Assembly: GCA_001972305.1 (NCBI GenBank)
Contig: BDDD01000022.1
Span: 527,590-591,589, forward strand
Direction: 5' to 3'
DNA: 64,000 nucleotides
DNA from: Cephalotus follicularis
Taxonomy: Eukaryota > Streptophyta > Magnoliopsida > Oxalidales > Cephalotaceae
Position numbers and translations under genes: made by a program
The notes under the pieces: generated by a model
What the model saw: the letters and a program-made list of their open reading frames with translations, nothing else
The model's database searches: none
What the model was told of the DNA's origin: nothing
In this document: positions 1 through 64,000 of the stretch, piece after piece
How the letters are laid out: each line of letters opens with the position of its first letter
Numbering within the stretch: position 1 is the first letter of the stretch

Positions 1-1675
1 CCCAAAGACATCGATGTCTTTCGCATACGAGTGTTATATCCTTGATTCTGCAGCAAAGACATCGACGCCTTTCAAAGACGTCGACGTCTTTGCCTCAAGA
101 TGTCTCTCCCCTGGAAAGACGTCAATGCTGAACATCAATGTGCATTCTCAGGCTATTTTTATTGAAACGCGTCGATGCCTTTCTTAAAGGACGTCGACAT
201 CTTCGGCCAGGTCTCCACACAAATAGGGAAAGACATCGATGTCTTTTAAAGACATCGATGTCTTTCCACCATTTTAAAAAGGAGTCGATGTCTTTCACCA
301 AAGACATCGACGCCAATGTACTGAAAGGAGTTTTTAACTGTTTTAAAGCTGGTTTTCAACTTCTTTTCACATTGCCATTTGACTAGAGCCTCACTTGAGG
401 TGTTCAAGTGTTTAAAAATAGTTTTAATGATTGTACTAACTGATTGATTGATTGCTTGAGTCGTGAGTGTTGTTGTGAGTCTAAGTTGGTAAAATGGACG
501 CACGTCTCCATCCCTCCATTAGGCACCACCATTTATCGGCCTTTCATCGACGTTGTATTGATACATCGATCGATTGCTTAAGTCGTAAGTGTTGTTGTGA
601 GTCTAAGTCGGTAAGATGGATGCACGTTCCCATTTCTCCATTAGGCACCACCACTCATTGACTTTACTTAATGTTGTACTGACTCGATTGAATGATTGAT
701 TGTATTGTATGAATCCTATAGAGCGACCTTGTGGGTTACATCGGCATGTTAGGTTGACTTTGTCCACCTATTCCGTCGACCGTTTCTTTTATTGTATTGT
801 CATGCTGACGAGCATGTGCTAACGAGCACGATTGATTGACGATTGACGCTCGCTGAGGGCCGTAACTCCCTAACGGCATCAGTAGCTCCCTCAGCTGTAG
901 CTCATCGAGATTGTATTGGCCTAGCCATAGGCTGGAAGATCAATGCGTTCCAGACCTGATCAGTCTGAGAATCGTAGATAGATCTCCCACCCTTTTTGAA
1001 TGACTACCTTCTGTGGGATTGATCAGTGCTAACTGATTGACACTGTATTGACACTGGTTGCATGCTCTATAGGATATTGATTGATTGATTGGGTGTTTCA
1101 TACACCACCATTGAATGTCTGCCATTGATTGATTGATTGTTATAGATCCTATCCGTATGCTCTATTATGGGCCATTGTCATACGGGTAGTCTGATCGCCA
1201 ATTGTACATGTACATTTGTCATGTCATGCATTGATATTGTACACCGCACATTGATATTGTATAAATTGTCACCGATATTGTACATTTTACATGCATACAT
1301 GCTGCATGGGGTTTCAACTTAGCTAGTGTGGCTAACCCCATCCTTCGGGGTGGGGCTGTGTTGTACCTTTGTGTGCGGCATAGGTAGGGCAGCAGGTAGC
1401 AGTGGACAGAAGGACTGAAGACCGTTGATCGCATGACTACTTGGGTACCGCGGAGCTGGTTGTGAGACATTGTAGTAGATTTTGGAATGTATTGCTTTTA
1501 GATATTGTAATGAAATGTACTGTATTGTAATGTTGTTTAAAGGATTGTTATGTATTGAAAAGGCTTGTAATGTTTTGTGTTTTCCGCATTTTTATATTGC
1601 TAGTCCCGACCATTGTATTGTGTATTGGATTGAGAGTAATGCCACGTGTCCGCCCTGCGGGCACTGGGTGTTACA
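1..1675 (+). mobile_element. Ty3/gypsy LTR, 3' part, cut by window edge
   Basis: The stretch ends in a canonical LTR end (GGGTGTTACA at 1675) and matches, on the opposite strand, the complete solo LTR at 16057-18510: the GC-rich tail near 1640-1675, the block around 940-1020 and the palindrome cluster all line up in order. The next base, 1676, is copia gag, so this LTR was inserted into Copia-A. The left end lies outside the window, so it may be a solo LTR or the 3' LTR of a longer element. It is non-coding; the short open frames in it are chance. Confidence 0.85.
4..310. repeat. TCGA-core palindrome cluster in gypsy LTR
   Basis: Perfect 18-bp palindromes AAAGACATCGATGTCTTT lie at 4-21, 229-246 and 248-265, and AAAGACGTCGACGTCTTT at 74-91. 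Several one-arm or mismatched copies lie between them. The sequence between copies differs, so this is not a simple tandem array. The same kind of cluster sits in the related solo LTR at 17461-17800. Confidence 0.9.
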
Positions 1676-1985
1676 GAGGGTGACTCTATCTAAGCTGATT
1701 TCCATGCTGAGGACGGCTGAGGCCGATTTTGACTTTGGGAAGTCAAAGACCCAGTCCCCGCTTCTTCCATCTTCTTCTAGGTCTACCCAAGGAAAGGGTA
1801 GTGCCTCGTCTTCCTCTAAAGGGAAGGGCGTGCTCATACCTATCAACACAAAAGGCAAGGGTAAGAAGAAGCAGAAGAAGAAGAAGGAGGGTAAGCTTGG
1901 AGCTAGTGGAAATGTTGCTAAAGATCGGATGAAAAAGTTAGCTGCTGAAAGTGCTTGTTTCCAGTGCGATAAGACCGGGCACTGA
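1676..1985 (+). pseudogene. Copia-A gag, C-terminal part
   Basis: This encodes the end of a copia Gag, the nucleocapsid protein that packages the element RNA. The start resembles the usual copia segment LxxLISMLRTAEADFDFGK. It is followed by a Ser/Gly/Lys-rich linker with a run of basic residues, then the first half of a CCHC zinc knuckle (CFQCDKTGH). The open frame begins upstream inside the inserted LTR, so the first ~65 residues of that frame are not Gag. Fossil, broken. Confidence 0.8.
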
Positions 1986-2053
1986 AAAAGGATTGTTGTG
2001 TTGCTGTTGCTGGAGTCTCTGTTGATAACCCATATGGTGCGAGTTCATCAGGT

Positions 2054-3350
2054 ATGTTCATGATTGAACTTAATCTAGCTTTGAATAGTAGTTCTTCATG
2101 GGAATTAGATATTGGATGTGGAACTAACCTTTGCAATTCATTGCAGGGACTTAGAAAAGTTAGAAAGCTTGGAGATGGAGAGCTGGACTTGAGGCTTGGC
2201 CATGGATCTAGGATCATTGCTCAAGCTGTTGGTGTTTATGATGTTTGTTTGTGTAATAATTTTATTTTGACATTGGATCCTTGTTATTATGTTATGAATA
2301 TTGTTCAGAATATTGTAAGTGTTTCTCACTTGTGTTTATTGGGCTTGGAGCTTAGATTTCGAGACATTGGATATTTTATATATTCAAACAATGTTTCTAT
2401 TGGTAATGGTGTTATCGACAATGGATTATATGTCTTAAATACTTCACAATCAAATATCTTGTACATTGAGCAAAGTAATAATAAGAAAAGACAAAGAGAA
2501 ACTGAGCTAAATAAAACTTTTACTTGGCATTGTAGACTTGGTCATCTTAGTGATGCTAGACTATCACAGTTGGTTAAGGATGATTTTCTTGATATCCAGG
2601 ACTTAGAGTCCTATCCAACTTGTGAATATTGTTTATTGGGAAAGATAACAAAATCTCCATTCTCTGGTCAAGGAGAAAGAGCAATGGACTTACTGGGCTT
2701 AGTCCATACTGACGTATGTGGTCCTATGTCAGTCAGTGCTCGAGGAGGTTATATCTACTTCATAACCTTTATTGATGATTTATCTAGATATGGTTATGTG
2801 TATCTGATGAAACACAAGTCAGAATCCTTTGAGAAATTTAAGGAGTTCAGACTTGAAGTAGAAAAAATGAGAGGTAAATCAATTAAAATACTTCAGTCGG
2901 ACCGAGGTGGTGAATACCTGTTAGCTGAATTCCTAGGTTATCTTAGAGATAACAAAATTCTATCTCAGTGGACACCTCCTGGAACACCACAGCATAATGT
3001 TGTGTCCGAAAGGAGGAATTGGACCTTGTTGGACATGGTTCGATCGATGGTGTCTTTTACTGACTTTCCTACCTATCTCTGAGGTTATGCCCTAGATATA
3101 GCTGCTTATATCTTGAATCAGATTCCTTCTAAATCTGTATATTCTACTCCGTAGCATGTATGGTCAGGAAGGAAACCCAGCCTGAGCCATTTAAAGGTTT
3201 GGGGTTGTCTGGCTTATGTCAAGAGGCTTGACGCAGATAAGCTGGAAGCGCGGTCGGACCGTTACAGGTTTGTGGGGTATCCTAAAAACTAAAGGATACT
3301 AATTCTACCACCCTAGCGAAGAAAGAATATTTGTTTCGTGAAATGCTGTG
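2054..3350 (+). pseudogene. Copia-A protease remnant and integrase
   Basis: The first ~100 codons resemble the copia aspartic protease region, around WELDIGCGTNLC where active copies have the D[TS]G active site. Next comes the GAG-pre-integrase zinc module, with HCRLGHLSDARL followed by CEYCLLGK. The integrase core follows: HTDVCGPM, FIDDLSRYGYVYL, SDRGGEY, and TPQHN with the nearby ER pair. In a working element this part cuts Gag-Pol and joins the cDNA to host DNA. Fossil, broken. Confidence 0.88.
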
Positions 3351-5200
3351 TTCCTAGAGAAGGAATACCTTCTTGAAGGAAACAGTGGGAGTAAAGTGGA
3401 ACTCAAGGAGTTACCACAAGTAGAAACCACACAGGAAATGGAGGAGTTGGAGCTTGGACCTTCAACAGACACAGCTGAGATTGGATCTCAGGCTGAGAAT
3501 GGATCTCAGGCTGAGAATGGATCTCAGGCTGAGAATGGTTCTCAGTTAGGCAGAGCTCCTTTGAGGAAATCAGGCAGGATCCCATTAGCACATGAGAGGT
3601 ATGGTTTCCTCATTGAGGGTACTGATGAAATCAATGTCATTAAAGATGACGAGCCTACCAGCTATCAGGAGGCAGTGCAGGGCACTAAATCTGAAGCATG
3701 GCTAGGAGCCATGAAATCCGAAATAGATTCCATGTACTCCAACCAAGTTTGGAATTTGGTTGAAGCACCCGAAGGCATAGTGCCTACTGGCTGCAAATGG
3801 ATCTTCAAGAAGAAGATGAATGCAAATGGAAAAATCGAGACTTATAAAGCTCGATTAGTGGCGAAAGGGTATAGGCAACGACATGAAATCGACTATACTG
3901 AGACTTTCTCACCTGTCGCCATGCTTAAATCCATTACGATTTTGCTTGCTATTGCTATTCATTATGATTATGAGATATGGCAAATGGATGTCAAGATGAC
4001 ATTCTTTAATGGGCGTCTTGAAGAGGACATTTATATGTCTCAACCCGAGGGGTTTACATCTGCCGAGCATCCGCACATGGTGTGCAAGCTCAAACGGTCC
4101 ATCTATGGACTAAAGCAAGCATCACGTAGCTGGAATCTACGTTTTGATGAAGTAGTCAAAGCTTTTGACTTCATTAAAAATGTAGATGAGTCATGTGTTT
4201 ATCGAAAACGAGAGGGACCTAGTATCACTTTCTTAGTGCTATATGTAGATGACATCCTACTCATTGGGAATGATGTAGGGATGTTACAGTTTGCAAAGAT
4301 ATAAGAACTTTTCCATGAAGGATTTGGGAGAAGCCACCTATATACTGGGTATTATGATCTTCAGGGATAGATCCAATAGGTTGCTTGGGCTTTCCCAAAG
4401 CCAGTACATCAGCAAGGTGCTGAAAAGATTTAGCATGAAGAATTCCAAGAGAGGCCTATTGCCAATAGGCGAAGGAATTCATCTCTTGAAAGATGTGTCC
4501 TCAGATATCTGAAGAGAGAGCACGCATGAGTCGGATACCTTATGATTCAGCAGTAGGGTCGATCATCTATGCCATGTTGTGTACTAGGCATGATGTCTCG
4601 CTTACCCTGGGTATGGCAAGTCGATTTCAGTCTGATCCCAGTGAGAAGCACTGGAAAGTGGTCAAGGGAATCCTGAAGTACCTTAGAAGGACCCAGGATA
4701 TCTTCTTGATTAATGGAAAGGATAGTGAGCTGAAATTGGAGTGCTTCACAGACTCTAGTTTTGATAGTGATCCAGATGATCACTACGTTTTTATACTTAA
4801 TGGGGGAGCTGTGAGCTGGCGCAGTTCAAAACAAGGGACTATTGCATATTCTACCACAAAAGCCGAGTACATAGCAGCCTTAGACACCGCCAAGGAAGGT
4901 GTATGGATGCCCAAGTTAATTACTGAACTAGGAGTTGTTCCTTCCATTAGTAGTCTAGTTGTCATATACTGTGACAATAATGGGGCTGTAGCACAAGCCA
5001 AGCAACCTCGGTCTTACCAGCGATCCAAACACATCGAGCGGCGCTGTCATTTGATCCGAGAGATTATTGGTATGGGAGATATTCAGCTTGAGAGGGTCTC
5101 CTCAGAGGAGAACACAATAGATCCACTGACCAAGGCAATGAGCACCAAGGCTCTGGAGCATCATTGTGGGATGATGGGTCTAGGCTATAGGAGTTCATAG
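3348..5200 (+). pseudogene. Copia-A reverse transcriptase and RNase H
   Basis: The copia reverse transcriptase runs from about 3640: the W(N/K)LV entry motif, [34 protein letters not shown], and the catalytic block LYVDDILLIGND near 4240. RNase H follows, with the AVSWRSSKQ...STTKAEYIA block, the CDNNGAV motif and a SKHIERR motif near its end. A Gln/Glu-rich segment repeated about four times (3480-3545) lies between integrase and reverse transcriptase. Fossil with several breaks. Best read as Ty1/copia; the sub-lineage is uncertain. Confidence 0.9.
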
Positions 5201-5221
5201 CTTGAGGGTCAAGTGGGAGAT

Positions 5222-7441
5222 TGTTAGGTGAGATGACCCGACAAGCCATTAGATGGGCTTTCGTATTGTATCGATCCATGTACAAAGACGATCTTATTCC
5301 TTATATATATGAAATGCGCTAATTTGTTATGGCGATATCATTTGTGTTTTATCACTTAATTGAAGTAGTTTATTATTTACCTACTTACGATTATGATGTC
5401 CTGACATAAGGTTGGATGCCTAGCATGGAGGCTGTGAGATTGGTTACCTTATTCCTTTTGTCGAATTAGTTCTAAGTCATAGGTTCACTTTGTGGGCATT
5501 AGTGAACCGGATAGACTTGCACGTCTGTTGCCTGCTCATGGAATTGGAGGATGGATTCTCTCACTACCATCTGTGTTGGACACTAGCGCAAATACGGAGT
5601 GCGTGCTGGGAGCGTGTACATTGAACTAGATCTGCGTAGGAGACATTGTTTGGATAGTCGCTATTCTCGTGTCAGTAGTAAGTCCTACTTGTTGCAGTTG
5701 TGTATAAGCGTTAGTCACTTAGCGAGTGCTCAAAGTCATCTGATCCTTAGACTTGAGCGACTGCTCAATATTGTATTGAGACTGTTATGCTTTGATCTCT
5801 ACCTTACCCAGTTCTTGCGCAGGACTGGCAATCGGGTGGTCTTTCGGTATGATCGAATCTATAAGAATATAAGCGAGTGCGCAATAAGGTATTGCACACC
5901 TGAGCGAAGGTGATCGAGCCTATTATGATCTGATTGTATTTTGGACTTATGAAATCCTTGGCCAAGGTTGAGGTAAATTGGAAATTAGATTTTTGGAGAA
6001 TCTGCCAACGGTCTAGTAATAATCAGATATTTTAGGTATTAATGTATTATATAAGGTTGACACATATCCTTACCCTAGACCTCAATCGGGGCCAAGTATG
6101 ACAAGGGATTAAAGTACACGTGAGAAATTCTAGGGTTAAAGAGGTGTGTAATAAATTATGGAAAATTAATTAGATTAATTTTTCCATCTGGATAATATTA
6201 GATATTATTTCGAGAGCATTTAAATTGGTCTAGGACCATTTAGAATGGCTAAACCAAACCCTAGGGGTATTTCGGTAATTTATGAACACCTCCGATTTTA
6301 ACAAAGATTTTATAGGGTCCCTGCCCAATAATTATTAGTTCTTTAATAAGTTAGACATATTAAGTCTTGGTGAAATTTTATCAAATATCGGTTAAGTGGA
6401 TTTTACATTTTACGGAAACACATTTGTTTAATCTTACTTAATCAATATTTGAAGGGTACATGGAATCACTAAAAGAGTTAGACTCTATTTGCTTCACTTG
6501 CCAGCCAAAGCGTCGACGCCTTCTGGGAAAGCATTGACGTATAACATTTGATAAACCGTCGACGCATTTTGGGAAGCGTCGACGCTTAACAGTTGTATAG
6601 GAGTCGATGTCTTTTAGAAAGACGTCGATGTTTTAGTGCCATGTTATATATAGGCATCGACGCTTTTATTGAAAGCATCGACGCTTTGTGCGAGTTGTGC
6701 AACCTGTGCATGATCACACATCGTGGGCACGTTCTCTCTCTCATCTTCTGCCGGTTTCTCACATCCTTACATGCTATGTACACATGGCGATCATGGATTT
6801 GAAACCATGGGGAGTTAGCACCATGATCCCTAGAGTATGGGAAAGTGTGAGAGAGGAAAAGGTGACGGTTGAGAAGCAAAATCTGCTGAAAACTGATATA
6901 TATGTTTAAGAGTTTTTGCTGGGAAAAAATGAATCAGTGAATTCTCTCTGCCCTTGGACGAATCCCTTCACTGATATACACCAAGTTAGTACTTATCTAG
7001 GGTGGATTGTTTTTTACTTCTCTTGTCAATCACAATTTACTCTTCCTAAGCTTAGAGAGAGTGTGTGTGAGAATTGTGTGTTCTTGTTGGCTGTACAACC
7101 TTCTGGCAGGAGTTGTAGAAATTCGAATTGGAGGATAACAACCAAGGAATCTTCCCAAGCGTGTAGCAACATAGAAAGATGGAGCCATCACCCATTGGTA
7201 TATCTTCTTGTCTCCCTCTCTTGTTGCCATGCTTGTGTGTCACCTTTGCATGCCATTGGTGACACTAATTCAATTAAGTTGATGATGTGGTGATCCTTTT
7301 GGCTTGTGTTCATGCCATTATGGACTGGTCTTGTTTGTTTAGAGTGTTTATTCTGCTGCCATTTATGCTCTAAAAGTTTTGTTCTACACCAGTTATACCT
7401 AAGCCCGTCTTTGGCATTGCAAATGGTTTTCCGTTTCTACA
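5222..7441 (+). mobile_element. Copia-A 3' LTR
   Basis: It starts TGTTAGGTGAGATGACCCG right after the pol end and a purine tract (AAGTGGGAGAT). It ends with TTTCTACA at 7441. The solo LTR at 47793-49516 (opposite strand) matches both ends and most of the body, but is shorter. It contains a palindrome cluster (6508-6690). The short open frames in it have no family resemblance. Confidence 0.85.
6508..6690. repeat. TCGA-core palindrome cluster in copia LTR
   Basis: AAGCGTCGACGCTT at 6574-6587 is a perfect palindrome. AAAGCGTCGACGCCTT (6508-6523) and AAAGCATCGACGCTTT (6671-6686) are near-perfect. One-arm versions with GTCGATGTCTTT lie between them. Two spellings, GCGTCGACGC and GACRTCGAYGTC, are mixed in this one LTR. 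Confidence 0.85.
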
Positions 7442-7690
7442 CTAGCAACATACTCAACGATCTCCCGCTTCATGCCGGACCACCAATAATTCTGCTTCAT
7501 ATTCTTATACATCTTTGTACTACCATGATGAATATTGTACTGAGATTCATGAGCCTCATAAAGTAGCGCATTCTTCAACCCATCATTATTTTGAAGACAA
7601 ACTCGTCCTCGAAATCTCAGTATATCATCAGAATGCATCAGAAAATCATGTCTCGATCCAATACTCTCTCGAATCTTCTGCAATTCAGGA
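7442..7690 (-). pseudogene. Gypsy integrase zinc-binding (H2C2) piece
   Basis: The minus strand encodes the N-terminal zinc-binding domain of a Ty3/gypsy integrase. It shows EAHESQYNIHHGSTKMYKN, followed by NYWWSGMKREIVEYVA, the standard H-H half and the tryptophan pair. The similarity stops at the Copia-A LTR. Fossil. Confidence 0.8.
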
Positions 7691-7849
7691 TCATAAATCT
7701 AAGCACTTTTAATCTCATCAAGCAATGCTGGCTGAGCTCGAAGATTAGCAATAAAAATCTCGAATGGGTAATATAATAAGATCCGCATATAATGGAATCC
7801 CTGCCATAGAAATTTCGCAACTCTTATATACATAACCTGTACACATGGA

Positions 7850-8430
7850 ATCTCTAACAGGTGTACTCACATCGAGAACATATGGCATACAATCAGGGTT
7901 ATGTCCAAACAAGATGCAAATCAGGAAGCAATAAATGAATGTGATGCTCCCGGATCCAACAATACTCTAGCAGAAAAATCATAAATATAGAGTGTACCTC
8001 TGATAACAGAAGTAGACTCTGGAACTTCTGTCTGAGTAGGGGTAAAAAATCTACCTTTCACGATGCTCTAGCCAGTATCCCTCTGCTACGAAGGTCTAGC
8101 TGTAGCACCGCTACCACTAGCAGGTCCAGTAGACACTGTTCCCTGACCCTTCAGACAATCCCATATCATATGGCCAGATGCCCCACACCTCAGGCATAAC
8201 CCATTCTTCATCCAACAATCCTTCAGCTGATGGCCTGCACGACCACAATGAGAACAAACTCCAGACCTTGCATTACTCCCATGACTAGGAGTACCCTAAG
8301 TGGTAGACTGCTAAGATCTGTTCTTCGATGACTTAGTTGGAAAACCACTTCCCTGCCACTTCGACGAAGTTGGTCTAGACTATGCGGAGTTTTGTTTAGT
8401 CTGTTGGGCACGGGCCCTCTCTGCACGGTC
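7850..8430 (-). pseudogene. Gypsy gag zinc knuckles and protease remnant
   Basis: In minus-strand order there is a basic Gln/Lys-rich linker, then two CCHC knuckles (CSHCGRAGHQLKDC and CLRCGASGHMIWDC). A protease start follows, close to the gypsy pattern in which a hydrophobic strand leads to the D-S/T-G active site. The knuckles bind element RNA and the protease matures Gag-Pol. Fossil, broken. Confidence 0.75.
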
Positions 8431-8449
8431 TTTGTTCACGTAAAAAGAA

Positions 8450-9681
8450 TGTTTTAATATTTATAGCCGCAAGTGCACGGATCATGCAGCAACGGGTCGA
8501 ACACAGGGAAACGTAAACTAGTTATAATTTATCCAACCTAGGCGAAGTATAACAAATTTGAGATAAACTATTAAAAACTACTCCTAATTATGCCAAAATA
8601 ATAAAATAATTGAAAATAGAAAAGAAATAAATAAAATAAAATAACGGACTAAAATAAAATAATAGAAAATAACACGTGCAAATTAAAACTAATTAAAACA
8701 ATAAATAAAACTAAAGAAAATATATAATAAAAAATTGGTTTTAGGGTATAGAAACGAAGGCAGAAAAATTGAAGAACAAATAAAATATTCAAGGATTTTT
8801 ATTGATGGAATTGAAACAATAACAATCTAGGCTTTGTTCTAACCCAAAAACCTTAAGAAACTAGTTACAAAACATTAATAAAATAAACCTAAAACAATTA
8901 CAAAGAAAAGAAGGGAGAAAAGACGACTTCAGCTACTGCTACTGTGCCGCCTCCCCTTCTGCCTATGCCTTATGAATATATATATACTGCTCAATAAAAC
9001 CTAAAGCTAATGCAATCAGCAATTTTTTTCTTTCCTTTTCTTGTGCGCACGTTGCTGATTACTTTTGGAATTAATACTGAGGCATTGCATGCATGGGAGG
9101 AACACGTGAATTGCGGCTACTGACTTGAAGACTTGCGATGGCTTCTGGAGCTTTTGGCAAGGCACATTGCTGACTTGAATTGCGTGTGTATTGCATGCAT
9201 GTGTTGAATGATGGCGCATGGATGAAGACTTTGGCGAAATTGAGTTGCATGCATGGAGGCGTGATGAAGGCTTCGGCAAAATTGGAATTGGAAGAGCAAA
9301 TCTGATGGCGACACGTGGCAGCTTCACAACAAATGCTTCAATGTTTGTTTTCTTGCAACATCTCTTCTTCGGATCTTCAAAATGAGTTAGCCAAAGAACG
9401 AAAAGTGCTCCAAATAATTTTATGAACAAAATGAGCCCAATATTCAATATCTTCTGAGCCTTAAATTTTGACTTCTCTCGCTTAAGTGGCTGCACTCCTT
9501 AACCGATCTTTGACTTTAAACCACTTTAACTCGAAAAGTAGCATTTTATCTCCATTTTCTATTATTCAGCAATAATTGACATAATACCTGAAAATCAAAT
9601 AAATACAATCGCAGTAGCCTATTCCAAGCATAAAAATATAACAAATAACTCATTAAAAACCACACATTTTTATGCTAAACA
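8450..9681 (-). mobile_element. Probable LTR-type insertion in gypsy gag
   Basis: A 1,232-bp block interrupts the gypsy gag between its middle part and its zinc knuckles. Read on the minus strand it starts TGTTTAGCATAAAAATG and ends TATTAAAACA, the TG...CA form of an LTR. Near its 3' end is a CGTGCACTTGCGG block that I associate with Athila-like plant LTRs (from memory). No matching 5-bp duplication is visible at the two flanks. The 159-codon open frame inside it (9016-9495) has no recognisable domain and is probably chance. It carries no TCGA palindrome cluster. Confidence 0.5.
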
Positions 9682-9689
9682 GTCTTCAT

Positions 9690-10427
9690 TCGGGATACTC
9701 TCCGGCAATCTCTCCTTTTGGGAGACTTGCACAAAAGTCTCCTACTCCATAGCTCTAATCTTTTCCCAAAGATCCGGTCATAGGCCTTTCAAATACCTCC
9801 GAATCTTCTTTTCCTCATCCACTACCAGATAAGCTGAGTGTCTGGCTAACTCCATAAATTTAGCTTGATATTCGGCCACTGTCATCTCACCTTGACATAA
9901 CTCCAAGAGCTCCATCTCCCTACGCTCACGTTCAACACGTGGCACATAAGTCTCCATAAATTCTTCTTGGAATCTCTCCAAAGTACTGTCAAGTCCAGCA
10001 TAATCCCATTTTGCTTCGACTATCTCCCCCCAATGAGTGACCTCACCCTATAATCGGTAAACAACAAATTTTAACATTTGATCATCTGTACAATCCATAA
10101 CAGTAAAGATCTTCTCCAGATATTGCAACCATCTCTCAGCAATAGTCGCATCAAGCTCAACCTTGAAAGTATGAGGGTTCTGCCTCATAAATCTCTCGAG
10201 ATCTCTTCCGAATTGATTTTCGTCATGCCGCGCATCATGGTCAGGAGCCATGTGTCGTGGTTGTGCTTGGGTGTACAATCGCCGCATCTCCTCCATATTA
10301 GCCACATTAGTAGCCATTGCTGGAAGTAGTCAGCAATGCGATCCATCGGGTCTCCTCTATTATTTTCTCCCTGAGGAACATTTGGATCGACAGCTCGAGC
10401 ACTTCCATGTCTTTTCCTTCCGTCCAT
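9690..10427 (-). pseudogene. Tekay-like gypsy gag
   Basis: This minus-strand gag begins MDGRKRHG near 10427. The capsid-type Retrotrans_gag pattern is clear: ERWLQYLEKIFTVMDCTDDQ, then a W-rich stretch, then FQEEFMETYVPR, ELCQGEMTVAEYQAKFMEL and RRYLKGL. In a working copy it forms the cytoplasmic particle. Fossil with several breaks. Confidence 0.85.
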
Positions 10428-10522
10428 TTTGGTTCCTATAAGAAATGAGGGGATTAATCATCTTAAGGAAACAATTTATTAATTGCCAAGGAACTTATCC
10501 AAGCTAATCATATATGGAATAT

Positions 10523-10534
10523 GCTCTGATACCA
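10523..10534 (-). promoter_or_regulatory. Primer binding site, tRNA-Met type
   Basis: On the minus strand this reads TGGTATCAGAGC, the standard plant initiator-tRNA-Met primer site. It lies six bases inside the LTR end at 10541, which fixes the LTR boundary and the element orientation. Confidence 0.9.
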
Positions 10535-10540
10535 CTCTTT

Positions 10541-11083
10541 TGTCACACCCCGTTCACGCATGAGACCCGGAGGTCATGGCAATCAACATATATATATATA
10601 TATATATATATATTCTGCTTATACGAAACTAGGAAAAACAAAAACTTTCCAAGGCATATAATATCTTGCGGAAGCATTAAATATAAGCCAAATTTAAATA
10701 ACGTAATATGCATCCCATACTACATGATATTCTTTCTTAGCACTAACCTGAATCACGTTAACGCGTTACTCTTCAAGCTGAGCTGCACGTTGACGTACCA
10801 CGTATGTGTCTTTAGTTCATAACGATGGGCGTAGACGCTATATCTTGGTGTCAACGTCTTAAGGCAAGGAGCCTTAAGCATTGTGCTCTACTGCTTGGCG
10901 TCGACACTTAAAGCGTCCTTTTCTCTTTTCTTGACACTTTTCAACTCATCACCGCATTCCTTAACACTTTTCACTCAAAACTTAATCATTTCAAACTGGA
11001 AATCCATAATCTTTATTAATTCATCATATAATTACAATGAGAATTACAACAATACATTAAATGGTTATTTGGGACATTACACC
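10541..11083 (-). mobile_element. Tekay-like gypsy 5' LTR
   Basis: A 543-bp LTR that starts TGTAATGTCCC at 11083 and ends GGGGTGTGACA at 10541 on the minus strand. Its first ~100 bases resemble the LTR at 56441-57486. It holds a (TA)n run at about 10588-10613 and a palindrome cluster at 10828-10916. Confidence 0.87.
10828..10916. repeat. GCGTCGAC-type motif cluster in Tekay-like LTR
   Basis: GGGCGTAGACGCT, TGTCAACGTCTTAAG, CTTGGCGTCGACACTTAAAGCGTCC and a CTTAAG spacer form a short, decayed cluster of the same motif family as in the other LTRs. Confidence 0.6.
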
Positions 11084-13019
11084 TATACAAACACATGTTT
11101 CATTTAGGCATTCCAACAAACACCTACAAGTATGTCAAATCCCAGCTGGTAAAATTGCCAAATCCAAAATTCCATCAAACTCTAAACCCTAAATAAAAAA
11201 TCGATTTAACAAACTGATTTCATTAATCAAGAAAAGTTAGTCCCTGGTTAATAAAATCAGTTTTTGTTTAAGGAATTCAGTTTGTAATTCGAAAGCATAT
11301 GACATTAATTTGTCAAAAAAAAAGGTCAACTATCATTGAAAATGATTGGATCATCAAATCGTTCTTAAAAAAAAGATATTGTTGGTTGGTATGTTAGAGA
11401 TACAAAAAAAGGGTAAATTGATTTAGAGCAAATTAAAATGGTACCAGATTTAGCCTAATACACCAATAGAAATTAAAACTACCTTAGCCTAATAAGCTCA
11501 AATTGTTGTAAACAAAAAAAGAAAAAAATAGTACTAAATTTAGAGCAAAATGATGATTGGTGATGGTTGGTTGATGTTTCAAGTGATGAATTTGGTCTTG
11601 CTGGTTGGTGGTCGGAGATGCTCAAAGTTTCTTCATGCTCTGGGATTTCTTCATGTTCCACATTTCTTGGTATTGAACTTTTGTTGTTTAAAAATAGTAC
11701 TTCATCTAAAAGTGTTATATGCTTATATGAATAAAAGAAAAGGGTAGCTGAGGTATTTGGAAAGTTATAATTTGATTCAGGAGTTATTATGACGTCATCA
11801 CTAACGGATTACTAATGGTAGGGACCAAATTGTCTGGTCAACGCTGAAAGTTAGGAACTAACTTGGTATTAACCATGATATAGGGACAAAAGTATATATG
11901 TGCGCTAACCTTAAGGACTATTTTGTTATTTACTCACTTTTTAATTGAATTAGTGGCATCTAATGGTCATTTTTATAAGTGGAATCATATTAATATTAAT
12001 GCATATTAAAATCATGTAAATATTAACTATGATTAAAATTTTATTTTTCAACATTATTAATAAATTTATAAATTATAAATATAATAAGTACAAACAATAG
12101 TTAATATAAGTAATAAGAAACATAATTTTGGTGCAAAAAACACTTTAGTATCTCATATTTGAAAACAGTTATGTTGACACTAATATTAACACCTTAACAA
12201 ATGATAACCTATTTTTTAAAATGACAATTTTAACCTTTTACAAAAGAAATCAACAAGTCAAATCATTTTTTCACTCACTACAAAATTATACTGCTATACT
12301 ACAAATTGACAAGGAGAACAAAATCGATCCCATTAATGTACTGTTAATTGATACAGTGGAAACAGTTAAACAAAAGAAACATCATGTCCAGGGAGGGGGC
12401 TGAGTCTTGGTTGACGCACAAACTGGCCTAAGAATATCCCTGACCGTTCAACAAAAAAAAAAAACACCACCCACAACACTTCAACCTAAACCAGAACCTC
12501 ATTGCTACAACCATCTTAGGTAAATGCATGGTTTTCAATCTTCATGTGTTAAAATGTTTTTTTTATTAGACCTCAATGGTTTTAAGTATTTTACCCTTTT
12601 TGTTTTTAGTGTGTAATGGAGACACTAGCATCTAACTATCTGTCTTATACCTGGGATTCATATTAATGTGTATTAAAATTATACAAATAATAATTATAAT
12701 TAATAATACATTTATAAACAAATGTTAATAATTATATAGATTATAAAAATTATTAATAAATAATAGTAAATATAAGTAATAGTAAACATAATTTTAGTTT
12801 TTAAGGGTGAATAGATAAATCGACGTAATTTTGCCATTATAAGTTTAAAATCATAAAACGATGATACATAAATTCATAAAAAATTAATTTTAGTCTTATA
12901 ATATAAGTGACAAAATGACGGAGTTTCAGTTGTTAGATATAGTTAACAAAATAACATAATTCCAGTTATTAAAATTGCTTAATATAACGTGACAATCTAT
13001 AATGAATTTAGATGATGTG
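11084..13019. other. AT-rich unassigned sequence with diverged direct repeat
   Basis: No open frame of note and no recognisable element ends. About 190 bp at 11950-12135 and again at 12610-12805 share the same order of words: GCATCTAA, ATTCATATTAAT or AATCATATTAAT, GTATTAAAAT, TAATAAATTTATAAA, and ATATAAGTAATA followed by AAACATAATTTT. This indicates an old direct duplication. The segment could be pre-insertion host spacer. The last five bases (ATGTG, 13015-13019) would be the Tat-1 target site. Confidence 0.5.
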
Positions 13020-13320
13020 TGTTTATGAAATAATTTAATTTACTTGAGATGACCAAAATACCCTATTATGCCACATCAACGAAGGATTCTTCATATAACC
13101 AAAGGAGGGACTCAAGTGTTATGTTATATACAATTTATGACATAAGGGGTGTAGAGGCGTAGAGGCAATAAAGGGCGTGAAAACGTATAAAAAATGAAGG
13201 CTTTAAAGACATTAATTGAAGAAAGAAGGCCACATTGGAGTGCACGTGGTGTTTCCATAAAACCAGAGATTTTAGTTATAACTAATCTATGTGATGACAT
13301 GTGTCAAGATCAGAAGACAT

Positions 13321-15813
13321 TGTCACGCCCTGTTTTGCAATCCATAAGAGACAACATATATGGTGATATCAATTATACAAAATAATAATCCAGCATTCAT
13401 CAATTAAACAACATTTATTAACATAAGCGGAAGCATTTAAGCCGAATTATAAAATTATTCGCACGCATCCCATACTACGTGCTTATACAAAACCAACAAT
13501 AATCCTTTTACATAAGGAAAAGTACAACAATAACAACGGAGTGTGAACGTTCATTACAATACAAAACATAACGAATAATAACCTTAATAAAATAGAAGCT
13601 CTCCAATAAGCTTCAGCCGCACTTCCCCGAACGCCTTCACTTAAACTGAAATTGTAATGCATGTTAAGGAATATATAAATGCAACATGTATGACATTTTA
13701 TCTTAATGACCTATATATATAAGTATCTCAACATATATCAGCAATCATGTCAAGTGGCCATAGACAATACAATTCAGGAATACCACAAAAGGGTAAAATC
13801 AATCCATACTGTGGTTGGGTGACACATGTCGCTAACTCCTAGCACCAACTGCGCACCACCTAACTATCACCCTACACTCCGAAGATGATAGATCAGGTAA
13901 CATTTACTGCTGGCGTTAGCGGGCAATTTAACAAATAAGATCTGCAGGGCAGATAAGTTTGGGTGGATGCTCTAGCCAACTCCTGGCACCTAGGACCACC
14001 TCCGTAGCCAGTGATATCTGCCATCACTCGACTAACGGCTTTAAGCATAGACAAACAATTCAATCAATTCAATAACAATATCACATATATATAATATGCA
14101 ATATAGTAGTAGTTTTCTTTAGAAACATTTAACATTTCAATAACCGTGCATCTCCTTGGAGGAAACAATATTCAATACGGTAGTGGTGCCTCTCTTGGAA
14201 GAAAATCAGAAATCATTAGGTTTCATTGAAAATGATAGTTGAAATCATCAATTGTGCATATAGCACTTAATAGGTTCAATCCTTGAAAATAAGGGAACAA
14301 TAGTGTTTAAGAACACCCAAACTAGTATATACTAATTGTAACAGTAGCATATACAGCAAAATAGTAAAGGACAGTAGCAATTCAAGGATTCAATAAGGTC
14401 ATTACCGTACCATAGTCATTCTTGTACAACTCTCACAAGGAGTACATACGTTGTTTAATTTCTGAAATGTAATTATATAAGGCCAGGATTGACTGTTACA
14501 ATCATCCCATATGGAGGCCAGGATAGTTACATTAAATTTAAGGCCTAAAAAGTACCTATATCAGAAATTTATCTCAGGACAGTCGACTGTTCTCAAGAAC
14601 AGGCGGCTATTTTGATGGAGTAGTCAACTGTTTGTTCTTAATAGTCGACTGGTTTTGGTTGAGTAGTCGACTGTCATGAAGAACAGTCGACTGCTTTGCC
14701 CAGAAATCGATAGGCAGTGACAGGGCATGCATGTTCAATGTATAAAATACTAACTTAACAACACATGCAATCAAACAGGAAATTATCCACACATGATATG
14801 CACATTATATCTTCGAAAACATGTCAATACCCCTACCTCAATTGCTATCCCGAAATCAAATTGAGTTGATTCCTCTCTTTGAGTTCCAAGTTCTTCACCC
14901 AACTCAATCTTCCAAAATCCAGTAATTAATCTATATGGTTGCATGTATACAAGTTTAGATATCAATACCAGTACGTTCATCTAGTTATATATATATAGTG
15001 GGATCAGTATACATATACCTATAGACAACTATAACAACAACTATAATTCGAATTAGAGGCTTATCAGCAATTCATTAACTTCACTTTCACATTTAACCAT
15101 TCCTTACAATTCCATCTGCAAAGGCATGTTAACAATAGGTTTATAGGATATACTACTGTTTAGCTATAGAACAACAATCATCCAGAATTTGGAAGCTTAC
15201 CAGGAATCAAAGCTTCAACTCCTTCTTTGAACTCCAATCTTTCAACATGCACATCAAGAATTCCACTAGCAAGATCTCCTCTATCCTTAGTGTTTTATAA
15301 CACTCACTCTCTATTCTAACAGTTGATATAAAGGCTTAGGAGTCTTAGAACTCGCAAGATTCCATTAACTCAGCCATCTCTTTTCTCTCTCTCACATGTC
15401 CATTACTTCCATTCACTTTCTCTCTTTCCAATCTTCTGTTTGCAGGTTGCAGGAGGGATAGAACACATGCAAGGTATCACCCTTGCATGTTAAGGCACCT
15501 GCTGACTTTGCATAACACATGTCCATCATGCACCACCTCTACTTTGTCTCACTTGCATGCACAGACACATTATCTGTGCCGTTCCAGTCGACTGTATTCA
15601 CTTGGCAGTCAACTGTCCACTCCTCGCATCAACCAGTCGACTGTTCCCCTATGACAGTCGGTTGTTGATGGCTGATTTTGGGTATTTTAAGTTTATTCCC
15701 TCAATTAAATTCATAACCACAATTCATATAATAATTGGACATTAAATTCAAGTAAGTGCATATTTTATTCATCAAGATTACAATATACATGAATTGAAAT
15801 TGTGGTTATTACA
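13321..15813 (-). mobile_element. Solo gypsy-type LTR, TSD GACAT
   Basis: A 2,493-bp insertion with LTR ends (minus strand TGTAATAACCAC...GGGCGTGACA), flanked by GACAT at 13316-13320 and 15814-15818. There is no primer site, purine tract or protein similarity inside, so it is a solo LTR left by LTR-LTR recombination. The intact duplication points to one simple event. It carries two CAGTCGACTG clusters. Confidence 0.92.
14580..15665. repeat. CAGTCGACTG motif clusters (14580-14693, 15585-15665)
   Basis: Perfect CAGTCGACTG lies at 14580-14589, 14684-14693 and 15585-15594, with a further copy near 15633. Variants AGTCAACTG, TAGTCGACTG and CAGTCGGTTG lie between. The two clusters sit near 150-230 and 1,120-1,235 bases from the LTR's 5' end on the minus strand. 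Confidence 0.88.
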
Positions 15814-16056
15814 GACATTGTATAAGTTAATTGAGAATAGATCTTGACTTCTATTATGTCTATAAATATGTGAAGAAATTTTTGTAATAGGGATCGAAAA
15901 AATATCCTGAAATCACTATACAAGAATTACTTAAACAATATTAAGAATTTTCTCTCAACTATTTCCTCAACTTTCTTAACATTTCTCTAAACTCTCACTT
16001 CTCAACTTTAGTTCTTGTTTTCATTTGTCAAATTGCATTATCAATTGAACTATTCT

Positions 16057-18510
16057 TGTAACACCCCGCGCCCGCAGAACGGACACATGACATTACTCTC
16101 AATCCAATATACAATACAGTGGTTGGGACTAGCAATATAAAAATGCGAAAAAACTTAAAACTTTTCAATACATGTTATATGCGGAAGATACAATACAAAT
16201 ATTCATTCATGCGATACAATACGGTACAGTACCAGTTATTATAATACAACACTTATTCAGTTACAATACTATGTCAGTCATTTCATTCCGATACATTTCC
16301 ATGCAACACTAGTCTTCAGTCTCATCGGCACAATCTGTAGGACGGCTCTGTTACATCCAAACGATCATGCGGTTGCACCGAAACTGCAATCCTTCTGTCC
16401 GCTGCTACCTGCTACCCTACCTATGCCGTACATAAAAATATAACACAACCACACCCCGAGAAATGGGGTTAGCCACAAGGCTAAGTAGAAACCCCATGCA
16501 GCGTGTATGCATGTACAATGTGCAATATCGGTGACAGTTTATGCAATATAAATGTGCAGTGTACAATATCAATGCATGATATGGTAAATGCATGAATACA
16601 ATTGGCGATCTACTATCCGTATGTCACTGGCCCATAACAGAGCATATGGATAGGATCTATAACAATCAATCAATGGAAGACACTCAGTAGTGGTGCATAA
16701 AACACCCAATCAATCAATCATATCCTATAGAGCATGCGACCTCAGTCAGTACAATGTCAATCAGTAGCAATGATCAATCCCACGGAAGGTAGTCCTTCAA
16801 AAAAGGTGGGAGATCTACCCATTTGTCTCAAACTGATCAGGTTTGGGACTCATAGGTCTTCCAGCCTACGGCTGGGTCAATACAGTATCGATGAGCTACA
16901 ACCATGGGGGAGCTACTATACCGTTAGGGAGCTACGACCCTCCGGGAGCATCAATCGTCAATCAATAACAGTACTGCTTGTTAGCAGATCAATACAATAA
17001 ATGACATGATCGACGAAATAGGTGGAAAAAGTTGACAGCCTAACATGCCGATGCAGGTCACAAGGTCACTCTATAGGATCCATACAATACAATCAATCAA
17101 TCTGTCAGTACAATGCCGATAAGTGGTGATGTCTAATGGAGAAATGGGAATGAACGTCCAACATTCTGAACTTAGACTCACAACACTTATGGCTCAATCA
17201 AGCAATCAATTAGTAGCCAATAGACGGTGACAATCGAATCAACGAGATAGAAAGGAATGTCTATCCGGTTGATGAAAGTCACTAGATCGTCGCCTATGGA
17301 TCACTCTGTCACTCTATCAATTCATTAATCCAATCTTTGAAAACCGTAAAAAATTGTGTTTCAAACGCTTGAATACCTCAAGTGAGGCTCCGGTCAAGCG
17401 GCAATGTGAAAAAGAGTTGAAAACCAACTTTAAAACAGTTAAAATTCCATTCTACACTGTAGGCGTCGATGTCTTTGGCGAAAGGCATCGATGCGTTTTA
17501 GGCAATTCTTTAAAATTATAGAAGGACATCGATGTCTTTGAAAGACATCGATGTCTTTCTCTATTTGTATAGAGATCTGGCTTAAAGAAGTCGATGTCTT
17601 TAGGAAAAGGCATCGTCGACGTGTTTCATCAAAAATAGCCTGTAAATGTGCATCGATGTCTTCTTCAAAAAGAGAAATCCTGGGCAAAGACGTCGATGTC
17701 TTTGAAAGACATCGATGTCTTTGCTGCAGAAAACAAGGACGCGGAATTTCAAGCAAAAGACATCGATGTCCATGGGCTAGGGATCGATGTCTTTGTTGGG
17801 CAGGGTCGATTTTATGCAGAAAAATAGCCAAATCTCAGGTTAAAAACCCATTAAAACCCATTCTTCTAAAACCAAGTGTTAAAAACAATCATTCAAGGTT
17901 AATAAAACAGGTTATAACCTACAATTTACAATTTCTATCATTCTCTATATCAATTAGGTCAAGGATTTAATAAAAACCCTAAAACTTACAATTTCATTCA
18001 TTCGCTCATTCAGTCATGCAATTCAATCAATCAATCAATACAAGCTGTAGGTAATTCAAGTAAGAAGTCCTACCTATAATAGCAACTTTAACAATTGAAC
18101 AACAATCGATCAAAGTCGGGGATTCCCAACAACCCACTCTCTTTTCTTGTTCAATCCACAAGGAAGAAACTTGCAATCGCTATATGTCGTTGGACCAGCA
18201 AATCTAGAGCTGCTAGATGAAGGATGGAGGCTTCCTAGCTAAGAGAGGGGAGGAGGAAGGTAGAGAGACGGAGATGGTGAGGGAAATGAGAGAAAAGGGT
18301 GAGAAAATTGACTTATATAGTCAATTTCATTATCTCTTCGATACCTAGTCCAAAATCCCGACTCTACATGCATACGTTCCATACCATAACCGATAGGTAC
18401 ATATTTATTTCATGCCAGAACAATATAATACGGTCCAGTACAAGTCAATACAGTACAATACGGTGTAATGTATGCATGAACAATACACAAAAGGAATTTA
18501 GGGAATTACA
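16057..18510 (-). mobile_element. Solo gypsy-type LTR, TSD ATTCT
   Basis: A 2,454-bp insertion with ends TGTAATTCCC...GGGGTGTTACA on the minus strand, flanked by ATTCT at 16052-16056 and 18511-18515. It is the full-length partner of the LTR at 1-1675. No internal region or coding similarity, so a solo LTR. It holds a dense GACATCGATGTC cluster. Confidence 0.92.
17461..17800. repeat. GACATCGATGTC palindrome cluster
   Basis: AAAGACATCGATGTCTTT is perfect at 17541-17558 and 17705-17722. About ten more full or half copies lie around them, including GGCGTCGATGTCTTTGGCG and AAAGACGTCGATGTCTTT. The spacing is irregular (about 20-60 bp), so it is neither a CRISPR array nor a satellite. Confidence 0.9.
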
Positions 18511-18551
18511 ATTCTTCCACATTTTCTCAAATCATGAATCCAACACTAACG

Positions 18552-18571
18552 TTTGGCGAGTCCACTGGGAA
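18552..18571 (+). promoter_or_regulatory. Tat-1 primer binding site (probable)
   Basis: TTTGGCGAGTCCACTGGGAA lies just inside the 5' LTR end. It resembles the TGGCGACTC-n-CTGGGGA type of primer site that I recall for Ogre/Tat elements. The tRNA is not certain. Confidence 0.55.
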
Positions 18572-18639
18572 GGAAGACATCTTTGATCGAGGATGCCACC
18601 AAAAGACTGTGAGCAAGAATAACGGCAAACAAATCAATA

Positions 18640-19963
18640 TCAACAATGAAACTTCAAGCAGAGCTATGGATATAGAACAAGAATTTAGAAACTTGACTCC
18701 AATAGGTATTCAACGAGTGATGCAACCAGTGATCAAAGAGTTGCAGGCTTTGCAACTATCTCTCATGGAAATGATCATGAAACAACAAGCAATGCTGGAT
18801 CAATTGCTCAAAGGAAAAACTATTTCATAAGCTGAACCAATAGAAGAAGAAGAGCTGCAAGAAAAAGAAGATAAAGTTGTAGCGACGATGGAGCGTGTAA
18901 GTCCAGTAGCAAATCCATCGTTAAAGACAGCTCACCTTGTCAAAGAGAAGCATCATAAAGCAATAGATTGTAAAATTGCTTCACCTACAGTGCAAATGCA
19001 TAAATCTATGCATTTTGAACCTTCTCCAGGTTTTATCACTAGAGAAGAATTACAACAGATGATCAGGCAGGAGAAAGAGAGATGTTCTTTGCCTCTGATT
19101 TTGAAGTACATATGCCTTATCTAGTGCACATAGTAAGAAAGCCATATCCAACGGACTACAAGCCTCCTACATTCTTGCTCTTTGATGGAAAGAAGGGGAA
19201 TACAAAGGAGCACATCGTGAGGTTCATCGATACTCTCGGCATTTACAGTTATGATTATGATCTACATCTCGGGGAGTTCTCTAAGTCTCTCTCTAAAAGA
19301 GCTTATACCTAGTACATCAATCTACCAGCTCACTCTATCAATAGTTGGGAAGAATTGGCAAATCTTTTCTATGACAAATTTTATAATGTTCAAAACAAAA
19401 CAACAATGACAGAGTTAAGACTTATAAGCCACATATATGATGAGGAATTGATGGAGTATGTTAAGAGGTTCCAAGAAAAGACAATGGAGTGTCAAAATCT
19501 TGTTCATGAGGATGAACTTGTTTATACTTGCATCAGTGGGACACATGAGGGGTATAGGATTCATTTGGGGAACTTACGGATCAAGACTTTTGAAAGATTA
19601 CGAGAAGCTGCAAGGAGAACTAGCTCCTCGTTAAAAATGAGGATGATTAATACAAGGAGGCAGGGAAGGCGTCCCTCAACTCAATATGTGGAAAGGTTTA
19701 GTAATAGATCTTATGATAGAAAGAGGAAAGAAAGATTGCTCATGCCTCCATCACCCATTGATCTATCCATTGCTGAGATCGATGCTCTTTTGGATGAGTG
19801 GATAAAGTACAAAGAGATCAGAATGCCAAGAATTAACCACTCTCCAATTCAACAGGATACAGTAGATCCTAAGTGTTGTAGGATCCATAAAAGAGTGGGC
19901 CACGCTACAAAAGATTGTTACACACTAAGGCATATATTCCATAAGAATATGAGCAATGATTAG
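18640..19963 (+). pseudogene. Tat-1 gag
   Basis: The Tat-lineage Gag region. An N-terminal stretch (18640-18830) is rich in Gln/Met/Leu and likely coiled. A middle part (19130-19320) has the FDGKKGNTKEHIVRF pattern. The Retrotrans_gag region (19340-19640) carries SINSWEELANLFYDKFYN and LMEYVKRFQEKTMEC. It ends in a basic linker and a CRIHKRVGHATKDCYTLR knuckle-like end (about 19870-19930). Fossil, broken. Confidence 0.82.
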
Positions 19964-20389
19964 ATTAGGTTCACAAGAAAAAAGAATACGAACAATAATC
20001 CATTACCATCTCACAATGCACAAGTGATGGTGTGTATGCATGTTGATGAGGAGATGGTGGATGTTGAACAAGGAGGAAGTTTTCAAGTAGAATCCTTAAT
20101 GAAGAATGAAGTAAATAAAAAGGATGATGAAGGTGTACAAAGAATGGCTTGCGCCTTATTAAAAAGTTCAAATGCAAGGAACTTTTTCAATCTGTTAGGA
20201 TTTGAAGAGCAGACAAAGGAGGACACTGCTAGATGTTTGATAGTAGTATCTTAAAAATATGGAGGAGACTGAATGTTGGTTGATTCGCCAGCTAGGAAGT
20301 TGGTGAATGCGCATGACAAGGCAATAATATTTACAAAAGCTGACAAGTAGGTTAAAAGGAGTAATCATAATCGTCCCTTATATGTAAAA

Positions 20390-20935
20390 GCAATGGTAAA
20401 TGGGACTTGTTTCAAAAGAGCATTAATTGATGATGGCTCCTTTATCAATCTTATGCCTTGGTCCATAATGAAGGTGGTGAAAATACCAAAATCTAGTGTG
20501 GTCAGGGAAAGCATTGATATAAATGGTTTTTTGGTCCAATCCTTTGCAACGATTGGATACGTGATTCTAGACCTTGATATTGAAGGAATAAGGTCTCTAA
20601 CACGTTTTCACATCATTAATACTGATACCTTTTATTATTTGCTCACTGGGAGGCCATGGGTGCACGAACTTGAGGCTATACCTTCCATTCTATATCAATG
20701 TATGAAGGCACTATGGAAAGGAAGAGATTATAACATTCCAACCTACAGGTATCCACTCTCGTACGAAAAGGTATTTCTAGCAGAGGCAAAATTCTTTGAT
20801 GAATTTTCTTATGAAGCTGCCAAGAATGAAGGGATTATTTTAGTCCCTATATTAAAGAAAAAAGAGAAAGTAGAGAGAAAGGCTCAAGACCAGAAGAAGC
20901 CTGAGATTGAAAGGATAGTGAGGCATGATTGAAGA
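20390..20935 (+). pseudogene. Tat-1 aspartic protease
   Basis: FKRALIDDGSFINLMP near residues 5-20 stands where Tat proteases have the D-[DT]-G-S active-site loop. Further on are the IGYVILDL and FHIINTDTFYYLLTGRPWVH blocks typical of Tat/Athila proteases, and a lysine-rich linker to reverse transcriptase. Its role in a working copy is to cut the polyprotein. Fossil; this stretch stays open for about 180 codons. Confidence 0.85.
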
Positions 20936-21159
20936 ATTATTTACCAGTTATGACAGTTTGAGGGGCCTAACTCCCTCAATAAATCAGGTTCCACTATAAT
21001 TGGTGAATGTTGTGAGGTAAAGAATGACGAAGAAGAAGTAGAGGCACAAGAGGCTCTAGAAGCGTTACAAGAAAGGCTAAGACCTCGGGTTGATGAATTA
21101 GAAAAGGTAAATTTAAACAAGGATGGAGAGCCCAAAAAGGTGTTTGTCAGTAAGAACTT

Positions 21160-22625
21160 AAATGATGAATTAAAAGGAAAATTGATAGAATTATTGATAC
21201 AATACCAGGATGTCTTTGCATGGAGCTACAGGGATCCAGCTTTGGTAAAACTTAAGCTATATATGAATTCTATTATTATGCTTGTAAAATAGAAGAATAG
21301 AGTGTTCAACTAGGAGTTACAAGCACTGATCACAATAGAGATTCACAAGTTATTAGAAGCTGGATTTATTCAAGCAACTGTACATCCAACATGGCTGGCT
21401 AATGTTGTCCCCATGAAAAAGAATAATAGGCAAATAAGATGCTGTATAGATTTCAAAGATTTGAATAAAGCGTGCCCAAAAGATGAGTTCCCTTTGCGAA
21501 GAGTGGAAGTGATGGTGGATGCCACGACAGAAAATGAAATATTTCCATTTATGGATGGTTTTAGTGGCTACAATCAAACAAAAATGGCACCAGAAGATGT
21601 TGAAAAGGCTGACTTCAAGACTCCTGTAGTAATTTTCACTATACAGTGATGCCATTTGGATTGAGGAATGTTGGAGCTACATATCAAAGGGCAATGACTG
21701 GTCTATTCCATGACATGATGGGAGTTATTGTGGAAGATTACCTGGACATATTGTAGCGAAATCGAAGAAAGAGAATGATCATATGATGGATTTGAAAAAG
21801 GTATTCAATAGAAGAAGGTATTCAATAGATGCAGGCAATATCAATATAGAATAAATCCAGCAAAATGCGCCTTTGGAGTTTCATCTAGTAAATTCTTAGG
21901 TTTCTTGGTTCATAGAAATGGAATAGATATTGATCCTGTGAAAACAAAAGCTATAACATCAATGCCATCACCAGTCAATCAGAAACAATTGAAGAGTTTT
22001 TAAGGGCAGAGTATCCTATGTGCATAGATTTGTACCTGTATTAGAAGAATTAATAAGCCCATTGCAGAAATTATTGAAGAAGAATGAATACAGGGATGAG
22101 CACCAATAGGCATGTGATAAAATAAAAGGAATATTGGCAGATACAAGAACGATGGTTAGGACAACCAATGGAAAGCCCTTGCTTTTATATCTAACATTTG
22201 CTAAGAAGTCAGCTGGTGCATTGCTTGCTCAAGAAGTGGAAGATTAAGAGCGCCCAGTATATTATTTGAGCAGAATAGTTAATGGGCCTGAATGCAACTA
22301 CTCACCTATGAAACGTCATTGTTTGGCATTGATTTATGCCACTCAAAAGTTTACACATTACATGATGGGTCATAAGGTGACAATTGTCATAAGATCAGAT
22401 CCAATAAAGTTCCTGTTGACTAAACTAGCGATGTCAAGGAGTATGTCTAGATGGTTGATGATCCTATTAGAATTTGATATCACAATTAGAGCTCTATCAG
22501 TGATTAAAAGCCAAGCTTTGGCATATCTCTTGGCTCAATTTCCAATAAATCAACATGAGCCAATAATGGAGGATATTTGTGGAGAGATTCCAGAGGCTTG
22601 TATGTTAGAAGAAGAAAAGGTATAG
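21160..22625 (+). pseudogene. Tat-1 reverse transcriptase and first RNase H
   Basis: The stretch holds VPMKKNNRQIRCCIDFKDLN, KDEFPLRRVEVMVDAT, FPFMDGFSGYNQTKMAPED and the KCAFGVSSSKFLGFLVH thumb region. RNase H follows, with a NYSPMKRHCLALIYATQK block and KVTIVIRSDPIKFLL. The order and wording fit Tat-lineage Ty3/gypsy. Broken, with several breaks. Confidence 0.87.
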
Positions 22626-22910
22626 GAGCTCTGGTTTGATGGATCATATACAGCAACAAGAGGAGGCGTAGGGATAATTCTTTATTCTCCATACAATGTT
22701 TCAACTCAATTAGATTATAAGTTGGATTTCTTCTGTTCCAATAGCGAAGCTGAATATGGGGCACTGATATTGGGAATGTTGTCAGCTATGGAAAAAGGCT
22801 CGAAATTGATTGCTGTAAAGGGGGACTCAAAGTTGATAATCAAACAAATGACTAGTGAATATGACAATAAGAACTTGCTATAGCAGAATATAGAAGTTTT
22901 GCTCAGGATT
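22626..22910 (+). pseudogene. Tat-1 second (archaeal-type) RNase H
   Basis: ELWFDGSYTATRGGVGIILYS, SEAEYGALILGML and VKGDSKLIIKQM carry the D-E-D layout of the extra RNase H domain that marks the Tat lineage. It lies between the first RNase H and integrase, as usual for the group. This domain is the main reason for the Tat assignment. Fossil. Confidence 0.85.
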
Positions 22911-25140
22911 TGACAAAAGAATTTTCAAAAATCACTTTTGAGCACGTAGCAAGAGCAGAGAATAAATATGCAGACGCCCTTGTAACAATGGCTTCAAAAG
23001 TAATAATGGAAAATCAAAATGAAGCATTGTTCACAATTAAAAAAAGAAAAGGGTGTGTAAAAGAAATCAAGATGAAGGAGAAGAATGAAGAAAAGTTGAA
23101 GATGATTGGAGAAATGTTAATTTAACGAAGTTACAAAACTCAATCAATGCTAATTCGAAGATGCTCAAAGAGTACATTATTATTAAGGGAGAACTGTATC
23201 ATAAAGAATCATAAGAGATTCTGGCAAAATGTGTCACAAATAAAGAAGCTGAGGTGAAACTGAAGGAAGTACATGAAGCAGTATGTGGAGTTGCTATAGC
23301 AGAATATAACATTAAGAACTTGATATATGGCATTAAGAACTTGCTATAGCAGAATATAGAAATGTTGCTCAGGATTTGACAAAAGAATTTTCAAAAATCA
23401 CTCTTGAGCACGTACCAAGAGCAGAGAATAAATATGCTGATGCCTATGTAACAACGGCTTCAAAAGTAATAATGGAAAATCAAAACGAAGAATTGTTCAC
23501 AATTAAAAGAAGAGAAGGGCGTGTAAAAGAAATCAAGATGAACGAGAAGAATGAAGAAAAAGTTGAATATGATTGGAGAAATGTTATTTTGACAAAGTTA
23601 CAAAGCCCAATCAGTGCTAATTTGAAGATGCTCAAAGAGTACATTATTATTAAGGGAGAACTGTATCATAAAGAAGCATATGAGATTCTGGCAAAATGTG
23701 TCACAAATAAAGAAGCTGAGGTGAAACTGAAAGAAGTACATGAAGCAGTGCGTGGAGTTGAAGGGACTGTATTATACAGAAGAATACAAAGATATGGATT
23801 TTATTGGCCAACAATGGTTAAAGATGCAGCTGATTTGCAAAAGGGTTGTGAGAAATGCAATCTAGTCCTAGATGCTGAAGAGGCATGCTTTGTTGATGTG
23901 CAAGGAGATTAGATACAATCTTATAAGAAATTCTTATTAAATGGAGTGTTGCCTGAAAACAAATAGAATGCAATAAAGATAAAAAAGAAGGCACAAAAAT
24001 ACTTCATACATGAAGGAGAATTGTTCAAAAGATTTATCATGGAAATTCTTTTAAGATGTATCAATAAAGAACAATCTCAAGAGGTGATGAGAGAAATGCA
24101 TACTGGAGCCTAGGTGAACATCAAGGAGCAAGAAAGTTATGTAAGTAGCTTGTGCATGTAGGGTATTATTGACCTACAATGGAGACAGATTCTTGGGAGT
24201 ATATGAAGAAATGTCATTTGTGTCAAGTGCATGAAAATTTGATACATACCCCAACAGTGCAATTGCATGCATTATCTACGTCTTTTCCATTTCATACATG
24301 GGCATTTGATTTGATTGGACCCAAGAATCCTCCAGCGAAAAGATATATGTAGATTATAACTCCAATAGAGTTATATACTAAATGGTTGGAAAAAAGGCGT
24401 TGAAAAAGGCGAATGGAAGTGCTATAATCATTTTTATAATGGAGAATATTATATGCAGATTTGGCATTCCAAAAAGGATACTATCAGATAATGGCACGCA
24501 TTTTGTTAACAATTTGTGAAAGACGTTATGGATACTTACCACATTAACCATATTAAATTCACGTCGTACTATCCACAAGGTAATGGTCAAGCAAAAGCAA
24601 TGAATAAGACTTTGCTAAGGATACTAATCAAGATGGTGCATAATTATCCAAGAGAATGGCCTGAGTTGCTCAATTTTGCATTATGGGCGTACATAATATC
24701 AAAGAGAAGTTCAACAAAAGTCACACCTTTCTTATTAGTATATGGGTCAGATGCATAACTACCAATTGAGGTCAAAGAGCCAGAAGCAAGAATGTTGTTA
24801 CATGCAGAAATTGGCAATGATGAGGCTAGGGCGCTTGATCTGGAAATGGTAGATGAAAAGAGAGATGCTACAAAGAAAATAATCATCAAAAGTACCTTAG
24901 CAATATCAAGAAAGCTTATGTAAAATATGTATGCCTCAGAGAATTTAATGAAGGAGATTTAGTATTCAAGGTTGATGATCAAGTAAGAAGGGAGCTGCCA
25001 ATGGACAAATTTGAAGCCAAATAGGAAGGACCATATATTGTCACTGCTATACATGACAATGGATATTGTATAATCAAATATGTAACCACAGACAAGGCGT
25101 TACCTCCCCTTCAATGTCAAATATGTAAAGAAGTACTATG
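22910..25140 (+). pseudogene. Tat-1 integrase region
   Basis: A linker rich in Lys/Glu leads to the zinc-binding domain, with GFYWPTMVKDAADLQKGCEK and a C-x2-C pair near 23850. The core domain holds FHTWAFDLIGPKNPP (near 24290), SDNGTHF (near 24490) and YYPQGNGQAKAMNKTLL (near 24560). The C-terminal part has the GDLVFKVDDQ-like strand. It is internally rearranged and broken in several places. In a working copy it would insert the cDNA. Confidence 0.82.
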
Positions 25141-25244
25141 TATAAAAACAAAGGTATGACATTCATATACCTTTATTATTTCTCTTTACATTCTATCATT
25201 TCATGATTTTATGAAAAAATTGTCATTCTGTCCTAAAAGCAAGG

Positions 25245-25640
25245 GGCTGATTCATGATATAAAAGGATTAAATGTGGCATAAAGTCTTGAATCCTAATAA
25301 GTTTGTTTTAAAAAGGGTCAAATATGGTATAAAACCATGAATCCTACAAAAATTGGATGAATGTGCCATAGTCATGATTCCTATAAGGATGAATGTGGTA
25401 TAGTCATGATTCCTATATGTATATGCATATACATTAAAAGGATCAAATTTGGCACACAACCATGAATCCTATGAAACAGCCATGGCACAATGTCATAAAG
25501 TCCTACAAACATATGGGCATCAAATGTGATTAAAATCATGAATCCCAAAAACATATGAGGGCTAGCCTTACAAAGATATAGGGATTAAATGTGACAAAAG
25601 TCATGAATCTCACAAACATATGAAGGTATATCAAGTTTTT
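25245..25640 (+). repeat. Diverged tandem repeats between pol and antisense ORF
   Basis: About seven imperfect units of 35-80 bp, each with the pattern GGATnAAATGTGGnATAAA then nTCATGAATCCTA. Examples begin near 25264, 25315, 25357, 25390, 25440, 25510 and 25578. The spacer between pol and the 3' LTR of Tat elements is known to hold variable tandem repeats. Confidence 0.75.
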
Positions 25641-25869
25641 TTTTATAAAAAAAAAAGAAGACAGAGAATGGAAATTCAATTCTCCTTTGTATATATATAC
25701 CAGAAAGAAAGTATACAAGAAAGGCTTACGCCTTCTCAGTTACAACAAGGCAATACGCCTTTTACAAAAGAAAAAAAAAGTCCTACTACAAGAAGAACCC
25801 TAAAGGCCAAAAAGAATAAAAGAAGAAGACCCAAAAGATTATGGAAGGGAATAAAGAATTTCTTCCTTC

Positions 25870-27245
25870 TTGGAAAGCAAATTTGAAGATTTCTACTTCA
25901 ACTTTTGAACAACTTCTCTCTCTTCTGCTAAGATCTTCTCTTTAGCTTCAAGGACCCTTCAATAACTTCCAATTCAAGCCTTTGAATGACTGCATCCTTT
26001 TGAGAAATTTCTTCCTGAAAAGATGGGAGGACTGCAATCTCAATTACCATAACCAACATAGCCTTTGATTGGTTCAACGAGTTCTTTACCCAGTTCAGAT
26101 GCCAATTGTGAGCTTCAAAATCTTCAATAATATCATAATATCATTAAATTCTGCTAGCAAATCATCTTTCAAAGAGTTCACTTAGGTAATGGCTAGTTGA
26201 TGAAGGAATTGGCCAAAGCTCTCAATATCTCGACGTTTTAAGAAAGATGAACGAAAGATTGGAAAAGAATCAGGGTATTGGGCAAAGGCTCGATTCAATA
26301 ATAGAACTAGGTTGAAAGACAACTCCACTCCCATGAAATCTGCTTCAGATACCTTAGATTCATCATCCTTAATTACAATCACAGATTCGACACTAGAATT
26401 CAGAATCTAAGAAGTAATAAAAGGAGTTATAATGATTGATAAAGAAATGGTTACATGCTCTGAAGAAGTATATCTGAAAGATTAGGGTGTGAGAATAGGA
26501 AGCTCATCTTCAGGAAGTTCAATAAAGGGTGGTAAATGCGCGTCTTTAATAGCTTCAAAAGGAGGTAATAAAGGCATGTACTATGAAGGGTCTTGAAGAG
26601 GATCTTAAGTCAATAAATCTGAAGAAGAAGTTAGATCAATGTTCATCGGTTGAGAAAATGGAGCTTCAGAGGTAGCAATAAGTATAGAATCTGTTAAAAT
26701 TGATTTTTTTAAAGGAAGTTTAATAGGGTGCAAAGATCCAAGGATTGGAAGAATGGTAAATGGAGACAAAGAGAAAATAGAAGCAAAACCTTCTAAGACA
26801 ATTGGAGTCTTTGATATAACAACTTCTTCAGCTCTTGAAGGTGAAGAAAATGTATTGTCGATTTCTTAAAGCATCTCATCTACTTCATCTGCATTCATAG
26901 AAGATGAGGATGTCTTCTGCTATATATATAAGAAGAAGAAGAAGAATGGTGGTAAACATTATGAGAAGCGGAATAAAAAAAGTCAAAGAATTATACCTTG
27001 AGTATGGCGCTCTTCATTATTGCTCTCTTCTAAAGCGGAACAGAAGTAATTCGGAAGAGTTTCCATGATGATAGCGTTGTTAGTTTCACTATAAAAAAAC
27101 CTAGATTAACACATAAACTAAACCATTAACAAGTAAACCCTAGAAAAAGGAATGGTTGTACCAGTTATGAAACCTATGCCAAGATCTCTTTAATCATCAT
27201 TTTGATACATGTACATAAACAAAAGATCAAGAGAAGGAGAATATG
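25870..27245 (-). pseudogene. Tat-1 antisense extra ORF, pol-side part
   Basis: The minus strand has coding-like stretches that do not match gag or pol. The longest, 26382-26182, reads SKVSEADFMGVELSFNLVLL and on. A block starting METLPNYFCSALEE near 27063 is followed by a GT...AG interval with a pyrimidine tract (about 27000-26921), like an intron. Tat elements often carry an antisense ORF here. The plant-mobile-domain part of the same ORF is probably at 57487-60351, across the Copia-B insertion. Broken; function unknown. Confidence 0.5.
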
Positions 27246-28813
27246 TAACACTTACTAGTTGATTTTTTTCTCCTTCAATCTTTTCAATACACTATCTAAC
27301 CTTAAGGCACTTGATGAGTGACAAAGTGTATGTCACCTCCAAGATATCCATACCAAGAGAGAAGTAAGAGTGAGTGTATGGAGAGGGAGATAATTTTGTC
27401 CCAAGAGGAAGAAGAACCGATGAGGAGATGCTAGTCTCTAAAACCCTTAGTACTTTTCTTCTTTAAGTGAAATGAAATCCTGAGCCATTTTCTACAAACA
27501 CTTTAGTATATATACTAAGTCATCACATGATTTACTAGCTTTGACTAGACCAAGTCAAATGTAGATAACTTAAGTGAATGTCACATATAATTAATCACAT
27601 TAATCACATAATCTTATCTCATAAGCTTAGTCCAATTATACTACATTAGTATAATTAATTCTCTTTCTAATACTATTTTATTCTCACACTTGTATTGTGT
27701 GTGACTCTATGGGTTCATAATTACGCTAGCCGTAGGATTAATCGTAACAGTTTACGATTCTCTAATTAGTCATTTCTAATCTCATTAGAAACTTCTAATC
27801 AAGATAAAAGAATTAAACCATAATTTTAATTTCTTTGTTACACGTGATTTATAATCAATCAATCTCGGTTATCCTACTGATCAACATAGACATCCAGCAA
27901 TGCATATTAACCACTAGGCAACATGAATATAACCTTGAATCTCGAACTACCATTATATGTACGTATAATCTCTCTACCGACAAAGCTCGAATGAAACCTA
28001 CGGCACGGTACATGTCAGGCTCTAATAGTTTATTCATTAAAATGATATCATAGGTAATTAGCTATCATGATCAAATTAGAAACTCTTTCTAATTAACTGA
28101 TCTCTAGTATTGGAATTAACATTCCAATACCTTTTCATCATGGCCAAGAAATCTTACAGCTAATAATCCTAAGCATAAACTCCCTTTACTGGGAGCAGTA
28201 GATTCCGTATTGCTCACTCACATATCTCCATGCATAATCTACCATGTCCAACTAATACATGTATACTCCTCATGGTTAGAAGATGTACTTAAGTATTATC
28301 AAAGCATGATATCATATACATAAGAAATCTAGTGGTGGCTCAGGTCTAAAGACCACTCATACTACTACAATACAAGAAGCCTGTCTAACATGTAAGTAAA
28401 ACTCTATACAGGACTTCTTACAGCGAGCCACTTCAGCGAACTCATAAAATAATGACCATCCATGTGTATGCCATATAGTCACTACATGATGATTGTGAGA
28501 ACAATCAACCACTTTAACGAGCTGGCATACGACGTCTAGTCTATCCGAATAACATATGTCTAAGTATGTTGTCCTACGACTAGGAAGGTTCTAGAATAAA
28601 ACTTATCGATGTGCTAAGTCTCACAGCATGATCTCATTATGGTCTTAGTCATCAAACTTTATTCTATGGACATTCATTGATTATATATATAAACATACAT
28701 AAATGAACAATTGTCATTGATTATAATGAAGAACATCCTTTATTGAACTATAATGTTTATTGAAAACTATTGTTATTACAAGATAATCTGGCTAGCATGA
28801 CTTATCCCTAACA
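27245..28813 (-). mobile_element. Copia-B 3' LTR
   Basis: On the minus strand it begins TGTTAGGGATAAGTCATGC at 28813, right after a purine-rich GTGGAAGAT. About 550 bp (28140-28680) match 55160-55705 closely. The inner end near 27245 (AAGTGTTACA) is a best guess. No TCGA palindrome cluster. Confidence 0.75.
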
Positions 28814-28829
28814 ATCTTCCACTAGTACT

Positions 28830-30420
28830 AAAGTTAGTTTCCGATGTGTTTCACACCTATCCAAGAAAGATGTTCGTCGAAGACGCTCTTCGATGAGGCT
28901 TTGGTAAAGGGGTCTGTTGTGTTGTCTTCTCCTGGTAGTCACTCTACTTTGATACCTCCTCTTCCAATGATCTCTCTAATAAAATGGAAGTGACGCAATA
29001 TGTGTTTAGACCTTTGCTGTGACCGGGGTTCCTTAGCCTGTGCAATAGTCCCATTATTGTCATAATATAAAGATATTGGATCATCAATGATAGTAACCAC
29101 ACCAATATCTGTGATGAGCTTCTTCATCCACATACCTTCATTTGCAACTTCTGATGCTGTAATGTATTCAGGCTCAGTGACTGAATCTGTAGTGGTTGGT
29201 TTCTTGTAACTCTTCCAGCTAACTGCACCCACAATTCAAAGTGCATACGCAACCCGATGTAGATCTAGAATTATCCACATCTGTTTGAAAGTCATAGTTA
29301 GTAAAACCTTGTACTTTCAAACAGTTTTCTCCATATACTAGAAACATATCTTTAGTCATTTTCAGGTACTTTAGAATGTCCTTGACTACATTCCAGTGAC
29401 TCTCACCTGGATCCGACTGATATCTGCTAGTAACAATTACAACAAAAGCAATATCTGGTCATGTGCACAAAATAGTATACATGATGCTCCCTATTGCAGA
29501 AGCATAGGGAATATGCATAATGCACTATCTTTCATCTTATGTCTTAGGAGACATTGATATAGAAAGCTTAATCCCATAACAGAGAAGTAGGTAGCCTCTC
29601 TTGAAATTTTTCACGCTACACCTCTTCAGCACCTTGTCTATGTATAAGGATTGAGATAGTTCAAGAATCCTGTTAGGTCTATCTCTATAGACCTTGATTC
29701 CTAAGATGTAGGATGCTTGTCCCAAATCCTTCATGGAGAAAATTGTCAATAACCATTTCTTGATTTTAGTTAACATACCTACATCATTCCTGATGAGTAG
29801 TATGTCATCAACATAAAAAATCAAGAACACGACTAAGCTCCCCACTCAATTTCTTGTACACACATAATTCATCTTCATTTTTTATGAAATTAAAATCTTT
29901 GACCTTTTCATCGAAGCATATGTTCCAGCTCCTAAAGGCTTACTTCAATCCATAAATGGAACGATTGAGTTTGCACACCTTGTGGTCTGCACCACTATAT
30001 ATGAAAACCTCAAGTTGAGTCATAGAGATGTCTTCTTCAATGTGTCCATTGAGAAAGGCAGTCTTCACATCCATCTGTCATATCTCATAGTCATGGTGTG
30101 CAGCAATAGCAAGCAAAATCCGAATGGATTTAAGCATGGAAACTGGAAAGAAGGTTTCTTCATAGTCGATTACTTCCCTTTGTTTGTAGCCTTTGGCTAC
30201 TAGCCTTGCTTTGAAGGTATTAACCTTCTAATCCTCTCTAATATTTCTCTTAAAGAGTCATTTGCACCCTATGGGAACATCCCTCATGTGCATCTACCAA
30301 GTTCCAGACTTGGATGGAGCACGTGGAGTCCATTTCGGATTTCATGGCTTCCTACCATTTCTTCAAGTCTATATCTGATATAGATCTCAAATAACTAGTT
30401 GGATCCTCATCTACAAGATT
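28830..30420 (-). pseudogene. Copia-B reverse transcriptase and RNase H
   Basis: In minus-strand order: copia reverse transcriptase up to the catalytic block FYVDDILLIRND (near 29810), then the SMKDLGQASYILGIKVYRD and SQSLYIDKVLKR blocks. RNase H follows, with GAVSWKSYKK, TEPEYITASEVANEG, YYDNNGTIAQAKEP and SKHILRHFHFIREII. It resembles Copia-A at about the same points but is a different family. Fossil, broken. Confidence 0.87.
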
Positions 30421-30672
30421 TGCAAGCCCCCAAAAATTATTGTAATTATTTATGATGAATAAAATTATGGAAATAATACCTTGGGGGTTATATTAATTTT
30501 GGACGATATTGTGATGAATAGTATGATTGTTTTACAAATTTTTGTGGCCAGGCAGCATTAATAAGTGAACTAAACAATTATATATTGTAGCATATGGGCC
30601 CAATTGCTTTATTGATCATTGCAAAATGCCAAAGCATCTCTCTTGATAAAACTCCATGCTCGTTGCTTTACT

Positions 30673-30846
30673 AAACCAAAAAGAAAGGAAAGAAAGAAAG
30701 AGAGCCAACGTGAGAAGGGAGAAAGGAGAAAAGAGGGAGAGGGAGCCAACGGGAAAGAGAAGAAAAAAGGGAAAGAAAAAGAAGAAGAAAAGAGAGAAAG
30801 AAGGATAGGAGAAAGAGAGGCAGTGGCTAAGAAGAAGAAAAGAGTT
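30673..30846 (+). repeat. Polypurine tract
   Basis: About 170 bases that are almost only A and G (AAAGAAAGG, GAGAGGG, GAAGAAGAAAAG words), broken by a few CCAACG words. It lies near the 5' end of the host LTR, about 250-425 bases in. The open frame through it has no domain and is composition-driven. Confidence 0.85.
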
Positions 30847-30966
30847 CGTCATTGAAGCTTGGAGCGCTGGCAGCTCGGCATTGTACGACTTGAGGCGCTG
30901 ACAGCTCGCCATTTTTTTGACGGCAAATCCTCTATTTTTGCAAGCTAGATCGTCATTTTTGGAGGT

Positions 30967-32296
30967 TGTAGGAAGTCTAGAGACTAAAGTCATCCTCATC
31001 CCATTCTTCTTCCGGTTTGGGAATGAGTTCATTTTTGTCATTGAGCTTTGTTGGGGTGTGAGGGCCATTCTTAACACTAAGCCAATTTTTAAAGTCTCTA
31101 CTCTTAAGGTATATCTCCATCCGACTTTTCCAATAGGGAAAATCGTCACCACTAAAGAATGGAACTTTAAATTCGGAGACGTCGTCATTGTGTCGGGATT
31201 GGGTGTTTATGCTAGTAGAGGCCATTGATCTAAACTCAAGATGTTAATCTTTAAAAAGAGTTAACCCTCTCTGATACCAATTGTAGGAAGTCTAGCGGGG
31301 GGGTGAATAGACTTATAAAATTTAATCTAGCAAATATACCACCAATTGAAAATAAATACACAAACACACAATGCGGAAAGTAAATAGTGTAGGGTTTAGA
31401 AGATGCAAACGGATTTATAGTGGTTCGGCAAACCGCCTACGTCCACTCCCCAAGGCCTCCCCTTGAGTATTCACTAGTGATGCCCCAATCCGGGCTTGGA
31501 ACTCCAACCGAGCTACAACAAACTTTCGCTCCAACCAAGCGAAATACAATTTGCTACAACCGAGCAATACAAGAGACAACCTCTCTTGTATGAATGAATG
31601 TAAATGTTTAAGTGTTTACAAATTCGTAGAGAATTTGTTTACAATGAAGCACAACTTTGAACAAAGCTATAAGTGTATACAAGGTAAGAGTAAAGCTTTG
31701 TAAATGTGTAAGATTTTGCTTTGGATTTGATCTCTTGTGATTGATTGAATGATTGGTATTGAACTTGAGATAGCTTGAGAGTATGTGTACTTTGAATGCT
31801 TGATTAATCCTCTAAGAGTTCCAAATTTCCTTAAATAGGTAAGCCTCCAACGGATCTATTTTTAACTGTCTTTAACAAAACCAGTCGGCTGGATTTGGAC
31901 GGCAGCTGGCTGGATTAATGGCGCGTTTATTTGAATATAGCCGTTGGGAGAGGGCAGTCGGCTGGAGTGTGTAGGCAGTCGGCTGGAGTGTACGGCAGTC
32001 GGCTGATCCCCTGCTTCAGTCGGCTGATGAGGCTGACTTGAGAAATTGCAAAGTTTCTGTAAAAGTCGGCTGGATCCTGGACAGCCGGCTGGAATCCTGG
32101 GCAATCGGCTGGAATTGGTGGCAGCCGGCTGGAATTGCCTGTACCTGCATACACAGCCTTGGCACAACTTTGGACACAAGATTAAGTGAGTAAATGCATT
32201 TATAACTCAAAGAATTTATGCATACAAGTAATTTACGTTTGTTAATCATCAAAATAACATGTGGAAAACATTTAATCGGGGTGGCAAAGGCCAACA
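30967..32296 (-). mobile_element. Reduced SIRE-type copia, TSD GAGGT
   Basis: On the minus strand it begins TGTTGGCCTTTGCCACC at 32296, with a 1,015-bp LTR to 31282. A primer site (TGGTATCAGAGA, 31279-31268) and the first ~80 codons of gag (from 31225; FKVPFFSGDDFPYWKSRM) follow. The element stops at 30967 with the LTR-end word CTAGACTTCCTACA. GAGGT flanks it at 30962-30966 and 32297-32301. It is a strongly reduced, broken relative of SIRE-1, with CAGCCGACTG-type motifs in its LTR (31882-32131). Confidence 0.88.
31882..32131. repeat. CAGTCGGCTG / CAGCCGACTG motif cluster
   Basis: Read on the + strand there are about nine copies of CAGTCGGCTGGA, CAGCCGGCTGGA and AAGTCGGCTGGA, spaced 15-35 bp. 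They lie inside the LTR of the reduced SIRE-type element. On the LTR's own strand they read CCAGCCGACTG. Confidence 0.88.
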
Positions 32297-32505
32297 GAGG
32301 TAGGTTATACTATTTGCCACATTCTTGCATTTTGTATGCATTATTACTGTTTTGATGATCAATGGGTGTTTTACATGCTATAAATGTTGAACTAGGGAAC
32401 TGAATATGGGTATAAATTGTTTTTCTTCCATGATTGAAACTGATTTTATGGATTTAGGCATGATTTCCACTAATTTTGAATTATTTTTCTCACCTGTTCT
32501 GTCAA

Positions 32506-32690
32506 AAGCGTCGACACCGATTCCCTTTCTTCTTCCCAAGCGTCAACGCCTTGCATTGTATTTCTTGATGCTTTGCTTTTTGTTACTGGGTAGTGACGCT
32601 TAAAACACTTAAGCATCAACGCCTAGCAGCAAGCAGTCGATGCTTAAGCGCTAGGCATCGACGCCTAGTTGCTTAGCGTCGACGCTTACT
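32506..32690. repeat. GCGTCGACGC motif cluster
   Basis: AAAGCGTCGACACC, AAGCGTCAACGCCTT, AAGCATCAACGCC, GCAGTCGATGCTTAAGCG, GGCATCGACGCC and AGCGTCGACGCTT lie within 185 bp of the gypsy LTR 30421-37024. Confidence 0.85.
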
Positions 32691-33269
32691 GCCCCTGTAT
32701 CGCCAAAAATGCCTGTTTTCATACCGGTTTCAATTTTAAACGATTTTCGCACTAAATGGATTTCATGGGAAGCCTTCCTAAGGCCTTGTAAACCATGGAA
32801 ATTCATCTTTAACACTTGGATTTCAAAAATGAAGTCTTAACAGCAAATTTGGAAAAGTCCCCAATAAAAAGAATTTACATAAATGGTTTTCCAAACTATT
32901 TTTAATATGTGGATAGGATGGTTTCATTTCGGGATATCCGAACGCGGAGATTCTCCCTTTGACTTCCCTTCCATTCATTCTAATCTCGATAGGGACCAAC
33001 TAAACGATTATGGAAATTGATCACAAAAATGGATTATGGAAACGAAAATGGCCATTGAATATGAAAGATGATTTATGACTACGAAATGATCTTTACTTGA
33101 TTTGACGGACGTGGATCCATGAGATCCTTTACAAAATGGTCCCTATTATTTAAAAGCATACATGATTTTGGGTCACAACTACGAGATGTATTATTGATTG
33201 TATTGTATGAGACCATCGAGATGACCCATTCATGACTTTTATTTCCGTCGTGAAAGCCATGAATGTTAG

Positions 33270-33485
33270 ACCACAATTTACCCCACATTGTGATGCGGAC
33301 CATACAAAAGAGCTTACCTCACATTGTGGTTGACCATTATGTACCATCCTTACCTCACATTGTGATGCAGAGCATACAAAAGAGCTTACCTCCATTGTGA
33401 TACGGACCATTATGTACAGAACTTACCTCTCACCGTGGCGTGGACCATACAAAAGAGCTTACCCCGCGCTGTGAGAGGACCAATA
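33270..33485. repeat. Minisatellite, ~35 and ~65 bp alternating units
   Basis: Units contain CTTACCTCACATTGTGATGC, then GGACCATACAAAAGAG or GACCATTATGTACA. Five to six diverged units are visible. They lie within the LTR 30421-37024. Confidence 0.8.
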
Positions 33486-34993
33486 TGAATTATGTGGTCA
33501 GTGTTATCTCATTCCCCACTCCTCCATAACACCAAAATTGCATCGAGGGTGGGATGGACCCTATGGACTGATTGTCCCTATGATTGATATGGATTGTTAC
33601 ATGGATTGTCTGCAAGCCTATGGCCTTGACGTGATTAGGACTAGCTAGATATACCCGCTTACGACGGCCGGTATATTGAAGTTGTCCGTAATTTCCATTT
33701 ATACACATGACATCACATGGCATATTGATACACATATATATATTGTTCACACATGATTTATGATTACACTGGATGCATGCATAGCACCTTACTACCCTGT
33801 GGCATGCATAGCATATCATTATAATGTTGCATACATGGTATGTAGTATACCTACCGGCTTTATGTCGCCGACCCATTTCATTTCACTTCATTGCAGTGGA
33901 ATGGGTCAGGCTCAGGTGATGGATCACTGTAGCGCCCCCGACCCGAGTCTGCTTTAAGCTCAAAGCGAGCTCTGAAGATCGGTGCGTTACGTGGGTGTAA
34001 CCTTTGACCGTCAAATCGTTAATCATTTAACGATCCATTTCATACCATTTAATCTCGACTTAGATTTAAAATCTAACATCATTACTTAATAACTTCACAG
34101 GATCGCATACGCTTATATCTTTGAAACAACAATTTCAAAATATCATATTCTCATTATCATGATCGTTTCTAATACCTTACATTTATACATCACTTGACAC
34201 GTAACCTTACACAGCGGAAAAACCTAAACTTATCTTATCATAAAATAATCATATACTCACATTTATCATTAACTTCTCATACACTCAAGTATGTTCAATA
34301 ACTCTTGATATCATCATCTTACATAAAAACATAATAATCTATAACATTTGTTTCTATACTATAACATCTATACACCGTCTATCATAAAACATTACACAGC
34401 GGAAAACATACACATAAGACATAAAACATAACTTCATAGCATATACTTCCTTTCCTTACTCTTCTTTTGCGAACTTCCTCTAAAGCTCGCAACTTCACGT
34501 TCAACATTTCCTGGAAGATTTATTTGAAAAACAAGACATTGAAAGGAGTGAGCTTTTAGGAGCCCAGTAAGAATCATAGTTATAAAACGTTATCAAAATC
34601 CATTATTTTTGATAATTTGTATCAAAACGTTTCAATATCATACTTTTCAAAATATCTTTGGAAATCATTTTCTAGTTTTATAAAACCAGAACATTTCTAA
34701 AATCATACCTTTTCTGGTATATATAAGCAGCATACTTGAAAACAATGAAAACATTTTCCGTTTATACATTCTTGTGGCATATATCTCAGCCAAACTTAAA
34801 AACATACTTTCATTGAAAACCATTGTCTGGTCATAACCAGAACCTTTCATAAAACTTATGGTTTAAAAACCCTTAATGAACCCATTTACACAGCTTCACC
34901 GGGGCATTGTGCACTCCCCGATTACTATCCTTACATCACATGCATGTCCGTGAGCACGCTCGGCTCCATTAACTTTGAGCAATCTCGCTCCAT

Positions 34994-35297
34994 TCCCCTT
35001 GGATCACAATCCAAGGGCGGTTCATTCATCATATACTTTGAGTGATCAGCTCAAAGCATTCATAAAAATCATTTCATAACATTCATAAACTTTTCTCTTC
35101 ATTTGAGTAATTAACTCAAATGCATTCATAAAACATTTTCATAAATCTTTCTTAATACCTTGAGTGATTAGCCCAAAGCATTCATAAAATATCATTGTAA
35201 ATCTTTTCTAAAACTGCTTTCTCATGTAGAAACCTTCATTTCATTTCATTTAACAATCATAAAACATTTCTCATCATTTTGAGTAATTAACTCAAAA
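34994..35297. repeat. Row of short hairpin-forming inverted repeats
   Basis: CCCTTGGAT and ATCCAAGGG flank a CACA loop near 34996-35018. CTTTGAGTGATCAGCTCAAAG lies at 35036-35056, ATTTGAGTAATTAACTCAAAT at 35101-35121, a diverged copy at about 35158-35178, and TTTTGAGTAATTAACTCAAAA at 35277-35297. Each is followed by CATTCATAAAA or a relative, so hairpin plus spacer is the repeating unit. Confidence 0.85.
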
Positions 35298-36040
35298 ACC
35301 TTTATAAAACAGTTTTACATCACTTTACTAAAATAGATATTTCATATAGAAATAATCACTTTCATAGAAAACTTAAAACATATAAGTTAAAGTAGACATC
35401 TCAATGAATCTGTAGAGATAAAAATCATAAAATTCCATTGAGAAATGAAGCTGAAATGAATTTTTAAAGTTGCAGTTTCCTTTTGAAAACAGTACCTGAG
35501 CAGTGGAAGAAAACATAGTTTTTCATCAAGAATTCGACAGAATCTCAAGATGCATAAAACATAACAGTTAAATTAGACATCTTGAGGTTTTCAAAACATT
35601 AAGCCATTAGAATTTTCATGAAGAACTCAGTAAGATATGAATTAAACTATCTGCTGCATAATTTTGAATCAAAACAGAGGAATAACTTTGATAAAATGGG
35701 TATAGAATCTCCATACCTCACTTGATCTCCTTCTCTTCTTCTCTCCCACGAAATCTCCCTCTTCACCTCAGCAGAAACCAGCCTTTTGTTCAGCTAACAA
35801 GGCACACATATATAAAGGGGAAGAGAAACTTGGAGGCTAAGCTTGGATGGTGTCATCCATGACCTCATCCATGTAAGCTTGCCTCCATGTGATGAAATTA
35901 AAACAATTCAGCTGATGCCACCAGCCTTATAGTAGCAAAATATCATAATTCATCCATTCCTTGCTTGTCACGTGCCCTACAAACCATTTAAATCCTCCAA
36001 AATGGGATAAAAACTTATAATTCTGTACCTGACACAGGGC

Positions 36041-36237
36041 AAAGCGTCGACTCTTTACTTTTAAGCGTCGACCGTCACAGGCTTTTCCTGCGTTTTTCAC
36101 CTCTATCCCGACTAAAGCGCTGACGCTTTCTTACAAAGTGTCGACGCTTTAAGTCTTCGTCCAAGTCGACGTTCAAAATTAGGAGATCGACTCCTACCCA
36201 AAGCGTCGGCGCTTTAAGTGTAACTGTCGGCGCTTTA
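36041..36237. repeat. GCGTCGACGC motif cluster
   Basis: AAAGCGTCGACTCTTTACTT, AAGCGTCGACCGTC, AAAGCGCTGACGCTTT, AAAGTGTCGACGCTTT (36135-36150), AAGTCGACGTT, AGGAGATCGACTCCT and AAAGCGTCGGCGCTTT lie within 200 bp. Confidence 0.87.
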
Positions 36238-37731
36238 GACAATTTTGCCAACTCTTAGCCTTTTAGATCAACTTTTTCAACATGACATTCATCCAAAACA
36301 AATATCCAAATAAAATTTTCTTCTAGGGGCGCTGCCCCCTAAACCCCCGTACTCCCCGAGCGTAGGGTCTTACTACGGGTCCCATAAACTTTCTGCCAAA
36401 ACACAAAAGAAATCATCTTTCCATAATTAATATCTTTACTGGAAATTCGGGTCATTACAATCACAGTGATACGGACCAGAACGAATGGATGCTTAACAGG
36501 GATCTTGATAGTAGTACTGTGGGATTATGTTGTTATCGTATGTGACTACGTGTGGTTACTTTATGTTTTTACTTATATAAAACTTGTATTGGACGAACCT
36601 ATTAGACAATGATTATATGAGACATGTTTATTTCCAGTTATCGACCTGCCGACTTGTGGCAGTGCCTTATTTATTTTTGTTGTTGATGTACAAGATATGG
36701 ACGGAACCTCCAATTATGATACTTAGATGATTTTCTCCTACGGGAGTGTGATTGTTGAGGGTTGAGCCCATATTATTTAAATATGTTTTCTTTACAAGGG
36801 GATATAGTCTGATAAATGAATACTTCATGCCAAAATTTTGGGAGAATTATAAGAGTTAGATTATATTTAATCTGATTATTCCGCTGACATGATATGATTG
36901 ATTAAAGTTTTAAATTTTTAGCACTTTTTGGAGTATGATTATATATGATGTAAATGGCTTGAACGGAAATGTATATCACGAGTCGGATCGTGAGGGTTTT
37001 GCTCTCGCGGTTTGGGGCGTGGCAAGATTTACCACTTGGGTTTCCTTTATGAAAAACTCCCATAGTACTTGTCAGGTTCCCTAGGTATTCTACTAGTCCT
37101 TCGAGGAGGTTGTGTGTCAAAAGGTTCCACAGTTACTATAAGCTTAACTGGTTGGTCATATATCTATTGAGTAGATGAAATCTCATCTAGCTCAACACTA
37201 CTCCCATTAGATTCTTCCAATAGAAATTCTTTCTCTAAAAAAATGGCATGCTTTGAAACAAACAATTTGTTCTCATCGGAGTAATAGAAGTAGTATCCCA
37301 TGGAGTTCTTGGGATAGCCTATAAACTTGCATTTATCTAACCTAACCTCTAACTTATTTACTTCTGCTAGCTTGACATAAGCTAAACAACCCCAGATTCT
37401 AAAGTAATTAAGATGGGGTTTCTTCCCAATCCATATCTCATATGACGTGCTGGGTGTATATTTCGTTAGTGTCCCGTTAAACAAATGGAGCGCGGTTTCT
37501 AGGGTATGTCCGTAGAAAGACAGTGGTAGATCTGCATGGATCATCATGCTTCATACCATATCTAGTAGAGTACAGTTTCTCCTTTTGGATACACCATTAT
37601 GTTATGGTGTTTCTGGAGGAGTCCATTGAGAGAGAATCTCGTTCTCCCCGAGATAACCTAGAAACTCAGTGGAAAGACATTCGCCTCCACGATCTGATCG
37701 TAGAGTTTTAATACACTTTTCAGTTTGTTTC

Positions 37732-38420
37732 TGTTGACTATTTAGTCTCAATCCTTGTTTTGATGATAACATATTTGCATTTAACAAATCTACTTGATGT
37801 GCAAGGAATTACAAAATAAGTACCAAAGCAAAAATACTATCTGCAGAAGAAGACATTGACCTTCCAGGAAAGAAGTCGACGTCCGTACAGAAAGACATCG
37901 ACGCCTTCCAAGAAGACATCGACGCCTTTCATGCCTAAAGTTACAGGACAATTACATAAGAAGACATCGACTTTTAAAGGCAAAAACATCGACGTCCGTA
38001 CAAAAGACGTCGACCCCTATCTAAAAGACATCGACGTCTTTGGGTGCCAAAGTTACAGGACATTTTCGTGCAATGACATCGACGCTCATCAGTGAAGACA
38101 TCGACGTCCGTACTAAAGACATCGACGTATTTAAATAAACATCGACGTCTTCCTAGAGAAACCTGGATTTCCCAGAAAACACATCGAGTATTGCAGAAGA
38201 GATCGGCGAGAAGTTCATATGTCAATACCTGGAGATTTCCCAGAAAGGACATCGACGCCTTTTGAAAAGAAGTCGACGGCTTTTTAAATAGACAAGACCC
38301 GGGAAACATGGAACGTCTAGTTCAAGCACTACAACGGCTATAAGCTATAAAGACATCTCTGAAAGAAGTCGACGTCTTTATACCAGCAGAGACAATATTC
38401 AATAATTGCAACTATATTCA
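37732..38420 (+). mobile_element. Solo LTR (SIRE-like start), TSD GTTTC
   Basis: A 689-bp insertion with ends TGTTGACTATTTAG...CAACTATATTCA, flanked by GTTTC at 37727-37731 and 38421-38425. The early TTTTGATGATAAC word resembles the same place in the SIRE LTRs, so copia is likely. No coding similarity. Much of its body is a GACRTCGACGTC cluster (37857-38380). Confidence 0.9.
37857..38380. repeat. GACGTCGACGTC motif cluster (long)
   Basis: Some 18 copies of AAGACATCGACGCCTTT, AAGTCGACGTCCGT, AAAGACATCGACGTCTTT and relatives over about 520 bp of a 689-bp LTR. This is the densest cluster in the window. A CCAAAGTTACAGGACA spacer word recurs (near 37938 and 38046). Confidence 0.9.
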
Positions 38421-38989
38421 GTTTCTTTACTTCGATTCTGAATTCTTTGAATATTTCAAATGCCTCAGACTTGTGCTTCATCAAGTATGAGTACCCATAC
38501 CGTGAAAGATCATCAATAAAGGTTATGGAGTAAGAATAACCACCTTTTGCCTAAATAGGCATTGGGCTACACATATCTGTGTGTATCAAGCCCAATAAAA
38601 TTGTAGACCTCTCCCCTTGTCCCATCGAGGGAGATTTTGTCATTTTGCTTTTGAGGCAGGGTTCACAGGTTGGTAAAGTTTCAATGTAAGAAATATCAAG
38701 ATATCCTCAAACCAACCTATGGACTCTTTTCTCACCGGTGTGACCGAATCTACAATCCCAGAGGTATGTCTGGTTAATGTCATCTCTCTTTCTTTTGGTT
38801 CCTTTTTCAATATTTAATACATTCATATGTCTATTTAAAATGTATAACCCATTTTCAATAAGGCACTCAACATACAAAATATCATTTAAATACAAAGAAA
38901 AACTCTTGTCTTTTATTACACATAACTAAGGCAGATATAGAAATGATATTCTTCCATAAGGAAGGTGCAAAAAGAGTATTCTTGAGCTC

Positions 38990-40119
38990 AGGGCTCTTGC
39001 CAGTGGACAACAAAATCAAGTAGATCCTATAGCTAATGCTTCAACGCTTGTTTCATCAGCTACTTTCAGGTCCACTTCTCTCTTCTTAAAGGTTCTACTT
39101 CCTTGCATGTCCTGCACATTAACACAAATGTGTGAGGAATATCCAGTATCTAATACCCAAGAAGTAGGATAACTCTTATCAATCGACATATTTATTTGAA
39201 TCATAAATATTGAAGGCTCACCTTTGCCTTGAGGTTTGCTAATGGAAGACATGAACTTCTTGCAGTTCCTCTTCTAGTGCCCTGTTACATCGCAGTAAAA
39301 ACACGAGCCCTTAGGAGGGGGCTCGACTGATATAGAGCCTATCTCTACCACCACATGTGCCACCCTTGGTGGGGGTACAGGTGTCTGTGGCCTTGCATAA
39401 GGCTGTACCACCTTATGCCTTGTCTGATTGCCTTTGCTCTTACCCTTGATTTTCACAAAGGCATTCTTCCCCTTTGTTTTGTTCTGAGAAGTGTGGGTCA
39501 AGTGCATCACATGTTTGGACTTGGGGAGATAAATCTTAGTATCCATCAACATGTTAAGGAGCCCAGAAAGAGAGACCTCAACTTTGTTCATGTTGAAGTT
39601 AATGATGAACTGAGAGTAGGAAGAATGAAGTGATAGAAGGATTACAACTGTGCTTAACTCTGCATCTTGGATGAAACCCAAAGATGCAAGCTACTCAATG
39701 CAACTAATCATTTTCAAACAATGATCGTTATTCGTTGAAAGATGCTCATTTTGGCATCTTGGTGCTGAAAATCTCTTTGGAGAGCTGATACCTGGTTGTC
39801 CCGCTATTCTCACCATACAACTCTTGTAGGTGAGGCAAATAGCTCTTGGGTCAGTCATGTGCTCATGTTGACGCTGAAGGTCATAGCTCATTGTTGCTAT
39901 CATGTAGAATCTAACAATCTCATTGTCTTCTTTCCACTTGAGAAATGTTGCTTTCTTCTCATCACCATCCTCAGCAACACTTGTAAGGATGCTAACCTTA
40001 AGTACATAGCCTCTACGATTGATAGAGAGTACCAATGGCAGGTTGCGAATCCAGTCCACAAAATTTGGACTGGTTAGTTTATTGGTATCCAGTATACCAA
40101 AGAACGGGTTGGGTGTCAT
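38990..40119 (-). pseudogene. Copia-B gag and protease
   Basis: Minus-strand gag starts near 40119 (MTPNPFFGILDTNKLTSPNF, the usual copia Gag entry). It runs through KWKEDNEIVRFYMIATM to a zinc-knuckle end (CFYCDVTGH, near 39280). The protease region (39252-39016) holds SWVLDTGYSSHICVN, with the D-T-G active-site motif. Fossil, with breaks in gag. Confidence 0.87.
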
Positions 40120-40560
40120 TGCAATATCTACAGATATAAAAGAAAATGAAAGATAAATAGCATATTGTTCAAATTATGTTATCAAAACATTTAAAGATTT
40201 GGTCTTTAAATCTTTAAGTATAACCTCCCATTATTTTGCACGAATTTCATAACCCTAGAGTATGGAAGATGGGAAACATTTAACTTGAATGATCTCATCA
40301 TAAGTTGTTTTCTATGGAGATCAGAATCCCACAACATGTACATCAACACCTTGGGTTTACCAGCAAGTGTGATATTCTTTATGGTTAGACAAAAATCTTA
40401 GCCAACTTTATCTCATAAAATTTCTAATCTTTGTTTTAGCTTATAGGTACTATATGACCATGAGTTTACTTATCAACACATAAGTATGATATTTAAAGTT
40501 AAACCCATCATTAATCACTATGGTGGACTAAATATATAACCTTTGGGTTTACCCAACAAT
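40120..40560 (-). other. Copia-B untranslated leader, SIRE-side part
   Basis: No coding similarity. The word CCTTGGGTTTACC(C/A) followed by CAA recurs near 40350 and 40540 here, and again near 54143 beyond SIRE-1. This suggests one leader with internal repeats, split by SIRE-1. No clear primer site seen. Confidence 0.55.
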
Positions 40561-41649
40561 TGTTGGCCTTCGCCACCCTGTTAATTGCTTTAACAAATGT
40601 TATTTCGATGATTAACAAACATGTAATACTTGTATGCATATTTTTCTAACTTACAAATTCATATTCATACTTGATTTTATGTCCAAAGTTGTGCAAAGTG
40701 TAAAACTGCATATACAAGCAAAAACAGCCGACTGCCCAGGTTGGACAGTCGACTGTTTGGGTTGAGTAGTCGACTGTTTGGGTTAAACAGTCGACTGGAA
40801 TTAGAAGGAATCCCAGCAACTGGAACTGCACTCCATCCAGCCGACTGTATCAGGGGTCCAGCCGACTGCCAAGTCAAAACAGCCGACTGCCAAGGATCTC
40901 CAACTGACTGTCAAGAAGTGTAACAAAATGGCAGTAGCTTTTTAGAATTCCATTCCACCTCAACCAGCCGACTGGAACAAAACATCAGCCGACTACCAAG
41001 GCAAACCAGCCGACTATCAACATTTGCAGCCGACTGGCTACACCAATGGCTAATTTGAAATACGCGCCATCAACTCTAGCTGACTGTCTAGGAAATCTAG
41101 CCGACTGGATTATGCCTGACTTTAAAAAAATAGATCCGTTGGAGCACATCTTTATAAGCCAAAGTGAGGTATCTTTCTCGGTGATCAAGCAAGAGAGCAC
41201 AAAAATCATTCAAGGCAACTCAAGTTACATACTCAACACTCCCAATACCAAAAGATATCATATTCAAGCTATTTTATACATTACAAAGCATTTATTTTTA
41301 CAATCTCTATCATTAGAAGCTTTGTTCACATTGAGCTTAATTGTAAGCAAATTCATTGTGAATTTATAATCCATCAAACACTATCAATTACTTGTAAACA
41401 AGATAGGTTGTCTCTTGTATAGCTCGAAGGGAGCAATCTTGTATTCGCTTGGTTGGAGCGAGAGTCGTTAAAGGTTGGTTGGAGTTTCAAGCCCGGATTG
41501 GGGCATACTAGTGAAATACTCAAGGGGAGGCCTTGGGGAGTGGACGTAGGTGGTTTGCCGAACCACTATATATTTGTTTGCAACTCTCTTAACCCTGCAC
41601 TCTTTAATTTTTGCATTTGAGTGCCCCCCCCCCCTCTAGACTTCCTACA
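40561..41649 (+). mobile_element. SIRE-1 5' LTR
   Basis: A 1,089-bp LTR, TGTTGGCCTTCGCCACC...CTAGACTTCCTACA. A TATA-like CTATATATTT lies near 41566, just after a GTTTGCCGAACCACTATA stretch also seen in the reduced SIRE copy. The motif cluster (40726-41110) lies well upstream of it, where U3 control sequences would be expected. The primer site follows two bases after the end. Confidence 0.92.
40726..41110. repeat. CAGCCGACTG / CAGTCGACTG motif cluster in SIRE-1 5' LTR
   Basis: CAGTCGACTG is perfect at 40746-40755 and twice more by 40797. About nine copies of (C/T)AGCCGACT follow to 41107. Each of these contains GCCGAC, the core of the plant DRE/CRT element bound by DREB/CBF factors. Spacing is 15-40 bp. 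Confidence 0.9.
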
Positions 41650-41651
41650 AT

Positions 41652-41663
41652 TTGTATCAGAGC
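41652..41663 (+). promoter_or_regulatory. SIRE-1 primer binding site
   Basis: TTGTATCAGAGC, one base off the tRNA-Met primer sequence TGGTATCAGAGC, lies directly after the 5' LTR. Confidence 0.88.
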
Positions 41664-41705
41664 TTGTGTGCTCATTTTTAAGATTAACATCTTGAGTAAA
41701 AGATC

Positions 41706-43490
41706 ATGGTATCCACTAGCATGAATAATCAAACTAGAAACCATGACGATGTCTCCGAATTTAAGGTACCATTTTTTAGTGGTGATGATTTTTCCTATTG
41801 AAAGAGTCGTATGGAGATTTACCTTAAACTAGAGACTTCAAGAATTGGCTTAGTGTTAAAATGGTCCTCACATCCTTATGAAAATAAATGACAAAAATGA
41901 ATGCATTTCTAAAACCGAAATGAATGGGATGATGATGATTTCAAAAAATTGACCATACATAACAAATCCTTGAATATTTTGCTTGTTTCTTTGGATAAAG
42001 CTGAATATAATGTTGTTAGAAGATGCACCTCCGCACATGAAGTGTGGAAATTGCTCATTCTCACCCATGAAAGTACCGAGCAAGTTAAAAATGCCAAACT
42101 ATCTTTGCTAAATAGAGACTATGAGTTGTTTAAGATGTAACCAAACGAATCTATAAAAAATGTACATAATCGTTTACTTGATATTACTAATGCTCTTCTT
42201 GGCCTTGGTAAGGTTTTTGGCAAATATGAACTCGTTAGCAAAATTGCTTGGGTGCCTTAATGATGAATGGGAACCAAAGGTCATGGCAATTGAAGAATCA
42301 AAGGACCTAAAGGTTATGGAGATTGAAGAATTGCTTGGCTATCTCATGACCCATGAAGTGAAACTGAACAAGAAATCGACCAACCATGTGGAGAAAAAGC
42401 CTCACGAAGAAAGGAGGAAAGATATTTCTCTCAAAAGTACTCACAAAGAAGAAATCTCTAGTGACTAGGAGCTAGAAGAAGAAGAAGACTACGTCCTCTT
42501 TGCGAAACGATTCACAAAATTCGCAAAGATGAATAAAGCTAGACGATTTCTAAAGAAAAACCCCAACAAGGGAGAAGGAAGCAAGATGGATCTTCCTACT
42601 TGGTTTGAGTGTAACAAACCGGGACACATCAAGGTGGATTGTCCTCAATTGAAGAAGAAGAAGAAGCTCTTCAAGAAGAAAGCTCTCAAAGCATGGCACT
42701 TAAGTGATGATGACTCTTCCGATGATGAAGTCACCGAACAAGTTGTCAACCTTTGCTTCATGGCATCTAGTGACAACGAGGGGAGCGATAATGAGGTTGA
42801 CGATTGTTATACCTTTGGTGAATTACAATTTGCATTTGATGAATTTCTTATAGAATTTAAAAAGAAATGCTCTCAATACTCGTCACTTAAGAAAAATATG
42901 GCTAGCATTGAAAATGAGAAGGACTTGCTTGTTATTTAAAATGTGCAATTAAAAAGTGATCTTAGCCTTTTGAAAAATGATATTGCTAAAAAGGATGCTT
43001 GTGTTGCTAAACCTACTTCTTGTGACAATATTGATCTAGAAAAGGAAGTAGAAACTCTTAGAGAGAAAAATGTGAACCTAGAGAAATCCTTTAGCAAATT
43101 CACATTAGAGAGCATGAAATTAGATGAAATGCTTGCTATCCAAAGACCGTACCTTGATAAAACCGGTATAGGTTATGCTCCCTTAGAGGTTAAAACAAAA
43201 TTGAAGAACACTAAAATAAGACTTTATTGCACATATTGTCATAAGGTAGGACATGTTGTTGGTAAATGTTTTAAGAATATTTCTCATTATCATTCTCATG
43301 CTATACCTTCTCCACATCACAATGCTATTACATTTAGACAAATTTGGGTTCCTAAAGGAACTATAAAACAAAAATGTAACTTTAATGGACCCAATAAACA
43401 ATGGGTAACAAGATCAAAATCGTTTGACATTTTTGTAGGTGGAAAGATGTTTGCGAGAAAACCACAAGGAGGAAGAACCATGATACGTGG
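41706..43490 (+). pseudogene. SIRE-1 gag
   Basis: This SIRE-type Gag begins near 41706 and holds the copia capsid block (FKVPFFSGDDFSY, then the A-VRRCTSAHEVWKLL region near 42010). It continues through EWEPKVMAIEESKDL and a charged linker to a CCHC knuckle (CNKPGHIKVDC, about 42606-42640). A long Lys/Glu-rich, coiled-coil-prone tail (42820-43200) and a second knuckle-like CTYCHKVGHVVGKC (about 43231-43272) follow. Two knuckles and a long tail are usual for the SIRE group. Fossil, broken. Confidence 0.87.
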
Positions 43491-44749
43491 ATAGCGGTTG
43501 CTCAAAACATATGACGGGTGACAAAAGCCTCTTCCTTGAACTTAAAGAAATCGATGGAGGAAATGTCACATTTGGAGACAACAACAAAGCCAAGATTGTT
43601 GGTATTGGCTCAATAGGTAACGAATCGAATATTTTGATTGAAAATGTATCTTATGTTGTAGGCCTTAAGCATAATTTGCTTAGTGTTAGCCAATTGTGTG
43701 ATAAAGGATATAAAGTTAATTTTAAATCCTCTCTTTGTCACATTATTGACACTAGCACCAATGATATAAAGTTTGTTGGTCATAGGCAATGAAATGTGTA
43801 TGTTGTGTATTTAAAAGAAATGTCTTTCAAGAATGTTTGTTTTAATGTAAATATAAATGATAAATGGCTTTGGCATAGACGTTTGGGCCATGGTAGCATG
43901 GATGCTCTTGCAAAACTTTCAAGAAAAGATTTAGTCATTGGTTTGCCAAAAATGAAATTTGATAATGATAAATTTTGTGATGCTTGTGCACAAGGAAAAC
44001 AAACAAGAACTTCCTTTAAAGACAAAAATATTGTTACAACTACTAGAATTTTACAACTCTTGCACATTGACTTGTTTGGACCAATAAGAACTCTAAACAT
44101 TGGTGGTAAACAATATGACCTTGTTATTGTAGATGATTACTCTAGATTTACTTGGGTTATATTTTTAGCTTTAAAAAGTGATGCTTTAGATTCCTTCATT
44201 AAATTTGGTAGATTAATTCAAAATGAAAAGAGTCTATCTATTATAAGCATTCGTAGTGATCACGGAAAAGAATTTGAAAATCTTGGTTTTGAAAATTTTT
44301 GTGACGAACTTGGAATTCACCATAACTTTTCGGCTCCTAGAACCCCTCAACAAAATGGTGTTGTTGAAAAAAGGAATAGAACTCTAGAAGAAATGGGGAG
44401 AACCATGCTTTGTGAAAACAATTTACCTAAATATCTTTAGGTCGAAGCCGTGAATACCTCTTGCTATATAATAAATAGAGTAATGATTCATTCTATTTTA
44501 AAGAAAACCCCATATGAGCTTTTTAATGAAAGAAAACCAAATGTTAGTCATTTAAGACCATTTGGTTGCAAAGTTTTTATTTTGAACAATGGGAAAGATA
44601 ATCTTGGTAAATTCGATGCCAAGAGTGAAGAAGAAATATTTTTAGGCTACTCTTTAAATTCTAAAGCTTATAGAGTATTCAATAAGAGAACTTTAATTAT
44701 CAAAGAATCTATTCGTATCTTATTTGAAGAGTCTAATAGTGCTCCGTAA
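43480..44749 (+). pseudogene. SIRE-1 protease and integrase
   Basis: Protease: DSGCSKHMTGD at the start of the frame at 43487, with the D-S-G active-site motif and NLLSVSQLCDKGY further on. The pre-integrase zinc module follows, with WHRRLGHGSMDAL and CDACAQGK. The integrase core holds HIDLFGPI, VDDYSRFTWV, SDHGKEFEN and FSAPRTPQQNGVVEKRNRTL. A C-terminal KTPYELFNERKPNVSHLRPFG follows. Fossil; long stretches still open. Confidence 0.9.
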
Positions 44750-44999
44750 AAGGGAGATGATGTTGATGATGTAGGTATCATGGACCAATTGGAAGGCTTG
44801 GACATCTCCAAAGATGATGTTGAAATTGACAAAGTTTAAGAAGAAGGTGTACATGAAGAAGAACTCTAACAAACTCAAGTCACCTAGGAGCCCGTAGCAA
44901 GAAGAGAAAGAGAGTATGTTAAAGACAACAAGGTAATCGGTAACCCTACCGAAGGGGTAAGAACTCGTTTCTCTCTTAGGGAGTATTGCGATAATGTAG

Positions 45000-45746
45000 C
45001 TTTCATTTCTAATATCGAACCCAAAAATATTTTTGATGCTTTAAAAGATGATTTTTGGATTGTGGTCATGCAAGATGAACTAAACCAATTTGAAAAGAGT
45101 AATGTTTGGTCCTTAGTTCCTAGGCCTAAAAATCAATCCACCATTGGAACAAAATGGATTTTTTGAAACAAAATGGATGAAAATGGGTTGGTTATTAGAA
45201 ATAAAGCTAGATTAGTTGCACAATATTGTAGTCAAGAAGAAGGTATTGACTATGATGAGACCTTTGCTCCCGTAGCTAGATTAGAAGCAATTAGATTATT
45301 AATGGCCTTTGCATGCTTTAAGGTTTTAAATTGCATTAAATGGATGTTAAAAGTGCTTTTTTAAATGGCCTTATAAATGAGGAAGTTTATGTTGAACAAC
45401 CTCCGGATTTTGAAAACGTACACTTCCCTAATCATGTTTTTAAATTGTCAAAAGCTCTTTATGGCTTAAAACAAGCACCAAGAGCTTGGTATGAAAGACT
45501 TTCAAAATTTCTCTTGGAAAATGATTTTAAAAGAGGTTTAGTTGACAAAACTCTTTTTGTAAAAACCAAGCTTGATGACATTTTAATTATGCAAATCTAT
45601 GTTGACGATATTATTTTCGGTTCTACTAATGATTCTCTTTGCGTTGAGTTTTCTATCATTATGCAAGGTGAATTCGAGATGTGTATGATGGGTGAACTCA
45701 AGTACTTCCTTGGATTTCAAATTTCTCAAGGAAATGAAGGAACCTT
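45000..45746 (+). pseudogene. SIRE-1 reverse transcriptase, first part
   Basis: DDFWIVVMQDELNQFEKSN, then [71 protein letters not shown] and the catalytic block IYVDDIIFGSTN (near 45600). The frame is interrupted at 45747 by the inserted solo LTR, and the next residues resume at 50265. Fossil. Confidence 0.9.
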
Positions 45747-47792
45747 TGTCAGGACCCCATTCCCGCTAACTCTATGGGACACGTGTCCTACCGGGGATGA
45801 CGCTCCTTTTGCCAACAACCCTCTCAAACTGTAACTGCCCGAGGAGAAGCCTGGGCTAGGCGCGCAGCTAACAGGGCAGCCGGGGCAGAGGATCCAACTC
45901 CTCTCCTACTTATGCCACCAGCGCTACCTAACCAAAGCTCCAAAACACGCCGCATCACTTATGCCCAAGGAGAACTCTCACGTGCTCCTCACAAGATCAC
46001 TTAGCTTATCGCGCAAAAGCATGCCCGGAGAGAGGGCTTGGGCTCAACGTGCAACAACATGCCCGGGGAGAGCACACACGTGCAACTCACGAGCTCACTT
46101 AACCACCTGTGGTCCAACATTCCCGGGGACACCCTTTGTCCTCGGGTCTTTCTCCTTCTCGGGCTAAACATCCTTAGCTCAAGTTCTAAAACGTTGTGCA
46201 TAACTAACGCCTGGGGAGAAACCAACATAAGCGCCCGGGGAGAAACCCACGCATGCCTCACGTGCTCACTTAAACTCCCCTTGGAGACCACGCATACATA
46301 TGTTGTCCCCCGGCGTACAACCTCCACTGCACGTCCCTAAGGATCATATAACAAAACAAACATCAAGCACACCGTTTACCTTAAAACACAAAGCACTTAA
46401 CATATAACTCGTCACAGGCCTTGCACTAACATGGCACCCCTGGCCACTCTCTTCAGGGACACCTTCCCTGCTCCCTTGCCAATGCCCAACATCATCATCA
46501 CCCCTGGGGACACCCTGCCTCCACGGGGTAAAGCTCTTTAAACAAAACCCGTGCTCCCAAGCATAACATAACACCCATGCTGGGCTCATCTCTGCTAAAC
46601 AAACCCGGAGACTCTCTAGCTCCCAGGCCAGACCTGGGATCACAAAACTCAAAACATGAAACATCCATGAAAACTCAAGATAAGCACATCTATAAACTCA
46701 AAACATCCATAACATATCTTAAAAGTATAAAACCATTACATATTTGATCCCTGGCATAACTACACTGCCTTCCTTGGCAGGCAAAAGAACAACAAAGCTT
46801 ACTTTCTATACAACAGATAAACTCTCAACTACTTTACTACAAAAAGAAGAGTAAAGGAACCCAAGGAATTCCCCATGTTATGCAATGTTAAACGCCCGAG
46901 CTGGCGTTCCCTGGTGCTGAGCTCAAAACTACCTTGCTTAGCTATCTACTGCTAAGCTGGAGGGTCTCCCCAGGCTTGCTGGTCTGCAAAACAATCTATG
47001 AGGGGATTAATCCAGTTGACTAAGTGAATGAGAACAAAACATCCTCTAGTACATTCTTCAAAATGAATGTGCTAAAAGAAAGCTTACCATGAGCATGAAA
47101 TACTATCCCAACTGGGGAAAATACTATATATACAAAGCATATCTCATGGCATACAATAAAGAAACGCTCAAAGTACTTGAAAAACTTACTCTTTTCTCTG
47201 CGTAGCTGATTCTAGACTGTTCATGAAAGCTAAAATAACTTAAGAATACAAATGATTAAAAGAAAGTGATCTGATAAAGAACTGGGGTCCTTCCCAGCTA
47301 AACACCCGAGGAGAAAAACTAAGCTAGAACTGGACTTGCTTTGCTATGCTTGCTTTGCTGTTTACATAAATATATTTGCCAACTTATAGTGGCGCTAAGC
47401 TGAGCTAATCTAGGCCGAAGCCTGCTTGGCAATATCTGCCGAGAACCCATGGTTCCCTTCTGTACTTGCTATTTCTTTGCTTTGCTTTCTTATCTAAGCT
47501 GAAAGCATTGCTGTCGAGGACAAAGTCCTCATCTAGAAAACTTACTGAAAGGCTCTAATCTCTATTCTGGCAACTTAGCTCTGTTGTACTCAAACCCTAA
47601 ACACCATCATAGACAATAGTGCAAAGGAGATCCATGTAGGACCTGGGGACAGTCTCGCCCGGCTTCCCATCATAGACAATAGTAAACCGAGGAGGTTGGA
47701 GCTATGTACATAGTGCTCGGCTGCACTCAAAACCTAAACACCATCATAGACAATAGTGTAAAGGAGATCCAGATAGGACCTGGGGGTAGATT

Positions 47793-49516
47793 TGATGGAA
47801 TCGGTTATACCGAAACCAATGCCAAAATGGACAAAGGGTATAAGGGTGTAGAATAAAACTTTAAACAAACAATCATGGCAGCGGAAAAACACCCTATATA
47901 TACTAAACAAGTCCATAATGACACGTACACAGATCACATGGATCACCACAGCATCTACAGAATTGAATTGGTGTCACCATTGCACACAATGGTGACACAC
48001 AAGCATGGCAAGAAGAAGAGAGACCAAAGATTATACCAGTGGGTGAAGGCTCCTTCTTTCTTTGCCGCTACAATCTTGAGTAGATTCCCTTGATGTTCTC
48101 CAAGCCTCAGGAACAGCAAGCAATCCAACCAGCAATAAGAATGTATATGAACTCACACTCTCTCTCACTTAAGCTTGGAAAAGGTGTATTGATTTTGACC
48201 AATGAAGTCAACAATCAATCCACCCTAGATACGCCTTTCCTTGGTGAATACCAGGTGAAGGATCACTCACAATCTACAGAGGAATTTGAGCTCTCAATTG
48301 CCCAGCGAAACTCAAACTTTCCACACACTTATTTTTCTGCAGAAAATGCTTTAACTAGTTTCTATTTCTCTCTCCCGATCTGCCATTCAATCAGAATCAT
48401 GGCCTTCACTCCCTAGGAGTCCGAAGCCATGATTCCCACATTTCTAAAACGTGCAAGAACGGGAGGTGGATGCTGGATATGAGGGAGAAATCGTGCCCAC
48501 GAAGTGAGCTCGTGTACAGGTTGCACGTTCTGCTCAAAGACGTCGACGCCTTCCAAAGGACGTCGACGTCTATGCAACGTGGCACTAAAGCACATCGATG
48601 CTTTCTAAAAGACATCGACGTCTTTATCAGAGAAAAGCATCGACGTCTTTCTAAAAGACATCGACGCCTCTTGGCCAGTGAAGCATAATAAATCTAACTC
48701 TTTTAGTGATCTCGTGTATCCTTCGAATATTGGTTAAGTAAGATCAAACAAATGTGTTTCCACAAAATGTAAAATCCACACAACCGATATTTGAAACCAA
48801 GACTTAATATGTCCAACATATTAAAGATCTAATCATTATAAGGCAGGGACCCTTTAAAATCTTGGTTAATCAGAGAGGTGTTCATAAATTACCAAAATAC
48901 CCCGAGGGTTCGGTTTAGCCATTCTAAATGGTCCTCGATCAATTTAAATGCTCTCAGAATAATATCTAATATTATCCATATGGAAAAATTAATCTAATTA
49001 ATTTTCCCACACCTCATAACCCAGATTTTCTAAGTCATCGGTTCGCGTGCACTATAATCCCTTGTCATGCTTGGCCCCGATTGAGGTCTAGGGTAAGGAT
49101 ATGTGTCAACCCTAGATAGTACCTCAATGGTTAAAATATTTGATCATTACTAGAATCTTTGGTAAACTCTCCGGAAATCTAATTTCCAGTCTACCTCAAC
49201 CTTGGCCAAGGATTTCATAAGTCCATAGTATAATCAGACCATAATAGGGCCGATCACCTTCGCTCATGTGTGACAATCCCTTATTGCGCACTCACTTATA
49301 TTTGTATAGATTCGATCATACCCAAAGACCACCCGATTGCCAGCCCTGCGTAAGGACTGGGTAAGGTGGAGATCAAAGCATAACCGTCTCCATACAATAT
49401 AGAGTAGTCGCTCAAAATTTAGCACGCATCATATATAAGGAAAAAGATTGTTCCATACATGGTAAGATATAATATGACAATCCATCTAATGGCTTGTCGG
49501 GTCACTATATCTAACA
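47793..49516 (-). mobile_element. Solo copia LTR of the Copia-A family, TSD AGATT
   Basis: A 1,724-bp insertion with minus-strand ends TGTTAGATATAGTGACCCG...ACCGATTCCATCA, flanked by AGATT at 47788-47792 and 49517-49521. It matches the Copia-A 3' LTR in both end regions and in the palindrome cluster. This is the fifth level of nesting. Confidence 0.93.
48537..48672. repeat. GACGTCGACGTC motif cluster in solo copia LTR
   Basis: AAAGACGTCGACGCCTT, AAAGGACGTCGACGTCT, AAAGCACATCGATGCTTT, AAAGACATCGACGTCTTT and AAAGCATCGACGTCTTT within 136 bp, at the place that matches 6508-6690 in the Copia-A LTR. Confidence 0.87.
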
Positions 49517-50264
49517 AGATTCACTCAACTTCCCATCATAGACAATAGTAGGCTAAGGAGTGGGGTTGAGCACATACGCGTTACCTTTACTGGAAAGTGA
49601 CTAATTCACTTAGAAGAAACTTGAGCTCTAGTGCTCGGAACTTTCTTTCTCTCTCTTCTATCAAGGGAAACATACAAAGATGCTAGGGAAACAAAATCTC
49701 GTTAGAAAGCTCTCACTGTACTGGATATTAAAAAGCTGAAAGAGTTATCAAGAACATTATGAAACAACTGGAAACATAGAAAGGATATCCCACTCACAGT
49801 TCTTGCTACTCCATTGAACGTTAACGTCTCTTCTCTTTTTCTACGCTCTTCCTATGGCTTGACTGCTTCTCTCCTTGTCCGCTTGTTCTTCTTGCTGGGT
49901 TCGGACGCTTCAAGCTTTCTCTGGTCCAGACGCTAAGAACGGAAAGAAGAAAAAAACTAGAACTCTCTCTCTCTAAACTCTCTGCTGAAGCTATAAGAAA
50001 GGATGGATATAACTCAAATATCTCCACACTAATCCCAACTTAAGCCATCATTACACCTTGGGATTTGGAAGCTTCCTTAACAAGCTTTACACTTAAGTCC
50101 TCCAACTATCACTAATCATGCTTTACACTTGGGCTTTCAATAAAAACAACACTTAACTTTCCTCTCTCACTCAAATAAGTCCAAATCCCATAGAAACAAA
50201 AAATTTACACCATAGAAAAAGCTTCTTCTTAGACTCCAAAATAGCTACGGGGCGTTACAACCTT

Positions 50265-51046
50265 CATCAACCAATCCAAGTACATAAAAGATCTACTCAA
50301 ATGTTTTGGAATGGAGAACTCAAAGCCTTGCAAGACTCCGATGAGTACTACCACCAAACTCGACAAACATGAGAATGGTAAAGAGGTAGATCAAAAACTT
50401 TATAGAAGCATGATAGGATCTCTTCTTTATCTTACCGCAAGTAGACCGGACATAATGTTTAGTGTGTGTCTTTGTGCTAGATTTCAATCTTCTCCTAAAG
50501 AAACTCATTAAGCGAATTTTTAGATATCTTGCATATGCTCCTCTACTTGGTTTATTTTATTCGAAATTCATTGTTTAACTTGCATGCTTTTTCCGATGCC
50601 GATTATGGTGGTTGTAGATTAGATAGAAAGAGCACATGTGGCACATGCCAATTTCTTGGTAATTCTTTAGTGTCTTGGTTTTCAAAGAAACAAAATAGTG
50701 TTGCTCTTTCTACCACCGAAGCCGAATATGTAACGGCGGGTAGTTGTTATGCACAAGTATTATGGTTAAAACAACAACTTCATGATTTTGGCATATGCAT
50801 TGATAATGTGTGCATAAAATGTGATAATACTAGTGCCATTAATTTAAGTAAAAATCTTGTTCAACACTCTAAGACAAAACATATTGAAATTTGTCATCAC
50901 TTCCTTAGAGATCATGTTCGAAAATGTGACATTTTGCTTGAATATATTGACACTTTGAATCAATTTGCATACAGTTTTACCAAGCCATTGGACAATGAAA
51001 GGTTCTGCACTTTGCGAAGGGAGTTAGGTATGCAAAATCCCTCTTA
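50265..51046 (+). pseudogene. SIRE-1 reverse transcriptase end and RNase H
   Basis: The sequence resumes after the solo LTR with NQSKYIKDLLKCFGMENSK, then GSLLYLTASRPDIMFSVCLCARFQ. RNase H follows: DADYGGCRLDRKSTCG, SWFSKKQNSVALSTTEAEY, KCDNTSAINLSKNLVQHSKTKHI and RHEL-like end residues. Very typical SIRE/copia sequence. Fossil. Confidence 0.9.
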
Positions 51047-51432
51047 ATCTCATCACGTGCACTTTTGCAATGTTTAGATGATAATTATGTGTTTTGATGA
51101 GTAAAATGCTTTTCAAACTTATGTCATGCATCCAACTTTGAGTATTTAACTCAATTACTTCAAATTGCTCAGTACCTAAGTCACTATTAGTCTATAATAG
51201 CTGATTATGGGTTTACAAATCAAAGGGAAGCCCTATTTTCTGCATTTTCAAAATTCTGTAGAATCCAGCCGACTGCTAAACATCCAACCGACTGGCCATA
51301 AATGCCCAGTCGACTGGTGGTGCAGGAATTGGGTTTTATAAACCCGATTTCCCCCCTCTTTCTTTCTGTCTCTACCCTATAAACCTGCCAAAACCCTAAA
51401 CCCTCTCCCCAAACTTTCTCCAACCGATTTCT

Positions 51433-52554
51433 ATGGCATCCAAGAGAAGAAAGAGCATTGGAACCAAGAACTTGCGACCATCTCAACCAGTGAATGACTA
51501 TGACGATGAACTATTTCTCTCCAAAAAGAATGAGACTAGGTATCACTTTGTTCTCAATTCTGTAAAATTACACAATGAAAAATGGATTGATAGAGATATT
51601 TTGGTCATTAATATTGCTACTATTAGGTCTTGGCTTGAACAAATGGGATGGTTTGATTATTTGTGCTCATCACACACTATATACCGTAGGTTAGTCAAGC
51701 TTTTTTATGCAAACTTAGAAAATTCTACCACCTGTGTTGCAAAATCATTTATTCTTGGAAATCTTGTCTCTATTACACCTGAACTTATTACCGAAACCAT
51801 AGGAATTCCTTGTTCCGGCATTACACACTTCAATGAAATAGAGAAATCGGAGGCTTTAGGAATTTGCCTAGAACGCCCCGATTTTTATCCCATCATGACC
51901 GTCACTAGTGGTCACCTCCCTATTGCCACCCGCATTCTTCTATTAATTGTCACCAACACATTGTTGCCTAGAGAAGGCTCGCATACCTTACCTTCCGAGC
52001 GAGACCTTAAACTTGTAGGTTGTATAAAAAATGGCACACTTGTGAACCTCCCATATCTCATTGTTAACCATTTGCTGTCAAGATCGAAACATATTCCATA
52101 CCCTATGCTTATTAGTAGGATCTTAGCGTCCCTAAATCTTGACTTTTCCGATGATGAGCACAAGGTCAAACCCAATCCCATGAAACTAATAAACAAAGCC
52201 AGACTTAAGAGTTGCAATATTAAGCTTGAATATGGTGTATGGGTGAAGCAACAAGCTAGCAGAAGAGCACCTGTGAGGGAACTGGGTATGAGAGTTGGAG
52301 GAGATGGTGATGAAGATGAAGATGATGATGATGATGATGATGGTCAGCATTTTGAAATGAGACCAAATGTTGGAGGGAGTAGTAGCAGTGGTAGTAGACC
52401 CACTTTGGAGTCTCTTCAGGCACGGATGGACTTAGCTCAAGCTGACATTGAATACATTAGAGGAAGAGTGGATCAAATTTATGATACTCAAGCCACTCTC
52501 ATCCAAATGTTCCAAAATGCCTTTATGCAAAACCCTCCTCTCGGATCCTCATGA
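51433..52554 (+). CDS. SIRE-1 extra ORF after pol (373 aa), plant transposon-type domain
   Basis: An open frame of 373 codons between RNase H and the 3' LTR, starting at the first ATG after a leader (TTCTATGGCATCC). It opens with a basic, nuclear-signal-like start (MASKRRKSIG). A folded ~250-residue domain holds WLEQMGWFDYLC, YRRLVKLFYANLE, FILGNLVSITPELI and LPREGSHTLPSERDL. It resembles the putative plant transposon protein domain (Transposase_32-like) seen in plant retroelement extra ORFs. An acidic run of Asp/Glu (residues ~288-304), a Ser/Gly stretch and a likely C-terminal coiled coil (residues ~325-360) follow. It occupies the place of the env-like ORF of SIRE elements, but I see no signal peptide or membrane segment. 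It looks whole, unlike gag-pol around it. Function unknown. Confidence 0.8.
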   Translation: MASKRRKSIGTKNLRPSQPVNDYDDELFLSKKNETRYHFVLNSVKLHNEKWIDRDILVINIATIRSWLEQMGWFDYLCSSHTIYRRLVKLFYANLENSTTCVAKSFILGNLVSITPELITETIGIPCSGITHFNEIEKSEALGICLERPDFYPIMTVTSGHLPIATRILLLIVTNTLLPREGSHTLPSERDLKLVGCIKNGTLVNLPYLIVNHLLSRSKHIPYPMLISRILASLNLDFSDDEHKVKPNPMKLINKARLKSCNIKLEYGVWVKQQASRRAPVRELGMRVGGDGDEDEDDDDDDDGQHFEMRPNVGGSSSSGSRPTLESLQARMDLAQADIEYIRGRVDQIYDTQATLIQMFQNAFMQNPPLGSS

Positions 52555-53177
52555 GCTACATTTCGTGCATTGCATGTTTTTCCTGTATTTTGTAATGACT
52601 TATAGTTGAAGTTTGAAGTTGTAATGGATTTGATGTTCATTTTGAAATTGTAATGAATCTTTAGTGATTATGAAATGTACTTGCTACTTTCAAGGTTGAT
52701 GAAAGTGTGTTTATATTTAGCTTATTTCTCTCTTCATAGTTTGCTCAAATACCATTTACACATATGTGTTAATGTTTTTTTTTTTTTTTGGCTAAGATGG
52801 AAAACTCCCTATACTTGTGCCAAACAATTTATTTTCCTTTCTCTTTGATCTCTACATTTGATATCTATTTGAAGTATGCAACTGTTAAGGGGGAGTTTTT
52901 AAAACACATGCTTTGGTTGAGGGGGAGCTCAATTTCTTTTTGTTGTTTGACAAAAAAGGGGAGAAATGTTTAAGTTGTGAATGAAATTCATTGAGAAAAA
53001 GTATGGAATTTTGTGAATTTTTGTGTTGTGCAAGTGTATTTTGTTGTGCTTTGTGCCTTGAAATGTTGTGCTTATGCCATATTTGATTATATTGGACCTT
53101 GGTTAATAAAAGTGTTAAGAGAGTCAAAAATTATGTAAAATTTTGTATTTTTTGTCAATCATCAAAAAGGGAGAGAT
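52555..53177 (+). other. SIRE-1 3' untranslated spacer with purine tracts
   Basis: Non-coding. It contains a T-run near 52774-52789, repeated GGGGGAG words (52890 and 52920) and AAAAAAGGGGAGAAATG. The final purine tract AAAAAGGGAGAGAT directly precedes the 3' LTR and serves as the plus-strand primer in this family. Confidence 0.8.
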
Positions 53178-54064
53178 TGTTGGCCTTTGTCACCCCGTTA
53201 ATTCCTTTAACAAATGTTATTTTGATGATTAACAAACATGTAATACTTGTATGCATATTTTTCTAACTTACAAATTCATATTCATACTTGATTTTATGTC
53301 CAAAGTTGTGCAAAGTGTAAAACTGCATATACAGGCAAAAACAGCCGGTTGCCCAGGTTGGATAGCCGACTATTTGGGTTGAGTAGTCGACTGTTTAGGT
53401 TAAACAACCGACTGGAATTAGAAGGAATCCCAGCAACTGGAACTACACTCCATCCAGCCAACTGTCAAGAAGTGTCACAAAATGGCAGTAGCTTTTTAGA
53501 ATTCCATTCCACCTCAACCAGCCGACTGGAACAGAGCACCAGCCGACTGCCAAGGCAAACCAGCCGACTATCAACATTTCCAGCCGACTGCCTACACCAA
53601 CATCTATAATTTGAAATACGCGCTATCAACTCCAGCTGACTGTCTAGGAAATCCAGCCGACTGGATTATGCCTGACTTTAAAAAAATAGATTCGTTGGAG
53701 CACATCTTTATAAGCCAAAGTGAGGTATCTTTCTCGATGATCAAGCAAGAGAGCACAAAAATCATTCAAGGCAACTCAAGCTACATACTCAACACTCAAA
53801 ATACCAAACGAGATCATTTTCAAGCTATTTCATTCATTACAAAGCTTTTATTTTTACAATCTCTATCATTAGAAGCTTTGTTCACATTGAGCTTAATTGT
53901 AAACAAATTCATTGTGAATTTGTAATCCATCAAACACTATTTATTACTTGTAAACAAGAGAGGTTGTCTCTTGTATAGCTCGGAGGGAGCAATCTTGTAT
54001 TCGCTTGGTTGGAGCGAAAGTCGTTGAAGCTTGGTTGGAGTTTCAAGCCCGGATACTTCCTACA
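53178..54064 (+). mobile_element. SIRE-1 3' LTR
   Basis: It starts TGTTGGCCTTTGTCACC and ends CTTCCTACA. It is shorter than the 5' LTR. CAGCCGACTG-type motifs lie at 53342-53665, fewer than in the 5' LTR and with more C/T changes in them. Confidence 0.88.
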
Positions 54065-55124
54065 AAGCTCGATCAATAGCCTATCACAAATACATATCTC
54101 ATATTCAATTGATACAAGAAAACTTATCTTAAGCTAACCTTGGGTTTACCCAACAAGTTATGAGCTCTTGATAAGGTTCCTCATATCAATAGCAATGATA
54201 GAAGGCAATAGCCGGATACATTTTTGTGTCCATGTTCGTTATCACTTGATATTGATTTGATTAAAGGGGTTTGAAAGTCTTTAAGATTAAGCATCCTATT
54301 ATTAGTTCGGTTGACAGATAGATAGCATAATATGGAAAGATCGTCGGAATCACTAGCATGGCACATATACACTAAGAATGCAACTCTTACATCTTATCTT
54401 AATGGTAATCATGGACTTGTAAACTAATGGCCTCATCCTAGGCAGTTTATTACAATAGTGCTAATATCCCATACAAGTCATGGGTGTTAAAAATATTACA
54501 ATTAAAGTCTTCTATCTTTTCCTTTAGTCTTTCACTATGACTCTCGCTAAGTAAACAAACTATATCTACTTATAAATTAAAAAGAAATTTGATTTCAAAT
54601 TGAGGGATTTATAAGGGAAATAAAGAATGTTAAAACATATTACATATTAGAAGTGAAGAGGCATGAAAGCCTTAATTAAAAGAATATTACAACACCCATC
54701 GTTAAAGCAATAAATCTACCATACATTCAACACTTGAATAAATAAAACCATCCATTTAGCCTAAAGTCCATGAACTACCATCATGTATAAACAATTCAAT
54801 CTCATTGAATATAAACAATTCTTGTTAACAAGTTAAATGTATGAGTATAATTGAGCAAAAAGTAAGTCTACGTCCACACAAGACTATTGTCAACTTTTAG
54901 AAAGATTTAAAATTTTTGGGCTCTGGTTACTATTCATCATGGATCCAAGAGATACTAGGGCCCATTGAGAATTTGGCCTTAATTACTATTCATGATCCAA
55001 TCATTTAATTGGGGTTAGGAGTTAAGGTTAAGGTTAGGAATAATTAGGGTTTAGTAAAAACTCTAACAAGTGTCATGTGTCATCCATCCACACATGTCAC
55101 TTGTCCCTCAATCCTACCCTTTCC
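54065..55124 (-). other. Copia-B leader part and unassigned sequence
   Basis: The first ~250 bases share the CCTTGGGTTTACCCAACAA word with the Copia-B leader at 40120-40560. The rest (about 54300-55124) is AT-rich, non-coding and unlike any other part of the window. It may belong to the Copia-B 5' LTR or to a further small insertion. No ends are recognised. Confidence 0.4.
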
Positions 55125-55711
55125 TAGGAGCAGTAGATTCCATATTGCTCACTCACATATCTTTTCATCATGGTCAGAAAATCTTATAGCAAATAACCCT
55201 AAGCATAAACTCTCTTTATTGGGAGTAGTAGATTCCATATTTCTCACTCACATATCTCCATGCATAATCTACCATGCCCAACTAATACCTGTATACTCCT
55301 CGTGGTTAGAAGATGTACTAAGTATTATCAAAGCATGATATATTATACACATGACATCTAGTGTTGGCTCAAGTCTAAGGACCACTCACACTACTGTAAT
55401 ACAAAAAGTATGTCTAACATGTAAGTAAAACTCCATACATGACTTCTTACAGCGAGCCACTTAAGTAAACTCATAAATAATGAGCACCCGCATGTATGCA
55501 ATATAGTCACTATATGATGACTTATGAGAACAGTCAATCTCTTCAACGAGCTGGCATATAACGTGCTAGTCTATCTGAATAACATATGTCCAAGTATGTT
55601 ATCCTACGACTAGAAAGGTTCTAGAATAAAGCTTACCGATATGTTAAGTCTCACAGCATGATCTGATCATCTTCTTAGTCATCAAACTTTATTCCATAGA
55701 CATTCATTATT
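55125..55711 (-). mobile_element. Copia-B 5' LTR, partial
   Basis: It matches 28140-28680 of the 3' LTR over ~550 bp at roughly 85-88% by eye (for instance the CAGCGAGCCACTT and ACGAGCTGGCATA words), in the same order and strand. It breaks off at the Tekay-like integrase. Confidence 0.82.
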
Positions 55712-56428
55712 TATGAGGATCATATTCCTTTGATAGAGTTCTCTTACAATAATAGCTATCACTCCAGTATCGGCATGGCACCGTTTGAGGCACTGTATGG
55801 GAGGAAGTGCAGATCTCCTGTGTGTTGGGATGAGGTCGGAGAGCGACCTTTACTCGGGGCTGAGTTGGTGGAGGAAACTTCAGAGAAGATCAAGACGATC
55901 AAGAAGAAGCTGCTTGCTGCTCAGAGTCGGCAGAAGAGCTATACGAACAGTGTCAAGATGAGGCCTTTAACCTTCGGCGTGGGTGATCACGTGTTCTTGA
56001 AGGTATCATCGTGGAAGGGCGTGCAACGGTTTGGGAAGAAGGGCAAATTAGCTCCACGCTACATTGGTCCTTTTGAGATTTTGGAGAGAGTCGGGGAGGT
56101 AGCTTATCAGCTTGCCTTACCTCCTGCACTGTCGAACGTGCATGACGTCTTTCATATATCTATGCTGAGGAGGTATATCCCGGACCCGTCACATGTTCTG
56201 GACTATGATGCTATTCCGGTACAGGATGACCTGTCTTGTGAGGAGCTGCCTGTGCGGATTCTCAATCGGAAGACGCAGATCTTGAGGAACCGAACCATTT
56301 CCATGGTCAAGGTTCAGTGGCAGTTTCACAAACCTGACGAAGCAACTTGGGAGCGTGAGGAGGATGTCCGAGAACGCTACCCGCGTTTGTTTTTGACTTG
56401 CTGTAATTTCGAGGACGAAATTCCTTGA
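55712..56428 (+). pseudogene. Tekay-like integrase C-terminal half with chromodomain-like end
   Basis: About 235 codons: FSYNNSYHSSIGMAPFEALY with the last acidic residue of the catalytic triad region, then YGRKCRSPVCWDEVGE. The GPY/F module follows (GKLAPRYIGPFEILERVG, LPPALSNVHDVFHISML). At the end, VKVQWQFHKPDEATWERE resembles the chromodomain-type tail of Tekay/Del chromoviruses, which in working copies guides insertion to certain chromatin. Fossil fragment, no upstream catalytic part. Confidence 0.88.
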
Positions 56429-56440
56429 AGGGGGCGTGAA

Positions 56441-57486
56441 TGTAACGCCCGAGATTTCCATGTATTATTATTTCACAAGTATTTGTACTCTTAAATTGTG
56501 GAATTAATAAAAAGATGGATTTTCCGAATATGGTGATGTTTTCCAATCCTTCTTATTTTGAAGCTTTGGTGTTAAATGTCCAAGGAATGTATAAAGGGCT
56601 AAAACGACGCTGTCTTGAAGGAAAGACGTCGACTCCTTTATGAAACACGTCGACGCCTTTTTGACAGAGTGTTTCACGTAACTGGATGCACATGCACCTC
56701 GATCGGGACCAAAGACATCGACGTCTTTGGGAAAGACGTCGACGTCTTAAGATCGAATGTCTTGCATGTTACCTCCTGACAGAAAACGTGCAAGAGGGTA
56801 TCAAGTGGAGGCCTTCTGCAGACGCCTTGGTGCATGGTAGAGACGTGTTGTGCATGCTTTTTGTTTTCAGACATGCATGTATCAGAGTGAAAGGAGAGGA
56901 GTGACACATGGGAGTGCATGCAGGCCATGGTGCCACCCTCAACACCTGCTCCTACAAAACAAACGGGTCAGATTTGGGAAAGAGGGATAATGGACTATTT
57001 GTGCATGCAATGAATTTGAGAGGGATGAGAGAGGACTTACCTGCATAAAACGCCTCCTTATTCATCCCTGGGTTGGCTAAAACGCCGTGACTGTCAAGAA
57101 ACAGAAAGTAAAGAGAGAAAACACTTCCTCCCTTGACCACCATTGTTGAGCTTGCTTGGAGCTTGGAAGCTTGGGAGCTAGTGGCTTGCAGCGACGGGAA
57201 GAACCTTGGGGAATTGCTGTGACCTGTTGGATACACAAAGGGGGTTTAAACTTGTACTGTATTTCACGCTCCGTTTTTATGGGCGATTAGCTTAACGACT
57301 TGTACTGGAGTAGCGTGTGGTATGGGACACACGTTACGGTTTACAGCTTATGGATTTGTGCTTCCGCAACTGTTTGTACCTTGTTAAAGGTTTAAGTTTT
57401 AAATTTCACGGTTTTGCATGAGCTGTATTATATGTTAATTGCCTTTACCGCTTTAATGCTGCGTTTATTGTAAACGGGGTGTGACA
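56441..57486 (+). mobile_element. Tekay-like 3' LTR with palindrome cluster
   Basis: TG...CA ends as given for the fragment. The motif cluster at 56610-56750 includes AAAGACATCGACGTCTTTGG (56711) and AAAGACGTCGACGTCTT (56732-56748). The start resembles the LTR at 10541-11083. Confidence 0.87.
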
Positions 57487-60351
57487 TAAAGGGTCTCGAA
57501 CATAAGTATATTAGTGACCCAAAGAAGCGTATCTTCCTTCATGGACTATCATCCCATACAAATCATATTCCAGGTTTCCAAAAATTGAACAATAAGGTGC
57601 CATATCCAAAAACAAAGGAAAACTTATGCAGCCTCTGATCTTATTCTTTGGAGAAATGAATCTTTTCAATTGAATAATTAAGAATAAAGATACATCCTTC
57701 AACAAAGTCTGGTTTCTTGCAGTGATCCTTGAACCGCAATAATTACACGATACATCTGATATTTCTTCAATTCTGGTTTAGAAAGAAAGTGCGTCGGTCA
57801 AGGTTCTCTCTTCAGTAATACCCAAGGATAAGACATAACAAGGTTCAAATTGTGCTGAGGTTTATTGGAAAACCAGGCAAGAAAGAGAATGAGTAACAAA
57901 ACTTTGGAAGAAGGACTTTGCAGGATTTATAATTTGGTCCAGTTTGCAAATCGAGGAGATAATGACATCATTAAACTTCATCTCTAAAAAGTCTAATAAT
58001 CCTAAAATAAATTCATGGGCATCTTCTTGTTTAAAAGGAACAAAAGAAGAAGAAAAAAAAAGTTATGCGTTGAATGAATTTATGTACAAGTAAGGCTTTG
58101 GTAGTATAATTGACCAAGGACATAAAAAGGTTGTCCAAGGTGTAAATAATGCAAAAACCAACAGTATAAGATTCTTAAGGCTTGCAATGTTTGCACTCAT
58201 ACATGAAAGGTTTTGAGGAAATGGGGCATTGAAGAATAGGATTGATATAGCAATTGTTCTTATAATTATGGAGGCGTAAGAAGAAGCCTTCTGGAATTTG
58301 GGCTATCTTAATAAGGCATTCACCACCAGAATAAGCATCTTCCTTAGGGTTTCTTGGATAAACATTTTTGGAGAAGACATGCTCCAACCCAGCAAGGAGA
58401 GTTTCAATTGATTCTTCTGCATCAGATGTTGTTGGAACTTGAGGGATCTTGATAATGTTCCTGATAGGAATTTCGTCTTCTTCGTCATTATCATCACCAT
58501 CATTAGCAGGAAGGCTCTCTTTTTTATGCTCGTTGATTTAATAGGTTTCTTCCTCTCCCCAATAGTAATATTAGCATATAAGGGAGGTGCAATGATAGAA
58601 GGTGAAGCAACAAAAGAAGTACTTTGCTTTAGAGGATGAGGCACAGCTTCTTCATCAAAGGTGTATGAAAAGACACCAAGAGATGTAGGCAGATTCTTCT
58701 CTTTAATTTCTGCATGCCTCCTCTCAGCAGGCAAACTTCTGCATTAAGATAAGCAGAAATTATTTGTATCCGGATGGACGAGTTGAGGAGAACTAGTGAG
58801 AAACTATTGAAAGACCTTCTTCTGCTTTAACCAGTAGGTATGCCACAACTTTGAAATTCTACCTTGATTGGAGAAATGAGGTGCATTCAAAGAAGAAGAA
58901 GAAGATTGCATCAGAGATGTGTTTAAGTCCTTTGAGAAAAAAGCATATACAGTGTCAAATTTGGGACTCTAAACATTATTAACTACAACTCCTTGATCAT
59001 AGCCAATTGTCTTGAAAATGATGAGAAGAGTAAATCACAGTAGAATACTTCAAAGAATATGTGCTTGAGAAAGAATTTGTGATGCATGGTAAAAATATTA
59101 AGGAAACCCAATGGTAGAAAGGGCGTGCTATCTTCAAATCAGATTTTTTTCATTCTTCTAAAGTTCCAGACTGAGCCCAGTTCATGGTGATAAAGGCGTA
59201 GATTTTCTGGAGAGGAAGTATCATGAGTGTAAGGACGAAAATCAAATTCAGATTCTTCGTCCAAAAAATCCATCAAATTAGTTTGAGGCTTTGGCATGTA
59301 TCTTAGCCATTCTCTAAAGGCTACTTCGCTATTTACCACCTTAGGAGCGTAATCTCTGTAGTGATCCCACAAGAATAACTGAAGGGTTGTAGTATCAACA
59401 AAACACAGCACAACATTGCACCTTAGGGAAGCCTCCATACTCTTTTTATACAGGTCAAGACGCTTGTATAAAGAACCCACAAATAAAGGAGCTACAGGTA
59501 ACCTTTCAACTTTGGCAATCTTGATAGCCAACAAAAAGAAGCCTTTGTTCACCCCATCAACAGGAAGCCCTGAGAACACATATCTGGAAAGCAAAAAAGA
59601 AATAAATGCAGCAAGATTCAGTTCAGGATTATAACCCTTACCCTTCTCAAAATCTGGAGAACCATTCTTCTCATCATTAGGGATGCCAAAATTATATTTA
59701 ATCCAACTGCTCAAAGTGGCTCTAGCGCTTCCAACATTAGAGACTTTAAGGGAACTAGTCAAAGCTACAACCATTTCCTTTTCTTCAGAAGAGCCAACCA
59801 GTGATTGAACAATTGCATTACCAAACAAGGGAAGGTGGAATTGAGCAACAGTGTCTGCAAGAGAATAGGAGATTTCTCTGAAAGAAGTAAAGAAAGTGTG
59901 GGTTTGAGAGGACCACCTGGCTAAGAAATTCTGGAGACCCTTTTTGTCTCGAGCAACATAGAGGTGCTGAGAGACACGTATAGCATTATAAACTCCAGTT
60001 TCTTAAAGAAAAGCAACATTCTCTTTATCACTTAAAACATGTTTCACCAATGTTTTCCATCCTACTGAAGGTTGACTGAAGGATTAGAATTCCATAAAAG
60101 ACATAGGGTAATCATCGTGTGCCCAGCGAAAACCCAAGATGGAGGAGGGTTGAACTTCATAGCCTTTCTCCGATTCATATTCTTGACCCAAAAAGAGAGT
60201 TTCCCTGAATAAGTGCAGAAGGCAAAGAGCGTTTGTTTCAGAAATCATTAGTTTCGATATTAAACCATTGAGACCAATATTCTGAAGAAATAATAGGAGA
60301 GTCTTTTGAAGTCTTGGAAGTTTTAGATGGAGATTTTGTTTTTGGAGCCAT
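57487..60351 (-). pseudogene. Tat-1 antisense extra ORF with plant mobile domain
   Basis: The minus strand begins ATGGCTCC at 60351 (MAPKTKSPSKTSKTSK, a Lys/Ser/Thr-rich tail). From 59828 to 59139 it reads open for 229 codons: NLAAFISFLLSRYVFSG, KGFFLLAIKIAKVERL, APLFVGSLYKRLDLY, CFVDTTTLQLFLWDHYRDYAP. This matches the plant mobile domain (aminotransferase-like/PMD family) known from antisense ORFs of Tat elements and from host silencing factors such as MAIN. The remainder to 57487 is decayed. Several breaks. The start lies ~160 bases from the 3' LTR, facing away from it. Confidence 0.7.
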
Positions 60352-60508
60352 TTTGTGAGTAAAAGAAGAGTTTGAAAATAGCAAGAATGGAGGATAACGG
60401 CGCAAAGAAAAGAGGAGAGAAAAAGTTAGGGTTCAAGAGATGAATAGAAGTGTTAAGGGTTTATGGCTCTTCGCAATTATATATAATTACAAAAAGCTAG
60501 GGGCTAAA

Positions 60509-60978
60509 TGTTTATGAAATAATTTAATTTACTTGAAAGGACAAAAATACCCTTTTTTGCCACGTCAACAAATGATTCTTCATATAACCAAAGGATGGGC
60601 GCAAGTGTTATGTTATATACAAGTTATAACATAAGGGGCATAGAGGCATATAGGCAATAAAGGGCGTAAAGACGTATAAACAATGAAGGCGTAGAGACAT
60701 TAATTAAAGAAAGAAGGTCACGTTGGAGTGCACGTGGTGTTTCCGTAAAACCACAGATTTTAGTTATAACTAATCTCTGTAGTGACACGTGTCAAGATCA
60801 GAAGACATTGTATAAATTAATTGAGAATAGATCTTGACCATTTATTATGTCTATAAATATGTGAAGAAATCTTTGTAATAGGGATCGAAAAAAATATCCT
60901 AAAATCGTTGTACAAGAATTACTTAAGCAATATTAAGAATTTTCTCTCAACTTTCTTAACACTTCTCTAAATGAACAA
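60509..60978 (+). mobile_element. Tat-1 3' LTR
   Basis: It starts TGTTTATGAAATAATTTAAT after a purine tract (AAAAAGCTAGGGGCTAAA, 60491-60508). It follows the 5' LTR sequence (13020-13320 and 15819-about 15995) collinearly, then gives way to an unrelated RNase H piece. Confidence 0.85.
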
Positions 60979-60984
60979 CTTTAG

Positions 60985-61097
60985 AAATGGCTTTGGAAGT
61001 ATCATTTTTACAGTTGAAAATTTATGGACATTCACAATTAGTTATCAATCAACTATTGAAAGAATACAATGTTCATAAAAAGTCAGGATAATTTGCT
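60985..61097 (+). pseudogene. Stray Tat-type second RNase H fragment
   Basis: One frame reads MALEVSFLQLKIYGHSQLV and on through INQLLKEYNVHKKSG, the middle of the archaeal-type RNase H domain of Tat elements. It differs from the Tat-1 copy at 22626-22910, so it comes from another family member. About 37 codons only. Confidence 0.75.
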
Positions 61098-61102
61098 ATA
61101 TG

Positions 61103-61206
61103 TTGGCACCCCATCTTATATCACTCAATACCATTTAATGGAGTGTATTAAGTGGGGTCTAGAAATTAATACACTTCATTGAATAGTATAAGTTAGGGTG
61201 ACAAAC
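61103..61206. mobile_element. MITE-like inverted repeat
   Basis: TTGGCACCCCATCTTATATC...GAGTGTATTA (61103-61150) is answered by TTAATACACTTC...GTATAAGTTAGGGTGACAAAC (61166-61206) in inverted order, with a short centre AGTGGGGTCTAGAAA. The arms are ~45 bp and diverged. Small size and long inverted arms fit a MITE remnant; the superfamily is not recognised. Confidence 0.6.
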
Positions 61207-61218
61207 TGTTTAGTTTAC

Positions 61219-61660
61219 CAATAGGTCACAATATATCATGTCTCTTCATAAAGACCCTAATCCGTATTTTTATATCGAGTTAAAGTCAAGTTGACGAGTC
61301 GCGGATCAATTTTGTTACCTCTAGATATTATTATATCTCCTTGATGTATTGATTCATTCAATGATCAAGGACTATATGTTAGTTAACATTAGTTAAACTG
61401 TTAAACTTATTAAATACCAATAATGCCCTTACTTATGCATTGTTTTTACTTTTTTTATTTTTTATAAATCCCTCTAACAACCCATGAATGCATTAGAAAT
61501 AAACTTTCTAATAACCTATGCCATTTTATCTAAGGTATGCATTTTTTTTTTGTGATTTAATTTCTATATTTAAGTGAGAGTATTTCAATATTTTTCAAAG
61601 TTTTGTTAACAGTGTTACTCCATGAACGTTTTGTAATTTCTAAAAAATATAAGGATACAA
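61219..61660. other. AT-rich spacer, nothing recognised
   Basis: No coding similarity, repeats or element ends seen. Confidence 0.6.
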
Positions 61661-61662
61661 GG

Positions 61663-62163
61663 TGTTGATGTCAAAATCAACACCAATACATTCCCTTACG
61701 TGGAAGGGTATGATTTGTAGAGGGAAATGAACTGAATACTCTGATAATGGTTTTCGAATGGTGTTTGATAGTCCTCCATGCACACACAAAGTAAACTAAA
61801 TGAAGAACCAGAAGGTATTACTCCCAGGGACTCTCCGATGCTTAAGTCAGTAATGGCAGAGAAGACGACAATATAGGTTCTTTTAGTCTAGAATTGACCG
61901 ACCTGTGTAATGTGTTTGATTGTGGTATTTATAGTGGTGCCTGGTATGCAACTGTCTTGCTTGACTTACGAATATGATTATTGTACCCCTAGGAAACGGC
62001 CAAGAATCTTGCACATTTCCTTATTTGGCGCTCAACCGTTACTGATCGTTATCTTTTCAGATTATCAAATATCCGACCACGCGTCTGTAGCTCTAGAGGA
62101 CACTTGTCTTACTTTTCCAGATGACACATGGTTATTTACTTGGGTAGAGTTTTTCCCATATCA
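61663..62163 (-). mobile_element. Tat-2 3' LTR (probable)
   Basis: Read on the minus strand, a purine tract GACCAGGGGGGCATA (62178-62164) is followed by TGATATGGGAAAAAC at 62163. A TG...CA end (GACATCAACA) lies at 61663. The inner end is a perfect 9-bp inverted repeat (GGTGTTGAT/ATCAACACC, 61661-61684). Location and strand relative to the extra ORF at 62706 repeat the Tat-1 plan. Only one LTR is in view. Confidence 0.5.
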
Positions 62164-62705
62164 TATGCCCCCCTGGTCTTCATTTTCTGGACTTGGGAGA
62201 GGAGGAAGACCATTAGAGGTCTGTCTCGGCTCTGAACAGGGCTTTAGTGCGTAACTAAGCCTGTTTTGGTCTTTGGGCCTTGCTATTTGGCCTATTTTTG
62301 GTATTAATTTTGATGCGGTAGAGAAAGCTCCATTTCCTTTTATGTCTTTTCACTTGCCGCGCATAGCCTCTTCATTTCCCGCACCTGATCTGATGGCCTG
62401 ATCTCAACCGCTTAGCCTAGCGGAGATTGTATGGTCTGAAATCAATCTTGAATCCTTTAAGTTGCCCTTTTCTTCTTGGGGAAGCTTCTTTGCCTTCATG
62501 TTCATCTAATTCTGAAAGCTTTTTGCTCTCTTGAATCTCTCAATCTCCCCAAACTTCAAAACAAATTTCCTTCAATTCCCCTTCGTGAAAATCTTTGGTG
62601 AGCCTTTTTTTACTCTGTTTGTTTTTAAAAAATTGTTTGAGCATCTTTAGGGTTTTTCTCAGCCTCTTATCTCCCTCTCTCTCTCCTCTTAGCAAGAAAC
62701 TCCAA
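62164..62705. other. Leader of the Tat-2 extra ORF
   Basis: Non-coding. It ends in a pyrimidine-rich stretch, CTCCCTCTCTCTCTCCTCTTAG, like a 3' splice site or a CT-rich plant leader, then CAAGAAACTCCAA before the ATG. Confidence 0.55.
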
Positions 62706-63545
62706 ATGGCTAGGACTAAGCAAACCGCTAGACAAGTTACCAATCCAAATATGGTGCGCCGCCTGGTGGGAGAGATAATTGTTGCCAAGCGTCCTCTTGG
62801 TGCCGAAGAGGATATGGATGTCGCCGTTGCCGGCACTCCAGATGTTACTTCTGCCGAGGCTGGGGCCCAAGTTTTTAGGACCTACTTTGATAGGAGTATA
62901 ATCTACCATGAAAAAGTGAAGAAGCTGGCAAAGGAGTATTGCTTCCCGAGGGGCTTGGAGTTCTCGCTCCCCCGAGATCCCAAGGAAACTACAAAGAGTA
63001 GACCTGGTCTCTTCATAGTTTTCGAGGATGCTCTGACGCACGGCCTAAGACTCTGGATTCCCTCCTTCGCCATTGCTATTCTGAGGCACTTCCAAATTCA
63101 CCCTTCTCTGTTCCAGGCGCAATCTTGGGCCTTCATCATGGGTTTTTTGGTGAAGTGTTTGGAGATCAAAGCGACAGCTACATTGGGTCTTTTCAAGGAA
63201 TTCCATTCTCTGGTTGTTTCTCCTGGCAAGCGCGAGTACTATTTCAAGTCTCGCACTAGTCTGACCAAGAAGTTGCTAGTGGAGCCTACGAAGTCCATCA
63301 AAGGTTGGAGAGGGAGGTATTTCCTTGTCAAGAATCTCCCCAGGTTCACCCTCTGTCAGTGGTGTGATACCTTGGATGTTTCACTCCTCAATCAGAGGCC
63401 AGTGCTGTTTGTAGCCGAGAAGGCCGACCTGGCCAAGCTCTCTGCTCTGGAGCCAAAGGGGGTGAATCATACCGTATGGGAGGATCATCTTTGCCGAGTC
63501 GAGCTAAGCATGTCCTCTGGTCAGCGAGATCTCTTGGATGATTAG
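62706..63545 (+). CDS. Tat-2 extra ORF: histone H3-like N-terminus plus Transposase_28-like domain
   Basis: A 279-codon frame. The start is the first ATG in this frame (CCAAATGGC, good plant context); the frame is open further upstream but without another ATG. Residues 1-10 are MARTKQTARQ; after Met removal the first eight residues equal histone H3 (A1-R8), with Q in place of K9. Residues ~45-240 resemble the putative gypsy-type transposon domain (Transposase_28/PF04195): GLFIVFEDALTHGLRLWIPS, ILRHFQIHPSLFQAQSWAFI, GFLVKCLEIKATATLGLFKE, KGWRGRYFLVKNLP. Antisense ORFs of Tat elements are known to carry such domains. Position and strand relative to the probable LTR at 61663-62163 support an antisense ORF of Tat-2. 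Function unknown; the mimic role is inference. Confidence 0.75.
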   Translation: MARTKQTARQVTNPNMVRRLVGEIIVAKRPLGAEEDMDVAVAGTPDVTSAEAGAQVFRTYFDRSIIYHEKVKKLAKEYCFPRGLEFSLPRDPKETTKSRPGLFIVFEDALTHGLRLWIPSFAIAILRHFQIHPSLFQAQSWAFIMGFLVKCLEIKATATLGLFKEFHSLVVSPGKREYYFKSRTSLTKKLLVEPTKSIKGWRGRYFLVKNLPRFTLCQWCDTLDVSLLNQRPVLFVAEKADLAKLSALEPKGVNHTVWEDHLCRVELSMSSGQRDLLDD

Positions 63546-64000
63546 GAGGAGATTCCGGTCAAGATAGAGAGTGAAAGGGTTGAAAACATCCCAGAAGAAC
63601 CTGATGCTCGGCCTGTGACCGAAGGGGAAAGCTGTATTAAGCCTTCGTCTCCACCACCGCTAACTTCATTATTTCTTTTGGTCAATCACTATTTCTGCTA
63701 TGCTTTTTACTCTGTTTTTTGTGGCTCTCTGTAGCAATGGGTTCTCGGAGAGATGTGGCTGACATCCTGAGGGTTAGCAAGGAGAAGAGAACGTAGGCGG
63801 CCGCCGACGATGCAAGGCCGAGGGACTTGAGTGAAATTGCTACGGGGGGCAAGAAAAGGTCTGATGCTACCATAGCTTCCAAGAAGAAGTCTGATCACGG
63901 CAAAAGGCCTGCGGGTGAGCTTCCTCCTACTGCTCTTCCTACTCCTCCAACTAAGAAACACAAAGGAGGGAAAGGAGGAGAGAGCTCTTCCCGCGACCGA
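63546..64000 (+). pseudogene. Continuation of Tat-2 extra ORF region to window end
   Basis: The coding character continues: an acidic stretch (63546-63660), then a T/C-rich interval ending TCTCTGTAG that looks like an intron end near 63735. A basic Lys/Ser/Pro-rich tail (KKHKGGKGGESSSRDR at the window edge) follows. Such tails follow the Transposase_28 domain in related ORFs. It shows at least one break. The element runs out of the window. Confidence 0.5.

Follow-up and report, generated by a model that had tools for sequence, protein, structure and literature searches.

A selected, histone H3-tail-like motif at the start of a TRP28 protein family of Retand-like retrotransposons in Cephalotus follicularis

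Retand/Tat LTR retrotransposons are described as carrying antisense open reading frames (ORFs) that lie downstream of pol, before the 3' LTR, and encode proteins with a TRP28 domain (PF04195); such proteins were found in 97% of the surveyed clusters of recently active Retand elements, are predicted to bind DNA, are said to be restricted to flowering plants and have no known function (PMC11963269). The ORF analysed here resembles them in its PF04195 domain, its position beside a probable LTR and its predicted DNA binding. A histone-like N-terminus, however, is not described in the part of that survey available to us (PMC11963269), whereas here such a start is under selection and occurs in two families of one genome. 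H3-resembling tails are known from other DNA-binding proteins: SNAIL1 and GFI1 have an N-terminal SNAG domain that looks like the H3 tail and through which LSD1, an H3K4 demethylase, is recruited (PMC7649360). The start of the Retand protein in our copy differs from SNAG in matching H3 A1-R8 letter for letter, in being part of a mobile element and in having a putative partner only. Likewise, the oncohistone mimic EZHIP is a non-histone protein with a histone-like stretch that acts on a histone enzyme, but it acts like H3 K27M (PMC6513997), whereas the Retand motif corresponds to the H3K4 end. Histone mimicry and TRP28 ORFs each are already known; it is their union that is new. Among the matches listed for the open-licence literature, there was no report of an ARTKQTAR-type retrotransposon peptide, nor of histone mimicry in connection with retrotransposons, transposable elements or LSD1. 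VANDALs, plant elements that encode the anti-silencing VANC proteins, are DNA transposons and not LTR elements, and we know of no histone-like tail in VANC proteins. As in the present case, the protein is encoded by plant mobile DNA; VANC proteins counter silencing in a sequence-specific manner (PMC5735166, PMC10398659).

The window, by which we mean the whole analysed stretch of 64,000 nucleotides from C. follicularis, contains the ORF in question close to its right end, with the following features:

62706..63545, plus strand: ORF with a TRP28 domain (Transposase_28) in a Retand-like element; 279 aa, the coordinates including the stop codon
62709..62732, plus strand: codons 2-9, which read ARTKQTAR as do A1-R8 of histone H3; conserved among the 139 copies of the genome and under purifying selection
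62733..62735, plus strand: codon 10, Q at the place of H3K9 (from the residue tally of the copies)
62736..62774, plus strand: codons 11-23, the fast-changing stretch directly after the motif, used as control region (residue tally, branch counts)
63015..63212, plus strand: PF04195 Transposase_28 match (Pfam), residues 104-169
63543..63545, plus strand: TAG at a position where the relatives P0001 and P0002 read on (comparison with both)
63737..63796, plus strand: downstream ATG (63737), by eye loosely like the continuation in P0008, stopped by a TAG at 63794-63796

From the ATG at 62706, the ORF opens with MARTKQTARQVTNPN, and the TAG at 63543-63545 closes the frame; upstream of 62706, the same frame is open to at least 62595, with no ATG between these two positions. 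An earlier, sequence-only reading of this DNA had stated that the frame begins with MARTKQTARQ, so that residues 2-9 equal H3 A1-R8 and residue 10 places a Q where H3 has K9, and that the remainder looks like the Transposase_28 type. Both statements were confirmed, the latter by a Pfam match to PF04195 (E 5.2e-6) at 27 bits, just above the cut-off of 26.2. We take the ORF to encode the TRP28 protein, of the antisense type, that belongs to a family of Retand-like LTR retrotransposons. PF04195 is the only Pfam match at E up to 1, and no histone fold was found in the ORF after the tail. Calculated from the ORF's own composition, the chance of an ARTKQTAR match is about 2.6e-10 per place, in agreement with the earlier claim that a chance match is very unlikely, and none of the other 8-column windows of the ORF has more than 3/8 plurality residues matching ARTKQTAR. 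A plain sequence search does not register the H3 likeness as significant: with the first 43 residues as query, the PDB returned an H3 chain at E=1 only, ranked fourth behind three non-histone chains. The window copy itself looks decayed, as judged by the TAG at 63543, where P0001 and P0002 continue. All 11 named homologs in the protein collection are TRP28 proteins of C. follicularis; they are annotated from later Met codons and therefore do not display the start. P0001 is 81% identical to genome copy L135, P0011 is about 91% identical to copies L141 and L144 of the sister family discussed below, and among the best two matches per protein none matched a genome copy at 100%. With residues 1-60 as a protein query, none of 16 candidates matched at E up to 10, and no relatives were found in the viral contigs and genome contigs searched.

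The host genome (1.58 Gb, 9746 contigs) yielded 139 scored copies including the window's own, selected from 14629 first-look candidates; this number is a lower bound, and all copies belong to this one genome. The Retand-type TRP28 ORF hence constitutes a multi-copy family in a flowering plant. Since pairwise identity in codons 11-279 ranges from 0.56 to 1.00 (median 0.69), the copies are not a burst of near-identical sequences. For the residue tally, copies whose local alignments ended short of residue 1 had their start placed without gaps. M1 is present in 124 of the 139 copies. Residues 2, 3, 5, 6, 7 and 9, corresponding to A1, R2, K4, Q5, T6 and R8 of H3, are A in 112, R in 116, K in 134 (and never R), Q in 132, T in 128 and R in 126 copies, respectively. 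Place 3 of H3 (residue 4) is variable, with T in 74 and V in 52 copies (V or I together in 57), and so is place 7 (residue 8), with A in 68, S in 31 and T in 20; the H3K9 place (residue 10) is occupied by Q in 101, Y in 11 and K in 7 copies, and from residue 11 on, the sequence changes rapidly. Compared with ARTKQTAR, 18 copies match in 8/8 residues, 61 in 7/8, 36 in 6/8, 18 in 5/8 and 6 in fewer, and KQT together with R8 is kept in 112. K5 is level with K196 at the top of the lysine columns in conservation, the columns counted being column 5 and 16 lysine-major ones within codons 11-279. The first residues therefore are conserved in the sister copies as well, and K9 indeed is rarely offered, as had been proposed. 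The notion of an exact N-terminal match to H3 stands in part: R2, K4, Q5, T6 and R8 are held family-wide, but no more than 17 of the 139 copies read MARTKQTAR without a change, with places 3 and 7 varying.

Looking back to a stop or over 80 codons, the motif ATG is the first in-frame ATG in 116 of the 124 copies that possess it, and an earlier one is present in 8; an in-frame stop lies within 40 codons upstream in 114 of the 139 copies. On these counts the start codon is real for the window family, and a spurious upstream ATG was rejected for it. Residue 2 is A, V, T or S in all 124 ATG copies, and before such small residues removal of Met is expected, so that the removal assumed earlier for the Ala of the window copy extends to the family; its H3-like residues stand at the extreme N-terminus behind a presumably removable Met. 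In four copies (L031, L042, L048, L112), an in-frame ATG is found 11 codons ahead of the motif ATG, so that one subgroup may carry a short extension. The 5' leader contains one further feature:

62596..62603, plus strand: splice-donor-like TG/GTGAGC, preceding the ATG by about 107 nt, from a leader alignment of 22 of the 139 copies

GGTGAG occurs between -160 and -61 in 82 of the 139 copies versus none of 138 for a stretch taken as control. In 114 of 139, an AG is present among the 20 nt directly preceding the ATG, a figure without control. A 5' UTR intron in the window family is possible. By eye, GGTGAG is also visible in the sister family.

Selection on the motif was estimated across the 139 copies by the method of Nei and Gojobori, which gave a pN/pS of 0.16 for codons 3, 5, 6, 7 and 9, of 0.40 for codons 2-9, of 0.72 for codons 11-20 and of 0.22 for the TRP28 domain. 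On a parsimony tree of 136 copies (L023, L045 and L120 were left out as near-duplicates), nonsynonymous and synonymous changes on internal branches numbered 4:26 in the core codons, 20:41 in codons 2-9, 106:60 in codons 11-23 and 142:337 in TRP28. Tip branches showed 49:46 plus 5 stops in the core and 239:96 plus 9 stops in codons 11-23, as is expected of copies decaying after insertion. R2, K4, Q5, T6 and R8 are under purifying selection. The N-terminal motif, small-R-[T/V/I]-K-Q-T-x-R-Q, is thus selected and stands at the start codon in the window family. It should also be noted that, taken as an 8-codon window, it is only middling in conservation, ranking 146 of 271 by pN and 166 of 271 by pN/pS (every second copy used).

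A search of the genome with PF04195 gave 150 matches, and none in 14 control genomes. The upstream pieces of 32 of these matches, hand-picked, were read, in one group of 12 in which long open frames predominated and another of 20 that came largely from the top of the list. Ten of the 12 pieces in the first group (L141-L147, L150-L152) contain [AT]R[TI]KQT[KR]R at the homologous place; the two exceptions are L148, a member of the sister family without the motif, and L149, which belongs to a different family. The absence of the core in L148 is apparently due to a deletion. By pattern and by eye, the motif is absent from the 20 other TRP28 pieces, many of which are decayed and hence weaker evidence. 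The core motif is therefore found in two families and is absent from the other TRP28 copies read. In the 10 sister copies, a conserved upstream ATG and a 14-residue Ser-rich leader precede the motif, and at this ATG the minor-allele frequency drops from 0.28-0.30 to 0.05-0.07. Because ATG and leader come before it, the motif of the sister family probably is internal, at about residue 15, unless scanning bypasses the first ATG; if the first ATG is used, its H3-like residues are not at the extreme N-terminus. The leader was also considered as an intron, which is not favoured, given that conservation begins at the upstream ATG and that, on visual inspection, not all of the 10 copies have an AG before the second ATG; the third-position excess inside the leader is slight (0.071 versus 0.050 and 0.057), so that a coding leader is no more than probable. 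With the motif probably internal in the sister family, a free N-terminus is neither universal nor needed.

What such a motif might do is suggested by its resemblance to the H3 tail. Our preferred reading, to which we give about even odds, is that this short H3K4-tail-like sequence imitates the tail and engages H3-tail-binding proteins. Under our proposal, removal of the first Met would leave a free Ala-Arg-Thr/Val-Lys tail, and TRP28, as a predicted DNA binder, would keep the protein attached to the element. In this position the tail would be free to engage proteins recognising H3 through R2, K4, Q5, T6 and R8, the likeliest partners being H3K4 erasers of the LDL1/LDL2 or JMJ14 type, or H3K4 readers or writers. 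We infer that the held places (R2, K4, Q5, T6, R8) as opposed to the drifting ones (1, 3 and 7) describe this putative binder. A free N-terminus is read by PHD fingers and LSD1-type enzymes, whereas pockets of the WDR5 type, which mainly need R2, tolerate internal sites, and demethylases of the JMJ14 type rely on R2 and Q5; as the motif probably is internal in the sister family, a partner of the WDR5 or JMJ14 type would be favoured. Occupancy of an eraser or recruitment of a reader could let H3K4 methylation persist at the element and weaken RNA-directed DNA methylation (RdDM), and the imitation, lacking K9 in most copies, would be unable to carry the silencing mark. In Arabidopsis, JMJ14 and LDL1/2 were reported to cooperate in the maintenance of RdDM, their loss leading to increased H3K4 methylation where DNA methylation decreases (PMC3820799), and targeted H3K4me3 was reported to erase DNA methylation via DNA demethylases (PMC11842272). 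However, transcriptional de-repression was reported not to be general at the RdDM targets with raised H3K4 methylation (PMC3820799), which weakens the final step of the proposed mechanism. The full scenario, in which the protein of this Retand clade docks on element DNA and presents a tail readable, methylatable or demethylatable at K4 and mostly unmarkable at K9, as a decoy keeping the chromatin active against RdDM, is put forward tentatively and we rather doubt it in its entirety. A conserved H3-like start in one clade provides a concrete candidate function for TRP28, in which a plant LTR retrotransposon would counter silencing by imitating a histone tail. Should the peptide bind erasers or readers of H3K4, mobile DNA would have a new way of dealing with the chromatin control of its host.

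Counting against the H3-tail reading are the internal motif of the sister family, the drift at places 3 and 7, the middling rank of the motif window and the 20 TRP28 pieces without the motif. A serious competitor, to which we assign an appreciable if less than even probability, holds that the sequence is a conserved motif of this Retand clade that serves a different purpose, such as nuclear import, contact with RNA or DNA, or binding of another partner. It originally would have been internal, as MARTKQTKR behind a Ser-rich leader, and would have become N-terminal after loss of the upstream ATG in the window family, its likeness to H3 being coincidental. The sister family, with its internal motif and with K or R at place 7 versus mostly A, S or T (119/139) in the window family, speaks for such a history, as do, by eye, a pyrimidine-rich leader before the window-family ATG in the place of the sister Ser-rich leader, and Ser-rich starts in some other TRP28 copies. 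A plain basic patch, however, would not need a K4 place that never is R in 139 copies, nor the retention of Q5 and T6, and the low chance of a match per place argues in the same direction.

Past capture of the start of a host H3 gene by the element, with the first eight codons as its remnant, would explain the exact identity to H3 A1-R8, but we consider it improbable: past residue 9 there is no H3-like run (H3 continues with STGGKAPRKQ, of which only T12 and R18 agree with the commonest residue), and in the sister family the motif lies within the ORF, preceded by the Ser-rich leader, and its place 7 is K or R. A recent one-off fusion of the window copy with a host H3 gene is rejected, as the start is common to the family of 139 copies.

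Conservation of the stretch as a DNA or RNA element, serving splicing or translation start instead of the protein, is very improbable in our view. Its support comes from the donor-like site upstream in 82 of the copies and from codon usage, codon 6 being CAA in 131, codon 9 AGA in 116 and codon 10 CAA in 99 of 139. It is disfavoured by synonymous diversity, as pS in codons 2-9 (0.45) is close to that of codons 11-279 (0.50), and between the window copy and L141 of the sister family six codons of the motif differ synonymously, ARTKQT and R8 being shared. The motif is a selected protein sequence.

Regarding the element to which the ORF belongs, a probable LTR adjoins it:

61662..62156, minus strand: probable LTR adjoining the ORF, its left edge placed where several alignments begin and its right edge and strand judged by eye

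Among seven copies with 1500 bases upstream, the alignments to L003, L004, L005 and L008 begin at 61660-61663 and those to L002 and L006 further in, L007 being absent among the matches listed. We take the coding sense of the LTR and the element to be the minus strand, judging by LTR motifs. The antisense layout of TRP28 ORFs in Retand elements (PMC11963269) points to the same sense. On visual inspection, copia-like coding and no Retand pol were seen in the 9.9 kb of L140 that extend rightwards from the ORF; the copia-like coding at L140:3412-5313, beside the truncated Retand copy, is 86% identical to window positions 43387-45288. Further features lie to the left of the ORF within the window. 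At 59139-59828 on the minus strand lies an ORF with a plant mobile domain (PF10536, E 2.5e-14), which is part of another repeat or gene. Positions 55730-56428 encode the C-terminal part of an integrase with a Tf2-1-like SH3 and a chromodomain match below the cut-off, and probably derive from a chromovirus-type element. Finally, a direct duplication with a spacing of 466-467 bp and 93-94% identity occupies 22859-23760, by eye apparently within another retroelement.
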